A stretch of DNA of 45,915 nt, taken from assembly GCA_030066155.1 (NCBI GenBank), contig JASJCE010000016.1:1-45915 (forward strand). The letters are read 5' to 3'. The position numbers were made by a program, and so were the translations under genes. The first letter of the stretch is position 1, and each line of letters starts with the position of its first letter. Under the pieces are notes generated by a model that saw only the letters and a list, made by a program, of their open reading frames with translations, did no database searches and was not told where the DNA came from. This stretch comes from Desulfobacterales bacterium. GTDB taxonomy: Bacteria > Desulfobacterota > Desulfobacteria > Desulfobacterales > JAFDCJ01. Positions 1-45,915 of this stretch are shown one piece after another.

Positions 1-33
1 ATGTCCTTTTGAAATTATTCAGTGCGAAATTTG

Positions 34-68
34 TCTTTTGCGTTTTTTGCGCCTTTTTGCGGCTATAT
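34..68. repeat. Recurring GCGCCTTTTTGCGG intergenic word, copy 1
   Basis: A T-rich word built on TTTTGCG and GCGCCTTTTTGCGGCTATA lies downstream of potD. Close relatives occur at 4904-4937 (opposite orientation) and 30130-30169. It codes for nothing visible. Confidence 0.6.
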
Positions 69-78
69 CAAAATTGTT

Positions 79-104
79 GGAGGTGCCACAAAATGCGCAC
101 CTCC
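79..104 (-). terminator. Second hairpin downstream of potD
   Basis: GGAGGTGC (79-86) pairs with GCACCTCC (97-104) around a 10-base loop. It lies past the main potD hairpin and may be a back-up terminator or part of the repeated intergenic material. There is no clear U tract, so termination is an inference. Confidence 0.4.
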
Positions 105-126
105 TCTAACCTAAAAAGAAATCCAC

Positions 127-167
127 ATATTTTCTCAGTTTCGTCCCAAACGAAACTGAGAAAATAT
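127..167 (-). terminator. potD terminator hairpin
   Basis: An 18-bp perfect stem (127-144 with 150-167, loop CCCAA) starts directly after the potD stop codon on the minus strand. The outer stem is A+T-rich and a T-rich run follows a few bases later. The position suggests it ends the pot operon transcript and protects its 3' end. Confidence 0.7.
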
Positions 168-1220
168 TTAGTGCGACTTGGCCCGGGTCCAGGCTTCATC
201 CATGATGCGGTTGTCCTTGCCCAGATCCTTCGTAAAGTAAAGCGTTTTCATGATTTCCGGCGGCGGCCACACGCCGGGGTTTTCCAGATCCGCTTTGTTC
301 AGATAGGGCCGCGCGGCGTCGTTGGGTGTCGCAAAGTGGTTGTAGTTGGTCAGAGATGCATTGACTTTGGGATCCAGAATCCAGTTGATCCATTTGTGGG
401 CCGCATCCGGATTGGGGGCTTTGGCCGGTATGCACATGGAATCGAGCCAGATTTCACTGCCCTCTTTGGGCACCACAAACCCTAAATTTTTTGGATCCTC
501 GGCAATGGCCTGGATGGCGTCGCCATTGTAAACAATTGCCGCGGTGGCGGCATTCGCCACAACATCATTCTTGCCGCCCACACCGCCTTTGAAGCCCAGG
601 CACGAGCCGCGCTTTTTGGTTTTGATCAGCAGCTCGGCAGCCGCCTTGAGTTCCTTGGGGTTAATGCTGTTAAAGTCATATCCCAGATACAACAGGGCGA
701 CCCCCATCATTTCCCGCACCGAATCGATCAGTGCAAACGGCCCCGGATCCTTTTGGGGATCGAATATGACGGACCAGCTCTGGGCGTCGGCCTCCTTGAT
801 GCGGTCTTTACGGTACATCAGGCCCACGGTGCCCCACTGCCAGCCGGCCGAGTATTTGTTGCCCGGATCGAAGGTGGTCTGCCTGAACTTCGGTCCCAGG
901 TTCTTCAGATTGGGAAGTTTGGAATGGTTCAGGGGCTGGATCAGTTTCAGATTGATCAGGCTGGGCATAATGTAGTCCGAGGGCACAATGATGTCATACT
1001 GGGAGACACCGCCTGCCTGGAGCTTAGCCATCATTTCCTCGTTGGATTCGTATAGATCCAGCCGAACTTTGATGCCGGTGGCCTTTTCAAAGTCCCTGGG
1101 CATGTTTTCCTCATCCATGTATTCCGACCAGATGAAGATCTTCAACTCGTCCGCTGCAGCGAGAGCGCTACCGCCAATCACGATGGACAACACCAGTAAC
1201 AATAACGTTAGGCGCTTCAT
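168..1220 (-). CDS. potD: Spermidine/putrescine-binding periplasmic protein PotD
   Basis: This is the extracytoplasmic binding protein of the polyamine ABC transporter: it captures a polyamine and delivers it to PotBC. The 350-residue product starts with a typical signal peptide (MKRLTLLLLVLSIVIGGSALAAA) and continues as a family-1 solute-binding protein (LKIFIWSEYMDEENMPRDF, then YDIIVPSDYIM). The start at 1220 is chosen over an in-frame ATG 38 codons upstream because GGAGGAG stands just before it and the signal peptide begins there; the upstream codons translate intergenic heptamer repeats. It is the last gene of potABCD and is separated from potC by 124 bases holding two heptamer tracts. 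Whether the ligand is putrescine, spermidine or another amine cannot be read from the sequence. Confidence 0.93.
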   Translation of the reverse strand: MKRLTLLLLVLSIVIGGSALAAADELKIFIWSEYMDEENMPRDFEKATGIKVRLDLYESNEEMMAKLQAGGVSQYDIIVPSDYIMPSLINLKLIQPLNHSKLPNLKNLGPKFRQTTFDPGNKYSAGWQWGTVGLMYRKDRIKEADAQSWSVIFDPQKDPGPFALIDSVREMMGVALLYLGYDFNSINPKELKAAAELLIKTKKRGSCLGFKGGVGGKNDVVANAATAAIVYNGDAIQAIAEDPKNLGFVVPKEGSEIWLDSMCIPAKAPNPDAAHKWINWILDPKVNASLTNYNHFATPNDAARPYLNKADLENPGVWPPPEIMKTLYFTKDLGKDNRIMDEAWTRAKSH

Positions 1221-1241
1221 TTTCTCCTCCTTTTTATGCAA

Positions 1242-1269
1242 TTGTTTGTTGTTTGTTGTATGTTGTTTG
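1242..1269. repeat. Heptamer tract, consensus TTGTTTG, 4 units
   Basis: Four tandem 7-base units lie between potC and potD, just upstream of the potD ribosome binding site. The third unit differs at one base. Confidence 0.75.
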
Positions 1270-1309
1270 CAGTCAATTACGATCATGTATATTTTAGAAT
1301 TCTTCATCC

Positions 1310-1337
1310 ACAACTGACAACTTACAACGTACAACTC
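1310..1337. repeat. Heptamer tract, consensus ACAACTN, 4 units
   Basis: Four tandem 7-base units lie in the potC-potD gap, beginning 8 bases after the potC stop on the transcribed strand. They differ at the last two positions. Confidence 0.7.
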
Positions 1338-1344
1338 ACTTCAT

Positions 1345-2133
1345 TTATTTCCGCGTAAATCGCTCCATCCCGATAATCATCACCACCGTAATGAGGACGA
1401 CTAAAGTGGACAACGCATGGATCTGGGGCGTGACGCCCCGCCGGACGGCGGCAAATATGAACAGCGGCAGGGTAACCGAGTCCGGACCAGCCGTAAAAAA
1501 ACTGATCACAAAGTCATCCAGGGAAAGGGTAAACGCCAGCATGGCGCCGGCCACAATTCCCGGGAGCAACAGCGGTAATGTCACCCGCCACAACAAATAA
1601 GGGGTGCTGGCAAACAGGTCCCGGGCGGCCTCCTCCACATCCCGGCCGATGGTCACCAGACGACTGCGAACCACCAGGGCCACGAAGGATATCTGAAACG
1701 TGATGTGCCCGATGATCATGTTGAACAGCCCGGGCTCGAATAAAGAGGACAAGCCCCGCAACAGTCCGAATGCCACCACCAGGGCCGCTGCCAGAATGAT
1801 ATCGGGAATCACCACCGGAATGTGCAGCACCAGGTCCAGAAACGTATTGGTCCTGCGGCTCCAGGGAAACCGATCCATACCGATGGCCAGGATTGTTCCC
1901 AGAACGGTCGCCATAAGGGTGGAAACCACTGCCAGAACCAGCGTATTCCAGGCCGCTTCCAGAATAAATTCGTTCTGAAGGAGTTTGAGGTACCAGTCCA
2001 GGGTAAAGCCTTTCCAGACCAATCCGTAACGGGTGGCGTTAACGGAAAACACGGCCACGGCAACCAGGGGCAGATACAGAAATCCCATGGTAAAAACGGC
2101 CGTCGCGCTTATCAAAGGATGGGATCTTCTCAT
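1345..2133 (-). CDS. potC: Spermidine/putrescine ABC transporter permease PotC
   Basis: This is one of the two inner-membrane permease subunits of the polyamine importer. The 262-residue protein has about six hydrophobic segments and the binding-protein-dependent permease (EAA) loop EEAARDLFASTPYLLWRVTL, which contacts the PotA ATPase. The start at 2133 gives MRRSHPLISATAV and overlaps the potB stop by four bases (ATGA), the usual sign of translational coupling. Open frame continues upstream inside potB, but those codons are the potB sequence read out of frame and were excluded. The length is normal for PotC. Confidence 0.93.
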   Translation of the reverse strand: MRRSHPLISATAVFTMGFLYLPLVAVAVFSVNATRYGLVWKGFTLDWYLKLLQNEFILEAAWNTLVLAVVSTLMATVLGTILAIGMDRFPWSRRTNTFLDLVLHIPVVIPDIILAAALVVAFGLLRGLSSLFEPGLFNMIIGHITFQISFVALVVRSRLVTIGRDVEEAARDLFASTPYLLWRVTLPLLLPGIVAGAMLAFTLSLDDFVISFFTAGPDSVTLPLFIFAAVRRGVTPQIHALSTLVVLITVVMIIGMERFTRK

Positions 2134-3035
2134 ATGTATTCGATGTCCTTGCTTCGGCGGCGATAGAGCTGCAGGCTGATCATCGTCAGAACCATCAATC
2201 CCATGCTGATCGCGGCGCCGAACGGCCAATCCCGGCTGGTACCGAACTGCTGCTGAATCAGGTTGCCGACCAGCATATATTTGGCGCCGCCGAGCAGATC
2301 CGGCACGACAAACATCCCCATGGCGGGAACGAATGTCAGGATGACACCAACCGATAAACCCGGCAGGGTCTGGGGTAAAATGGCCTGGGTAAACACCCGG
2401 ATTTTCGAAGCATAGAGGTCCTGGGCGGCTTCCACCAGCGACCAGTCCAGACGCTCGACGCTGGAATACAGCGGCAGTGCGACAAACGGGAGAAACATGG
2501 AAACCATGCCCAGGTAAACGGCAAACGCATTCGGATACAGGGGGTTGCCGGCCGGAATCAATCCCATGTAAGACGCTAATTTGGCGAACGGCATTTCCGG
2601 GGCCAGAATCAGAAACCAGGCGTAGGTGCGAATCACCATATTCGTCCAGAACGGTATAATGACCAGGGTCAACCACAGGTAGCGTGACCGCTCGGGACGG
2701 GCACAGATGAAAAATGCCAGGGGATAGGAAAGCGCCACCGACATGGCGGTGGTTACGAATGCGACCCAGACGGAGCGCAATACGATGACGATATAGTCGG
2801 CTGTCCATCCAAACAGGCTGAATCCTGCCAGACGTTTGTAGTTTTCGACGGTAAATATCCATTCCAGCTGGCCGTACGCGCCACGGCTGGCGAAGCTGAC
2901 CACAATCAACACCAGACCGGGAAGCACCAGGAACACCATCAGCCACAACATGCCGCCCCCCAGAAAATACAGACCGCGTTTGGTCAGATTCTGTTGGGTG
3001 GTTAATTCACCGTACCAGATCAGCAGCTTATTCAT
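2130..3035 (-). CDS. potB: Spermidine/putrescine ABC transporter permease PotB
   Basis: This is the second inner-membrane permease subunit of the polyamine importer, 301 residues with about six membrane segments. The EAA loop is VEAAQDLYASKIRVFTQAIL followed by PQTLPGL. The N-terminal cytoplasmic stretch (about 25 residues) precedes the first membrane segment GGGMLWLMVFLVLPGLVLIV. The start overlaps the potA stop by eight bases and the end overlaps the potC start by four, so potA, potB and potC are read as one coupled unit. Confidence 0.93.
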   Translation of the reverse strand: MNKLLIWYGELTTQQNLTKRGLYFLGGGMLWLMVFLVLPGLVLIVVSFASRGAYGQLEWIFTVENYKRLAGFSLFGWTADYIVIVLRSVWVAFVTTAMSVALSYPLAFFICARPERSRYLWLTLVIIPFWTNMVIRTYAWFLILAPEMPFAKLASYMGLIPAGNPLYPNAFAVYLGMVSMFLPFVALPLYSSVERLDWSLVEAAQDLYASKIRVFTQAILPQTLPGLSVGVILTFVPAMGMFVVPDLLGGAKYMLVGNLIQQQFGTSRDWPFGAAISMGLMVLTMISLQLYRRRSKDIEYI

Positions 3036-4068
3036 CCAGGATCACCAGCCCTTCCTCCGGGAGTTCCAGCCAGACTTCATCATCCACCTCAAAGTCGCGT
3101 TGGGCCGGTGTCCGCACCCGCAGCGGTCCCGGCTCGAGCCAGAGGTCGACATTGGTTCCCCGATAAATAGCTTCGGTCACCTTGGCTTTAATGCCGTTTT
3201 TTTCCGGTTGCCCCTCGGCAATTCGTATTCGCTCGGGGCGAATGGCCACCGTTCCCTGGTTCCATTCCGGGGTTGCGGTCAGATTAATAAATCCCATCTC
3301 GGTATCGATGCCGCCGGCTCCTTTACGTCCCGCTATCAGGTTGGCGGCACCTAAAAATTCAGCCACGAACCGGGTTTGGGGCTGCTCGTAAACTTCTTTG
3401 GGGGTGCCGAACTGAATAATTTTTCCGTCGCTCATGACGGCAATCCGATCAGATACCACTAAAGCCTCAGCCTGATCGTGGGTGACCAGAATAAAGGTCT
3501 GGCCAAGTTTGCGCTGCAGTCGCCGCAACTCCACCTGAACCTGGGCTCTCAACCTCGCATCCAGCGCAGACATGGGCTCATCCAGCAACAAAACCTCGGG
3601 CTCATTTACCAGGGCCCGGGCCAGGGCCACCCGCTGCTGCTGGCCGCCGGAAAGCTGATGGGGAAAACGACTGCTCATTTCTTCCAGTCCCAGCATTTCC
3701 AGACGCCGGTCAACGCGGGTTTGAACTTCATTTTGGGGAAATTTGCGCGAACGCAGCCCGAAGGCCACATTCTCAAAAATGCTGAGGTGGGGGAATAAGG
3801 CGTAGCTCTGAAATACCGTATTAACCTGCCTTTTGGTGGCCGGGAGCGATGTAATATCCTCACCGCCCAAAATCACCTGACCGGAATCCGGCAATTCCAG
3901 TCCGGCGACAATCCGCAGCAGCGTGGTCTTGCCGCAGCCGGAAGGGCCCAGCAGGGTAAAAAATTCCCCCTCCCGGACTTTCAGGGAGACATTCACCAGA
4001 GCCTTGACATCCGCGTAATTTTTATCGACATTAACAACAGACAGGCCCTTCTCACTATCAGCACTCAT
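3028..4068 (-). CDS. potA: Spermidine/putrescine ABC transporter ATPase PotA
   Basis: This is the cytoplasmic ATPase that drives polyamine import. The 346-residue protein has Walker A GPSGCGKT (41-48), Q-loop FQSYALFPH, signature LSGGQQQR (139-146), Walker B LLLDEP (160-165) and the H-loop VTHDQAEAL. The C-terminal third (from about 240) is the TOBE domain typical of PotA/MalK-type ATPases, where regulation is often placed. A GGGGT stretch before the ATG is a modest ribosome binding site. The gene opens the potABCD unit. The 242 bases upstream, before the ferredoxin gene, hold three heptamer tracts and no convincing terminator, so co-transcription with the ferredoxin and AOR genes is possible but not shown. 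Confidence 0.94.
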   Translation of the reverse strand: MSADSEKGLSVVNVDKNYADVKALVNVSLKVREGEFFTLLGPSGCGKTTLLRIVAGLELPDSGQVILGGEDITSLPATKRQVNTVFQSYALFPHLSIFENVAFGLRSRKFPQNEVQTRVDRRLEMLGLEEMSSRFPHQLSGGQQQRVALARALVNEPEVLLLDEPMSALDARLRAQVQVELRRLQRKLGQTFILVTHDQAEALVVSDRIAVMSDGKIIQFGTPKEVYEQPQTRFVAEFLGAANLIAGRKGAGGIDTEMGFINLTATPEWNQGTVAIRPERIRIAEGQPEKNGIKAKVTEAIYRGTNVDLWLEPGPLRVRTPAQRDFEVDDEVWLELPEEGLVILDE

Positions 4069-4116
4069 AAACGTTACCCCACAGACGTCGGAATCGCTGT
4101 TACCAGACCAGCCACT

Positions 4117-4151
4117 CGATTTTGGATTGCGGATTGCGGATTTTGGATTGA
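4117..4151. repeat. Heptamer tract, consensus GGATTNN, 5 units
   Basis: Five tandem 7-base units (GGATTGC and GGATTTT variants) lie in the gap between potA and the ferredoxin gene. Confidence 0.8.
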
Positions 4152-4176
4152 AAAAACTAGAATCATGACCAAGTTA

Positions 4177-4240
4177 TAAAGCGAACCGCATAATATCGAA
4201 TATCGAACTGCAGAATGTCGAAGGGTGGATTCGCTCCGCT
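4177..4240 (+). repeat. Shared intergenic word AAAGCGAACCGCA..., copy 1
   Basis: This 64-base stretch (AAAGCGAACCGCA, heptamers of ATCGAAN, then GTCGAAGG(G/A)TGGA(T/A)TCGCT) recurs in opposite orientation at 28995-29053 with most positions conserved. It contains the heptamer tract at 4188-4222. Confidence 0.65.
4188..4222. repeat. Heptamer tract, consensus ATCGAAN, 5 units
   Basis: Five consecutive 7-base units, two near-identical (ATCGAAT, ATCGAAC) and three diverged, sit upstream of potA. Confidence 0.65.
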
Positions 4241-4279
4241 TAGTCATTTTTATAGAAAATTGGTAAAATACCTCAAGTC

Positions 4280-4307
4280 GACATTCGTCACTCGTCATTC
4301 GCCATTC
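4280..4307. repeat. Heptamer tract, consensus GTCATTC, 4 units
   Basis: Four 7-base units (GACATTC, GTCACTC, GTCATTC, GCCATTC) end a few bases from the ferredoxin stop codon. Confidence 0.75.
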
Positions 4308-4310
4308 CGA

Positions 4311-4856
4311 TCATCCCATATAATGAACGGTTCGCGGCACCCTGACCGCATCCTCGCGTATGTTCTCGGCTAACCGGTTGCGTTTTTCAGCGGGCGACCC
4401 TTTGCTGATGCGCTGCTTCATCTGGGCTCCCCGCAGCTTCCGTAAAATGCTGTCCGGTTCCTTGAACACCAGCGCACCGAATTCACATTCCGATACACAG
4501 GCAGGTGTGCCGCCGCACAGATCACATTTAAACGCCAGGCCGGAATCATATTGCTCGATCATGCCGTAAGGGCAGGCGGCCACACAATCGCCGCAGCCGT
4601 CACACTTGTCGGCATCCACCACTACCACACCCCGTTCGTTTTTAAAGATGGCCTGCTCCGGACAGGCCTCCATACAATCCGGTTTAGGGCATTGAAAACA
4701 AATGCTGGGCACGGAGTAGCCATTCAGGGGGAAGTTGTTGATCTGAACTCGGGCCTTGGCCGGCATAAACATGCCCTCCTTGACCGCCGAACAGGCGTAC
4801 GTGCAGCGATTGCAGCCCGTGCAGCGATTCGGAATGGCCAACAGGTGCTTTTCCAT
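4311..4856 (-). CDS. Four-cluster [4Fe-4S] ferredoxin, probable AOR electron acceptor
   Basis: This is a cytoplasmic electron carrier of the HycB/CooF/AOR-partner kind. The 181-residue protein holds 16 cysteines in four groups: C12-C15-C18-C22, C53-C56-C61-C65, C85-C88-C91-C95 and C111-C114-C120-C124, enough for four [4Fe-4S] clusters. There is no signal peptide. It lies on the same strand as, and downstream of, the aminotransferase-AOR fusion, although a 605-base repeat-rich gap separates them. In many bacteria tungsten AORs are encoded beside such a small polyferredoxin, which takes the electrons released by aldehyde oxidation; that partner role is inferred here. A basic C-terminal tail (about 140-181) has no assigned role. 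Confidence 0.88.
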   Translation of the reverse strand: MEKHLLAIPNRCTGCNRCTYACSAVKEGMFMPAKARVQINNFPLNGYSVPSICFQCPKPDCMEACPEQAIFKNERGVVVVDADKCDGCGDCVAACPYGMIEQYDSGLAFKCDLCGGTPACVSECEFGALVFKEPDSILRKLRGAQMKQRISKGSPAEKRNRLAENIREDAVRVPRTVHYMG

Positions 4857-4903
4857 TATTCCTCCGCTTTTCTAATTTTCAAAAGATTGAACGTTCAACA
4901 TCG

Positions 4904-4937
4904 ATATAGCCGCAAAAAGGCGCAAAAAGCGCAAAAG
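4904..4937. repeat. Recurring CGCAAAAAGGCGC intergenic word, copy 2
   Basis: The sequence TATAGCCGCAAAAAGGCGC continues as AAAAAGCGCAAAAG. It is the reverse complement form of the words at 34-68 and 30130-30169. Confidence 0.6.
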
Positions 4938-5189
4938 TAAATCTACAATATAGATAATTTCAATGGGTTATGAAATCGAACGGCCAATGTTCAAAGTCCA
5001 ACGTCGAATAATGTATTCCATTGATTTTAAATTGAAAAACATGCAGTGCCAGTGTGCCCCGACAAGTATACCCTTGAAAATTCTACTCGGCGGCCCTTCA
5101 CCAAGCTTGGCGAAAGCACGTAGAAGTGAGCACGCCGCGGGCTGCAATTCGTTCGTCAAATAAAATCGATTAAGCGCAGCGTCATCCAC

Positions 5190-5231
5190 ATTGGACGTTC
5201 GACGTTGAATGTTGGACGTTGGACGTTCGTC
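5190..5231. repeat. Heptamer tract, consensus GTTGGAC, 6 units
   Basis: Six consecutive 7-base units (GTTGGAC twice, with GTTCGAC, GTTGAAT, GTTCGTC and ATTGGAC) abut the hairpin core that begins at 5231. Confidence 0.85.
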
Positions 5232-5290
5232 AGTTTCTTTTTCGATCAGACTGGCCGATTTTTGGCCAGAGGCGCCGCTCTTATGAAACT
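5231..5290 (-). repeat. Hairpin core CTGGCC-loop-GGCCAG, third copy
   Basis: Read on the minus strand this is GTTTCATAAGAGCGGCGCC, then CTGGCC-AAAAATC-GGCCAG and a GTCTGATC segment. It is bounded by AGTTTC (5232-5237) and GAAACT (5285-5290), which are inverted copies of each other. The same core starts the longer elements at 17411 and 43961. Confidence 0.7.
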
Positions 5291-5402
5291 CCATTCAGTT
5301 GCTTGTACCGAACAATGTCAATCGCGGTTACAAACCGCTCCCACGATCTAAATCGCACTCCAGAACCGCAGAATCTACCCGAATCGGACATGTGTCGAGA
5401 GA

Positions 5403-5437
5403 CTGAAACCCGAAACCTGAAACCTGAAACCTTCTTC
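5403..5437. repeat. Heptamer tract, consensus CTGAAAC, 5 units
   Basis: Four near-identical 7-base units and one diverged unit (CTTCTTC) lie just downstream of the AOR-fusion stop codon. Confidence 0.8.
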
Positions 5438-5461
5438 TCCCTGAAACCTTCTTTTCACCAT

Positions 5462-8400
5462 TCAGATTCCCTGCAAACCCAGCTCGTTCAATTTCTCGTC
5501 GCCGGGTATTCCATCAGCTCCCCACCCCCGCAGATGATAATAGAGCGACTTCATCTCTTCCAAATTATCTTCGCCCAATACCCGACCATCGTGGGGCCCA
5601 TTTTTTAGTGCCTGACGGGTAATTTTTGCGGATAGGGCATCATCTCGAGCGCTGATTCCTGCTTTCAGGTTGAATATCCGATTCAGATTCCAGATACGCT
5701 CGCCGACTCTGTCAAGGTCTTTGGCCGAAATCTGGCGCCCCAATCCGGCAGTCAGCAGGTCCGCCATAATCGCCGTATCCACCGATCCCCAGAAGTCACA
5801 AAAACACATCGACCACTTGGCGGCATTTGCGTTTTGCTGATCGATCACATCCTGGGTCAGGGACTTCAGTTTAAACGGATCTTCCGCGAATATCGGAAAT
5901 GCACGCAGGTGGCAGGCGCCCCGCTCGCTGGTGGCATACGCCAATCCCATGCCGTAACTGCCCCGGGGATCATAAGCCGGCATTTCCAGCCCCTTGGCGT
6001 GGGCGGCCTCGTCATCGGCATTGTATTTAGCAGCCAATTTGGCGGCGCCCAGAGCCAGGTCTTTGCCCCGTTCCGTGCTCAAAGCGGCAATTTCGGTGAT
6101 CACATCGAGATAAGCTCGCGCGTCGCCGAAACTCAGCCCATAATCTCGTATCTGATCCTCGCTCATCTGCATCGCCAGTCCGATAGTGGCCCCGGTCGAC
6201 ATGGTATCCAGCCCCAGATCATCGCACAGGCGGTTGAATCGCATGACCTGCTCCAGGTCGTTAATCTCACAATTCGATCCTCCCAGACAGAGGGTTTCGT
6301 ATTCCGGTCCCTCCATCTGCACGCCGTTCAGTGAGGTAAAATTACCGCAGCCCAGCGGACAGGATGCGCACGCCCGATCTCCAATTTTGACCGCTTGAAT
6401 CGCTTCGGAATCCAAATTTTGGCGTCGCGGATTGACGCCGTCACGATAATTCCGCGTCGGGTGAATTCCCATTTCATTGGTGACATCGATCAGCATCGGA
6501 GTACCGTCGTATTTGGCCCACAGGTTATCGTCGGTAAACAAATTATCCGCCTGGTGACCGGACAACTTCTCCCAGAAAACGCCCATGTCCGCTACTTGAA
6601 CACCGCCGGTGCCTTTGCAGGCAATCGCCTTTAAATTTTTGGCACCGAAAAGGGCACCTGCTCCGCCGCGTCCCATCTGTCGGTAAGATTCAGAGCCGAT
6701 GCAGGCATACGTCACCCGATTTTCGCCGGCCGGACCGATGGCAAGGCTTTTGGTGCCCGGTCCCATCTCTTGAGCCAGCCACTCCTCGGTTGCGAATATG
6801 CCCTGGCCCCATATATTACCGGCATCCACGATGCGGATGTGGTCGTCTTCGATACGCAGATAGACCGGCCGATCAGCCCGGCCGGTGATGACGATGCCGT
6901 CAAATCCGGCAAATTTGAGCTCCGGTCCGAAAGCGCCGCCGACATTGGATTCGAAAATGGTGCCGGTGTGCGGTGACTTGGAAACGAGGCACAAACGCGA
7001 AGCGGTGGGTGCCAGGGTACCGCACAGGGGTCCGGTCATAATAACGATTGGGTTTTCGGCTGACAACGGATCGACTTTGGGGTCGGCAAGGTGATAGAAA
7101 TACCGGGTCGCCAGTCCCCAGCCGCCGATGTAGTCTTTTAGCCACTCCTGCCGGATTGGTTTGGGCTCGATCCGGCGGGTCGTCAGGTCGACATGCAAGA
7201 CCTGCCCGGCGTACAGATTCAGCGGCACCGGACGACGCGGCACTTCGATGGTTTTAAAGACATCCTCGAGACGATTCAACACTTCATCCAACAGCGTCTG
7301 AGGGACATTCAGGGCCGGTTCAAAGCGAATCGTGCGGGCGTTGGTCAGGGTGCCGGCGGTCAGAACGCCCCGTGAAAATAATCCGGCGGCCACTTTGTAA
7401 CCAATGCCGTCGGTCGGAAATTCCATGCCGATCAGCAGGCCCAGACCCCGAGCTTTGGCCAGTACGCCGGGATAGCGGTCCTGCAGTTGCCGTAACTGAC
7501 TTAGCACATATTCGCCCTTGGCTTTGGCCTGGCCAGCCAGGTCTTCTTCGAGCAAGACGGTGATTGCCGCAAGGGCTGCCGAGCAGGCCAGGGGGTTGCC
7601 GCCAGTGGTGGTCGTATGCATAAACGGGTTGGGTTCCATGCATTGCCAGACTTCAGGAGTTGAGAAGAAAGCCGACATGGGCACCACACCACCTCCCAGT
7701 GCTTTTCCCAGACAGAGGATATCAGGCGTCACATTCCAATGGTCGACGCCAAAAATCTCACCGGTTCGACCCATTCCGGTCTGAACTTCATCCGCTATGA
7801 GCAACACGTTGTAATGGTTGCAAATTTCTCGCAGCCGGGGCCAGTATTCAGCCGGCGGAACCACGGCACCAGCTTCACCCTGAACCGGCTCTGCCACCAC
7901 AGCGGCGATATCGTCTCCGACCGCCTTGGCTGAAGCCAGGGCTTGCTCTACAGCATCGGCATTTCCGAACGGGACATGCCGAACTCCCTCCAGAAGGGGC
8001 AACAACGGCTCTCGAAACATTTTCTTGCCCATCAGCGACAGCGATCCCAGGGTCTTGCCGTGAAACGCCTTCAACATGGCAATAAATCCCTTGCGCCCCG
8101 TGTAGAGCTTGGCCAGTTTCATGGCCCCTTCGACGGCCTCAGTGCCCGAGTTGGCAAAAAATCCGTACTGTATTTTTCCCGGGGTCAAGAGGGCGAGGAT
8201 CCGCGCTAATTGTGCCCGCAGCGGATCGAGCATCTCCTGGCTGTACTGGGGTGATCGATCCAGCTGCGCTTTGACCGCAGCCACAATTCTGGGATGGCGG
8301 ATGCCATAGGAATATAGCCCGAAGCCCCCGAGCAGATCGAGATATTCACGGTCCAGCGCATCCTTCAGGACCGATCCTTCGCCGGTCCATTCGGTCACGG

Positions 8401-8626
8401 CAAAACTGGTGGCTTCAGTTACGGATTTGCGGTAGTCCAGGAAACCTTTGTTGATGTGGTCGCGGAAATTGCGGACGGTTTTGCGCGCAATTTCCTCGCG
8501 GACCTCTACCGGCGTCTCCTTTGGGGGCGTGAGGATGGTATCTACCATTTGTTTGGCTTCATCCAAAGCCGCATTCAGATCTCTCCCCCTGTAATCGCTG
8601 GTGTAATCTTCATCGAAATCGCGCAT
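5462..8626 (-). CDS. Putrescine aminotransferase-aldehyde ferredoxin oxidoreductase fusion
   Basis: One uninterrupted 1054-residue frame joins two enzymes. Residues 1-460 are a class III PLP aminotransferase closely matching PatA/YgjG: NPGFLEYRKSV-like INKGFLDYRKSV (58-69), NSGTE (159-163), IADEVQTGMGRTG with PLP-ring Asp279, catalytic Lys308 in LCLGKALGGG, and NPFMHTTTTGGNPLAC (333-348). Residues 468-1054 are a full tungsten-type AOR: GPLCG (532-536), cluster cysteines C753-C756-C760, GPEYET (773-778), DLGLDTMSTG (803-812), RGACHLR (902-908) and a probable fourth cluster Cys941 or Cys943. Expected chemistry: putrescine plus 2-oxoglutarate gives 4-aminobutanal, which the AOR half oxidises to 4-aminobutyrate with reduced ferredoxin; the coupling is inference. 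The start is supported by GGGAGAG at 8633-8639. The linker is only about 8 residues (EVPRRPVP). The ferredoxin and potABCD lie downstream on the same strand. Confidence 0.93.
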   Translation of the reverse strand: MRDFDEDYTSDYRGRDLNAALDEAKQMVDTILTPPKETPVEVREEIARKTVRNFRDHINKGFLDYRKSVTEATSFAVTEWTGEGSVLKDALDREYLDLLGGFGLYSYGIRHPRIVAAVKAQLDRSPQYSQEMLDPLRAQLARILALLTPGKIQYGFFANSGTEAVEGAMKLAKLYTGRKGFIAMLKAFHGKTLGSLSLMGKKMFREPLLPLLEGVRHVPFGNADAVEQALASAKAVGDDIAAVVAEPVQGEAGAVVPPAEYWPRLREICNHYNVLLIADEVQTGMGRTGEIFGVDHWNVTPDILCLGKALGGGVVPMSAFFSTPEVWQCMEPNPFMHTTTTGGNPLACSAALAAITVLLEEDLAGQAKAKGEYVLSQLRQLQDRYPGVLAKARGLGLLIGMEFPTDGIGYKVAAGLFSRGVLTAGTLTNARTIRFEPALNVPQTLLDEVLNRLEDVFKTIEVPRRPVPLNLYAGQVLHVDLTTRRIEPKPIRQEWLKDYIGGWGLATRYFYHLADPKVDPLSAENPIVIMTGPLCGTLAPTASRLCLVSKSPHTGTIFESNVGGAFGPELKFAGFDGIVITGRADRPVYLRIEDDHIRIVDAGNIWGQGIFATEEWLAQEMGPGTKSLAIGPAGENRVTYACIGSESYRQMGRGGAGALFGAKNLKAIACKGTGGVQVADMGVFWEKLSGHQADNLFTDDNLWAKYDGTPMLIDVTNEMGIHPTRNYRDGVNPRRQNLDSEAIQAVKIGDRACASCPLGCGNFTSLNGVQMEGPEYETLCLGGSNCEINDLEQVMRFNRLCDDLGLDTMSTGATIGLAMQMSEDQIRDYGLSFGDARAYLDVITEIAALSTERGKDLALGAAKLAAKYNADDEAAHAKGLEMPAYDPRGSYGMGLAYATSERGACHLRAFPIFAEDPFKLKSLTQDVIDQQNANAAKWSMCFCDFWGSVDTAIMADLLTAGLGRQISAKDLDRVGERIWNLNRIFNLKAGISARDDALSAKITRQALKNGPHDGRVLGEDNLEEMKSLYYHLRGWGADGIPGDEKLNELGLQGI

Positions 8627-8706
8627 ACGTCGCTCTCCCGTGTTTCATGGTTATTGACCGGATTTTTTCGGAATCGAATATTACAATTTCTTCAAATGGC
8701 TCATTA

Positions 8707-8988
8707 TCAGTCAGAAAATGATAATGGAATTCCAGACCTTCCATCTGGGTGACGATAAGGTCGTTGGAGAAATTCGGGTGCTTGGTATTTTTGAATAAAA
8801 AATTCGACCCATTCAAGGGTCAAATTTTCTTTGGTTTTGAAATAGTGGATAATCAAAGGCGGGCGGATATTAATGCGTTTGGCAATTTTGCCGATGGAGG
8901 CACCATCAAATCCCTCCTCCATCAAGACCTGATAGAAGTTCTCAAGAATCTCAGGTTTTTGGGTATCAGCTCGTTGATTTTTGCGCAT
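8707..8988 (-). CDS. Truncated TetR-family DNA-binding protein
   Basis: The 93-residue product contains a TetR N-terminal helix-turn-helix: ILENFYQVLMEEGFDGASIG, then KIAKRINIRPPLIIHYFKTK (about 14-53). TetR proteins usually have 180-220 residues; here the ligand-binding domain is absent. After FFIQKYQ the protein ends in a short unrelated-looking tail. A different frame stays open over 8610-8816, but it does not look like a TetR C-terminus. The gene is either a degraded regulator or a minimal DNA-binding form. It lies directly upstream of the aminotransferase-AOR gene on the same strand, with an inverted repeat in its own leader (9013-9038), so it is the natural candidate regulator of the polyamine locus. 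The start at 8988 has only a weak ribosome binding site. Confidence 0.6.
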   Translation of the reverse strand: MRKNQRADTQKPEILENFYQVLMEEGFDGASIGKIAKRINIRPPLIIHYFKTKENLTLEWVEFFIQKYQAPEFLQRPYRHPDGRSGIPLSFSD

Positions 8989-9350
8989 GATATCCAGGTT
9001 TGTTCATACCAATGTTCATACCAATTCTTTAATGAACATTCAATAAATAAGGTACTTAATGTCTGCCCGGATTGTTTGTCAATAAGAAATTTCAACGCGT
9101 CGAATTCTGCTGAAGGAATTAAAGCCTTTTCCAAAAATTGCCGATAAGGTTTTTGTATCTGCTGCATGAACATGATGGCGATAACCATTATTAGGCTATG
9201 CATTTCGAGGCACGGCGCTCCGCTGATGCCACTAACCCATTCATGGTTCATTGCGCCCCAATTCACAAATAATAACGGTTGCCGCAGGCTGAAGCCTACT
9301 GGATCCTAACCCCGGGTCCGGCTGCAGCTATCTGGAGATACTGGAAAAAA
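8989..9350. other. Divergent intergenic region between the tetR-like gene and the kinase operon
   Basis: These 362 bases separate the minus-strand polyamine locus from the plus-strand signalling operon. They contain the inverted repeat at 9013-9038, an extra TGTTCAT half at 9001-9007, and a minus-strand TTGACA (9077-9082) without a good -10 partner. No gene is visible; the kinase frame is open back to a TTG at 9279. Confidence 0.6.
9013..9038. promoter_or_regulatory. Possible TetR-type operator
   Basis: TGTTCAT (9013-9019) and ATGAACA (9032-9038) are perfect inverted 7-mers 12 bases apart, and a third TGTTCAT stands at 9001-9007. The site lies 25-50 bases upstream of the tetR-like start, where an autoregulatory operator would be expected. 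Binding is inferred only from position and symmetry. Confidence 0.45.
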
Positions 9351-10655
9351 ATGCAAGAGCAAACGACAATGCCAAATGGGTCCACCACGGGATTAAAATC
9401 CGAGGCCCAAGCCTACCATGGGGCAACTCTGCCGGCTGAAAACGGACCTGCGGATATCAATCACCTGATTTCTGCCCTGCCAACGATTTTAATCGGTCTG
9501 TCAAAAGACAGCAAAATCGTCCTCTGGAATTCCCAGGCCGAGATCATACTTGGAAAGACGACATCGGAAGTAATGGGAAAGCCGTTGCAACGGTGCGGCA
9601 TCGACTGGGATTGGGACAAAATTGCCGGGGGAATTCGCGCCAGTCAAAGCGCCAGCCAGCCGACCCGGGTGGATGATATCCGTTTCCAGCGCTCGGACGG
9701 AGAAGAAAGATACCTGGGCATGACCATCAATCATCTGGCCGGTGACAGTGACAGCAAGCTGGGATCCACCATTATCGGCGCCGATATTACCGATCGTAAA
9801 AAACTGGAGACACAACTCCAGCAATCGCAAAAAATGGAGGCCATCGGCCAGCTGGCCGCCGGAATAGCCCACGAGATCAACACACCAGCCCAATTCGTGG
9901 GGGACAATACCCGTTTTTTCCAGGATGCCTATGATGATTTGATTCAAATCATCAAAGATTATGAAAAGTTGATGGAACAGGCTAAAGCAGGCACTCTAAA
10001 AACAGAACAGATTGAGGAAGTCGAAAAGCGCATCGAAGACATCGATCTGGAATACCTCGAGGAGGAAATCCCGATAGCCCTGCAGCACACCCTGAAAGGT
10101 GTGGATCGCATCACCAAAATCGTGCAGGCCATGAAGATTTTTTCCCACCCGGGGATGCTGGTCAAAGAGCCGACCGACATCAATCGCGAAATTGAAAAAA
10201 CGATTACCATCACTCGCAATGAGTGGAAATATGTGGCCCGGATGGAGACCGACTTTGATCCGAATCTGCCCCATGTTCCCTGTTTCAGAGCAGAACTGAA
10301 TCAGGTCATCCTAAACATGATCGTCAATGCGGCGCATGCCATTGCCGAAGCCAATGGGGATAAATCACCTCATCTGGGCACCATTCGTATCCGCACCTAT
10401 CACAAAGATAACTGGGCGGAAATTCGGATCAGTGACAACGGCGCCGGCATACCGGAGGATATCCGCACCAAAATATTTGACCTGTTTTTTACGACCAAAG
10501 GCGCCGGAAAGGGTTCAGGACAGGGATTGGCAATTTCTCATTCGGTGATTGTCGAAAAACACAAAGGCAGCCTGGACCTCGAAAGCCAGGAAGGCAGGGG
10601 CACGACATTCATTATCGGGCTGCCGCTGGGAGCTGAACCGAAAGAAGATGAATGA
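9351..10655 (+). CDS. Cytoplasmic PAS-domain sensor histidine kinase
   Basis: This is an autophosphorylating sensor kinase with no membrane segment, so it senses an internal signal. From the start at 9351 (434 residues) it has a PAS domain (about 36-150, ending [10 protein letters not shown]), a histidine-phosphotransfer helix with His174 in GIAHEINTP, an inserted acidic coiled region (about 200-245), and a catalytic ATPase domain: N-box [14 protein letters not shown] (317-330), G1 SDNGAGIP (361-368), F-box DLFFTTK (377-383), G2 GSGQGLAIS (388-396). The frame is open to a TTG at 9279, but ATG at 9351 fits the domain layout better; ATG 9369 is also possible. Its end overlaps the next gene by eight bases, so its phosphoryl group probably goes to one or both downstream REC proteins. 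Confidence 0.88.
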
Positions 10656-11868
10656 TACCGTAAAAAAGCGAATTTTATTCGTTGATGATGAATCCATGGT
10701 GTTGAAGGGAATCCAGCGGACACTGCGCAAAATGCGCAACTCCTGGGACATGACCTTTACGACCGGCGCCAGAGAGGCACTGGAGATCCTGGATACGACC
10801 CCCATGGATGTCATTGTCTCCGACATGAAAATGCCGGAGATGGACGGCACCCAGCTGCTCGGGGAAGTCAAACGGCGTCATCCCCATATGGTCAGACTGA
10901 TCCTTTCCGGACATGTCGAGCAGGAAACGACCATCCAGTCCGTTCAATTTGCCCACCAGTGCCTGTCCAAGCCATGTGACGCCGAGCTGTTGAAGCAGAC
11001 CCTGGCCAAACTGTTTGCCCTGCGCGAAATTCTGTCCGATGATGCCATCAAAAAAATCGTTTCCCAGATCGAGTCCCTGCCCAGTCTGCCCTCGATTTAC
11101 ACAGAGATTATGGCCGAGATGCAGTCGGATGATCCGTCGATTAATAACGTTGGAAAAATCATTGGAAGGGATGTCAGCATGACCGCTAAAATCCTGCAGG
11201 TGGTCAACTCCGTCTTTTTTGGACTGCCCCGGAAGATCGGCAATCCCCAGCAGGCCGTCATGCTGCTCGGGCTGGAAGCCATCAAATCCCTGGTACTGTC
11301 GGTCAAAATATTTTCCGAGTTCAGCCAGCAGCAGTATGCCTGGTTTAACATAGACGACATTTTTAACCACAGTATCTCCGTCAGTACCCATGCCAAGGCG
11401 ATTGTTAAAAGCGAAAAAATGGATCAGGACCTGGTCAACTATTCCCTGATGGCCGGATTGCTGCACGATTTAGGGAAGCTGATTCTGGCCACGAATTTCA
11501 ACCAGACCTACAAGCAGGTCGTGGCTGAATCGCAGTCATCGGATAGCCAGTTGTGGGAGTTGGAGCAGGAGGCGTTCGGAACCAGCCACGCCGAGATCGG
11601 CGCTTACTTGATGGGATTATGGAATATCGAAAGTCCGATAATCGAAGCCATTGCCTTTCATCATTGCCCCTCCAGAAGCGCATCAAATCATATGGGGCTG
11701 CTGGCGGCCGTTCATATTGCCAACGGCCTAGATCATGAAGAAGCGTCTGCGGATGACCAGGCGGCCGAGCAACTATATGACAATGAATATCTGGACCGTC
11801 TGGGGGTTTCCGACCGGGTGCCCGACTGGCGTCAGGTTTGTAAAGCGTATGCCGAAAGGAATGCATAA
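10648..11868 (+). CDS. Response regulator with HDOD output domain
   Basis: The 406-residue protein begins with a receiver domain (RILFVDDESMVLKGIQ; Asp13-Asp14, phosphoacceptor Asp59 in IVSDMKMPEMDG, Lys108 in LSKPC) and continues as an HDOD domain (about 135-340; IESLPSLPSIYTEIM, ILQVVNSVFFGLP, LLHDLGKLIL). HDOD is a metal-poor relative of HD phosphohydrolases that usually acts in signalling protein complexes. The ATG at 10648 overlaps the kinase stop by eight bases; the open frame upstream of it is kinase sequence read out of phase. The stop shares one base with the next start, so the three genes are translationally coupled. Confidence 0.9.
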   Translation: MNDTVKKRILFVDDESMVLKGIQRTLRKMRNSWDMTFTTGAREALEILDTTPMDVIVSDMKMPEMDGTQLLGEVKRRHPHMVRLILSGHVEQETTIQSVQFAHQCLSKPCDAELLKQTLAKLFALREILSDDAIKKIVSQIESLPSLPSIYTEIMAEMQSDDPSINNVGKIIGRDVSMTAKILQVVNSVFFGLPRKIGNPQQAVMLLGLEAIKSLVLSVKIFSEFSQQQYAWFNIDDIFNHSISVSTHAKAIVKSEKMDQDLVNYSLMAGLLHDLGKLILATNFNQTYKQVVAESQSSDSQLWELEQEAFGTSHAEIGAYLMGLWNIESPIIEAIAFHHCPSRSASNHMGLLAAVHIANGLDHEEASADDQAAEQLYDNEYLDRLGVSDRVPDWRQVCKAYAERNA

Positions 11869-13007
11869 TGAGGACAAAGGTCCTGTTGGTTGATGACGAC
11901 GAAATGCTGCTGGCCGGCCTGAAACGCCAGTTGAGAAACAAATTCAAAATCGAGACGGCCATCAGCGGCGAAGATGCCGTCAAAATGGTCGAAGAAAACG
12001 GCCCCTATGCCGTTGTCGTCTCCGATTACATGATGCCGGGTATGAACGGCATTGAACTTCTGCGCCAGGTCAAGGTGTCAGATCCGGATACCATTCGCAT
12101 GATGCTTACCGGATCAGCCGATATGAGTACCGCGATAAAAGCCGTCAACGAAGGCAGCATCTATAAATTTCATCCCAAACCCTGCCCGGCCGAGACCCTG
12201 GGCAATGCCATTCAAAGCGGGATCGAAGAATATCACAAGGTCACCACCGATCAAAGCCAGTTAAAAAAAGTCCAGATGTCGCTGGCCAATGCCAGGATGA
12301 TTCAGCGCAAGCTGATGCCCAAATCCAATCCCCAGGTCGACGGCTACGACATCGCCGGCCAAAGCGTCTCCTGTGACGAAACCGGCGGCGATTACTACGA
12401 TTTTATCAATCCCCACGAATGGAACCAGGAAAAAATCGGCATCGTTGTGGCCGACGTCATCGGGCACGGGATATCAGCGGCCCTGCTGATGACCTCCGTC
12501 CGGGCTTTTTTCCGGGAGCGCATCCAGAGTCCGGGCAGCGCGGTTTCGATTGTAACCGATGTCAACAAGCGCCTGGTCCAGGACATCGAAGAGCTCAATC
12601 TGTTCGTCACCATGTTTTACAGTGAAATCGATCTCAGGGAGAAATATTTCCGCTGGGTGCATGCCGGTCACGAGTCGGCCCTGTCCTATGATCCGGCCAC
12701 CGACATCTTTGACACGCTCGGTGGAGAAGGCCTGCCGCTGGGCGTTATGGCGGAGTGGAACTACGAGGAAGCGAAAATCTCAATTCAGCCGGGACAGATT
12801 TTTTTAATCGGAACCGACGGCATCAAAGAGGCCTGCAACCCGCAGAACGAGCATTTCGGCAACGGACGTTTGCTGGCGGTCGTCAAGGACAACCACCAAA
12901 AATCCGCCAAGGAAATATTAGCCGACGTCTACGATGCCCTGGCCGCATTCCGCGGTTCGGCCGAAAGAAAAGACGATGAAACCCTGGTCGTTGTCAAGGC
13001 CCTCTGA
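11868..13007 (+). CDS. Response regulator with PP2C-type (SpoIIE/RsbU) phosphatase domain
   Basis: The 379-residue protein has a receiver domain (Asp10-Asp11, phosphoacceptor Asp53 in VVSDYMMPGMNG, Thr81, Lys104 in HPKPCPA), a short helical linker ending in the ANARMIQRKLMP motif typical of SpoIIE-like proteins, and a PP2C-type serine phosphatase domain (about 165-379) with metal-binding motifs GGDYYDF, VADVIGHG, GTDGIKE and DDETLVVV. Such proteins typically dephosphorylate anti-sigma-factor antagonists; no antagonist or anti-sigma gene is in the window, so the target is unknown. It is the last gene of the trio, and a 10-bp inverted repeat follows its stop. Confidence 0.9.
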   Translation: MRTKVLLVDDDEMLLAGLKRQLRNKFKIETAISGEDAVKMVEENGPYAVVVSDYMMPGMNGIELLRQVKVSDPDTIRMMLTGSADMSTAIKAVNEGSIYKFHPKPCPAETLGNAIQSGIEEYHKVTTDQSQLKKVQMSLANARMIQRKLMPKSNPQVDGYDIAGQSVSCDETGGDYYDFINPHEWNQEKIGIVVADVIGHGISAALLMTSVRAFFRERIQSPGSAVSIVTDVNKRLVQDIEELNLFVTMFYSEIDLREKYFRWVHAGHESALSYDPATDIFDTLGGEGLPLGVMAEWNYEEAKISIQPGQIFLIGTDGIKEACNPQNEHFGNGRLLAVVKDNHQKSAKEILADVYDALAAFRGSAERKDDETLVVVKAL

Positions 13008-13010
13008 ACG

Positions 13011-13042
13011 TGTTTCAAAAGTGCTGGTGCGGTTTTGAAACA
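13011..13042 (+). terminator. Hairpin after the signalling operon
   Basis: TGTTTCAAAA (13011-13020) and TTTTGAAACA (13033-13042) form a perfect 10-bp stem with a 12-base loop four bases past the PP2C gene stop. There is no clean U tract, so it may be a processing or stabilising hairpin rather than an intrinsic terminator. Confidence 0.5.
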
Positions 13043-13118
13043 GGGTTAATATAGCGTCTACCATGCAGGATCTACAATAATCCTTCGCAAATCACGCCTC
13101 AACTGCTTTAAGCAGTAG

Positions 13119-13622
13119 CTAATCCATAGCATGTTTGACCAGATGACCCAGTTCGGGAAAAATCAATTCCCGACAGGCGAGCCTGCAGGCATTTAAGCTT
13201 CCTGGCATACAGAATATCACCGTATCCTCCACAATTCCGGCAGTGGCCCGGGACAAAAACGCTGCGGATCCAATTTCTTTAAAGCTGAGCGTCGCAAACA
13301 GGGGTCCGAATCCGGTCAGGATTTTGGAAAGCAACGGGCTGACGGCTTCAATCGTCACGTCTGTTTTGGTGATACCGGTACCACCATTCGTCAAAATAAC
13401 CTGTGGTCGCCTATTCCGGATGACATCTTGTACCGTGGAAGCGATCAGTTCCGCATCATCCGTGATAACCTGGTGATGGACAACCTCATGTCCCGCTTTC
13501 CGGGCCTGTTCACTTATCCAATTTCCGCTGGCATCCTCTTCCAGTGACCGGGTGGTGGAGACGGTGATAATTCCAATGGAGACTTTGCGAGGGGCATGTT
13601 TTTTATGCTCGTGTGTTCCCAT
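13119..13622 (-). CDS. moaB: Molybdopterin biosynthesis protein MoaB/Mog
   Basis: The MoaB/MogA family adenylylates molybdopterin before metal insertion. The 167-residue protein has the family fold and motif VILTNGGTGITKTDVTIEAV (75-94), followed by FKEIGSAAFLSRATAG and VIFCMPGS. The start at 13622 (MGTHEHKKH) is preferred over an in-frame ATG 19 codons upstream, because AAAGGAC precedes it and the longer N-terminus only translates a heptamer tract. It is convergent with the signalling operon and divergent from mobA. Some MoaB homologues favour tungsten insertion, which would fit the tungsten-type AOR nearby; that link is inference. Confidence 0.9.
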   Translation of the reverse strand: MGTHEHKKHAPRKVSIGIITVSTTRSLEEDASGNWISEQARKAGHEVVHHQVITDDAELIASTVQDVIRNRRPQVILTNGGTGITKTDVTIEAVSPLLSKILTGFGPLFATLSFKEIGSAAFLSRATAGIVEDTVIFCMPGSLNACRLACRELIFPELGHLVKHAMD

Positions 13623-13642
13623 AATTGTCCTTTGTGGTAAAA

Positions 13643-13698
13643 ATCTGTCCTCTGTCATCTGACTTCTGTCATCTGTCATCCGTCATCAGTCTTCCGAT
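13643..13698. repeat. Heptamer tract, consensus ATCTGTC, 8 units
   Basis: Eight consecutive 7-base units lie 20 bases upstream of the moaB start; translated in the moaB frame they give MTDDRSQMTEDR. A closely related tract is at 14832-14901 and a shorter one at 26861-26888. Confidence 0.88.
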
Positions 13699-13899
13699 CA
13701 ACGATCATTACATCATTACCCGCCATAAGATCAACTTCAATGTCCAAAGGAGTTCGCTTGGCGTATCAACAATTCTGAATTAACCTTGATTTTAAACCCT
13801 AATTTTCTTATGTTCTTTTAAGTTAACTATTCGACTGAATTGATGATATTAATTCAAATAGGTCCGAGGCGACAGTACGTTACATAAGAAAATTAGAAT

Positions 13900-14520
13900 A
13901 TGCCCCATCCCTGTACCGGCGTGATATTGTCCGGCGGTTTGAGCACCCGCTTTAACGGCCGCAACAAAGCTTTGATCGAAATCGGCGGAAACCGCATTCT
14001 GGATCGCCTGTATTCGATTTTTTCGGAATTGTTTGATGAGATCATTCTGGTAACGAACGATCCTCTGAAGTTCATCAGATGGGATCTGATGGTCGTCACG
14101 GATATTTTCCCGGCTCGAAGCTCTTTGACGGGAATTCATGCCGGTCTGTTCTATATGAAAAATCCATTTGCTTTTTTTTCGGCCTGCGACACCCCGTTTC
14201 TGAAAAAAGAGCTTGTCACCTCACTTCTCGAAAAAATTGAACCGGGTCAGGACATTGTCATGCCCGAGACAACGGCCGGCATGGAGCCGCTGTGTGCTGT
14301 TTATTCCAAACGCTGTTTGAACACGGCGGCAAATCACATCCGGCAGGACAAGTTTAAAATACAGCTGGCATTGCGAAGTCATCGCTTAAAAAAAATACCG
14401 GAATCCCTTCTGCGAAAGGCGGACCCGGAACTCGTATCCTTTTTTAACATCAACACGCCGGAAGATCTGGAGAAGGCGCAACAGATGGCAGCGGCAGAGA
14501 GCATAGAGCATGGAGCGTAG
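13900..14520 (+). CDS. mobA: Molybdenum cofactor guanylyltransferase MobA
   Basis: MobA transfers GMP from GTP to molybdopterin, giving the dinucleotide cofactor used by, for example, formate dehydrogenases. The 206-residue protein has the nucleotidyltransferase signature GVILSGGLSTRFNGRNKAL (7-25) with Lys23, the metal-binding CDTPF (96-100) and the closing FNINTPEDLEKA. AORs use bis-molybdopterin without the nucleotide, so this gene points to other Mo/W enzymes in the cell. The last nine codons lie inside the heptamer tract at 14494-14605, giving a C-terminus (AESIEHGA) that is repeat-derived rather than conserved. The ribosome binding site is weak. Confidence 0.9.
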   Translation: MPHPCTGVILSGGLSTRFNGRNKALIEIGGNRILDRLYSIFSELFDEIILVTNDPLKFIRWDLMVVTDIFPARSSLTGIHAGLFYMKNPFAFFSACDTPFLKKELVTSLLEKIEPGQDIVMPETTAGMEPLCAVYSKRCLNTAANHIRQDKFKIQLALRSHRLKKIPESLLRKADPELVSFFNINTPEDLEKAQQMAAAESIEHGA

Positions 14521-14605
14521 GGCAGAGAGCATAGAGCAAAGGGCAAAGGGCATGGAGCAGGGAGCAGGGAGCAGGGGGCAGAGGGCGGAGAGCAAAGGGC
14601 AGGGT
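14494..14605. repeat. Heptamer tract, consensus GCANAGN, 16 units, overlapping the end of mobA
   Basis: Sixteen consecutive 7-base units of the GCAGGGA, GCAAAGG and GCATAGA type run without a break from inside the last codons of mobA into the intergenic region. The mobA stop codon lies in the fourth unit. Confidence 0.92.
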
Positions 14606-14632
14606 CAAGAAGTTATAGATCATGGAACAGAA

Positions 14633-14674
14633 AGTATAAGGTATAAGGTGTAGGGTCTAAGGTGTAAGGCATAG
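14633..14674. repeat. Heptamer tract, consensus GGTNTAA, 6 units
   Basis: Six consecutive 7-base units (AGTATAA, GGTATAA, GGTGTAG, GGTCTAA, GGTGTAA, GGCATAG) lie between mobA and moaE. Confidence 0.85.
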
Positions 14675-14831
14675 GATCGAAGAAAAAGGCGTTCGGCATT
14701 CGGCGCACGAGGCACACCATATTGGCCGTAGGATAGATGTTTCATACCGCTGCAGCGTTGGCGTTCGGATGAAAATACGCTCGGACGGGGAAAACCAAAA
14801 ACCAATGACAAATAACAAATAACGACTTTCG

Positions 14832-14901
14832 TTCTGTCTTCTGTTATCTGTCATCTGACTTCTGTCATCTGTTCTCTGTCAATTGACTTCGGCCTTCTGG
14901 C
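14832..14901. repeat. Heptamer tract, consensus (A/T)TCTGTC, 10 units
   Basis: Ten consecutive 7-base units end 19 bases before the moaE start codon. The consensus is that of the tracts at 13643-13698 and 26861-26888. Confidence 0.88.
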
Positions 14902-14920
14902 AACCAAAGGTAGCGCAATA

Positions 14921-15280
14921 ATGGATATTAAGAAAATAATGGAAGCGGTGAAGCACAACCCGGATTTTGACAAAGCCGGTATGGTTTTGTGCCATAACGG
15001 GGTGGTGCGGGCAACCTCGCGGGATGGTCGCAAGGTCAGAGGGCTGAAGGTTGCCGTCGATCACCGGAGACTGGATCGGATTCTGACAGATCAAAAACAA
15101 CGGAATGGTATTCTGGATATCCGGGTAGAAATCGCCGAGGACACGGATTTGAAGGTTGGAGATGATGTAATGCTGCTGGTCGTGGCCGGCGACATACGCG
15201 AGAACGTTATTGCCGTTTTGACCGACACCCTCAACCTCATTAAGTCATCCGTGACAACCAAAACGGAGTATTTTTTGTAA
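14921..15280 (+). CDS. moaE: MoaE-like molybdopterin synthase large subunit, short form
   Basis: MoaE is the catalytic subunit of molybdopterin synthase, which inserts the two dithiolene sulfurs. This 119-residue protein keeps the core GMVLCHNGVVRATSRDG (20-36), a counterpart of the MoaE G-x-V-R segment, and the region VVAGDIRENVIAVLTDTLNL that matches the MoaE helix before its active-site lysine. It is shorter than classical MoaE (about 150 residues) and lacks the usual PIWKKE ending, having SSVTTKTEYFL instead. No moaD (small subunit) is visible here. The gene lies between mobA and moaC on the same strand and has the ribosome binding site AAAGGTAG. The family call is good; enzymatic equivalence is less sure. 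Confidence 0.72.
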   Translation: MDIKKIMEAVKHNPDFDKAGMVLCHNGVVRATSRDGRKVRGLKVAVDHRRLDRILTDQKQRNGILDIRVEIAEDTDLKVGDDVMLLVVAGDIRENVIAVLTDTLNLIKSSVTTKTEYFL

Positions 15281-15376
15281 GATATCCAGGATCCAAACAT
15301 TTAGATCGGCCGGAGCAAAGCGATTTCCACAAATATTCACTAATCAATCGACAATATTCAATTGAGGGTTATTATC

Positions 15377-15862
15377 GTGTCTTCATTTACGCATTTGGAC
15401 GATCAGGGGCGAGTCAGAATGGTCGACGTCACCGACAAAAAGCCCAGTGTACGGGTGGCCGTTGCCGGCTGCAGGGTGATGATGAAGCCGGAGACCTTGA
15501 ACATGATCAGCGATCAAAAAGTCAAAAAAGGAAATGTGCTGGAAACCGCCCGTATCGCCGGGATTATGGCGGCAAAGAGAACTTCCGAACTCATTCCGAT
15601 GTGTCATCCCCTGAATCTCACCCATATTCAGGTCGATTTCGAGCTTGATGAGACGATAAGCTGCATCGGCATTGAAGCTTCGGTGCGGACAATTGACCAG
15701 ACCGGTGTTGAAATGGAAGCCCTCACGGCCGTATCGGCGGCAGCCCTGACGATTTATGACATGTGCAAATCCTATGATCGGGAGATGACCATCACCGATA
15801 TTCAGCTTCTCGAAAAATCCGGCGGCAAAAGCGGAACCTACAAAAGAGGTGATACGGTTTGA
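15377..15862 (+). CDS. moaC: Cyclic pyranopterin monophosphate synthase MoaC
   Basis: MoaC completes the first step of molybdopterin synthesis after MoaA, forming cyclic pyranopterin monophosphate. The protein (about 161 residues, a normal length) contains the conserved MVDVTDKKPSVRVAVAG, RTSELIPMCHPLNLTHI, GVEMEALTAVSAAALTIYDM and the glycine-rich GGKSG tail. The start is read as GTG at 15377 because GAGGG stands about eight bases before it; a TTG at 15362 is possible but less likely. moaA is not in the window. Confidence 0.92.
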   Translation: MSSFTHLDDQGRVRMVDVTDKKPSVRVAVAGCRVMMKPETLNMISDQKVKKGNVLETARIAGIMAAKRTSELIPMCHPLNLTHIQVDFELDETISCIGIEASVRTIDQTGVEMEALTAVSAAALTIYDMCKSYDREMTITDIQLLEKSGGKSGTYKRGDTV

Positions 15863-15892
15863 TATTTCGCGGCAAATTGGGAGGATAAATTC

Positions 15893-15934
15893 GTGGCTAT
15901 AAATTTTTTTAAAAAAGGCTATTCTCAAAAATGA
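15893..15934 (+). CDS. Possible 13-residue leader peptide overlapping mltA
   Basis: A GTG with a strong GGGAGGATAAATTC ribosome binding site opens a short frame encoding MAINFFKKGYSQK, whose TGA overlaps the mltA ATG as ATGA. mltA itself has no comparable ribosome binding site, so reinitiation from this mini-frame could drive its translation. It could also be the remnant of an older mltA start, since a T7A6 run in it would allow slippage. No homologue is claimed. Confidence 0.3.
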   Translation: MAINFFKKGYSQK

Positions 15935-17148
15935 TTTTAAGAAGCAGAACGTATATTGCTCTCGCATTCGTCATTACCGGGTTGTTTGCGATATGGCTTT
16001 CCAGCTGCGTTCAGCCCACCAAACCGCCGGCTGAAAGCACGGTAATGGAGCGGGTTTCATCCGATTCCCTGCCCGTGTTCGTCGATGACATGAACTATGA
16101 CGGCCTCGAGCACGGCATCACCATGAGCCTGTCATATCTTGAGAAAATTCCGGTCGACCGCTTGTTTGTTTTTGGTGAGGAGACCTACACCACGGAGCAC
16201 CTGATCCGGTCGCTGCGGTTTTTTCTCGATTTTGTTCAAAACCGGCCGGATGCAGATCAGCTGAAACGATTTATCCGCTCCAACTATCTGGTGTACCGCT
16301 CCCTGGGCAGAGACGGCAACGGTGAAGTTTTGTATACCGGTTATTACGAGCCTCATCTGCGGGGCAGCCTGATACAGACCGAAGACTACCGCTACCCGAT
16401 TTACGCCCGACCGCATGATTTAATTCAGATCGACCTGTCGCTTTTCAAAGAAAAATACGCCGGCCAAACGATCATCGCCCGGTATTCTAATCATCAGGTA
16501 CTGCCCTACTACGATCGTAAAGAGATCGAATCGGACGGGGCTCTGAACGGCAGAGCGGAGGTGCTGGTTTGGGTCAGAGATCCCGTTGACGTCTTTTTTC
16601 TCCAAATTCAGGGATCCGGAAAGGTATATCTAGACAACGGCGATGTGTTGAACGTCCACTACCACACATCCAACGGGCGCCCGTACCGCAGCATTGGAAA
16701 GCTATTGATCGATCAGGGAAAAATATCAGTGGACGAAATGTCCATGCAGAAAATTCGCGAATATTTGAACACGCATCCGGATGAAATGATGGACGTCTTT
16801 AACTACAATCCCAGCTATGTTTTTTTTCAAATCGAGCCCGATGGGCCGCTGGGTAATATCAATGTCAAATTGACTCCGGGTCGTTCGATCGCGCTGGATC
16901 GTCGTATATTCCCCAAATCCGCGCTTTGCTTTATTGAAGCCGAAAAACCGGTCATTGACGGCTTTGGCAATATTCAAGCGTGGCAGCGTTTCAGCCGTTT
17001 TGCTCTGAATCAGGATACCGGCGGTGCCATCCGGGGTCCGGGACGTGCGGATATTTTCTGGGGAAACGGTCCCTACGCTGAAATCGCCGCCGGGCATCTC
17101 AAGCATCGGGGATTTTTATACTTTTTGATTCTAAAACCGGTATCTTGA
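15931..17148 (+). CDS. mltA: Membrane-bound lytic murein transglycosylase MltA
   Basis: MltA cleaves peptidoglycan glycan strands to 1,6-anhydromuropeptides at the inner face of the outer membrane. The 405-residue protein begins with a lipoprotein signal peptide (ALAFVITGLFAIWLSSC, lipidated Cys26), has the MltA domain (RDPVDVFFLQIQGSGKVYL about 207-225) and ends in the 3D domain DTGGAIRGPGRADIFWGNG, with Asp362 and Asp374 as catalytic-type aspartates. The length is normal. It follows moaC by 68 bases on the same strand, with a mini-frame in between. It is followed by a long non-coding region containing a repeat element. Confidence 0.92.
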   Translation: MILRSRTYIALAFVITGLFAIWLSSCVQPTKPPAESTVMERVSSDSLPVFVDDMNYDGLEHGITMSLSYLEKIPVDRLFVFGEETYTTEHLIRSLRFFLDFVQNRPDADQLKRFIRSNYLVYRSLGRDGNGEVLYTGYYEPHLRGSLIQTEDYRYPIYARPHDLIQIDLSLFKEKYAGQTIIARYSNHQVLPYYDRKEIESDGALNGRAEVLVWVRDPVDVFFLQIQGSGKVYLDNGDVLNVHYHTSNGRPYRSIGKLLIDQGKISVDEMSMQKIREYLNTHPDEMMDVFNYNPSYVFFQIEPDGPLGNINVKLTPGRSIALDRRIFPKSALCFIEAEKPVIDGFGNIQAWQRFSRFALNQDTGGAIRGPGRADIFWGNGPYAEIAAGHLKHRGFLYFLILKPVS

Positions 17149-17410
17149 ACCCCTCCGACAGGCAGGGCCTCGTCATTTAAACAGATAATTGCTTGGAATA
17201 AATAGAGTGACTCGCTTATCAAAATCATGAAAATTCCAAATCAGTTAGAGTTGACTTTGACGTTTCCCTGTTCCGACGGGGGGGTTTACCTTGACACAAT
17301 CACGCGAAACAAGTAAATAGAGCCTTTTTGGCTGAGGCCCGAAATGGCGTTTTTCTGTTGTCGGAAACGGATGAAACGGTTTAGTTTGTCAGCAGTATCA
17401 GCGCCACACG

Positions 17411-17776
17411 AGCGTCGCCTCTGGCCAAAAAAACGGCCGGTCTGATCAAATAAAAAACTGTAGAATTTTAATGAAAAAGAGGAATGGATTCTGATTTTAG
17501 AAAAAATAATTGGACAGGACCCGCCTGCCATGCGAGAAAAACCGACCCATAGAACAACTATACACCTATGTCTCAGTCTCGCAAAAAATTAGGCAATGCG
17601 TAAAGGCATGAGCGGGCAGGTCAACAGGATCATTAGGATAACGCGGCCTTCGGCCGAAAGGCCCCTCGCCGCAGGCGAAAAAATGTCCTGATAATCCCTT
17701 AAATCCTGTCTAAATAAAAATAATTAAAATCGAATCCATTCCACATCCCTTCATTTATTTGAAGTTTCTCACGAGG
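17411..17776 (+). repeat. Palindromic intergenic element, copy A (interrupted)
   Basis: The layout is: hairpin core TGGCC-loop-GGCCG (17421-17440), inverted 11-mers GGAATGGATTC (17481-17491) and GAATCCATTCC (17732-17742), inner inverted ACAGGATCATTAGGATAA and TTATC-type arms, a 41-base double-hairpin centre (17643-17683) identical to copy B, and the end GAAGTTTCTCACGAGG. It differs from copy B mainly by an extra 102 bases (17520-17621). Confidence 0.85.
17520..17621. other. 102-base insertion inside repeat element copy A
   Basis: Compared with copy B, about 102 extra bases interrupt the left arm. The segment begins with CCTGCCATGC and ends with an imperfect inverse (GCAT, then GGGCAGG), so it looks like a small hairpin-ended unit that moved into the element. 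No coding potential is seen, and the boundaries are uncertain by a few bases. Confidence 0.55.
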
Positions 17777-17845
17777 GGTTGGCTTCAACGTAGATATGTC
17801 GTGATTGTATATCTGATTTTTATAATATCTTGAAGGATGTGACAT

Positions 17846-18286
17846 ATGTTTGGCATCGGCATGCCGGAAATGCTTTTGCTCCTGGCCATTGCACTGGTTG
17901 TCATCGGTCCCAAAAAATTGCCGGATCTGGCTAAATCGCTGGGACGCGCAATGCGGGAATTCAAAAAAGCCACCAATGAACTAAAAGATACCATGCAAAT
18001 TGACAGCGAGCTGGCGGATGTAAAAAAAGCCTTTAACGACATCGGTGATGACGTGAAGGAAACGATTGATCCGAAAATCGAACCGCAAAAAAAATCGGAT
18101 AATCAAATAGAACCTGAGATATCGGAATCAGAACAGAAAGAAAATAATGATTTCAACAATTTGAAAAATTTAAAACAGGCTTTCGACGACATGGATACCG
18201 CCTCCGAACCGACTGACACGGACGAGATCGATAGGGTCGACCCGGAACCCAGGGAAAAGGAAAAAGGACCTGACAACAATGCTTGA
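17846..18286 (+). CDS. Twin-arginine translocase subunit TatA/TatB
   Basis: This is a small inner-membrane component of the Tat export system, which moves folded cofactor-containing proteins. The 146-residue protein has one N-terminal membrane helix (PEMLLLLAIALVVIGP), the hinge KKLPDLAKSLGRAMREFKKA and a long acidic, charged tail (about 60-146). The tail length and the position directly before tatC point to the TatB type, but single TatA/B proteins look alike. The start is supported by GAAGGATGTGAC. It overlaps tatC by eight bases. Confidence 0.88.
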   Translation: MFGIGMPEMLLLLAIALVVIGPKKLPDLAKSLGRAMREFKKATNELKDTMQIDSELADVKKAFNDIGDDVKETIDPKIEPQKKSDNQIEPEISESEQKENNDFNNLKNLKQAFDDMDTASEPTDTDEIDRVDPEPREKEKGPDNNA

Positions 18287-19034
18287 GGATGAAAAACTCC
18301 CCTTTACATCGCACCTGGAAGAGCTGCGCAAGCGACTCATCACGGTATTTATTGCCATTGGTGTCGGTTTTGTGGTGGCCTTCGGGTTCAAGGAGCGATT
18401 GTTCAAAATTCTGGTCCAGCCGCTGATCGAGGTCATGAAGGAGGGTGAAACTCTCATCTACACCGGGCTTCCCGAAGCTTTTTTCACCTACCTCAAGGTT
18501 GCTTTCCTTACCGGGTTGATTGTGGCCAGTCCCATAATCCTGTATCAATTCTGGATGTTCGTGGCGCCGGGTTTGTATAAAAATGAACGGCGTTTGATGA
18601 TGCCGATTGTACTGCTCTCGTCCTTTTTTTTTATTGGCGGTGCACTTTTCGGATATTTCATCGTGTTTCCCTGGGGATTCAAGTTCTTTCTGGGTTTCGC
18701 CACCGACACCATCAGGCCCCTGCCATCCATGAAAGAATATTTCGGTTTTTCGGCCAAGCTTTTACTCGCGTTCGGTCTGGTGTTCGAACTTCCGCTGGTA
18801 CTGACCTTTCTGGCCAAGCTGGGTATCGTTTCGGTTGAATTCTTGAAAAAGAACCGGAAATACGCCCTGCTGCTGTTTTTTGCAGGCGCCGCCATCTTAA
18901 CGCCGCCGGATGTCATTACCCAGGTCATGATGGCCCTACCGCTAATGGTCCTCTATGAAATCAGCATCATCGGCGCCAGAATATTCGGCAAGAAGAAAGA
19001 AACCCGCAAAGAGGCGGAGCCGGAAGCCGGGTAG
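18279..19034 (+). CDS. tatC: Twin-arginine translocase subunit TatC
   Basis: TatC is the polytopic membrane subunit that recognises twin-arginine signal peptides. The 251-residue protein starts with the conserved cytoplasmic motif PFTSHLEELRKRLI and has six membrane segments; FKFFLGFATDTIRPLPSMKEYF lies between segments III and IV. The C-terminus is short and basic. The start overlaps the preceding tatA/B gene by eight bases, so the two are coupled. Molybdo- and tungsto-enzymes of the periplasm are typical Tat cargo in this lineage. Confidence 0.93.
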   Translation: MLEDEKLPFTSHLEELRKRLITVFIAIGVGFVVAFGFKERLFKILVQPLIEVMKEGETLIYTGLPEAFFTYLKVAFLTGLIVASPIILYQFWMFVAPGLYKNERRLMMPIVLLSSFFFIGGALFGYFIVFPWGFKFFLGFATDTIRPLPSMKEYFGFSAKLLLAFGLVFELPLVLTFLAKLGIVSVEFLKKNRKYALLLFFAGAAILTPPDVITQVMMALPLMVLYEISIIGARIFGKKKETRKEAEPEAG

Positions 19035-19375
19035 ACAATGGATCCTGGCTAAATTCATTTGGCGCTATCCCACCACGAAAATCACGAATGACAGTTGGAA
19101 AATACTATTTTTCTGTAAACTTTTCTGTATACTCATTCGTCGCTATTATTATTGATTTTGCTGAACTTCCGCCGGTATTTCAAAATCAGCCTGAGGATAA
19201 AATAAAACAAAGTAATTTTAAATACTTATATGACAAAATAATGTCGATTTTGTCATTGACACATTTGGGCTAAAATGATAATGTCGGCCTCTTAAATGCA
19301 TGACCCAGATAAGTTAACGCTCTTAAAAATCCAGGGAGCTAAAAAATATTTTAACCAAGGAGGGGCAAGAAAAAC
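19035..19375. other. Leader region of the cytochrome gene
   Basis: No gene is visible in these 341 A+T-rich bases. A TTGACA (19256-19261) within the palindrome TGTCATTGACA is followed at 15 bases by GATAAT (19277-19282); the spacer is short, so this is only a candidate promoter for the cytochrome. AAGGAGGGG precedes the cytochrome start. Confidence 0.45.
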
Positions 19376-19864
19376 ATGACAAAAAAGCATCTGATTACCG
19401 CGTTGATTTTGGGAGTTGCTATCTTATTTGTTAGTGCAGGCATTTATGCGGCATCCGTACCGGACGTGATTCCACTGAATGATCCGGCCTATGAGAAGCA
19501 TAAAAAAGGGATTGTTCAGTTCGAACACAAAAAACACTGGGATGATTACTCCAAACAGTATCCGGATTTATATCCCAGCAAATGCGGCGTATGCCATCAC
19601 GATGAAAACGGCAAACCGCTAACGGAATTAAAAGACGGGGATGATGTCCAAAAATGCATCGAATGCCACAAAATCCCGAGTGAAGCTCCCAAAGGCAAAA
19701 AGGCCAAGAAAAAGCTTTCCAAAAAGGAAAAAATAGCGCAATACCACGCCGAAGCACTTCATGCAAACTGCAGGGACTGTCACAAAAAATTCAATAAGAA
19801 GTATAAGCCCAAAAAAGCACCGACAACCTGTGCCAAGTGCCATCCGAAAACGAAGAAAAAATAA
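19376..19864 (+). CDS. Periplasmic tetraheme cytochrome c3 family protein
   Basis: This is a small periplasmic electron carrier, in sulfate reducers typically linking hydrogenases or formate dehydrogenases to membrane quinone/dsr electron transfer complexes. The 162-residue precursor has a signal peptide (LITALILGVAILFVSAGIYA) and four CxxCH heme sites: C70-H74, C94-H98, C132-H136 and C152-H156. Additional histidines (H51, H54, H75, H124, H129) can supply distal ligands as in class III cytochromes. It is very lysine-rich, with a basic insertion (about 106-119) between hemes 2 and 3 and a basic C-terminus. It is a single gene with a strong ribosome binding site and a clear terminator. Confidence 0.9.
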   Translation: MTKKHLITALILGVAILFVSAGIYAASVPDVIPLNDPAYEKHKKGIVQFEHKKHWDDYSKQYPDLYPSKCGVCHHDENGKPLTELKDGDDVQKCIECHKIPSEAPKGKKAKKKLSKKEKIAQYHAEALHANCRDCHKKFNKKYKPKKAPTTCAKCHPKTKKK

Positions 19865-19898
19865 AATAGCAGGCGTCGGTTTCGGCGAATAAAAAATC

Positions 19899-19937
19899 AA
19901 AAGGGGTCGTCATCATGAAGATGATTACCCCTTTTTT
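19899..19937 (+). terminator. Rho-independent terminator after cytochrome c3
   Basis: AAAAGGGGT (19899-19907) pairs with ACCCCTTTT (19927-19935) over an inner TCATC/GATGA stem, and a T run follows. The matching A run on the other side makes it potentially bidirectional, which suits the minus-strand dsr-methyltransferase gene that ends 140 bases away. Confidence 0.88.
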
Positions 19938-20076
19938 CTTTGCAGGGTTTAAGCGACTGGACAGCAGATGTCACCCCTCTGGGGTATTCCCAAGCCCGGC
20001 TCTTTAAGACAAGATCTTTTAATATTCGTGAAGATTCGTGTCCATTCGTGGCCAATTAACGTAAATGAAGCCATGA

Positions 20077-20919
20077 TCAACCGCTTTTCCGTAAAACCAC
20101 CCCCGACCATCCCAGCTCGCCGGCGGCCCACCGCTTTTGAAACTGTGCTTCTCGATAACAATTGATCAAGTCCTCACGCTCGTGATCCCGGATACCGGAT
20201 AGCACCAAAAAACCGCCTGCCTCTGTTATTTCTCTTATTTTATATCGCATTCGCTTCAACGTCGGATAGCGAAGGTTGGCCAGTATAATTGAATATTGCC
20301 CCGAGATATCATCAAATGATTGTCCGGAAATAACAATCCGATTTCCGAGTCCGTTGATGTTTACATTCCCGGCAGCCTCGGCCCGGGCGCAGGCATCGAT
20401 ATCGACGCCCAACCCCGTTTTACATCCACCAAGGACAGCGCTGATGAGCAATACTCCCGATCCGGTTCCGATATCCAGAACCGTTGGGGCGTCTCCAGCG
20501 GTTAAAGCGGTATTGTCAAATAGCACGAAATCAATACCTTCAATCGCCAGACGGGTGGTCGGATGATTGCCCGCGCCGAAAGCGGCGCCGGACTGGATCC
20601 GAACGACCACGTCACCCGGAGCAGAATGTGCCTGAAACCCGGGCGGTTGCAGCACGAAATGCTTGGAAATGCGAACTGGTTTTGCAAAAGACCGCTCCAG
20701 AAATGTACTGCCGTATTCGTAGGTATAGGTCAGATCGCCCGACGTAACCAAATCCCTGATAACCGATTTAATTTGCTTTCGGTTTAAACCAAAACCATCC
20801 CCCAATATCTTCTCAAGAACAGGTGGTGTAATCCGGGTCCGGGACTCAGCAACAGTTCGAAGCGCATAATCCCGTATGGCCGCAACATCGTGCGCAAAAT
20901 CTATGGAATCTAGTTTCAT
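20077..20919 (-). CDS. PrmA-type methyltransferase with an N-terminal DsrD-like winged helix
   Basis: This is an S-adenosylmethionine-dependent methyltransferase of the ribosomal protein L11/ETF-beta lysine methyltransferase family, 280 residues. The catalytic half has GAAFGAGNHPTTRL (111-124), the SAM motif VLDIGTGSG (147-155) and ILANLRYPTL in the place of the substrate motif. Residues about 15-78 form a winged helix, and its end (RKQIKSVIRDLVTSGDLTY, then GSTFLER) resembles the matching part of DsrD encoded two genes upstream. The start overlaps the dsrN stop as ATGA, so it is translated with the dsr cluster. Its substrate is unknown; a dsr-linked protein is a reasonable guess rather than L11 itself. 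Confidence 0.82.
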   Translation of the reverse strand: MKLDSIDFAHDVAAIRDYALRTVAESRTRITPPVLEKILGDGFGLNRKQIKSVIRDLVTSGDLTYTYEYGSTFLERSFAKPVRISKHFVLQPPGFQAHSAPGDVVVRIQSGAAFGAGNHPTTRLAIEGIDFVLFDNTALTAGDAPTVLDIGTGSGVLLISAVLGGCKTGLGVDIDACARAEAAGNVNINGLGNRIVISGQSFDDISGQYSIILANLRYPTLKRMRYKIREITEAGGFLVLSGIRDHEREDLINCYREAQFQKRWAAGELGWSGVVLRKSG

Positions 20920-22544
20920 TTCCTATTATATTTGATTGCATTGCGGACGAGGGCAGGCGCCCAACCGGGAGTGCCGAGGGCATGTATATGGGTATAGGTT
21001 GCCAGAACATTTTTATACAGAATGCCGTCCCGGTCGGATTCAATTCCAGCACCCCGCTTCATGCGAAAGACCAGCTGACTTCGGTTTCCGTCCCATTGCG
21101 ACACCCGTGAATAGTGAAATTCATGTCCCCTGATTTCAGTCCCAACCTCATAATAGGGATTTTCCACGGCAACTTCGACAATGGTGTATCCATGTCCCTG
21201 GGGCCGTTTGTAAAAATCAAATGTCACGGGAAGAATACCGACCATGGGATAGGATCGGTTGTCCAGCACCAGCTGCTCCCCGAGATACATCAGGCCGCCG
21301 CACTCGGCATAAATCGGAAAACCGTTCTCTGCCAGGGATTTGAGTTGAGAATTGAACTTTTTATTGAGTGCCAGCTTTTCGGCGTGTGTCTCCGGGAAGC
21401 CGCCGCCGATGTAAAGTGCGTCCAAATTCGGCAGAGCAGCGTCTTTCAGCGGGCTGACATAAACAATTTCAGCACCCTGTTTGGCAAGTGCATCAATATT
21501 TTCAGGATAATAAAACTGAAACGCCGAATCTCGGATTATACCAACTCTAACCTTAGGCTTTTCGATACTGGATGCCGGATGCTGGATGCTGGATGCTGGA
21601 TGCTCGATACTGGATGCTCGATGCTCGATGCTCGATGCTGGATGCTCGATACTGGATGCTGGATGCTGGATACTCGATGCTGGATTCTGGATGATGGATT
21701 CCGGATCGCGGATAGAAACAGTTTGTTTTAGGTCATCGTTCTCCGCATCCCGATTTTCGGATGCTGCGGCCTCGATCTCAAATTCCGACTTCCGCATTCC
21801 GACTTCCGACTTCTCTTTTCTGCCCCCTGTCTCCAACTCGGGCGCGTTCGCGGCGATGGTCATCAGTGCATCAAAGTCAATGTGCTGTTCGGCAATCCGG
21901 GTGATGGCCTCGATTGAACTGTTGGCCCAGTCGTGCTCGGGTGTCGGTACCAGGCCCAAATGACGCTCGGGAAAATGCTGCTCGCTCAGTTTCGGAACTG
22001 CGCCGATAACCGGCATAGAGCAATAGTGCTCGATGCTGTCACGCAGTTTCTTTTCATGCCGGCTGTTGGCCACCCGGTTCAAAATGACGCCATTTATCAT
22101 CACATCCGAATCAAATTGTGAACACCCCGCCACTACGGCTGCCATGGTCCGGGTAATTTTGGTGCAGTCGACGCATAACACGACCGGACACCGGATCAAT
22201 TTGGCCAGCTCGGCCGTGCTGGTGCTGCCTTCAAGATCGATGCCGTCGTATAAACCGCGGTTGCCTTCAATCACGGAAATGTCGCTATCAATTGAATGGG
22301 TTAGAAATGATTGCAGATTATCGGATTGACTCAACAGGAAGGAATCCAGATTATAGCAGGGCCGGCCGGCCGCAAGGGCCAACCAGCCTGCATCGATGTA
22401 ATCCGGACCTTTTTTGAAAGCCGCAACGGTTTTGCCGCGCCGGCTTAATGCAGCGATGATTCCAATCGATAAAATGGTCTTTCCCGATCCGCCCCGCAGA
22501 GCGGCGATAATGATTCTGGGAAATTCCGTTCCATCTGACTGCAT
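20916..22544 (-). CDS. dsrN: Siroheme amidase DsrN (cobyrinate a,c-diamide synthase family) with repeat insert
   Basis: DsrN amidates siroheme, the prosthetic group of dissimilatory sulfite reductase, using glutamine and ATP. The 542-residue protein has an N-terminal P-loop synthetase domain (ALRGGSGKT, 15-23; KKGPDYIDAGW) and a C-terminal class I glutamine amidotransferase-like domain with Cys415 in YAECGGLMYLG and HEFHYS. Between them, about residues 240-330, lies a foreign-looking linker made of translated 7-base repeats (SSIEHPA units). Without it the length would be near 450, normal for CobB/CbiA. The gene follows dsrD and is coupled to the methyltransferase gene. The context after dsrABD favours DsrN over a cobalamin enzyme. 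Confidence 0.88.
   Translation of the reverse strand: MQSDGTEFPRIIIAALRGGSGKTILSIGIIAALSRRGKTVAAFKKGPDYIDAGWLALAAGRPCYNLDSFLLSQSDNLQSFLTHSIDSDISVIEGNRGLYDGIDLEGSTSTAELAKLIRCPVVLCVDCTKITRTMAAVVAGCSQFDSDVMINGVILNRVANSRHEKKLRDSIEHYCSMPVIGAVPKLSEQHFPERHLGLVPTPEHDWANSSIEAITRIAEQHIDFDALMTIAANAPELETGGRKEKSEVGMRKSEFEIEAAASENRDAENDDLKQTVSIRDPESIIQNPASSIQHPASSIEHPASSIEHRASSIEHPASSIQHPASSIEKPKVRVGIIRDSAFQFYYPENIDALAKQGAEIVYVSPLKDAALPNLDALYIGGGFPETHAEKLALNKKFNSQLKSLAENGFPIYAECGGLMYLGEQLVLDNRSYPMVGILPVTFDFYKRPQGHGYTIVEVAVENPYYEVGTEIRGHEFHYSRVSQWDGNRSQLVFRMKRGAGIESDRDGILYKNVLATYTHIHALGTPGWAPALVRNAIKYNRK
21562..21715. repeat. Heptamer tract, consensus T(G/C)GATGC, 22 units inside dsrN
   Basis: Twenty-two consecutive 7-base units without a break (154 bases) encode residues about 277-328 of DsrN on the minus strand. 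Because 3 x 7 = 21, the protein shows a 7-residue repeat (SSIEHPA, SSIQHPA). It is the longest tract in the window. Confidence 0.95.
21781..21815. repeat. Heptamer tract, consensus ACTTCCG, 5 units inside dsrN
   Basis: Five 7-base units (ACTTCCG and CATTCCG variants) encode a short charged piece of the DsrN linker, about residues 244-255. Confidence 0.8.
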
Positions 22545-22579
22545 TGATTAAAGATCAAAATAAAACAAGCAAAAAGCGA

Positions 22580-22819
22580 CTATTCTTCGTGCTCGGCGGC
22601 CGACTGTTTACCGACGCCTTTCAGGCCGTACAATGACGTACTGCCGCTGGACCAGTATTCGAGCACTTCTTCGGTTACCAGCTGATTGATCAGCTTTTTG
22701 GCTTGCCGGGGTTTCATGTCGAGGATTTTGGCCAGGTCGTTAAAATAGAATTTGGACTTGGATTTTGATTTTTTTTGCAATCCTGCGACAATTTTCTCTT
22801 TTGCTTCCTCGTAATCCAT
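22580..22819 (-). CDS. dsrD: Dissimilatory sulfite reductase-associated protein DsrD
   Basis: DsrD is a small winged-helix protein reported to stimulate sulfite reduction by DsrAB. The 79-residue product (MDYEEAKEKIVAGLQKK...) has the expected length and the motif RQAKKLINQLVTEEVLEY followed by SSGSTSLYGLKG. The start at 22819 has a good GGAGAGG ribosome binding site; an upstream in-frame ATG was rejected because it would reach back to the dsrB stop. It sits 63 bases after dsrB and 35 before dsrN on the same strand. Confidence 0.95.
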   Translation of the reverse strand: MDYEEAKEKIVAGLQKKSKSKSKFYFNDLAKILDMKPRQAKKLINQLVTEEVLEYWSSGSTSLYGLKGVGKQSAAEHEE

Positions 22820-22882
22820 ATTTAACCTCTCCAAAATGAAATAAGGGAGCCCAATAAGAGCTCCCTGTACTGTTTGAGGCAC

Positions 22883-24028
22883 TTAGAACTTGAATAGAGT
22901 GCTCTGGCGCCAGGTAAAGTAGGCCGGATCGCGGAAATCATCGATCAGATGATGGGTGAACGGCAGTTCACATTTCTCAAAGAATCTTTCCCATCCGATC
23001 CGTTCGGCCCATTCACCCAGACGCTCGTATTTATTGGCATCCTTTTCGTAGGCCTCGACGATTTGCTTGATCGTTTCGGTCGTTTTCGGCCAGCGCGGTG
23101 CTTCGTTGGGAATAAATGCCACCACGACCTTGGAAAACTTCGGCGCGCTGATGCGGTTGGACACCTTGCCGCCGGCCATGATCACGATACCGTCACCTTC
23201 CGTGTCTGCCAGCGGCATCGACGGGCACATGGTGTAGCAATTACCGCAGAACATGCAGCGTTCTTCTTTGACGGCCACACTGTTCACTTTTTGACCCTGG
23301 AACTCCACTTTGGACGGCTTGATGGCTGCGGTGGGGCAGGCGGCGATCGCCAGGGGAATTTCACACAGCTTGTCCAGATACTCATGATCCAACAGCGGCG
23401 GTTTGCGATGGTATCCCAGAATAGCGATATCCGAGCAGTGTACCGCACCGCACATGTTCAAACAGCAGGCCAGTGAAACGCGCAATTTGGCCGGCAGCTT
23501 GTGTTCTTTGTAGTAGTCAAAAAGTACGTCCATGGTGGCTTTGACCGGCCCGGAGGCATCGGTGGCCGGGGTGTGGCAGTGGATCCAGCCCTGGGTGTGA
23601 ACGATATTGGTGATCGAGGTACCGGTACCGCCGACGGGAAATTTGTAGCTGCCGCCGGCAAACTTGCGGCTTTCGAGATCGGTAACCAGCGGATCGACCT
23701 TGTCCTGGCTGTCCACCATGAATTCGATGTTGTTGCGGGTCGTGAACCGGACGTAGCCGTCGCAATGCTTTTCGGCAATTTCACAGATCTCACGAATGTG
23801 GGTGGTGCTCATCAGACGGGCACCACCGGCTCTGACGGTAAAGACCTTGTCGCCGGATTCGGCCACATGCACCAACACGCCGGGTTTGAGGATCTCATGA
23901 TGCAGCCATTTGCCCTTATTAGCCGCAATAACCGGCGGATAAAAATCGTCATATTTTCTCGGACCGATGTCACTGATACGGTTTTCCATCGGTTTGTCAG
24001 GATCATAACCTGATGATACAAATGCCAT
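22883..24028 (-). CDS. dsrB: Dissimilatory sulfite reductase beta subunit DsrB
   Basis: DsrB carries the catalytically active siroheme of the alpha2-beta2 sulfite reductase, the terminal enzyme of sulfate respiration in the cytoplasm. The 381-residue protein has the siroheme-cluster cysteines Cys151 (HCHTPATD), Cys188, Cys189 and Cys193 ([16 protein letters not shown]), and a ferredoxin domain with Cys231 and C258-C261-C264-C268 ([13 protein letters not shown]). Its length is typical. The start has GGGGGA upstream and lies 11 bases after dsrA. No residue expected to be essential is seen to be missing. Confidence 0.97.
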
Positions 24029-24039
24029 GGTTTTTCCCC

Positions 24040-25353
24040 CTATCTCTGATGATATTTTCTGTATTCATTGATGTCACGTGTCCAACCACCCTCGACTTCA
24101 TCTTCCTTCCAGAAGATATAGGGGTTGGTCCTGGGTTCCTGAACCATCCGCGGATCGGGGTCAAGCCCGGTCACCTCGAGCAGTTTCTGGAAGCCCTGGC
24201 GTTTCATGAGTTCACCGAGGCGCTCGCGGTTCTTGCCTTCTTCCATCCACCAATCCCATATGTTTTCAATAACTTCTTTGATTTCATCATAGGGATCTTC
24301 GGCTTTGATGAAGGGAACCAGCATGGAGCCCATCTGAGCACCATCCAGGATCGGGGCCTTGGCGCCGACCAGGATCGACAGTCCCCTGTCTTCGCCAATC
24401 CGCAAAGCCTGGGGCATAACGTTGATGCAGTGCATGCAACGGTTACATTCCTTGTCTTCAATCATCAGTTTATTGCCTTCCATCCACATACAATCGGTGG
24501 GGCACAGATCGATGACTTCCTTTTGAATGTCAAAGGCACCCCAGTCATGGCCGTCGTGATCGTTGGCATTGGGAGCAATTTCACCGCCGATGTAAGCCTG
24601 GACCGCTTCCTGGTCAATGCGGATATCATCGCGCCAGGTTCCGATGAAGGCCATGTCGGCCCGGGCAATGGAGGCCACGCAGCCGTTCGGGCATCCGTCA
24701 AATTTGAGCTTGAACTTGTAAGGGAAGGCCGGTCTGTGGAGCTCGTCCTGATATTCCTGAGTCAAATGATAGCAAAGCGCCTGGGTGTCGTAGCAGGCAT
24801 ATTCGCAACGGGCCATACCGATACAGTCTGCGGGGGTGCGCATATTGGAACCCGAGCCACCCAAATCCTGGTTTAAATTATGGGTCAACTCGAAAAAAAT
24901 CTCTTCCAGCTGCGGGGTGGTGGTACCCAAAAAAATGATATCACCGGTGGAGCCATGCATATTGGTGATGCCGCTGCCGCGAAAATCCCAGAGGTCACAG
25001 AGTTTTCTCAGAAATTCGGTCGTGTAAAATTTGCCGCCGGGCTGGTTGACGCGCATGGTGTGGAAATGCGCCACACCCGGGAATTCTTCGGGCTGGTCGC
25101 AGTACCGGCCGATTACGCCACCGCCGTAACCGAAAACACCGACAATTCCGCCGTGCTTCCAGTGGGTTCGGCCATGCTTGAAAGAAAGCTCCAGCACACC
25201 CATCAGGTCTTCGACCACATCCGCGGGAATCTGGAATTCGATATTCTCCTCGTTTTTGGCCCTCACTTCGGCCTGTTGCTTCATATCAGACACAAAGCTT
25301 GGCCACGGCCCGCTTTCAAGCTGGTCCAACAAAGGGGTTTCGTGTTTTGCCAT
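24040..25353 (-). CDS. dsrA: Dissimilatory sulfite reductase alpha subunit DsrA
   Basis: DsrA pairs with DsrB to reduce sulfite, passing the bound sulfur to DsrC (not in this window). The 437-residue protein has the siroheme-[4Fe-4S] ligands C177-x5-C183 (CIGMARC) and C221-x3-C225 (CPNGC), and an inserted ferredoxin domain with C284-C288 and C303-C306-C309 (CPTDC, CNRCMHC). The reductive bacterial type is indicated by the neighbouring dsrD and dsrN. The start has a strong GGAGGT ribosome binding site. A possible -10 TATAAT lies about 100 bases upstream. Confidence 0.97.
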
Positions 25354-25665
25354 TATTTACCTCCATTTGAATTAATAAAATTTACCGAAGACTTACGAAT
25401 GCTCCCAAATTCAGGAGAACTACTGTTGTCACCTCCTCTCCATATTTGGATTATATATGTCACCGTTCTGATAATTCGGATAAATTGACCCATTTTTGAT
25501 ATCAAGGGGCAGGTATAGAATTTATCAGGCCCAATGTCAATAAAAAACGACGGTTTATTGAGGTTAACAGATTAAAAAAATTAAAAATTAGCAAATACAC
25601 AGGATCTAGTGGGGAATTAAATGCGCTATACTTCATATTGTATCCCGATCGATCTACAATGCGAT
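25354..25665 (-). other. dsrA leader and promoter region
   Basis: These 312 bases contain no gene. On the minus strand they hold a candidate -10 (25450-25455), an internal GAGAGGAGGTGAC resembling a ribosome binding site with no good frame after it, and a short CTCC-loop-GGGAG hairpin in the leader. The distal part is A+T-rich. Confidence 0.5.
25450..25455 (-). promoter_or_regulatory. Candidate -10 element of the dsr promoter
   Basis: On the minus strand the sequence reads TGACATATATAATCC, with a perfect TATAAT. No TTGACA-like -35 stands at the right distance, which would suit an activator-dependent or strongly regulated promoter. The transcript start is not known. Confidence 0.4.
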
Positions 25666-26853
25666 TTACCACGCTGGAGGGAGATCTTTAATTGCCTCGT
25701 GGAGCAGGTGGAGGTGTTCATCGAGGTTTTGTCTGATGATGTGAGTTTCGGGAGCCTCGGGAGCAAATGTTTGCAGGATGGAATCCGACAGTTCAAGCAG
25801 GTCCGCGGGACTGCAAACAGATAGGTAGTATGCGAAGCAGGTGTCAACCGCGTCGGGTAAATCGGGATTCGTCGATTTTTTTGAAAGCCCTTCCAGAACC
25901 CCGGCCAGCGTGCTTTGAACGGCTCCCGGATCCGACCATACGATATCGCCGACCCCGTCAATGCGATCCAACCGCACCCGGAAGGATATTATTAATAAAA
26001 AAATCAACAGCGCCTGAAGAATCTGCTCGGCGCCGGCGTTTCCGGCTGCCTGATTTGTCGATTTCCGGAACAGCGGTGAGTACCGCCGAACGGTAATCAA
26101 TTTCAAATTGATATCGTTTCCGACCCGCCTCAGAACAAAATCGCCTGCAGCATGATGCCATTGGCTAATGTGCTCAAACGTGTTGATATTGTAATAAAAG
26201 GTCAGTATGGCGGCAGCCTGACGGTAGACGTGCAAGGTTTGTTCAGGGGACAGAAAATAGCGGCCGTTGCGATCATCCCAGACACGAAACTGGTTGAAGT
26301 AGCCGGAAGTTTCCCGGGATATGTGAAATTCGTGATAGTCCTGCAGCCATTCCGCCATGAACATTTTAAATGAATTGCCGCCGGCTGACGTTACCTGCCC
26401 AAAGCTGTAGACTTCGGGCAAAAAAGTCCGTGGAAATTCGGCATTGAGTCGTTTTAAATTATGGAATTCATCGTCAATGAACGCTTCACCGGTCGGGGAC
26501 ACCGCCGTATTAAGCACAAATTCCAGCTCTTGACCATGTGCATCCACAACAATCCGGGCCGGGTGATAAAATTCGCCATGTTTTTCAAGGTGAATCTGGA
26601 TACCGCTGACATCATTCGACAGGATCTCCTCATTCAGCCTCTGTGACAGCGCCCTGGACAGCACGTGGAAACCATCCTGTTCAAAAAATGAACGAATAGC
26701 CTCAAAGTATTCCCCGTGAGTAACGATAGTTTCAAGGGATTTTCCGGAGGACGGTCGCGCCAGAGGCAAAGGATCGCCCCAGACCGAATCCGCAGATGAC
26801 AGTTGGGTATCAGAAGGAGAGATGAAATAGGAGAATGTAGGAGAATCCGGCAT
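25666..26853 (-). CDS. Unrecognised protein upstream of dsrA, possibly kinase-like fold
   Basis: I do not recognise this 395-residue soluble protein. It has no signal peptide; one hydrophobic stretch (QILQALLIFLLIISF, about 280) could be a buried helix. The layout loosely recalls aminoglycoside-phosphotransferase-like kinases: a beta-rich N-lobe (IQIHLEKHGEFYHPARIVVD, 85-104), a helix with Glu (FIDDEFHNLKRLNAEF), a hinge-like MAEWLQDYHEFHI and a later WHHAAGDFVL; this is inference from pattern only. It lies between the TPR gene and dsrA on the same strand, 312 bases before dsrA, and may belong to the sulfite reduction neighbourhood. The ribosome binding site is weak and the first 35 residues may not be native. 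Confidence 0.7.
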   Translation of the reverse strand: MPDSPTFSYFISPSDTQLSSADSVWGDPLPLARPSSGKSLETIVTHGEYFEAIRSFFEQDGFHVLSRALSQRLNEEILSNDVSGIQIHLEKHGEFYHPARIVVDAHGQELEFVLNTAVSPTGEAFIDDEFHNLKRLNAEFPRTFLPEVYSFGQVTSAGGNSFKMFMAEWLQDYHEFHISRETSGYFNQFRVWDDRNGRYFLSPEQTLHVYRQAAAILTFYYNINTFEHISQWHHAAGDFVLRRVGNDINLKLITVRRYSPLFRKSTNQAAGNAGAEQILQALLIFLLIISFRVRLDRIDGVGDIVWSDPGAVQSTLAGVLEGLSKKSTNPDLPDAVDTCFAYYLSVCSPADLLELSDSILQTFAPEAPETHIIRQNLDEHLHLLHEAIKDLPPAW

Positions 26854-26860
26854 GGTTTTA

Positions 26861-26888
26861 TTCTGTCATCTGTCCTCTGTCTTCTGTT
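26861..26888. repeat. Heptamer tract, consensus (A/T)TCTGTC, 4 units
   Basis: Four 7-base units fill the short gap between the TPR gene and the unrecognised gene. They share their consensus with the tracts at 13643-13698 and 14832-14901. Confidence 0.75.
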
Positions 26889-26890
26889 TT

Positions 26891-27511
26891 TTACCGATAC
26901 GGTTCGAGTTGGGTTAAGAATTCCGGCGCCACTTCATATCCGAGCTCCACCGCTTTATCGGCATGCTGAATTGCCAGTTCATAATCTTTTTTTTCCAGAT
27001 AAGCGACGGCCAGGTTGTTGTGGGCCGGGGCAAACTCGGCATGCAGTTTAATGGCTTTTAGATTCGCTTCGATACTGTCATCAATGCGCCCCTTGATCAG
27101 GTAGGCATTGCCAAGATTGGTAAAGGCCTGAATGTATCTGAAATTGAAACGGGTGGCCTTTTCCAGGTTCTTGATCGCCTCGTCTATATTGCCTCTTTGG
27201 AGTTCCACAAAGCCGATGTTGCCAAAACCTTCCGAAAAACCCGGTTTGGCTTTAACCGCCATTTTATTGTATTTTAGGCAGCCGTCCAGATCATCGCGCT
27301 GCAGGCATAGGCCGCCAAGCAAAACGTAAGCCTCAGCCATACCCGGGCTGCAATCAATGGCTTCGTGCAGTTCTTTCTCAGCCTCGTCATATTTTTTTTG
27401 ACCTATGAGGGCAACTGCAAGGTTATAGTGGGCATTTCCGCATTCCGGATTTGCTGCAATGCCGGCCCGCTGCTGGGCGATGAACTCCTCTGCGTTTTTG
27501 GCTTTCTTCAT
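26891..27511 (-). CDS. Tetratricopeptide repeat protein
   Basis: The 206-residue cytoplasmic protein consists almost entirely of about five 34-residue TPR units (for example NAHYNLAVALIGQKKYDEAE, then AYVLLGGLCLQRDDLDGCLK, then AFTNLGNAYLIKGRIDDSIE). TPR proteins form helical scaffolds for protein binding. There is no signal peptide or enzyme domain. It precedes the unrecognised gene and dsrA on the same strand, with a ribosome binding site AAAGGAA. Its partner is unknown; a role in assembling sulfite reductase or a membrane redox complex is only suggested by place. Confidence 0.88.
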   Translation of the reverse strand: MKKAKNAEEFIAQQRAGIAANPECGNAHYNLAVALIGQKKYDEAEKELHEAIDCSPGMAEAYVLLGGLCLQRDDLDGCLKYNKMAVKAKPGFSEGFGNIGFVELQRGNIDEAIKNLEKATRFNFRYIQAFTNLGNAYLIKGRIDDSIEANLKAIKLHAEFAPAHNNLAVAYLEKKDYELAIQHADKAVELGYEVAPEFLTQLEPYR

Positions 27512-27716
27512 TATCGAATTCCTTTGTTGTTCAATATGGTTCCAGGCCTAACCGCCTGATTACGACAATAATAATGCCCTTTCGGCTTGTCAAAATCTAT
27601 CTTTTTGCTTGACATCACAGAGCCTTTTTCCTACCGTTCCGATCGTACTGAAAAAACGGGGTATATAAACCGGTAATAAAAAAAAGACAATACTTTTATC
27701 ACAACGGGGGGTCTTT

Positions 27717-28751
27717 ATGAAATCGGGTTGCTACACCGCTATCGCCACGCCGTTTAAAGACGGCGCCGTTGACTACGAAAACCTGGAAAAACTTGTGGAT
27801 TTCCAGATTCAAAATGGTATCACCGGTATCATCGCCGTTGGAACGACCGGAGAAAGTCCGGTGTTGGATTGGGATGAACACAACAGGGTTACCGAAATCA
27901 TCACCGCTAAAACCAAAGGCAAATGTCCCTGCATCGCCGGGACCGGCAGCAACAACACGACTGAGACGATGGCCGGAACCAAACATGCAGCCGATGCCGG
28001 CGCCGACGGGGTTTTGCTCGTCGACCCTTACTATAATGGACCCAGTTCTCTGGAAATCCGTCGGGAATATGTCGCACCGGTGGCGGCCGCCTTTCCGGAT
28101 TTAGAAATTGTACCCTATGTTATTCCAGGCAGGACGGGGGCGCAGCTCTTGCCGGAGGATCTGGCACTGCTGTATCAGGCCCACCCGAATGTCGCGACAG
28201 TCAAAGAAGCCACGGCCGATCCCAATAACATGAGAAGAACCCGGGAATGCTGCGGGCCGGACTTTACGATCCTGTCCGGCGATGACGGAATGACGTTTGA
28301 AATGATGACTGATCCTCAAATTAAGGCGGCCGGCGTCATTTCGGTCGTTTCGAACGTTGCTCCGCGGGCGCTGAATGAAATGGTGCGGCTGCTGGCTCAG
28401 GGTGAAGATTCCCAGGCCAAAGCACTTAAGCAGAAACTGGAGCCCCTGTTCGGGCTGGTGACGATCAAAACAACAGAGCAAACGCCTTTCGGACAAGTGG
28501 AGTGCCGGGCCAGAAATCCGCTCGGTCTGAAAACGCTGATGGCGATCCTGGGAATGCCGTCCGGTATGTGCCGGCCACCGCTGGGGAAAATGACCCGCAA
28601 CGGCATTGAGGTCGTATTGGAAGCCGCCCGCAACGTTTACACGAATGCGCCGGAAATCCTTCAGCCGGCAGCGGACTTTTTTAACCTCGACATCGAGGAG
28701 AGACTTGAAAATCCGAAATATCGAGAAGGGCTGTATTACGAGAGTTACTAA
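27717..28751 (+). CDS. DapA/NanA-family lyase (dihydrodipicolinate synthase-like), extended
   Basis: This is a class I aldolase of the DHDPS family, forming a Schiff base with pyruvate. The 344-residue protein has the signature GIIAVGTTGESPVL (37-50), Tyr134 and Arg138 in YVIPGRTG, and the Schiff-base Lys163 in ATVKEATAD. True DapA is about 290 residues; this one has a longer middle section (about 225-280) and a C-terminal tail. It may be the lysine-pathway DapA of this organism or a relative acting on another 2-oxo acid. It is a single gene on the plus strand with GGGGGG before the ATG; no lysine-pathway gene is adjacent. Confidence 0.82.
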   Translation: MKSGCYTAIATPFKDGAVDYENLEKLVDFQIQNGITGIIAVGTTGESPVLDWDEHNRVTEIITAKTKGKCPCIAGTGSNNTTETMAGTKHAADAGADGVLLVDPYYNGPSSLEIRREYVAPVAAAFPDLEIVPYVIPGRTGAQLLPEDLALLYQAHPNVATVKEATADPNNMRRTRECCGPDFTILSGDDGMTFEMMTDPQIKAAGVISVVSNVAPRALNEMVRLLAQGEDSQAKALKQKLEPLFGLVTIKTTEQTPFGQVECRARNPLGLKTLMAILGMPSGMCRPPLGKMTRNGIEVVLEAARNVYTNAPEILQPAADFFNLDIEERLENPKYREGLYYESY

Positions 28752-28804
28752 GTGCTGGTACCACCGTGGCCTGCTAGTATGAGTAGCTTGCCAGCCTGAT
28801 TTGG

Positions 28805-28832
28805 GTTTCAGTGTTCAGTGTTCAGGTTTCAG
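28805..28832. repeat. Heptamer tract, consensus TGTTCAG, 4 units
   Basis: GTTTCAG, TGTTCAG, TGTTCAG and GTTTCAG follow one another about 55 bases after the DapA-like gene. Confidence 0.8.
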
Positions 28833-28994
28833 CCCAGCCTGTGGCGACAGTTTAATTGATATTTGAAGCTTTGTCGTTTTATCAAATTGTGCAAAACAAA
28901 TGAACGTCCAACATCGAATGAAAGAGTACTGTCTATTTAAAAAGATCGAGCGAAGCCTCCGGCTCGTAGGGGGTTTTAGCGTCTACGCCTCGGA

Positions 28995-29053
28995 GAGCGA
29001 TTCCATCCTTCGAAATTCGTTATTCGACATTCGATATTCTGCGGTTCGCTTTT
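28995..29053 (-). repeat. Shared intergenic word AAAGCGAACCGCA..., copy 2
   Basis: Read on the minus strand this stretch matches 4177-4240: AAAGCGAACCGCA(G/T)AATATCG at one end and TCGAAGGATGGAATCGCT at the other, with a heptamer tract between. Confidence 0.65.
29011..29038. repeat. Heptamer tract, consensus CGANATT, 4 units
   Basis: CGAAATT, CGTTATT, CGACATT and CGATATT follow one another inside the shared intergenic word. Confidence 0.75.
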
Positions 29054-29087
29054 AACGCAAAGGTGTCAGCTAACCAATCAATGGATC

Positions 29088-29115
29088 CTGAAACCCGAAA
29101 CCTGAACACTGAAAC
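29088..29115. repeat. Heptamer tract, consensus CTGAAAC, 4 units
   Basis: Four 7-base units end close to the stop of the YkgJ-like gene. The consensus is that of the tract at 5403-5437. Confidence 0.78.
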
Positions 29116-29126
29116 CTCATTCCTTT

Positions 29127-29930
29127 TCACCCGGCTGTTCCTGCCCCTTCTTTCATCCTGAAATCCCCTTCTTTGAACAACAGCCATTTGAGCCATCTCA
29201 GACCGAATTGCAGCAGGGCAACTTCGTCTTCTTTTAGATTCTCAAGCTCCGCTGCTTCGATCTCGTATCGCTTCAAAAAAGAGCTTTCAAATACAAATTC
29301 ACGAAATTTGTCGATATTGTAGCTGACCATGAAAAACATGTTTTTGGTCTGCTCGGTCCATTTCATATTGGGCGGAAACGAGCGCTTTCTTACTACCAGT
29401 TCGGTCCACTCCATATTGATCTGGTCGTGAATATCGACCCCTTGATTCTCACGCCACCCGGCAACCGTCCATTCCTTTTCTTCTTCAAACCCCCGGCAAT
29501 GCGGTTCGTTGACAAAAAAGTAAAATTCTTCTCCTTCAGGATCTTCCTTATTGCTCAGGGTCGCCACACCCAGTGGATAATAGCGGCAGGTGGTTGGCCG
29601 GTCTTCGTATACCAGACACCCATTTTCCCTGACAAAGGGACAGGCTTTGCTTTCAGAGTCCGAGTCTTCGACGTCAAGCAGTTTAAGGGTGACAACCGGT
29701 ATATCGGTTTTCTCCAATATTTGCGGTTCTGTATAAATTGCCAGAAACTCCTCCGAAGACAGACTCAATCGGTTTTTGAGCCGAATAATATCGAAGGGCG
29801 TCAGGATGATGTTGATGTCCTTACAGCAGCGCGTGAAACATTTGACACCGGGATGACAATCAAATTTAAATTTGCTGCCCGGACCGAGGCGGACCGGTTC
29901 AACGTTGGCCATTCGTTCTGGTTTTTCCAT
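29127..29930 (-). CDS. YkgJ-family cysteine cluster protein
   Basis: This is a soluble protein with the CxxxCxxCC-type zinc- or iron-binding cluster of the YkgJ family (UPF0153); the biochemical role of the family is not established. Visible ligands are Cys25, Cys31, Cys35 and Cys36 (DCHPGVKCFTRCC), Cys97, Cys105 (CPFVRENGC) and Cys115 in RPTTCRYYP. The 267-residue length is more than the short family members, owing to a C-terminal half (from about 150) that I do not recognise. It stands alone, convergent with the DapA-like gene. An AGAGAGG precedes the start region. Confidence 0.82.
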   Translation of the reverse strand: MEKPERMANVEPVRLGPGSKFKFDCHPGVKCFTRCCKDINIILTPFDIIRLKNRLSLSSEEFLAIYTEPQILEKTDIPVVTLKLLDVEDSDSESKACPFVRENGCLVYEDRPTTCRYYPLGVATLSNKEDPEGEEFYFFVNEPHCRGFEEEKEWTVAGWRENQGVDIHDQINMEWTELVVRKRSFPPNMKWTEQTKNMFFMVSYNIDKFREFVFESSFLKRYEIEAAELENLKEDEVALLQFGLRWLKWLLFKEGDFRMKEGAGTAG

Positions 29931-29942
29931 ATATATGTACCT

Positions 29943-29984
29943 CTCTGGGTTGGAAGGTTCCGGGTTCAGAGTTTCGGGTTCATA
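29943..29984. repeat. Heptamer tract, consensus GTTCNGG, 6 units
   Basis: Six diverged 7-base units (CTCTGGG, TTGGAAG, GTTCCGG, GTTCAGA, GTTTCGG, GTTCATA) begin 12 bases upstream of the YkgJ-like start. Confidence 0.7.
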
Positions 29985-30129
29985 GGTTTTACCGATAAAA
30001 CATGCTCAATGAATTAATTGAATTCTGGTATACTTAAAAAAATGGTATACACGGCCCTGATGAAATTGCAAAAAGTCAGACATTTTAAAATGAGGTTCCA
30101 TAACCGGTAAAATTTGTTGAGTGCAATAC

Positions 30130-30169
30130 CTTATTTTTGCGTATTTTGCGCCTTTTCGCGGCCCTATCA
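30130..30169. repeat. Recurring GCGCCTTTTCGCGG intergenic word, copy 3
   Basis: The sequence TTTTTGCGTATTTTGCGCC continues as TTTTCGCGGCCCTATCAA. It matches the words at 34-68 (same orientation) and 4904-4937 (opposite). Confidence 0.6.
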
Positions 30170-30171
30170 AC

Positions 30172-30199
30172 CTTGAACCCTGAATCTTGAACCTTTCAA
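30172..30199. repeat. Heptamer tract, consensus CTTGAAC, 4 units
   Basis: CTTGAAC, CCTGAAT, CTTGAAC and CTTTCAA follow directly on the GCGCCTTTTCGCGG word. Confidence 0.7.
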
Positions 30200-30343
30200 C
30201 CTACAAAATTGTTGATTTATCGGGAGAATATACTATATCGGGGTAATAAAAGCGAATTATTTCCTGATTTAAACTAATCCGCCCTGAAACATAATACATC
30301 ATCTGAATCTGCAAAATATATTTTTTAAGCCAAGGAGGATGCG

Positions 30344-31408
30344 ATGGAAATTTCGACCACACGCAGTCAGGAGCTAAAAACAAAGCCGGGGGATGACCGT
30401 CTGGGCTTCGGCAGCATATTTACCGATTATATGTTCAATATGGATTACGACCCCCAAAACGGATGGCATAATCCGCGCATCGAGCCCTATTCTCCTTTTG
30501 TCATGGATCCGGCCACCATGTTTCTGCATTACGGGCAGGGCGTATTCGAAGGACTCAAGGCATATCGCACCGAATCGGGTCAGATTCAGTTATTTCGGCC
30601 CCGGGAGAACATCAGCCGCTTGAATCGCTCCTGCCGGCGCCTTTGCATCCCCGAAATTGATGAGAAGTTTGCCCTTGATGCCATGAAAAAATTGATCGAA
30701 CTGGAAAAAGACTGGGTTCCGGCAGCACCCGAAACATCCCTCTACATACGGCCCACCGTTATCGCCACGGATCCGTTTTTGGGCGTCAGGGCCTCTAACA
30801 CCTATCGCTATTTCATCATTCTATCGCCGGTTGGCGCATACTACCCGGAAGGATTCAATCCCATCAAAATTCTGGTTACGTCGGACTACGTGCGCGCAGT
30901 TAGAGGCGGCATTGGGGAGGCCAAAACCCCGGGGAATTACGCCGCCAGTCTGCTGGCCGGAGAAGAGGCCCACAAAGCCGGCTACACCCAGGTACTCTGG
31001 CTGGACGGGGTGGAACAAAAATATCTGGAAGAAGTTGGGTCCATGAACATCTTTTTCGTAATCGGTGATGAGATCGTCACCCCTGAGTTAAACGGCAGCA
31101 TCCTGCCCGGCATTACGCGCAAATCGGTCATCGAACTGGCCAAACATTGGAATGAAAAGGTATCGGAACGTAAAATCACTATCGACGAATTGATGCAGGC
31201 CCATGCGGATGACAGCCTGAAGGAGGTTTTCGGCGCCGGAACCGCGGCTGTCATCTCTCCGGTGGGCCACATCAAATATGGTGAACGGGAAATCACCGTC
31301 AATGACAACCAGACCGGACCGGTGGCAATGAAATACTATAGAGCCATCACCAATATCCAGTATGGCAAGGCTGAAGATCCGCTGGGGTGGATTGAAGTGG
31401 TCACCTGA
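30344..31408 (+). CDS. ilvE: Branched-chain amino acid aminotransferase IlvE
   Basis: This is a class IV PLP aminotransferase that makes or degrades leucine, isoleucine and valine. The 354-residue protein is of the longer, eukaryote-like BCAT type: FLHYGQGVFEGLKAYR (60-75), catalytic Lys194 in GEAKTPGNYA, QVLWLDG and EEVGSMNIFFV. It has a strong AAGGAGGA ribosome binding site and stands alone on the plus strand. Its stop codon touches a heptamer tract. Confidence 0.93.
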   Translation: MEISTTRSQELKTKPGDDRLGFGSIFTDYMFNMDYDPQNGWHNPRIEPYSPFVMDPATMFLHYGQGVFEGLKAYRTESGQIQLFRPRENISRLNRSCRRLCIPEIDEKFALDAMKKLIELEKDWVPAAPETSLYIRPTVIATDPFLGVRASNTYRYFIILSPVGAYYPEGFNPIKILVTSDYVRAVRGGIGEAKTPGNYAASLLAGEEAHKAGYTQVLWLDGVEQKYLEEVGSMNIFFVIGDEIVTPELNGSILPGITRKSVIELAKHWNEKVSERKITIDELMQAHADDSLKEVFGAGTAAVISPVGHIKYGEREITVNDNQTGPVAMKYYRAITNIQYGKAEDPLGWIEVVT

Positions 31409-31442
31409 TATTGGACTTTAGATATCGGATTTCGGATTGGGT
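31408..31442. repeat. Heptamer tract, consensus ATATCGG, 5 units
   Basis: Five 7-base units (ATATTGG, ACTTTAG, ATATCGG, ATTTCGG, ATTGGGT) start on the last base of the ilvE stop codon. Confidence 0.68.
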
Positions 31443-31519
31443 GAAAAATGACTCAACTTTGCTTTCTTAGACAGGTGCAGCATGCATCGGGTAGTATATA
31501 GAATTTTGAGGACGGGATC

Positions 31520-32926
31520 ATGAACGATATCGTGAAGAAGGACTATTTACCGGATTTTGCCGCTAAAATGAAGGCCGAAAACCTTGACGACATGGTTATC
31601 GAAACCTTCGAACACTATTACAGGCAAGCGCTGAGCGGAGAAACCGGACTGATCCATGACAGGGATATCCAACCCGTTGACCTTGACGAAATTCAAGAGT
31701 TGGGAAATCTTGATATCTATCAGGAACAGGGAGAGAGTGCATTTCAGCATGCCGTCAGAGTCGTATTGAATGGCGGACTGGGTACCAGCATGGGATTGAT
31801 TGGACCCAAATCCCTGATCGAAGTGAAAGCCGGACAATCCTTTCTGGACGTCATCATGAAACAGGCCAGCAACAGCAATGTGAAGCTGCTGTTCATGAAC
31901 AGTTTCAATACCCACGATGATACCTTAAACGCACTGACCCGTATAAGCACTGCCTTTAAGCCCCTTTGCTTTATTCAGAATAAATTTCCAAAGGTGCTGC
32001 GGGAGAACTACCGGCCCGCTTCGTGGCCTTCAAACCCGAAACTGGAATGGAACCCCCCGGGTCACGGCGATGTTTTCACAGCGCTGTATACATCGGGAAT
32101 GATGCAACAGCTTCTAAAGGAAAATATCCGGTATGCCTTTATCTCCAATTCAGACAACCTCGGGGCCCGAATGGATGCATCGCTTTTAGGTTACTTTGCC
32201 CAAAAGGACATCCCTTTTATGATGGAAGTAGCGGAAAAAACACCGTCTGATGTCAAAGGCGGGCACCTTGCCAAACTCAGGGAGAACGGCCGTTTCATAT
32301 TGCGGGAGGCAGCCCAGTGTCCCGAATCGGAAATGGTGGCCTTTCAAAAAATCGGTCATTACCGGTATTTTAACACCAACAGTATCTGGGTGAACCTGAA
32401 TGCATTGAACCAGATATTCCAAAAACACCATAAAATATTGCTGCCATTAATTCTGAATAAAAAAACCCTTGATCCCCGAGACACCTATAGCCCGCCTGTT
32501 TACCAGCTGGAAACCGCGATGGGTGCCGCCATTTCACTGTTTGATAGATCAGCAGCCGTCCGGGTTCCGCGGTCTCGCTTCTTTCCGGTCAAAACCTGCA
32601 ACGATCTTCTGGCGATGCGCTCCGACTGCTTCGTGTTCACCTCAAAGAAAAATTTAAGGATGAATCCGGATCGAAAAATCAGCGACGAGCAGGAGACCAT
32701 CAAAATAAACCTCGATCCCGGATTTTATGGTAAAATCGATGATTTTGACAAACGGTTTGCAGAAGGCACACCGTCTCTGGTGGATTGCTACACGCTGAAC
32801 ATCGAAGGCGATGTCCGCTTCGAAAAAGATGTCAGAATTAAAGGCTCGGTCACGATCAGAAATACCGGCAAAAGCCAGGCGGTGGTCAAGGCCGGATCAA
32901 TCATCGACAAGGATATTGTCTTTTAA
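31520..32926 (+). CDS. UTP-glucose-1-phosphate uridylyltransferase, eukaryotic (UGP2) type
   Basis: This enzyme makes UDP-glucose from UTP and glucose 1-phosphate. The 468-residue protein belongs to the UDPGP type 1 family found mainly in eukaryotes, not the GalU family usual in bacteria: nucleotide-binding LNGGLGTSMGLIGPKSLIEV (83-102) with Lys97, NSFNTHDDT, FISNSDNLGA, and the C-terminal left-handed beta-helix part (VRFEKDVRIKGSVTIRN). Ribosome binding site GAGGACGGG. It lies about 2.2 kb before the glycogen genes, with the cdaA operon convergent in between; supply of UDP-glucose to glycogen synthesis or to cell-surface sugars is possible. Confidence 0.9.
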   Translation: MNDIVKKDYLPDFAAKMKAENLDDMVIETFEHYYRQALSGETGLIHDRDIQPVDLDEIQELGNLDIYQEQGESAFQHAVRVVLNGGLGTSMGLIGPKSLIEVKAGQSFLDVIMKQASNSNVKLLFMNSFNTHDDTLNALTRISTAFKPLCFIQNKFPKVLRENYRPASWPSNPKLEWNPPGHGDVFTALYTSGMMQQLLKENIRYAFISNSDNLGARMDASLLGYFAQKDIPFMMEVAEKTPSDVKGGHLAKLRENGRFILREAAQCPESEMVAFQKIGHYRYFNTNSIWVNLNALNQIFQKHHKILLPLILNKKTLDPRDTYSPPVYQLETAMGAAISLFDRSAAVRVPRSRFFPVKTCNDLLAMRSDCFVFTSKKNLRMNPDRKISDEQETIKINLDPGFYGKIDDFDKRFAEGTPSLVDCYTLNIEGDVRFEKDVRIKGSVTIRNTGKSQAVVKAGSIIDKDIVF

Positions 32927-32933
32927 CAGTTTT

Positions 32934-33030
32934 AATTTTTCCGCCTCTGAAATCATCTACCTGCTTAATCTACAGCTATAGCTCAATGAATAGATCGCCG
33001 TCGGACAATATCTTATTTGGCGGAAAAATT
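32934..33030. terminator. Inverted repeat between convergent genes
   Basis: AATTTTTCCGCC (32934-32945) and GGCGGAAAAATT (33019-33030) are perfect 12-base inverted copies with a 73-base spacer, in the gap where the UGP2-type gene and the cdaA fusion converge. The right arm touches the cdaA stop codon. A bidirectional termination role is inferred. Confidence 0.45.
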
Positions 33031-34465
33031 ATTGGTTTCGCAAACTGGTCAGGTAGGTAATCGTCAACTTATCCTTCGAACCCGGAGCAATTTTTAAAGA
33101 TGCCGGTGTCAGCGCCAGGTTGACCGGAATCGTTCCCTTAACATCCAGATTGTCCAGAGGAACTTTCTCAGTGTAAAGCGTTGATATGTTTTCAAGGATC
33201 CGCTTACCGCCGATGACGGTAACCGTTTCAGGCTCCACCTTGGCCTCAGTCAGGATAAAATGGTCCGGCAGCCTGCCGCCCCAGTCAATTTGCACCGGCA
33301 GCTCTTTCTCGATGAGAATATCCAGAACCACTTCGACCTCTGTTGGCGATACACTTTTCAATACGATACCGGGTGGCAGGGAGATGGTTTCCCGGGTAAT
33401 GGTGAAACGGTTGGGCCCGGCCTTGGATTTGCTCAAATTCAATTTCACCTGCACCTGGTCGGGTTTGATCGACTTCATCAAGGCCCCGGAACCTTCCAGC
33501 TCGAGGCTGACGGAATTGACCGACGTCTGGACAATTTCCATCGAGGGGTCTCGGTCCAGATAAACCAGCGGACTGTCAAATGTCACCAGCGTATCGCCGC
33601 CCCTTGAAACACTGAACCAGACGCCGGTAATAAAAATCACGGAAAAGAGGGCTGCCGCCGCAACCATCAGCTTTTCCTTGAGCAGTTCGCGTCCCTTTTT
33701 GATCGAAACTCCCCGGTGCTCCCGTAAAATTTGCTCCAGTTTGCGCTTCTGCTTGACAACCCGCAGCTGTCCATCCTTGGCAACAACGATATCGCCCCGC
33801 TCCTCCGACACGGCCACCACCAAGGCATCCGTGGCTTCAGCCAATCCCAGTGCCGCCCGGTGGCGGGTGCCGTAGTAGGTCGGCAAATCATCTCGCCGGG
33901 AGAGGGGCAAAATTGCCCCGACCTCGACAATCTGATCCCCTTGGATAATTGCCGCGCCGTCGTGAACCGGATTGTCGGGAAAAAAGACGCTCAAAATCAT
34001 CTCTTTCGAAATTTCCCCTCTCCAGGAGATGCCACTCTGAACGACTTCTTCCACATCATCCTTGCCCGGAAACACCATCAGGGCACCGCATTTACGGAGC
34101 CCCATGTCGTAAATGCCCTGGACGATGATCTCGATCGTGCTGATAATCGCTTTGGATGAAACATCCCACAGTATTGCCCTTAGCTGACTGGCCTGTAATA
34201 CGCTGCGAATCTCGTTGCGAAAAATGACAATAATGATAAATGCCCCCAGGCCGACAATTCCCTGAACCACCCAGCTGGTTACGATTAAGCCCATTGATAC
34301 CGCAACCTGCTGAAAAAACCACAGAATGGTCATGCCAATCAAAACTCGAAAGGCATTGGTTCCCCTGAACAAGACATAGAACCGGAACAGAATGTAACTT
34401 ACCAGCAGGATGTCGATAATATCCTGCCAGCGAAGGCTCGATATCAGAAAAAAAAGCTTTTCCAT
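33029..34465 (-). CDS. cdaA: Diadenylate cyclase CdaA fused to CdaR-like YbbR domains
   Basis: The protein makes cyclic di-AMP from two ATP. The 478-residue chain has three N-terminal membrane segments (about 12-82), a DAC cyclase domain with DGA (169-171, in NPVHDGAAII) and RHR (201-203, in GTRHRAALGLAEATDA), a further membrane segment (about 266-286) and then YbbR-type repeats (about 290-470), which are the CdaR regulator as a separate protein in Firmicutes. Here enzyme and regulator are one polypeptide; the YbbR part would lie in the periplasm. It is preceded at five bases by a DUF2914 gene in the same operon. Confidence 0.9.
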   Translation of the reverse strand: MEKLFFLISSLRWQDIIDILLVSYILFRFYVLFRGTNAFRVLIGMTILWFFQQVAVSMGLIVTSWVVQGIVGLGAFIIIVIFRNEIRSVLQASQLRAILWDVSSKAIISTIEIIVQGIYDMGLRKCGALMVFPGKDDVEEVVQSGISWRGEISKEMILSVFFPDNPVHDGAAIIQGDQIVEVGAILPLSRRDDLPTYYGTRHRAALGLAEATDALVVAVSEERGDIVVAKDGQLRVVKQKRKLEQILREHRGVSIKKGRELLKEKLMVAAAALFSVIFITGVWFSVSRGGDTLVTFDSPLVYLDRDPSMEIVQTSVNSVSLELEGSGALMKSIKPDQVQVKLNLSKSKAGPNRFTITRETISLPPGIVLKSVSPTEVEVVLDILIEKELPVQIDWGGRLPDHFILTEAKVEPETVTVIGGKRILENISTLYTEKVPLDNLDVKGTIPVNLALTPASLKIAPGSKDKLTITYLTSLRNQ

Positions 34466-34470
34466 GTCGT

Positions 34471-34911
34471 TTATTCCGTGATGCTGAACCTCAATATCTG
34501 AAAAATGCGCCCCTTGGCGTCGGTGACTTCAACCCGCCAGGGTCCAAGGTCTTCGGCACGAAGTTGAATGCTGCTGTATGTCGACCAGCGCGGCGGTTGA
34601 AGGGCTAGTTTTATTCTGGCACTACGCCGATCCCGGTGAAACCAGTGATGATAGATTTCGGTTTCGAACGGCACCGGGTCAAATGATGTGAAGCAGACGG
34701 CTTTCCGACGTTCTATGGAAAATACTGTTGTCGTATTTTGCGGCGTCAGCTCCTGTATGTCCTCACACATCTCTGCCTGTACCAATACGATATCGGTAAC
34801 AATATCGGTCGCGGCGGCGTCATCCGTATCGGATGGTGATTGAGCCCGGAGCGGCTGACACAACAACATCAAAAGCGAGAGCGACAACGTCAATACGGTG
34901 TGATATTTCAT
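34471..34911 (-). CDS. Exported DUF2914 protein
   Basis: The 146-residue protein has a cleavable signal peptide (VLTLSLSLLMLLCQPLRAQ) and a DUF2914 domain (about 40-146) recognisable from the HHWFHRDRR segment and the ending GPWRVEVTDAKGRIFQILRF. The function of this domain is not established; the fold is probably a small beta-rich periplasmic domain. The gene opens the operon with the cdaA fusion, whose YbbR part is also predicted to be periplasmic, so the two may meet there. A good promoter stands 44 bases upstream. Confidence 0.8.
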   Translation of the reverse strand: MKYHTVLTLSLSLLMLLCQPLRAQSPSDTDDAAATDIVTDIVLVQAEMCEDIQELTPQNTTTVFSIERRKAVCFTSFDPVPFETEIYHHWFHRDRRSARIKLALQPPRWSTYSSIQLRAEDLGPWRVEVTDAKGRIFQILRFSITE

Positions 34912-34954
34912 AGCTATTCACCTGCCCTGAATGACATAATTTATACATTAATAT

Positions 34955-34983
34955 CTTATACTTATAAAATTGTTATTTATCAA
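34955..34983 (-). promoter_or_regulatory. Sigma-70 promoter for DUF2914-cdaA
   Basis: On the minus strand TTGATA (34978-34983) and TATAAG (34955-34960) are separated by exactly 17 bases, each one base from consensus. It lies 44 bases upstream of the DUF2914 start codon in an A+T-rich stretch. Confidence 0.65.
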
Positions 34984-35144
34984 GGATAAACCGGTCGGAT
35001 TTTTCACCTTTCCGATATAGGGGAAGGGTGAATAGTTGATTAGTTAAAGACCAGTAAGTATAGTATCCTCATTGGGATACGGAACCGTCACTTATAAATC
35101 TTATTAGTCGGACACCCCCTTCAGCTTATACCGGATCACATAAA

Positions 35145-38100
35145 ATGGAACAGACCCTTCACCTGACCCAGGAACCGGCACCGGGCAATCGCCTGGTCAG
35201 GTTCTGCGGAGATACGATCAACTTCAAGCTTCAATTGAATGTTGCCCGGAACGGAACCGCCTGGATACGCACCAATCTTGGTCAATCAAAAATCGTCCGA
35301 AGGGAGATTATTCGGCAGGTTGATGCGGGGGAATCTCCGCTGGGTAGAGCCTGGTTTGACATCCCGATGCGGCGCGTCGACTCGCTGACCTTTGAAGCGC
35401 GTCTGCCCCTTTACGAAACCGGTCACTTCGAAGCCAAATGTTTTTTCATACCCCATGATGAGAAAACTCCCCTCTGGCCCCGGGGGTCCAATACCGTTCT
35501 CAATGTGGACGCTGCCGATTCCAGTTGCGGCAACATCATTTACAATGCTTTCGTTCGCCAATTCGGCTCCAATAAAGCGGTCAGCGCAACATTAACCGAC
35601 GCCCAGAAGACCCTTGTCGAGCAACTTGACCAGCAGGGCTACGCCGTCATACCGCCGTCGGGCACATTTCGTGATTTAATCGCCGAGCTCGATTTTATTC
35701 TGGGCGACCTGGGGTGCCGAATCCTGATGCTTCTGCCGATTCATCCCACCCCGACAACCTATGGACGCATGGGTCGTTTCGGAAGCCCTTATGCCGCCTT
35801 GAGCTTCACTGCCGTCGATCCGGCTCTGGCAGAGTTCGATCATCACGCCACGCCGCTGGAGCAGTTCATTGAGCTCGTGGATGAGGTTCATGGGCGCAAT
35901 GCGAGAATTATCATCGATATTGCCATTAATCACACCGGCTGGGCGGCCGGACTTCATGAATCCCATCCCCGTTGGCTGGTGCGGGGTCCGCAGGGTAAAA
36001 TTGAAATTCCGGGTGCCTGGGGCGTTGACTGGGAGGATCTCACTAAACTGGACTACAGCCACCAGGATCTCTGGCAGTATATGGCGGAGGTGTTTCTAAC
36101 CTGGTGCAAGCGCGGAGTAGACGGATTTCGATGCGATGCCGGTTATATGATTCCCGCTGCGGCCTGGAAATATATCGTCGCCAGGGTCCGGGACCAGTTT
36201 CCGGACACGGTGTTTTTGCTGGAAGGCCTCGGCGGAAAGATCTCCGTGACCCGGGACCTGCTGAACAGCGCCAACCTGAATTGGGCTTATTCAGAATTGT
36301 TTCAAAACTATGACCGCAGTCAGGTCGAAAACTATCTGCCCGAAGCCTTTGAAATTTCTGCCAGCGACGGTCTTGCCGTCCATTTTGCCGAAACCCATGA
36401 CAATCTCAGACTGGCCTCGCGCTCAACCGTCTACGCCCGCATGCGTACGGCTTTATGCGCGCTGTGCTCCCAGCGCGGCGCCTTCGGTTTTGCCAACGGT
36501 GTGGAGTGGTATGCCACGGAAAAAATAAACGTCCACAACGCCCCCTCATTGAACTGGGGGGCTGAAACCAACCAGGTCGACCAAATCCGCCGCTTGAATG
36601 ATTTGCTCAAAAGGCATCCGGCTTTCCTGGGTAATACCGAACTGAAAATGATTCAACACGAAGGGCAGGGCAACTATATCTGCCTGTCGCGGCGCCATAT
36701 CCCGACCGGCAAACGGCTCCTGGTTGTGGCGAATCTGGACGATAAAAACCCGACAACGGCTCGATGGCGGCTCCCGCCTGGGGAGTCGGAAGCCGGCGGA
36801 TTCGTCGATCTTCTGACCGGAGCGCCGGCAGCTGTATCCGAGCCGGAAGGCGGGGCTCACATCTTTCTGGATCCCGCTCAGGTGATGTGCCTGAGCCGAA
36901 ACCATGAAGATTTGGATCTGCTTCAACCGTCACCGGATGATTCCTGCGGGCTGCCGCGCCAGATAGAAATCCAACGCTTGCGGGCCAAGGTGCTGGATGC
37001 GCGCTCTCATTATCGGGGAACCGAGGATCTGGCTGATTTCGATATCGATCAGGCCGCCCGGCGGCTAAAAGAGCATCCGCTGGGATTCTTGCAAGAGCTC
37101 AATCCCGACGGAGTCGAAACCCGTGTAATCACCTGGGCTTGGCCCCGGGACCGGAATCGCGAAGTCATGATACCTCCCGGACATTTTATCCATGTGAAAG
37201 CCGAATATTCGTTCCGCATACGCTTAGTTGTAGATCAAAGCACAGTGGCCGTAGAATCAAGTTTCGAACATACCGACGGTTCCTTTTTCGCCCTGTTTAA
37301 ACCCATTGATCCGCCCGCCACAGCACAATCCGCACAGTTGATACTGTCGCTTGCCGCCTCTGACGGCGGACGGCATGAGGAAGCCCACCTGTTGCTGCTG
37401 CCCCGGCCGGCGGCGATCGAAATTTCGCAGGCATATCCGCAATCTACGCTGATCGGTCAAAACCGAACTTTCCTGGCAACCAACGGACGGGGTGCCATGC
37501 TCAGGGTTCCCCTCCGCTGGGGTGAATTGAAGAGCCGCTACGACTGTCTGCTGGCCGCCAACATGAGCCGCCGCTTTCCTGAAGATCGCTGGGTCATGTT
37601 TTCCCGCTGCCGGTCGTGGCTGGTTTACCAGGGATACTCCCAGGAATTAAACACGGACTGTCTCGAAAAATTTGAAACCGACGACAACGGTGGGGGATAT
37701 TGGCACTTTCACGTTCCGACCGGTCAGGGGGAAAATATCCGATTAACGATTGGCTTGCGTATGGCGATGGAAGAAAATGCCGTACAAATGCGGCTGTATC
37801 GCCACCCGGCCCAAGACAGCGGCCATCACCTGGAAGACGGTAAAGCGGTAACGCTTATTCTACGCCCGGATATCGAGAATCGCAGTTTCCACGACACGAC
37901 CAAAGCATACACCGGACCCGAAAACGATTGGCCCGGGAGCGTCAGTTCTGTGCCCCAAGGGTTTGAGTTTGCGCCGGATGAGCGACATCTTCTGCAAATT
38001 AGCCTGACAGACGGCAAATTCGTACCGGAGCCGGAATGGCAGTACATGATTCACCGCTCCATGGACGCGGAACGCGGTCAGGACCCTGACTCCGACCTGT

Positions 38101-39452
38101 TCAGCCCCGGATATTTCTCGGTTTCTGTGCAGGGCAACCAGCAGGTTTTTCTGACTGCTGGAGTCAAAAATCCGGAAGCGGATCATCGGGTCCCTGCATT
38201 TTCCGTCGACCCGGCAACGGCTCCATCCCTCGGGCGGGCGCATCAAACCAGATCTCTGCAGGAGATGTTGACCCGCGCCCTGGATAACTTTGTGGTGCAG
38301 CGGGGTGAGCATCAATCGGTGATTGCCGGGTATCCCTGGTTTCTGGACTGGGGTCGGGATGCCTTGATTTTTGCACGCGGATTAATTGCAGCCCGGCGGT
38401 TCACATCGGCCCGCGCCGTACTCGAACAATTCGGACAATTTGAACAACACGGGACCCTGCCGAACATGATACGGGGGGACCGTGCGGATAACCGGGATAC
38501 CTCCGATGCCCCCCTCTGGCTCATTCTGGCCTGTAAAGAACTGGTCTCTGCCGAAGATAGCCCCGGCTTCCTGGAGATAAACTGCGCCGGTCGTTCAATG
38601 CGCGATATTATCCTGTCGATCGTTAACGGGTTCATGGCCGGCACACCGAATGGAATTAAAATGGATCCGGAATCCGGTCTGGTGTTCAGCCCGGTCCATT
38701 TTACGTGGATGGACACCAACCACCCCGCCGGCACACCCAGACAGGGATTTCCGATAGAGATTCAGGCGCTCTGGTATGCCGCCCTGCTTTTTTTGAGCCG
38801 TGTCGATCAGGTCGAGAAACGGCAACAATGGAAACAGTTATCCGAAACCGTCCGCTCATCCATCACAGATCTGTTCTGGCAGAGTCATTTGGGATATCTT
38901 TCAGACTGCCTTCACTGCAGTGCTGATCAGACCGCAATGCAGGCGACCCCGGATGATGCCCTGCGACCGAATCAACTTCTCGCCATAACCCTGGGTGCAA
39001 TTGATGACGACCGGCTTTGCCGCCGCATCCTCACAGCCTGTCAAACCCTGCTGGTGCCGGGGGCCATTCGCAGCCTGGCGGACAGCCCCGTGACCCACCC
39101 GATTGAAGTCATGCACCGGGGCCAGCCGATGAACGACCCATATCATCCTTACCGGGGAACATATATCGGTGACGAAGATACTCAGCGTAAACCGGCCTAC
39201 CACAACGGAACCGCCTGGACCTGGCCTTTTCCATCGTTTTGTGAAGCCTGGACTCAGACCTACGGACGGGAGAGCCGTCAAACCGCCCAGGCCTGGCTTG
39301 CCAGCAGCTTGGAGCTGTTGACCCGGGGCTGTGTCGGTCATATCCCGGAGATCCTGGACGGCGACTTTCCCCACACTCAGCGCGGGTGCGATGCCCAGGC
39401 ATGGGGAGCAAGTGAATTTCTACGGGTCTGGATTAAGCTGCAGGGAAAGTAA
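35145..39452 (+). CDS. Bifunctional glycogen debranching enzyme (GH13 transferase plus GH133 glucosidase)
   Basis: This is a cytoplasmic debranching enzyme of eukaryotic layout: 4-alpha-glucanotransferase plus amylo-alpha-1,6-glucosidase in one chain. The 1435-residue protein has a GH13 barrel (about 125-600) with nucleophile-type Asp331 (GVDGFRCDAG), acid/base-type Glu360 (FLLEGLGG) and Asp419 (FAETHDN); a beta-rich middle (about 620-1020); and a C-terminal GH133 (alpha/alpha)6 domain (about 1040-1435; YPWFLDWGRDALIFARGL, LPNMIRGDRADNRDTSDAPL). Most bacterial debranching enzymes (GlgX, pullulanase) are much shorter. The first 100 residues look like a carbohydrate-binding module. It opens the glycogen cluster; the ribosome binding site is weak. 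Confidence 0.92.
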   Translation: MEQTLHLTQEPAPGNRLVRFCGDTINFKLQLNVARNGTAWIRTNLGQSKIVRREIIRQVDAGESPLGRAWFDIPMRRVDSLTFEARLPLYETGHFEAKCFFIPHDEKTPLWPRGSNTVLNVDAADSSCGNIIYNAFVRQFGSNKAVSATLTDAQKTLVEQLDQQGYAVIPPSGTFRDLIAELDFILGDLGCRILMLLPIHPTPTTYGRMGRFGSPYAALSFTAVDPALAEFDHHATPLEQFIELVDEVHGRNARIIIDIAINHTGWAAGLHESHPRWLVRGPQGKIEIPGAWGVDWEDLTKLDYSHQDLWQYMAEVFLTWCKRGVDGFRCDAGYMIPAAAWKYIVARVRDQFPDTVFLLEGLGGKISVTRDLLNSANLNWAYSELFQNYDRSQVENYLPEAFEISASDGLAVHFAETHDNLRLASRSTVYARMRTALCALCSQRGAFGFANGVEWYATEKINVHNAPSLNWGAETNQVDQIRRLNDLLKRHPAFLGNTELKMIQHEGQGNYICLSRRHIPTGKRLLVVANLDDKNPTTARWRLPPGESEAGGFVDLLTGAPAAVSEPEGGAHIFLDPAQVMCLSRNHEDLDLLQPSPDDSCGLPRQIEIQRLRAKVLDARSHYRGTEDLADFDIDQAARRLKEHPLGFLQELNPDGVETRVITWAWPRDRNREVMIPPGHFIHVKAEYSFRIRLVVDQSTVAVESSFEHTDGSFFALFKPIDPPATAQSAQLILSLAASDGGRHEEAHLLLLPRPAAIEISQAYPQSTLIGQNRTFLATNGRGAMLRVPLRWGELKSRYDCLLAANMSRRFPEDRWVMFSRCRSWLVYQGYSQELNTDCLEKFETDDNGGGYWHFHVPTGQGENIRLTIGLRMAMEENAVQMRLYRHPAQDSGHHLEDGKAVTLILRPDIENRSFHDTTKAYTGPENDWPGSVSSVPQGFEFAPDERHLLQISLTDGKFVPEPEWQYMIHRSMDAERGQDPDSDLFSPGYFSVSVQGNQQVFLTAGVKNPEADHRVPAFSVDPATAPSLGRAHQTRSLQEMLTRALDNFVVQRGEHQSVIAGYPWFLDWGRDALIFARGLIAARRFTSARAVLEQFGQFEQHGTLPNMIRGDRADNRDTSDAPLWLILACKELVSAEDSPGFLEINCAGRSMRDIILSIVNGFMAGTPNGIKMDPESGLVFSPVHFTWMDTNHPAGTPRQGFPIEIQALWYAALLFLSRVDQVEKRQQWKQLSETVRSSITDLFWQSHLGYLSDCLHCSADQTAMQATPDDALRPNQLLAITLGAIDDDRLCRRILTACQTLLVPGAIRSLADSPVTHPIEVMHRGQPMNDPYHPYRGTYIGDEDTQRKPAYHNGTAWTWPFPSFCEAWTQTYGRESRQTAQAWLASSLELLTRGCVGHIPEILDGDFPHTQRGCDAQAWGASEFLRVWIKLQGK

Positions 39453-39496
39453 AGATCCGGTCCCAGAGAACCCGGCTTTGGTTTCACCCCTAAACC

Positions 39497-39531
39497 CATT
39501 ATTCCAACACTCCAGTATTCCATCATTCCGC
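39497..39531. repeat. Heptamer tract, consensus TTCCANN, 5 units
   Basis: Five diverged 7-base units lie 45 bases past the debranching-enzyme gene in an otherwise featureless 296-base gap. Confidence 0.6.
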
Positions 39532-39748
39532 TATGTGGGGTTACGGCACAGCCGATTGTTTAAGACCTGGCCCATAGGACCAGGTTTCGACATTGGAATA
39601 ATGGCAAAAACCATTGTATTGATTTTTCAACAATCTGCTCCTATCTTTGAACTTTAAAACCAACATACAAAATTTCTAAAATATCAGCCCGCGACAATTA
39701 TCTCGCGGTCTGTTCATTTATAACCTGCTGTTTCAAGGATACTTTATT

Positions 39749-42298
39749 ATGAAAAATTTTCAAACTTTCCAGGTGCATCCCAATATTCCGTCGAATCTCG
39801 CATTTCTTGAAGCGCTCTCTCGCAATATGTGGTGGTGCTGGAAAAAAGACGCCATCGAGCTGTTTCGCCGGATTGATCCGCCGCGCTGGGTGGAGTCCGG
39901 TCGCAACCCGATCGCTTTTCTGGCCAAGATTCCCCAGAGGCGCTTTGAACAACTGGCCCGGGACGACGGCTATCTGTCCCACATTGAGCGCGTTAAAGAC
40001 GAGTTTCAAAACTGGGTTCTGAATCCAACCAACGGCCAGCAGCGCCCGTTCAATGAAAACGAAACCGTCGCCTACTTTTCGATGGAATTCGGCCTGCACG
40101 AGAGTCTGCCGCTGTTTGCGGGGGGCCTTGGCATCCTCGCCGGCGATCATCTTAAAGCAGCCTCCAATCTGGCGCTGCCGCTGACCGGCATTGGCCTCAT
40201 GTACCGTGAAGGATATTTCCGTCAGTATCTGAACCAGGAGGGATGGCAGCAGGAAGAATATCCACGGACGGATATCTTCAGCCTTCCAGCAGATCGGGTT
40301 CAGGATACCGACGGAAACGATCTGACAGTGTCCATCGAAGGGCCGGACGGAACGATTCGTGCCATCGTCTGGAAAATCACGGTCGGTCGCATCGCCCTTT
40401 ACCTGTTGGACACCAACTTAGCCGAAAACTCGTCCAGCGCACGTGAAATCACGGCGCGATTGTACGCCGGAGACAACAAAGTCCGTCTGGCTCAGGAAAT
40501 GCTTCTGGGCCTGGGCGGTATGCAGGCGCTGGCGGCGATGGGAATCAACGTCAAAGTGTTGCATATGAACGAAGGTCACTCGGCTTTCGCAAGTTTGCAG
40601 CGTCTGGCTCAAATCATGGCTGGTTACCAGGTTGATCTAAAAACAGCGCTCGAAATCATTCCACGCACCACGGTGTTTACCACCCACACACCGGTGGCAG
40701 CGGGTCACGATGAGTTTCCGCTGGATATGGTCAAGCCCTATTTAAAGCCGCTGGAGGAGAAGTTGAAGGTCACGACCGAGGAAATTTTATCCTGGGGCCA
40801 GCCGGAAGGGTCCAACAACGATGCACCGCTGTCGATGTTCATTCTGGCGTTGCAGATGTCGGCCTACTGCAACGGGGTGAGTAAACTGCACGGCACCGTG
40901 GCACGGCGGATGTGGTCCTTTGTGTGGCCCCAGAGACCCGAGGAGGAAGTGCCGATCTCCTATGTCACCAATGGAATTCATGTTCCGACATTCGTATCCC
41001 AGGAATTGGCCTATTTGTTTGATCGCTACCTGGGGCCGGAGTGGCATTTAAGTTCCCGCAAGTCGGAAAATATCACCCGCGTTGGCGAGATATACGACGA
41101 AGAATTGTGGCGCAGCCACGAAATGAATCGCTCGCGTCTGGTTCGTACCTGTCGCAAGCAGTTGGTAAAGCAGTATGAGAGGCGCAACGCGCCCCGCAAT
41201 GTGCTCGAAGCCGTCGAATCTGCTCTCGACCCGGATACCTTAACCGTTGCTTTTGCCCGCCGCTTTGCAACCTATAAACGGGCCAATTTGCTGCTGCGTG
41301 ATGAAGAACGCCTGGAGTCGATCATCAACAATAAAGACTATCCGGTTCAATTTATTTTCGCCGGCAAAGCACATCCCAAAGATGATGAGGGCAAAGAGTT
41401 GATCAAAAAACTGTTCCAGTTTGCAAGTCGAGCCGATGTCCGCGACAGAATCGTCTTTCTGGAAGACTACGATATGCACCTGGCCCGCCATCTCCTGCAG
41501 GGCGCGGATGTATGGCTCAATACCCCCCGGCGACCCTTTGAAGCCTGCGGCACTTCAGGCATGAAAGCGGCAATTAACGGCGTGCTGAATGTCAGTATCC
41601 TCGATGGTTGGTGGTGTGAGGGCTACTCCGAGGAAAGGGGATGGCGCATCGGTAACGGCGAGGAATATGAAGACCACAGCTACCAGGATGCCGTCGAGAG
41701 CCAGGCCTTCTACAATGTCCTGGAAAACGAAGTCATACCGTGTTTCTACGATCGCAAAAACGGTGACCTGCCCGCCTGCTGGCTTAAAAAAATGAAGGAA
41801 TCAATGAAAATGGCCATGAAATCATTTTGCAGCCTGCGGATGGTGTCGGACTACGAAAAGCGCTACTACAACCCATCGGCCGAGCGCTGGGACCTGCTGC
41901 TGGCCGACAGCGCAGCCGAAGCCACCAAATTGACGGATCAGCTCGAGCGGTTGCGCACCCACTGGAAAGAGATTCAGATCAAGCAGCCGGTAAGGCAGGC
42001 CCAGGAGCCATACCATGTCGGCGATGCGTTTCAGGTAACGGCGGAAGTTCAGCTGGGGGAACTGACGCCGGACGAGGTCGATGTGGAGCTTTTCTACGGC
42101 AACCTGAAATCTCTGGAGGAGCTTACCGCCAGCCATGTCAAACCGATGGCCGTTCAGCAGGAACTGGGTGACGGCGGCTACGTGTACGGCTGCGTCCTGA
42201 ATTGCGAGGTATCGGGTAGATTTGGCTTCACGGTCAGGATATCACCACGCGGGGACGAACGAATTAAATCCATCCCCCGGCTGATGACGTGGGCTTGA
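39749..42298 (+). CDS. glgP: Alpha-glucan (glycogen) phosphorylase with DUF3417 N-terminus
   Basis: The enzyme releases glucose 1-phosphate from glycogen ends. The 849-residue protein is of the short GlgP form with an N-terminal DUF3417 domain (LEALSRNMWWCWKKDAIELF, about 19-38). The phosphorylase core includes EFGLHESLPLFAGGLGILAG and the PLP site EACGTSGMKAAINGVLNVS with Lys606 as the Schiff-base lysine. The C-terminal about 100 residues are a beta-rich extension. The start has AAGGATA at proper distance. It is followed by glgA after 85 bases; glucose 1-phosphate from it can also feed the nearby UDP-glucose pyrophosphorylase. Confidence 0.94.
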   Translation: MKNFQTFQVHPNIPSNLAFLEALSRNMWWCWKKDAIELFRRIDPPRWVESGRNPIAFLAKIPQRRFEQLARDDGYLSHIERVKDEFQNWVLNPTNGQQRPFNENETVAYFSMEFGLHESLPLFAGGLGILAGDHLKAASNLALPLTGIGLMYREGYFRQYLNQEGWQQEEYPRTDIFSLPADRVQDTDGNDLTVSIEGPDGTIRAIVWKITVGRIALYLLDTNLAENSSSAREITARLYAGDNKVRLAQEMLLGLGGMQALAAMGINVKVLHMNEGHSAFASLQRLAQIMAGYQVDLKTALEIIPRTTVFTTHTPVAAGHDEFPLDMVKPYLKPLEEKLKVTTEEILSWGQPEGSNNDAPLSMFILALQMSAYCNGVSKLHGTVARRMWSFVWPQRPEEEVPISYVTNGIHVPTFVSQELAYLFDRYLGPEWHLSSRKSENITRVGEIYDEELWRSHEMNRSRLVRTCRKQLVKQYERRNAPRNVLEAVESALDPDTLTVAFARRFATYKRANLLLRDEERLESIINNKDYPVQFIFAGKAHPKDDEGKELIKKLFQFASRADVRDRIVFLEDYDMHLARHLLQGADVWLNTPRRPFEACGTSGMKAAINGVLNVSILDGWWCEGYSEERGWRIGNGEEYEDHSYQDAVESQAFYNVLENEVIPCFYDRKNGDLPACWLKKMKESMKMAMKSFCSLRMVSDYEKRYYNPSAERWDLLLADSAAEATKLTDQLERLRTHWKEIQIKQPVRQAQEPYHVGDAFQVTAEVQLGELTPDEVDVELFYGNLKSLEELTASHVKPMAVQQELGDGGYVYGCVLNCEVSGRFGFTVRISPRGDERIKSIPRLMTWA

Positions 42299-42325
42299 AA
42301 CAGGTAAAAAAAGTTTTGCTTATAT

Positions 42326-42355
42326 TTGAATTTAATGTAAAAAAGACTGTATATT
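42326..42355 (+). promoter_or_regulatory. Candidate promoter for glgA
   Basis: TTGAAT (42326-42331) and TATATT (42350-42355) are 18 bases apart in the 85-base gap between glgP and glgA, 29 bases before the start codon. It may let glgA be transcribed apart from glgP. Confidence 0.4.
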
Positions 42356-42383
42356 CACGCAAAAAAACTGAAAGGCAAAGGCT

Positions 42384-43952
42384 ATGGCCGAAATGCCCTG
42401 CAATCCCCGGATCCTGGTCGTAACCCCGGAGGTCACCTATTTGCCCCATCGTATGGGGGGATTAGCCTCTTTTTATACGGCCAAAGCCGGAGGTCTGGCT
42501 GATGTGTCGGCCGCATTAATCAGCAGTCTGTTCAAACAGGGGGCCGATGTCCATATGGCCATGCCGGACTATCGCTCTTTATTTCGGGATAAACTCGCCC
42601 CGGTTCTAAAAAAAGAAATCAACCGGGTTCAACGCAAAATGCCTGACGACCGGGTACATCTGGCTGAAGATCGTGCGTTTTACTATACCAATCGGGTCTA
42701 CTCCCTGTATGGAGAGGAAAACATCAAGCTGTCACTGGCTTTCCAGCGGGAAGTCATCAATAATATCGTGCCGCGGGTCCAACCTGACCTGATCCACTGC
42801 AACGATTGGATGACGGGGCTTATCCCGGCCATGGCCCGGGAGCTGGATATCCCCTGTCTCTTCACCATCCACAATGTTCACACGGTTAAAACGTCCCTGG
42901 CGGCAATTGAAGACAGGGGCATCGACGGTGCATCGTTCTGGCAGAATTTATATTTTGACAACATGGCGACTAACTATGAACAGAGCCGCGACCACAATCC
43001 GGTGGATCTGTTGACCAGTGGAATATTCGCTGCTCACTTTGTCAACGTCGTCAGCCCGACATTTTTGACTGAAATCGTAAACGGCGTACACCCGTTTATT
43101 GAAGCGCCGATCCGCCGGGAGTTGACCCATAAGGTCGACGCCGATTGTGCAGCCGGAATCCTGAACGCTCCCGACCCATCCTTTGACCCCCAAAATGACA
43201 AAGATCTGGTCAGAGAATACGGCCCGGACGACCATATTAACGGAAAAAAAGAAAACAAACGCTACCTCCAGCAGAAGCTGGGGTTGATCCAGGATGATCG
43301 CGCACCGGTCTTCTTCTGGCCTTCCCGCCTGGATCCCGTTCAGAAGGGGTGCCAGCTGCTGGCTGATATTTTCTACGATGTCATTTCCAATTACTGGCAG
43401 CAGAACCTGCAGGTCGTGTTTGTTGCCAACGGCGATTACAAAATGGTGTTCAGGGATATCGTCAACCACCACGGCTTTCACCAGCGCGTGGCGATATGCG
43501 ACTTCAGCAACGAACTTGAACATCTCTGCTACGGTGCATCGGACTTTATGCTGATGCCATCCCGCTTTGAACCCTGCGGGTTGCCGCAAATGATTGCACC
43601 CATCTACGGTTCCCTCCCGATCGCCCATGATACCGGCGGTATCCATGACACAATTGTGCACCTGGATGCGGAGCAGAACACCGGAAACGGTTTTCTATTT
43701 AAGACCTTCGACGCCAACGGTCTGAAATGGGCCATTAACCAGGCCATGGCCTTTTACAATATGCCCGGAAAAACCAGGACACTGCAAATAAAGCGCATCA
43801 TGCAGAAAAGTGCGGCAACATTTACGCATGCCAATACAGCGACACAGTACATTAAACTGTATGAGAAAATGCTTAAGCGTCCACTGGTCGACCAGAATCT
43901 GGACCCGGTCTGTGTTGATGAATCCATTGAAGAGAAGACAAATAACACCTGA
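42384..43952 (+). CDS. glgA: Glycogen synthase (GT5 family)
   Basis: The enzyme elongates alpha-1,4-glucan chains from a nucleotide sugar. The 522-residue protein has a GT-B fold with the N-terminal loop AKAGGLADVSAAL (33-45, Lys34), HCNDWMTGLIPAMA, and the C-terminal SRFEPCGLPQMIAPIYGSLP with Glu396. Compared with E. coli-type GlgA it has about a dozen extra residues before the K-x-G-G-L loop (TYLPHRMGGLASFY). Whether it uses ADP-glucose or UDP-glucose cannot be decided from the sequence; no glgC lies in the window, whereas a UDP-glucose pyrophosphorylase does. The ribosome binding site is AAAGGCAAAGG. Confidence 0.92.
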   Translation: MAEMPCNPRILVVTPEVTYLPHRMGGLASFYTAKAGGLADVSAALISSLFKQGADVHMAMPDYRSLFRDKLAPVLKKEINRVQRKMPDDRVHLAEDRAFYYTNRVYSLYGEENIKLSLAFQREVINNIVPRVQPDLIHCNDWMTGLIPAMARELDIPCLFTIHNVHTVKTSLAAIEDRGIDGASFWQNLYFDNMATNYEQSRDHNPVDLLTSGIFAAHFVNVVSPTFLTEIVNGVHPFIEAPIRRELTHKVDADCAAGILNAPDPSFDPQNDKDLVREYGPDDHINGKKENKRYLQQKLGLIQDDRAPVFFWPSRLDPVQKGCQLLADIFYDVISNYWQQNLQVVFVANGDYKMVFRDIVNHHGFHQRVAICDFSNELEHLCYGASDFMLMPSRFEPCGLPQMIAPIYGSLPIAHDTGGIHDTIVHLDAEQNTGNGFLFKTFDANGLKWAINQAMAFYNMPGKTRTLQIKRIMQKSAATFTHANTATQYIKLYEKMLKRPLVDQNLDPVCVDESIEEKTNNT

Positions 43953-43960
43953 TTTTTCGC

Positions 43961-44228
43961 AAGAGCGGCGCTTCTGGCCAAAAAAAAAGCCAGTATGATC
44001 TATGAAGAAACTCTAAATTTCGAAAGAAAAAGAGGAATGGATTCTTATCTTAAAGAAAAATATTGGACAGGATCGACAGGATCATTTGGATAATGCGGCC
44101 TTCGGCCGAAAGGCCCCTCGCCGCAGGCGAAAAAAATCCTGATAATCCTGTAGATCCTGTCTAAATTTACATAATAAAAATCGAATCCATTCCACAATCC
44201 TTTCATCTTTTTGAAGTTTCATAAGAGC
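43961..44228 (+). repeat. Palindromic intergenic element, copy B
   Basis: The 268-base element fills the gap between glgA and glgB. It has the hairpin core CTGGC-loop-GCCAG (43974-43993), inverted 11-mers GGAATGGATTC (44034-44044) and GAATCCATTCC (44183-44193), inner inverted GACAGGATC arms, a 41-base double-hairpin centre (44095-44135) identical to copy A, and an end GAAGTTTCATAAGAGC (44213-44228). No coding sequence is present. Confidence 0.88.
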
Positions 44229-44244
44229 ACATCAATTTATAATC

Positions 44245-45915
44245 ATGTCATCCGCCTCGAATCATACACAAAACGACGAGCCGGACAAAAAAGCCATGGA
44301 TCCACTGGATCAGGCCCTGCAACATGACCCCGGCCTGAAACCCTTTCGCAAAATCATTTCCAAACGCCTTGCCAAAATTGAAACGGTAATGTCCGGCCTG
44401 ACGGCAAACCAGATCAGTCTGTCCGATTTTGCTTCCGGACATGAATTTTTCGGACTTCATTTTCGGGACAATAGCTGGGTTCTGCGGGAATGGGCCCCCA
44501 ATGCGGAGCACATTTTCCTGATCGGGGATATGACAGACTGGCAGGAAAAAGAATCCTTTGCGTTTCAGCATCGGGATCGGGAAAACGTCTGGGAAATCCG
44601 CCTGCCGGCCGATAAAATGAAGCACCAGGACCTGTATCGGCTTCGCATCCACTGGCCCGGTGGAGCGGGAGATCGCATCCCGGCCTATGCCCGGCGGGTC
44701 GTTCAGGACCCGCGAACGAAGATATTTAACGCTCAGGTCTGGAATCCCCCATCCGTTTATAAATGGATTTGTCCTGATTTTCGTTGCCCGCCAGAGGCCC
44801 CATTGATTTATGAGGCTCATATCGGGATGGCCCAGGACAAAGAGGGCATCGGTTCCTATCAGGAATTTACCCGGCATGTTTTGCCCCGGATCGCAGCATC
44901 CGGCTACAACGCCATCCAGTTGATGGCCGTTCAAGAACACCCGTACTACGGATCTTTCGGCTATCAGGTTTCCAATTTTTTTGCCGCATCATCCCGTTTC
45001 GGAACACCGGATGATTTGAAACAGTTAGTCGATAAAGCCCATTTATCGGGCCTGTCCGTACTGATGGACATCGTTCATTCCCATGCCGTATCCAATGAAA
45101 ATGAGGGTCTAAGCCGATTTGACGGCACTCTCTATCAATATTTTCACAACGGCGAGCGTGGATTGCATCCCCTCTGGGACTCCCGCTGTTTTGATTACGG
45201 CAAATATCAGGTCCTGCATTTTTTACTTTCCAACTGCCGCTTCTGGCTGGATGAGTACCGTTTCGACGGCTTTCGCTTCGACGGTATTACCTCCATGCTT
45301 TATCTGCATCATGGCATGAGCCGGGCATTTACATCCTACGACGACTACTTCGGGCCGGATGTTGATGAAGACGCTCTGACCTATCTGGCGCTCGCCAATC
45401 GGCTGATCCACGATCTGCGGCCGGATGCCATTACGATTGCCGAGGATGTCAGTGGCATGCCGGGATTGGCGGCCCCCCAAAAAAGGGGCGGCTACGGATT
45501 TAATTACCGCTTTGCCATGGGGGTACCCGATTACTGGATTAAATTAACCAAAGAAGTGGCCGATGAGCACTGGCCGGTGGGACATTTGTGGTATGAACTG
45601 ACCAATCGCCGCGCCGATGAAAGAACCATCAGTTACGCCGAGTCCCACGATCAGGCGCTGGTGGGGGATAAGTCTCTGATTTTTAGACTGATCGATGCCG
45701 TCATGTATGAACATATGGGGATCGACGACGATCATATTGCCGTCGACCGCGGCATGGCGTTGCACAAAATGATCCGTTTGATAACGCTGGCCACTGCCGG
45801 AGCAGGCTATTTGAATTTCATGGGCAATGAATTCGGACACCCGGAGTGGATCGATTTTCCGAGGGAAGGCAACAACTGGTCGTACAAACATGCCCGCCGC
45901 CAGTGGCATCTGGTG
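44245..45915 (+). CDS. glgB: 1,4-alpha-glucan branching enzyme, GH13_8 (eukaryote-like) type, 3' end outside window
   Basis: The enzyme introduces alpha-1,6 branches into glycogen. The frame is open for 557 codons and runs off the window, so the C-terminal beta domain is missing only because of the cut. Visible parts: a CBM48 domain (about 65-165, FFGLHFRDNSWVLREWAPNA), then the GH13 barrel with YEAHIGM, DIVHSHAVSN, nucleophile-type Asp346 (RFDGFRFDGITS), Glu400 (TIAEDVSG) and Asp469 (YAESHDQAL). The residue pattern around 215-350 is close to human and plant branching enzymes, not to E. coli GlgB. ATG at 44245 has no clear ribosome binding site; ATG at 44296 is an alternative. The start is 16 bases from repeat copy B. 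Confidence 0.92.
   Translation, partial: MSSASNHTQNDEPDKKAMDPLDQALQHDPGLKPFRKIISKRLAKIETVMSGLTANQISLSDFASGHEFFGLHFRDNSWVLREWAPNAEHIFLIGDMTDWQEKESFAFQHRDRENVWEIRLPADKMKHQDLYRLRIHWPGGAGDRIPAYARRVVQDPRTKIFNAQVWNPPSVYKWICPDFRCPPEAPLIYEAHIGMAQDKEGIGSYQEFTRHVLPRIAASGYNAIQLMAVQEHPYYGSFGYQVSNFFAASSRFGTPDDLKQLVDKAHLSGLSVLMDIVHSHAVSNENEGLSRFDGTLYQYFHNGERGLHPLWDSRCFDYGKYQVLHFLLSNCRFWLDEYRFDGFRFDGITSMLYLHHGMSRAFTSYDDYFGPDVDEDALTYLALANRLIHDLRPDAITIAEDVSGMPGLAAPQKRGGYGFNYRFAMGVPDYWIKLTKEVADEHWPVGHLWYELTNRRADERTISYAESHDQALVGDKSLIFRLIDAVMYEHMGIDDDHIAVDRGMALHKMIRLITLATAGAGYLNFMGNEFGHPEWIDFPREGNNWSYKHARRQWHLV

Follow-up and report, generated by a model that had tools for sequence, protein, structure and literature searches.

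The window analysed here, i.e., the 45,915-nt stretch of Desulfobacterales DNA as a whole (contig C166 of a 6.66-Mb genome in 543 contigs, 87% complete), holds two palindromes in intergenic positions: copy 1 lies between mltA (15931-17148) and tatA (17846), and copy 2 between glgA (42384-43952) and glgB (ATG at 44245), thus inside a likely operon. Each is nested (Table 1), displaying from the outside in (i) 11-nt inverted ends GGAATGGATTC, (ii) inverted triads of a 9-nt repeat ACAGGATC, and (iii) a GC double hairpin. A sequence-only reading had described a gene-less nested palindrome with inverted ends, inner arms, and an identical 41-nt centre in both copies. The ends and ACAGGAT arms were indeed found in both, with no gene within either; the shared centre is identical as claimed (0.00 matches expected from shuffles) but is 40 nt in length. 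The palindrome is shorter than the repeat, which on its left includes a linker starting at ~17411 and ~43962 and on its right reaches ~17776 and ~44227. Copy 1 is the longer because of a palindromic sub-insert of ~100 nt. As a single strand, whether RNA or DNA, the sequence folds into a long nested hairpin (z ~ -7 versus shuffles).

Table 1. Coordinates of the layers of both element copies, and of one solo linker, in the window.
Feature	Position	Strand	Remarks
Copy 1 linker hairpin H	17411..17457	+	
Copy 1 left inverted end	17481..17491	+	
Copy 1 first left-triad repeat GGACAGGA, parted from the rest by the sub-insert	17512..17519	+	
Copy 1 sub-insert A, palindrome CCCGCCTGCC..GCGGGCAGG at GGACAGGA^TCAACAGG	17520..17620	+	16 sites, R^TC, exact empty site
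Copy 1 left-triad remainder	17621..17639	+	
Copy 1 GC double-hairpin centre	17643..17682	+	Same as copy 2
Copy 1 right inverted end	17732..17742	+	
Copy 1 right tail ending AGTTTCTCACGAG	17743..17776	+	
Copy 2 linker hairpin H, AAGAG then CGGCGCTTCTGGCC-A9-GCCAGTATGATC..AGAAACT	43962..44012	+	Conserved left of palindrome; H core ~197 in genome
Copy 2 left inverted end GGAATGGATTC	44034..44044	+	Near-invariant in 43 aligned copies
Copy 2 left triad, 9-nt repeats GGACAGGATC GACAGGATC ATTTGGAT	44065..44091	+	Shell across phyla
Copy 2 GC double-hairpin centre	44095..44134	+	Identical in copy 1; genome matches
Copy 2 right inverted triad TCCTGATAATCCTGTAGATCCTGTC	44137..44161	+	Alignment
Copy 2 right inverted end GAATCCATTCC	44183..44193	+	Exact inverse; alignment
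Copy 2 right tail ending AGTTTCATAAGAG	44194..44227	+	Start of next H unit in tandem arrays
Solo linker H, then GAACGTCC-type cargo, without the GGAATGGATTC element	5230..5290	-	

Both window palindromes belong to a non-coding repeat of ~160 nt, with about 57-60 copies in the genome that are 86-97% identical. A genome search with a 207-nt query yielded 40 scored places resembling the full length, at 86-100% identity. The centre, with ≤3 mismatches allowed, gave 57 matches, and GAGGAATGGATTC, the left end, gave 58 exact ones; the same two patterns, reversed as a control, gave 0. The sequence-only reading had proposed a mobile, MITE-like repeat and had named a count of only two copies as the result that would speak against it, an objection which these numbers remove. 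Among copies with enough flank, an ORF heuristic places 44 of 46 in intergenic DNA, 32 of these 44 being located between co-directional genes, and both orientations occur. Several contigs terminate within the element, which is what an assembly-breaking repeat would produce. A single copy of ~94% identity (L169, G009:C17:3516-3712) is present in a genome from another family that has no further close copy, representing either a recent transfer or a binning error.

Across 43 aligned short-form copies, the layers follow a common order: (i) a linker hairpin H, an AT-rich spacer, GGAATGGATTC, and a second AT-rich spacer; (ii) the triad GGACAGGATC-AACAGGATC-ATTAGGAT, the GC double hairpin, and the inverted triad; and (iii) a spacer, GAATCCATTCC, and a tail ending in AGTTTCAYAYRAG. 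In this alignment the ends and centre are nearly invariant and the spacers variable, with the consensus of H reading AYRAG followed by CGCCGCCTCTGGCC-A7-GGCCAGTCTGATCGAAAAAGAAACT. The H core occurs at ~197 places in the genome, and the element is usually housed in this larger linker unit. In the fetched loci, a palindromic cargo comes after H and, in most cases, AGTTTCAYAYRAG after that, with units often standing head to tail. At least eight palindromic cargo families occur behind H in one orientation, the element being one of them; a further cargo (L037, L101, L113) is the palindrome GTGGGAGCGGTTTGTAACCGCG, which we take to be REP-like from its resemblance to Pseudomonas-type REPs. Such abundance of H in a single orientation, with varied cargos between the same junctions, would suit a cassette-like unit, in which H, palindromic cargo, and AGTTTCAYAYRAG move together and are spliced at a YAYRAG core by a site-specific recombinase. 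We consider this improbable, given that no integrase is linked, that left and right cores are often unequal (leaving no clean duplication or core exchange), and that some element copies (L043, L056, L060) are wholly devoid of H, which is therefore not obligatory. Comparison of left versus right unit cores as the source of a clean target-site duplication gave no consistent match. No gene that would mark an autonomous version was present inside the unit among 103 linker occurrences.

Evidence for mobility comes from relatives; in genomes of the same genus, the neighbourhood is collinear. The element is absent from the glgA-glgB spacer of six relatives (G001, G002, G003, G005, G007, G009), two of which (G002, G003) have other palindromes there instead, and from the mltA-tatA spacer of G005 (360 vs 697 nt). 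As the orthologous spacers lack the element, the insertions are lineage-specific, and the mobile character proposed for both window copies is supported. The flanks are too diverged (~77% identity in flanking genes) for the outer insertion junction to be placed to the base. Within the loci fetched from this genome, sub-insert A (CCCGCCTGCC..GCGGGCAGG, 98-101 nt) resides at 16 places in three host repeats, each time at R^TC; cutting it out in silico gives back the exact host repeat, without target duplication. Sub-insert B (TTTACCCCGTTAAAT..TTTAACTGGGG) is found at six places, always at TC^CTGAT. Two loci (L035, L059) have private variants in common, with sub-insert A present in one but not the other. 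At L194:6480-6895, a hairpin from the family of sub-insert B, CCCCGTTAAAT..ATTTAACTGGGG, breaks up a GxxExxY gene (see below). The two sub-inserts, the L035/L059 pair, and the L194 hairpin are base-exact signs of mobility.

At the RNA level, both copies had been proposed to join the 5' leaders of the downstream genes. For tatA this is plausible: a TTGACA-type promoter-like stretch, common to G005 and this genome, sits upstream of copy 1, which thus probably lengthens the tatA leader. For glgB, copy 2 is an intra-operon spacer that would put a strong hairpin into the transcript after glgA. Whether a host-selected RNA structure (a leader regulator, attenuator, or mRNA stabiliser) was copied to many operons can be weighed against the alignment. 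The strong fold (z ~ -7), the co-directional genes flanking 32 of 44 copies, and the location of copy 1 between the promoter-like site and tatA are all in line with such a role. However, not one compensatory base-pair change was found in the 43 aligned copies, no Rfam 15 family matched above its gathering score, copies occur in both orientations, and orthologous spacers do without them; we thus regard a selected RNA structure as very improbable. A consensus scan detected no terminator-like site. Since compensatory change is lacking, the symmetry is more likely a feature for DNA recognition than a selected RNA structure, and any regulatory effect of the copies would be a by-product.

A REP-type identity, as also put forward by the sequence-only reading, would imply a REP/BIME-type repeat spread by a RAYT (Y1 transposase) as mosaics of palindromic motifs. 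The head-to-tail intergenic mosaic arrays do recall BIMEs, and the genome encodes 12 Y1 (PF01797) genes (L068-L079), several of ~330 aa. Three of these (L075, L077, L078) are truncated, starting MPRKARIDAPGALHHII. Yet none of the 12 is adjoined by the centre or ends of the element, and the suggested search for a transposase or RAYT gene with matching ends found no RAYT-type gene flanked by it; other shells occur near two of the Y1 loci, and at one a linker lies some distance away. REPs are 20-40-nt hairpins with a GTAG/CGTC tag (the tag as defined in PMC3733652), and neither this size nor the tag was found in the 43 aligned copies; the size and long nested arms of the element are unlike such REPs. 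This origin is, in our view, a poor prospect. REP, BIME, and REPIN repeats with their RAYT (TnpA-REP) do resemble the present case in forming intergenic palindromic mosaics, and in that a small repeat-flanked gene spreads the repeat there, a parallel to GxxExxY here. They differ in that the arms of the element are longer and contain 9-nt triads, that the Y1 genes of this genome are not element-flanked, and that the candidate partner is a PD-(D/E)XK protein. Given the absence of compensatory change in the ends, of target duplication, and of any flanked RAYT-type gene, the element is MITE-like and not a REP/RAYT element.

The likeness to MITEs is apparent in the terminal inverted repeats (GGAATGGATTC), the short non-coding sequence, and the many intergenic copies, as well as in the derivation of relatives of the element by internal deletion from a coding element. 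Our main rival explanation is accordingly a classical MITE, i.e., an internally deleted DNA transposon with GGAATGGATTC ends, mobilised in trans by a DDE transposase, either lost or absent from the incomplete genome. The 11-nt inverted ends and the ~160-nt, non-coding, multicopy, intergenic form would be typical of it; we nevertheless judge it unlikely, albeit to be taken seriously. The target-site duplications looked for at the suggestion of the sequence-only reading were not found: none is consistent beside the ends or unit cores, and sub-inserts leave none. No gene-bearing version was seen among fetched copies or linker units, and among fetched loci no parental transposase has the same ends, with a GxxExxY parent seen only for the inner ACAGGAT shell. 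In other families that inner shell occurs devoid of the outer ends, which are thus not the sole mobile boundary. The element further departs from MITEs in its several nested shells, each reused elsewhere, and in having as candidate partner a nuclease and not a DDE transposase. ERIC/RU, Correia, and BOX-type modular repeats resemble it in being imperfectly palindromic, 100-300 nt long, and variable in which modules they contain; in our element, by contrast, the modules are themselves mobile and cross-phylum.

Reuse of the ACAGGAT shell points to such a partner. In same-genus genomes, GGAATGGATTC ends and ACAGGAT triads surround another centre (L124) or none (L125), while in other families of the order the triads occur without GGAATGGATTC ends (L127-L130). 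The pattern GACAGGATNNACAGGATNNTNNGGAT is present in at least 107 stretches of bacterial and archaeal genomes from many phyla (~2 by chance, by our own estimate) and in 5 stretches of viral contigs. At two Cloacimonadota loci (L240, L271), inverted ACAGGAT triads enclose an intact GxxExxY (PF13366) gene; these loci are on separate contigs and have nearly the same flank. Spirosoma arboris (L224) and G078 have a full ACAGGAT palindrome on either side of a GxxExxY gene, and in G109 single ACAGGAT arms flank one. Intact GxxExxY genes with ACAGGAT shells (L224, L240, L271, L316, L350) include those of two genomes of this order. In Desulfobacterales ACAGGAT elements, the first 11-19 codons of a GxxExxY gene are joined to its last ~20 (L214, L252), marking internal deletions of a gene-bearing parent; related elements are L228, L229, L257, and L277.

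This association extends to the family (TIGR04256, PF13366, PDDEXK_3) within the order, whose genes are enclosed by, or placed between, inverted arrays of the element's short-period class. In the order, 31 of 57 GxxExxY genes have inverted-repeat flanks that score >=40 and so count as strong, compared to 2 of 220 control windows set at displaced positions in these loci (Mann-Whitney p=1.9e-20). The arms are of CACGAAG, CACGGATT, CCGCAGAG, GCAGAC, or ACAGGAT type with an 8-10-nt period, and the D-x-ExK signature is kept in 48 of 58 GxxExxY ORFs. The element shares with the proposed class of GxxExxY-associated array elements the inverted triads of 8-10-nt period and GC hairpins, and has gene-bearing relatives with the same triad. 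The one GxxExxY gene of this genome is bordered at either end by inverted GCAGAC arrays and GC hairpins, and these arms recur gene-less at about eight places; being in a GCAGAC shell, it would act on the element in trans or be unrelated. Against a nuclease model count the lack of any PF13366 gene at E<=1e-10 in G001, G002, and G007 (ACAGGAT-rich, incomplete MAGs of the same genus), the fact that a GGAATGGATTC shell was never seen around a GxxExxY gene, and the scoring of only about half of GxxExxY genes as flanked. In the open-licence literature, we found no link of GxxExxY/PF13366 to repeats, nor a described function or mobility. The GxxExxY connection, the modular linker unit, and the sub-inserts had all escaped the sequence-only reading.

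We propose that a dispersed, non-autonomous mobile element, built as a nested palindrome, is what stands in two copies before tatA and glgB, and give this explanation as a whole, nuclease model included, an even chance of being correct. Each shell would descend from its own small element, with elements inserting preferentially into other palindromic repeats to give a Russian-doll arrangement. The ACAGGAT triad shell would be a MITE-like form, lacking the gene, of an element that when complete encodes the GxxExxY (PD-(D/E)XK, PF13366) nuclease. This nuclease would recognise and cut short-period inverted arrays, and spread would follow by repair from an element-bearing template in a homing-like manner, which would leave no target duplication. 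Near-invariant end arms and the lack of compensatory change fit with recognition of DNA ends and not with RNA pairing. On the sequence comparisons made here, the most economical reading would be a nested mobile repeat without a gene, the inner shell of which belongs to the GxxExxY-associated class and plausibly spreads by cutting at the arrays and templated repair; we infer GxxExxY as the mobilising agent.

The S23 (PF05635) family, taken as a control for small mobile genes, suggests a broader pattern. Where the period is clear, S23 flanks consist of 7-nt arrays at 11 of 13 loci and GxxExxY flanks of 9-10-nt arrays at 12 of 12 (Fisher p=2e-5, for a contrast drawn post hoc). By eye, most S23 genes of the genus (L397-L405) are bracketed by inverted heptad arrays, and the GxxExxY gene of G004 by CACAAAG-type arrays. 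More widely (L367-L405), S23/23S-IVP genes lie between inverted 7-nt arrays, with the heptad differing per locus; no paper linking S23 to heptad repeats was found in the open-licence literature. The window itself contains heptad tandem arrays (e.g., TCTGTCA, TGGATGC) at 13630-13708, 14493-14636, 14826-14918, and 21548-21729, in or near molybdenum-cofactor genes as well as within a long minus-strand ORF (20916-22544). A 119-aa ORF between window heptad repeats was considered as S23 and rejected, being MoaE-like. We tentatively put forward, at slightly less than an even chance, that there are two repeat classes with one protein each: 8-10-nt triads (ACAGGAT, CACGAAG, CCGCAGAG, and others) with GxxExxY, and heptads with the S23/23S-IVP four-helix-bundle protein. 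Together, an inverted array and a single small protein would constitute a new minimal selfish system, of which the element would be a nested gene-less derivative.

Repeats of this kind fill intergenic space and break assemblies in many uncultured genomes, and their nesting, with base-exact sub-inserts, is a readable record of successive insertions. In the tat and glycogen operons, they show a route by which long structured leaders or spacers arise. The tie to GxxExxY offers a specific candidate agent for cross-phylum repeats, as well as a possible role for a large uncharacterised family. If the two-class pairing is true, two ubiquitous, unexplained classes of prokaryotic intergenic repeats would gain dedicated protein partners.
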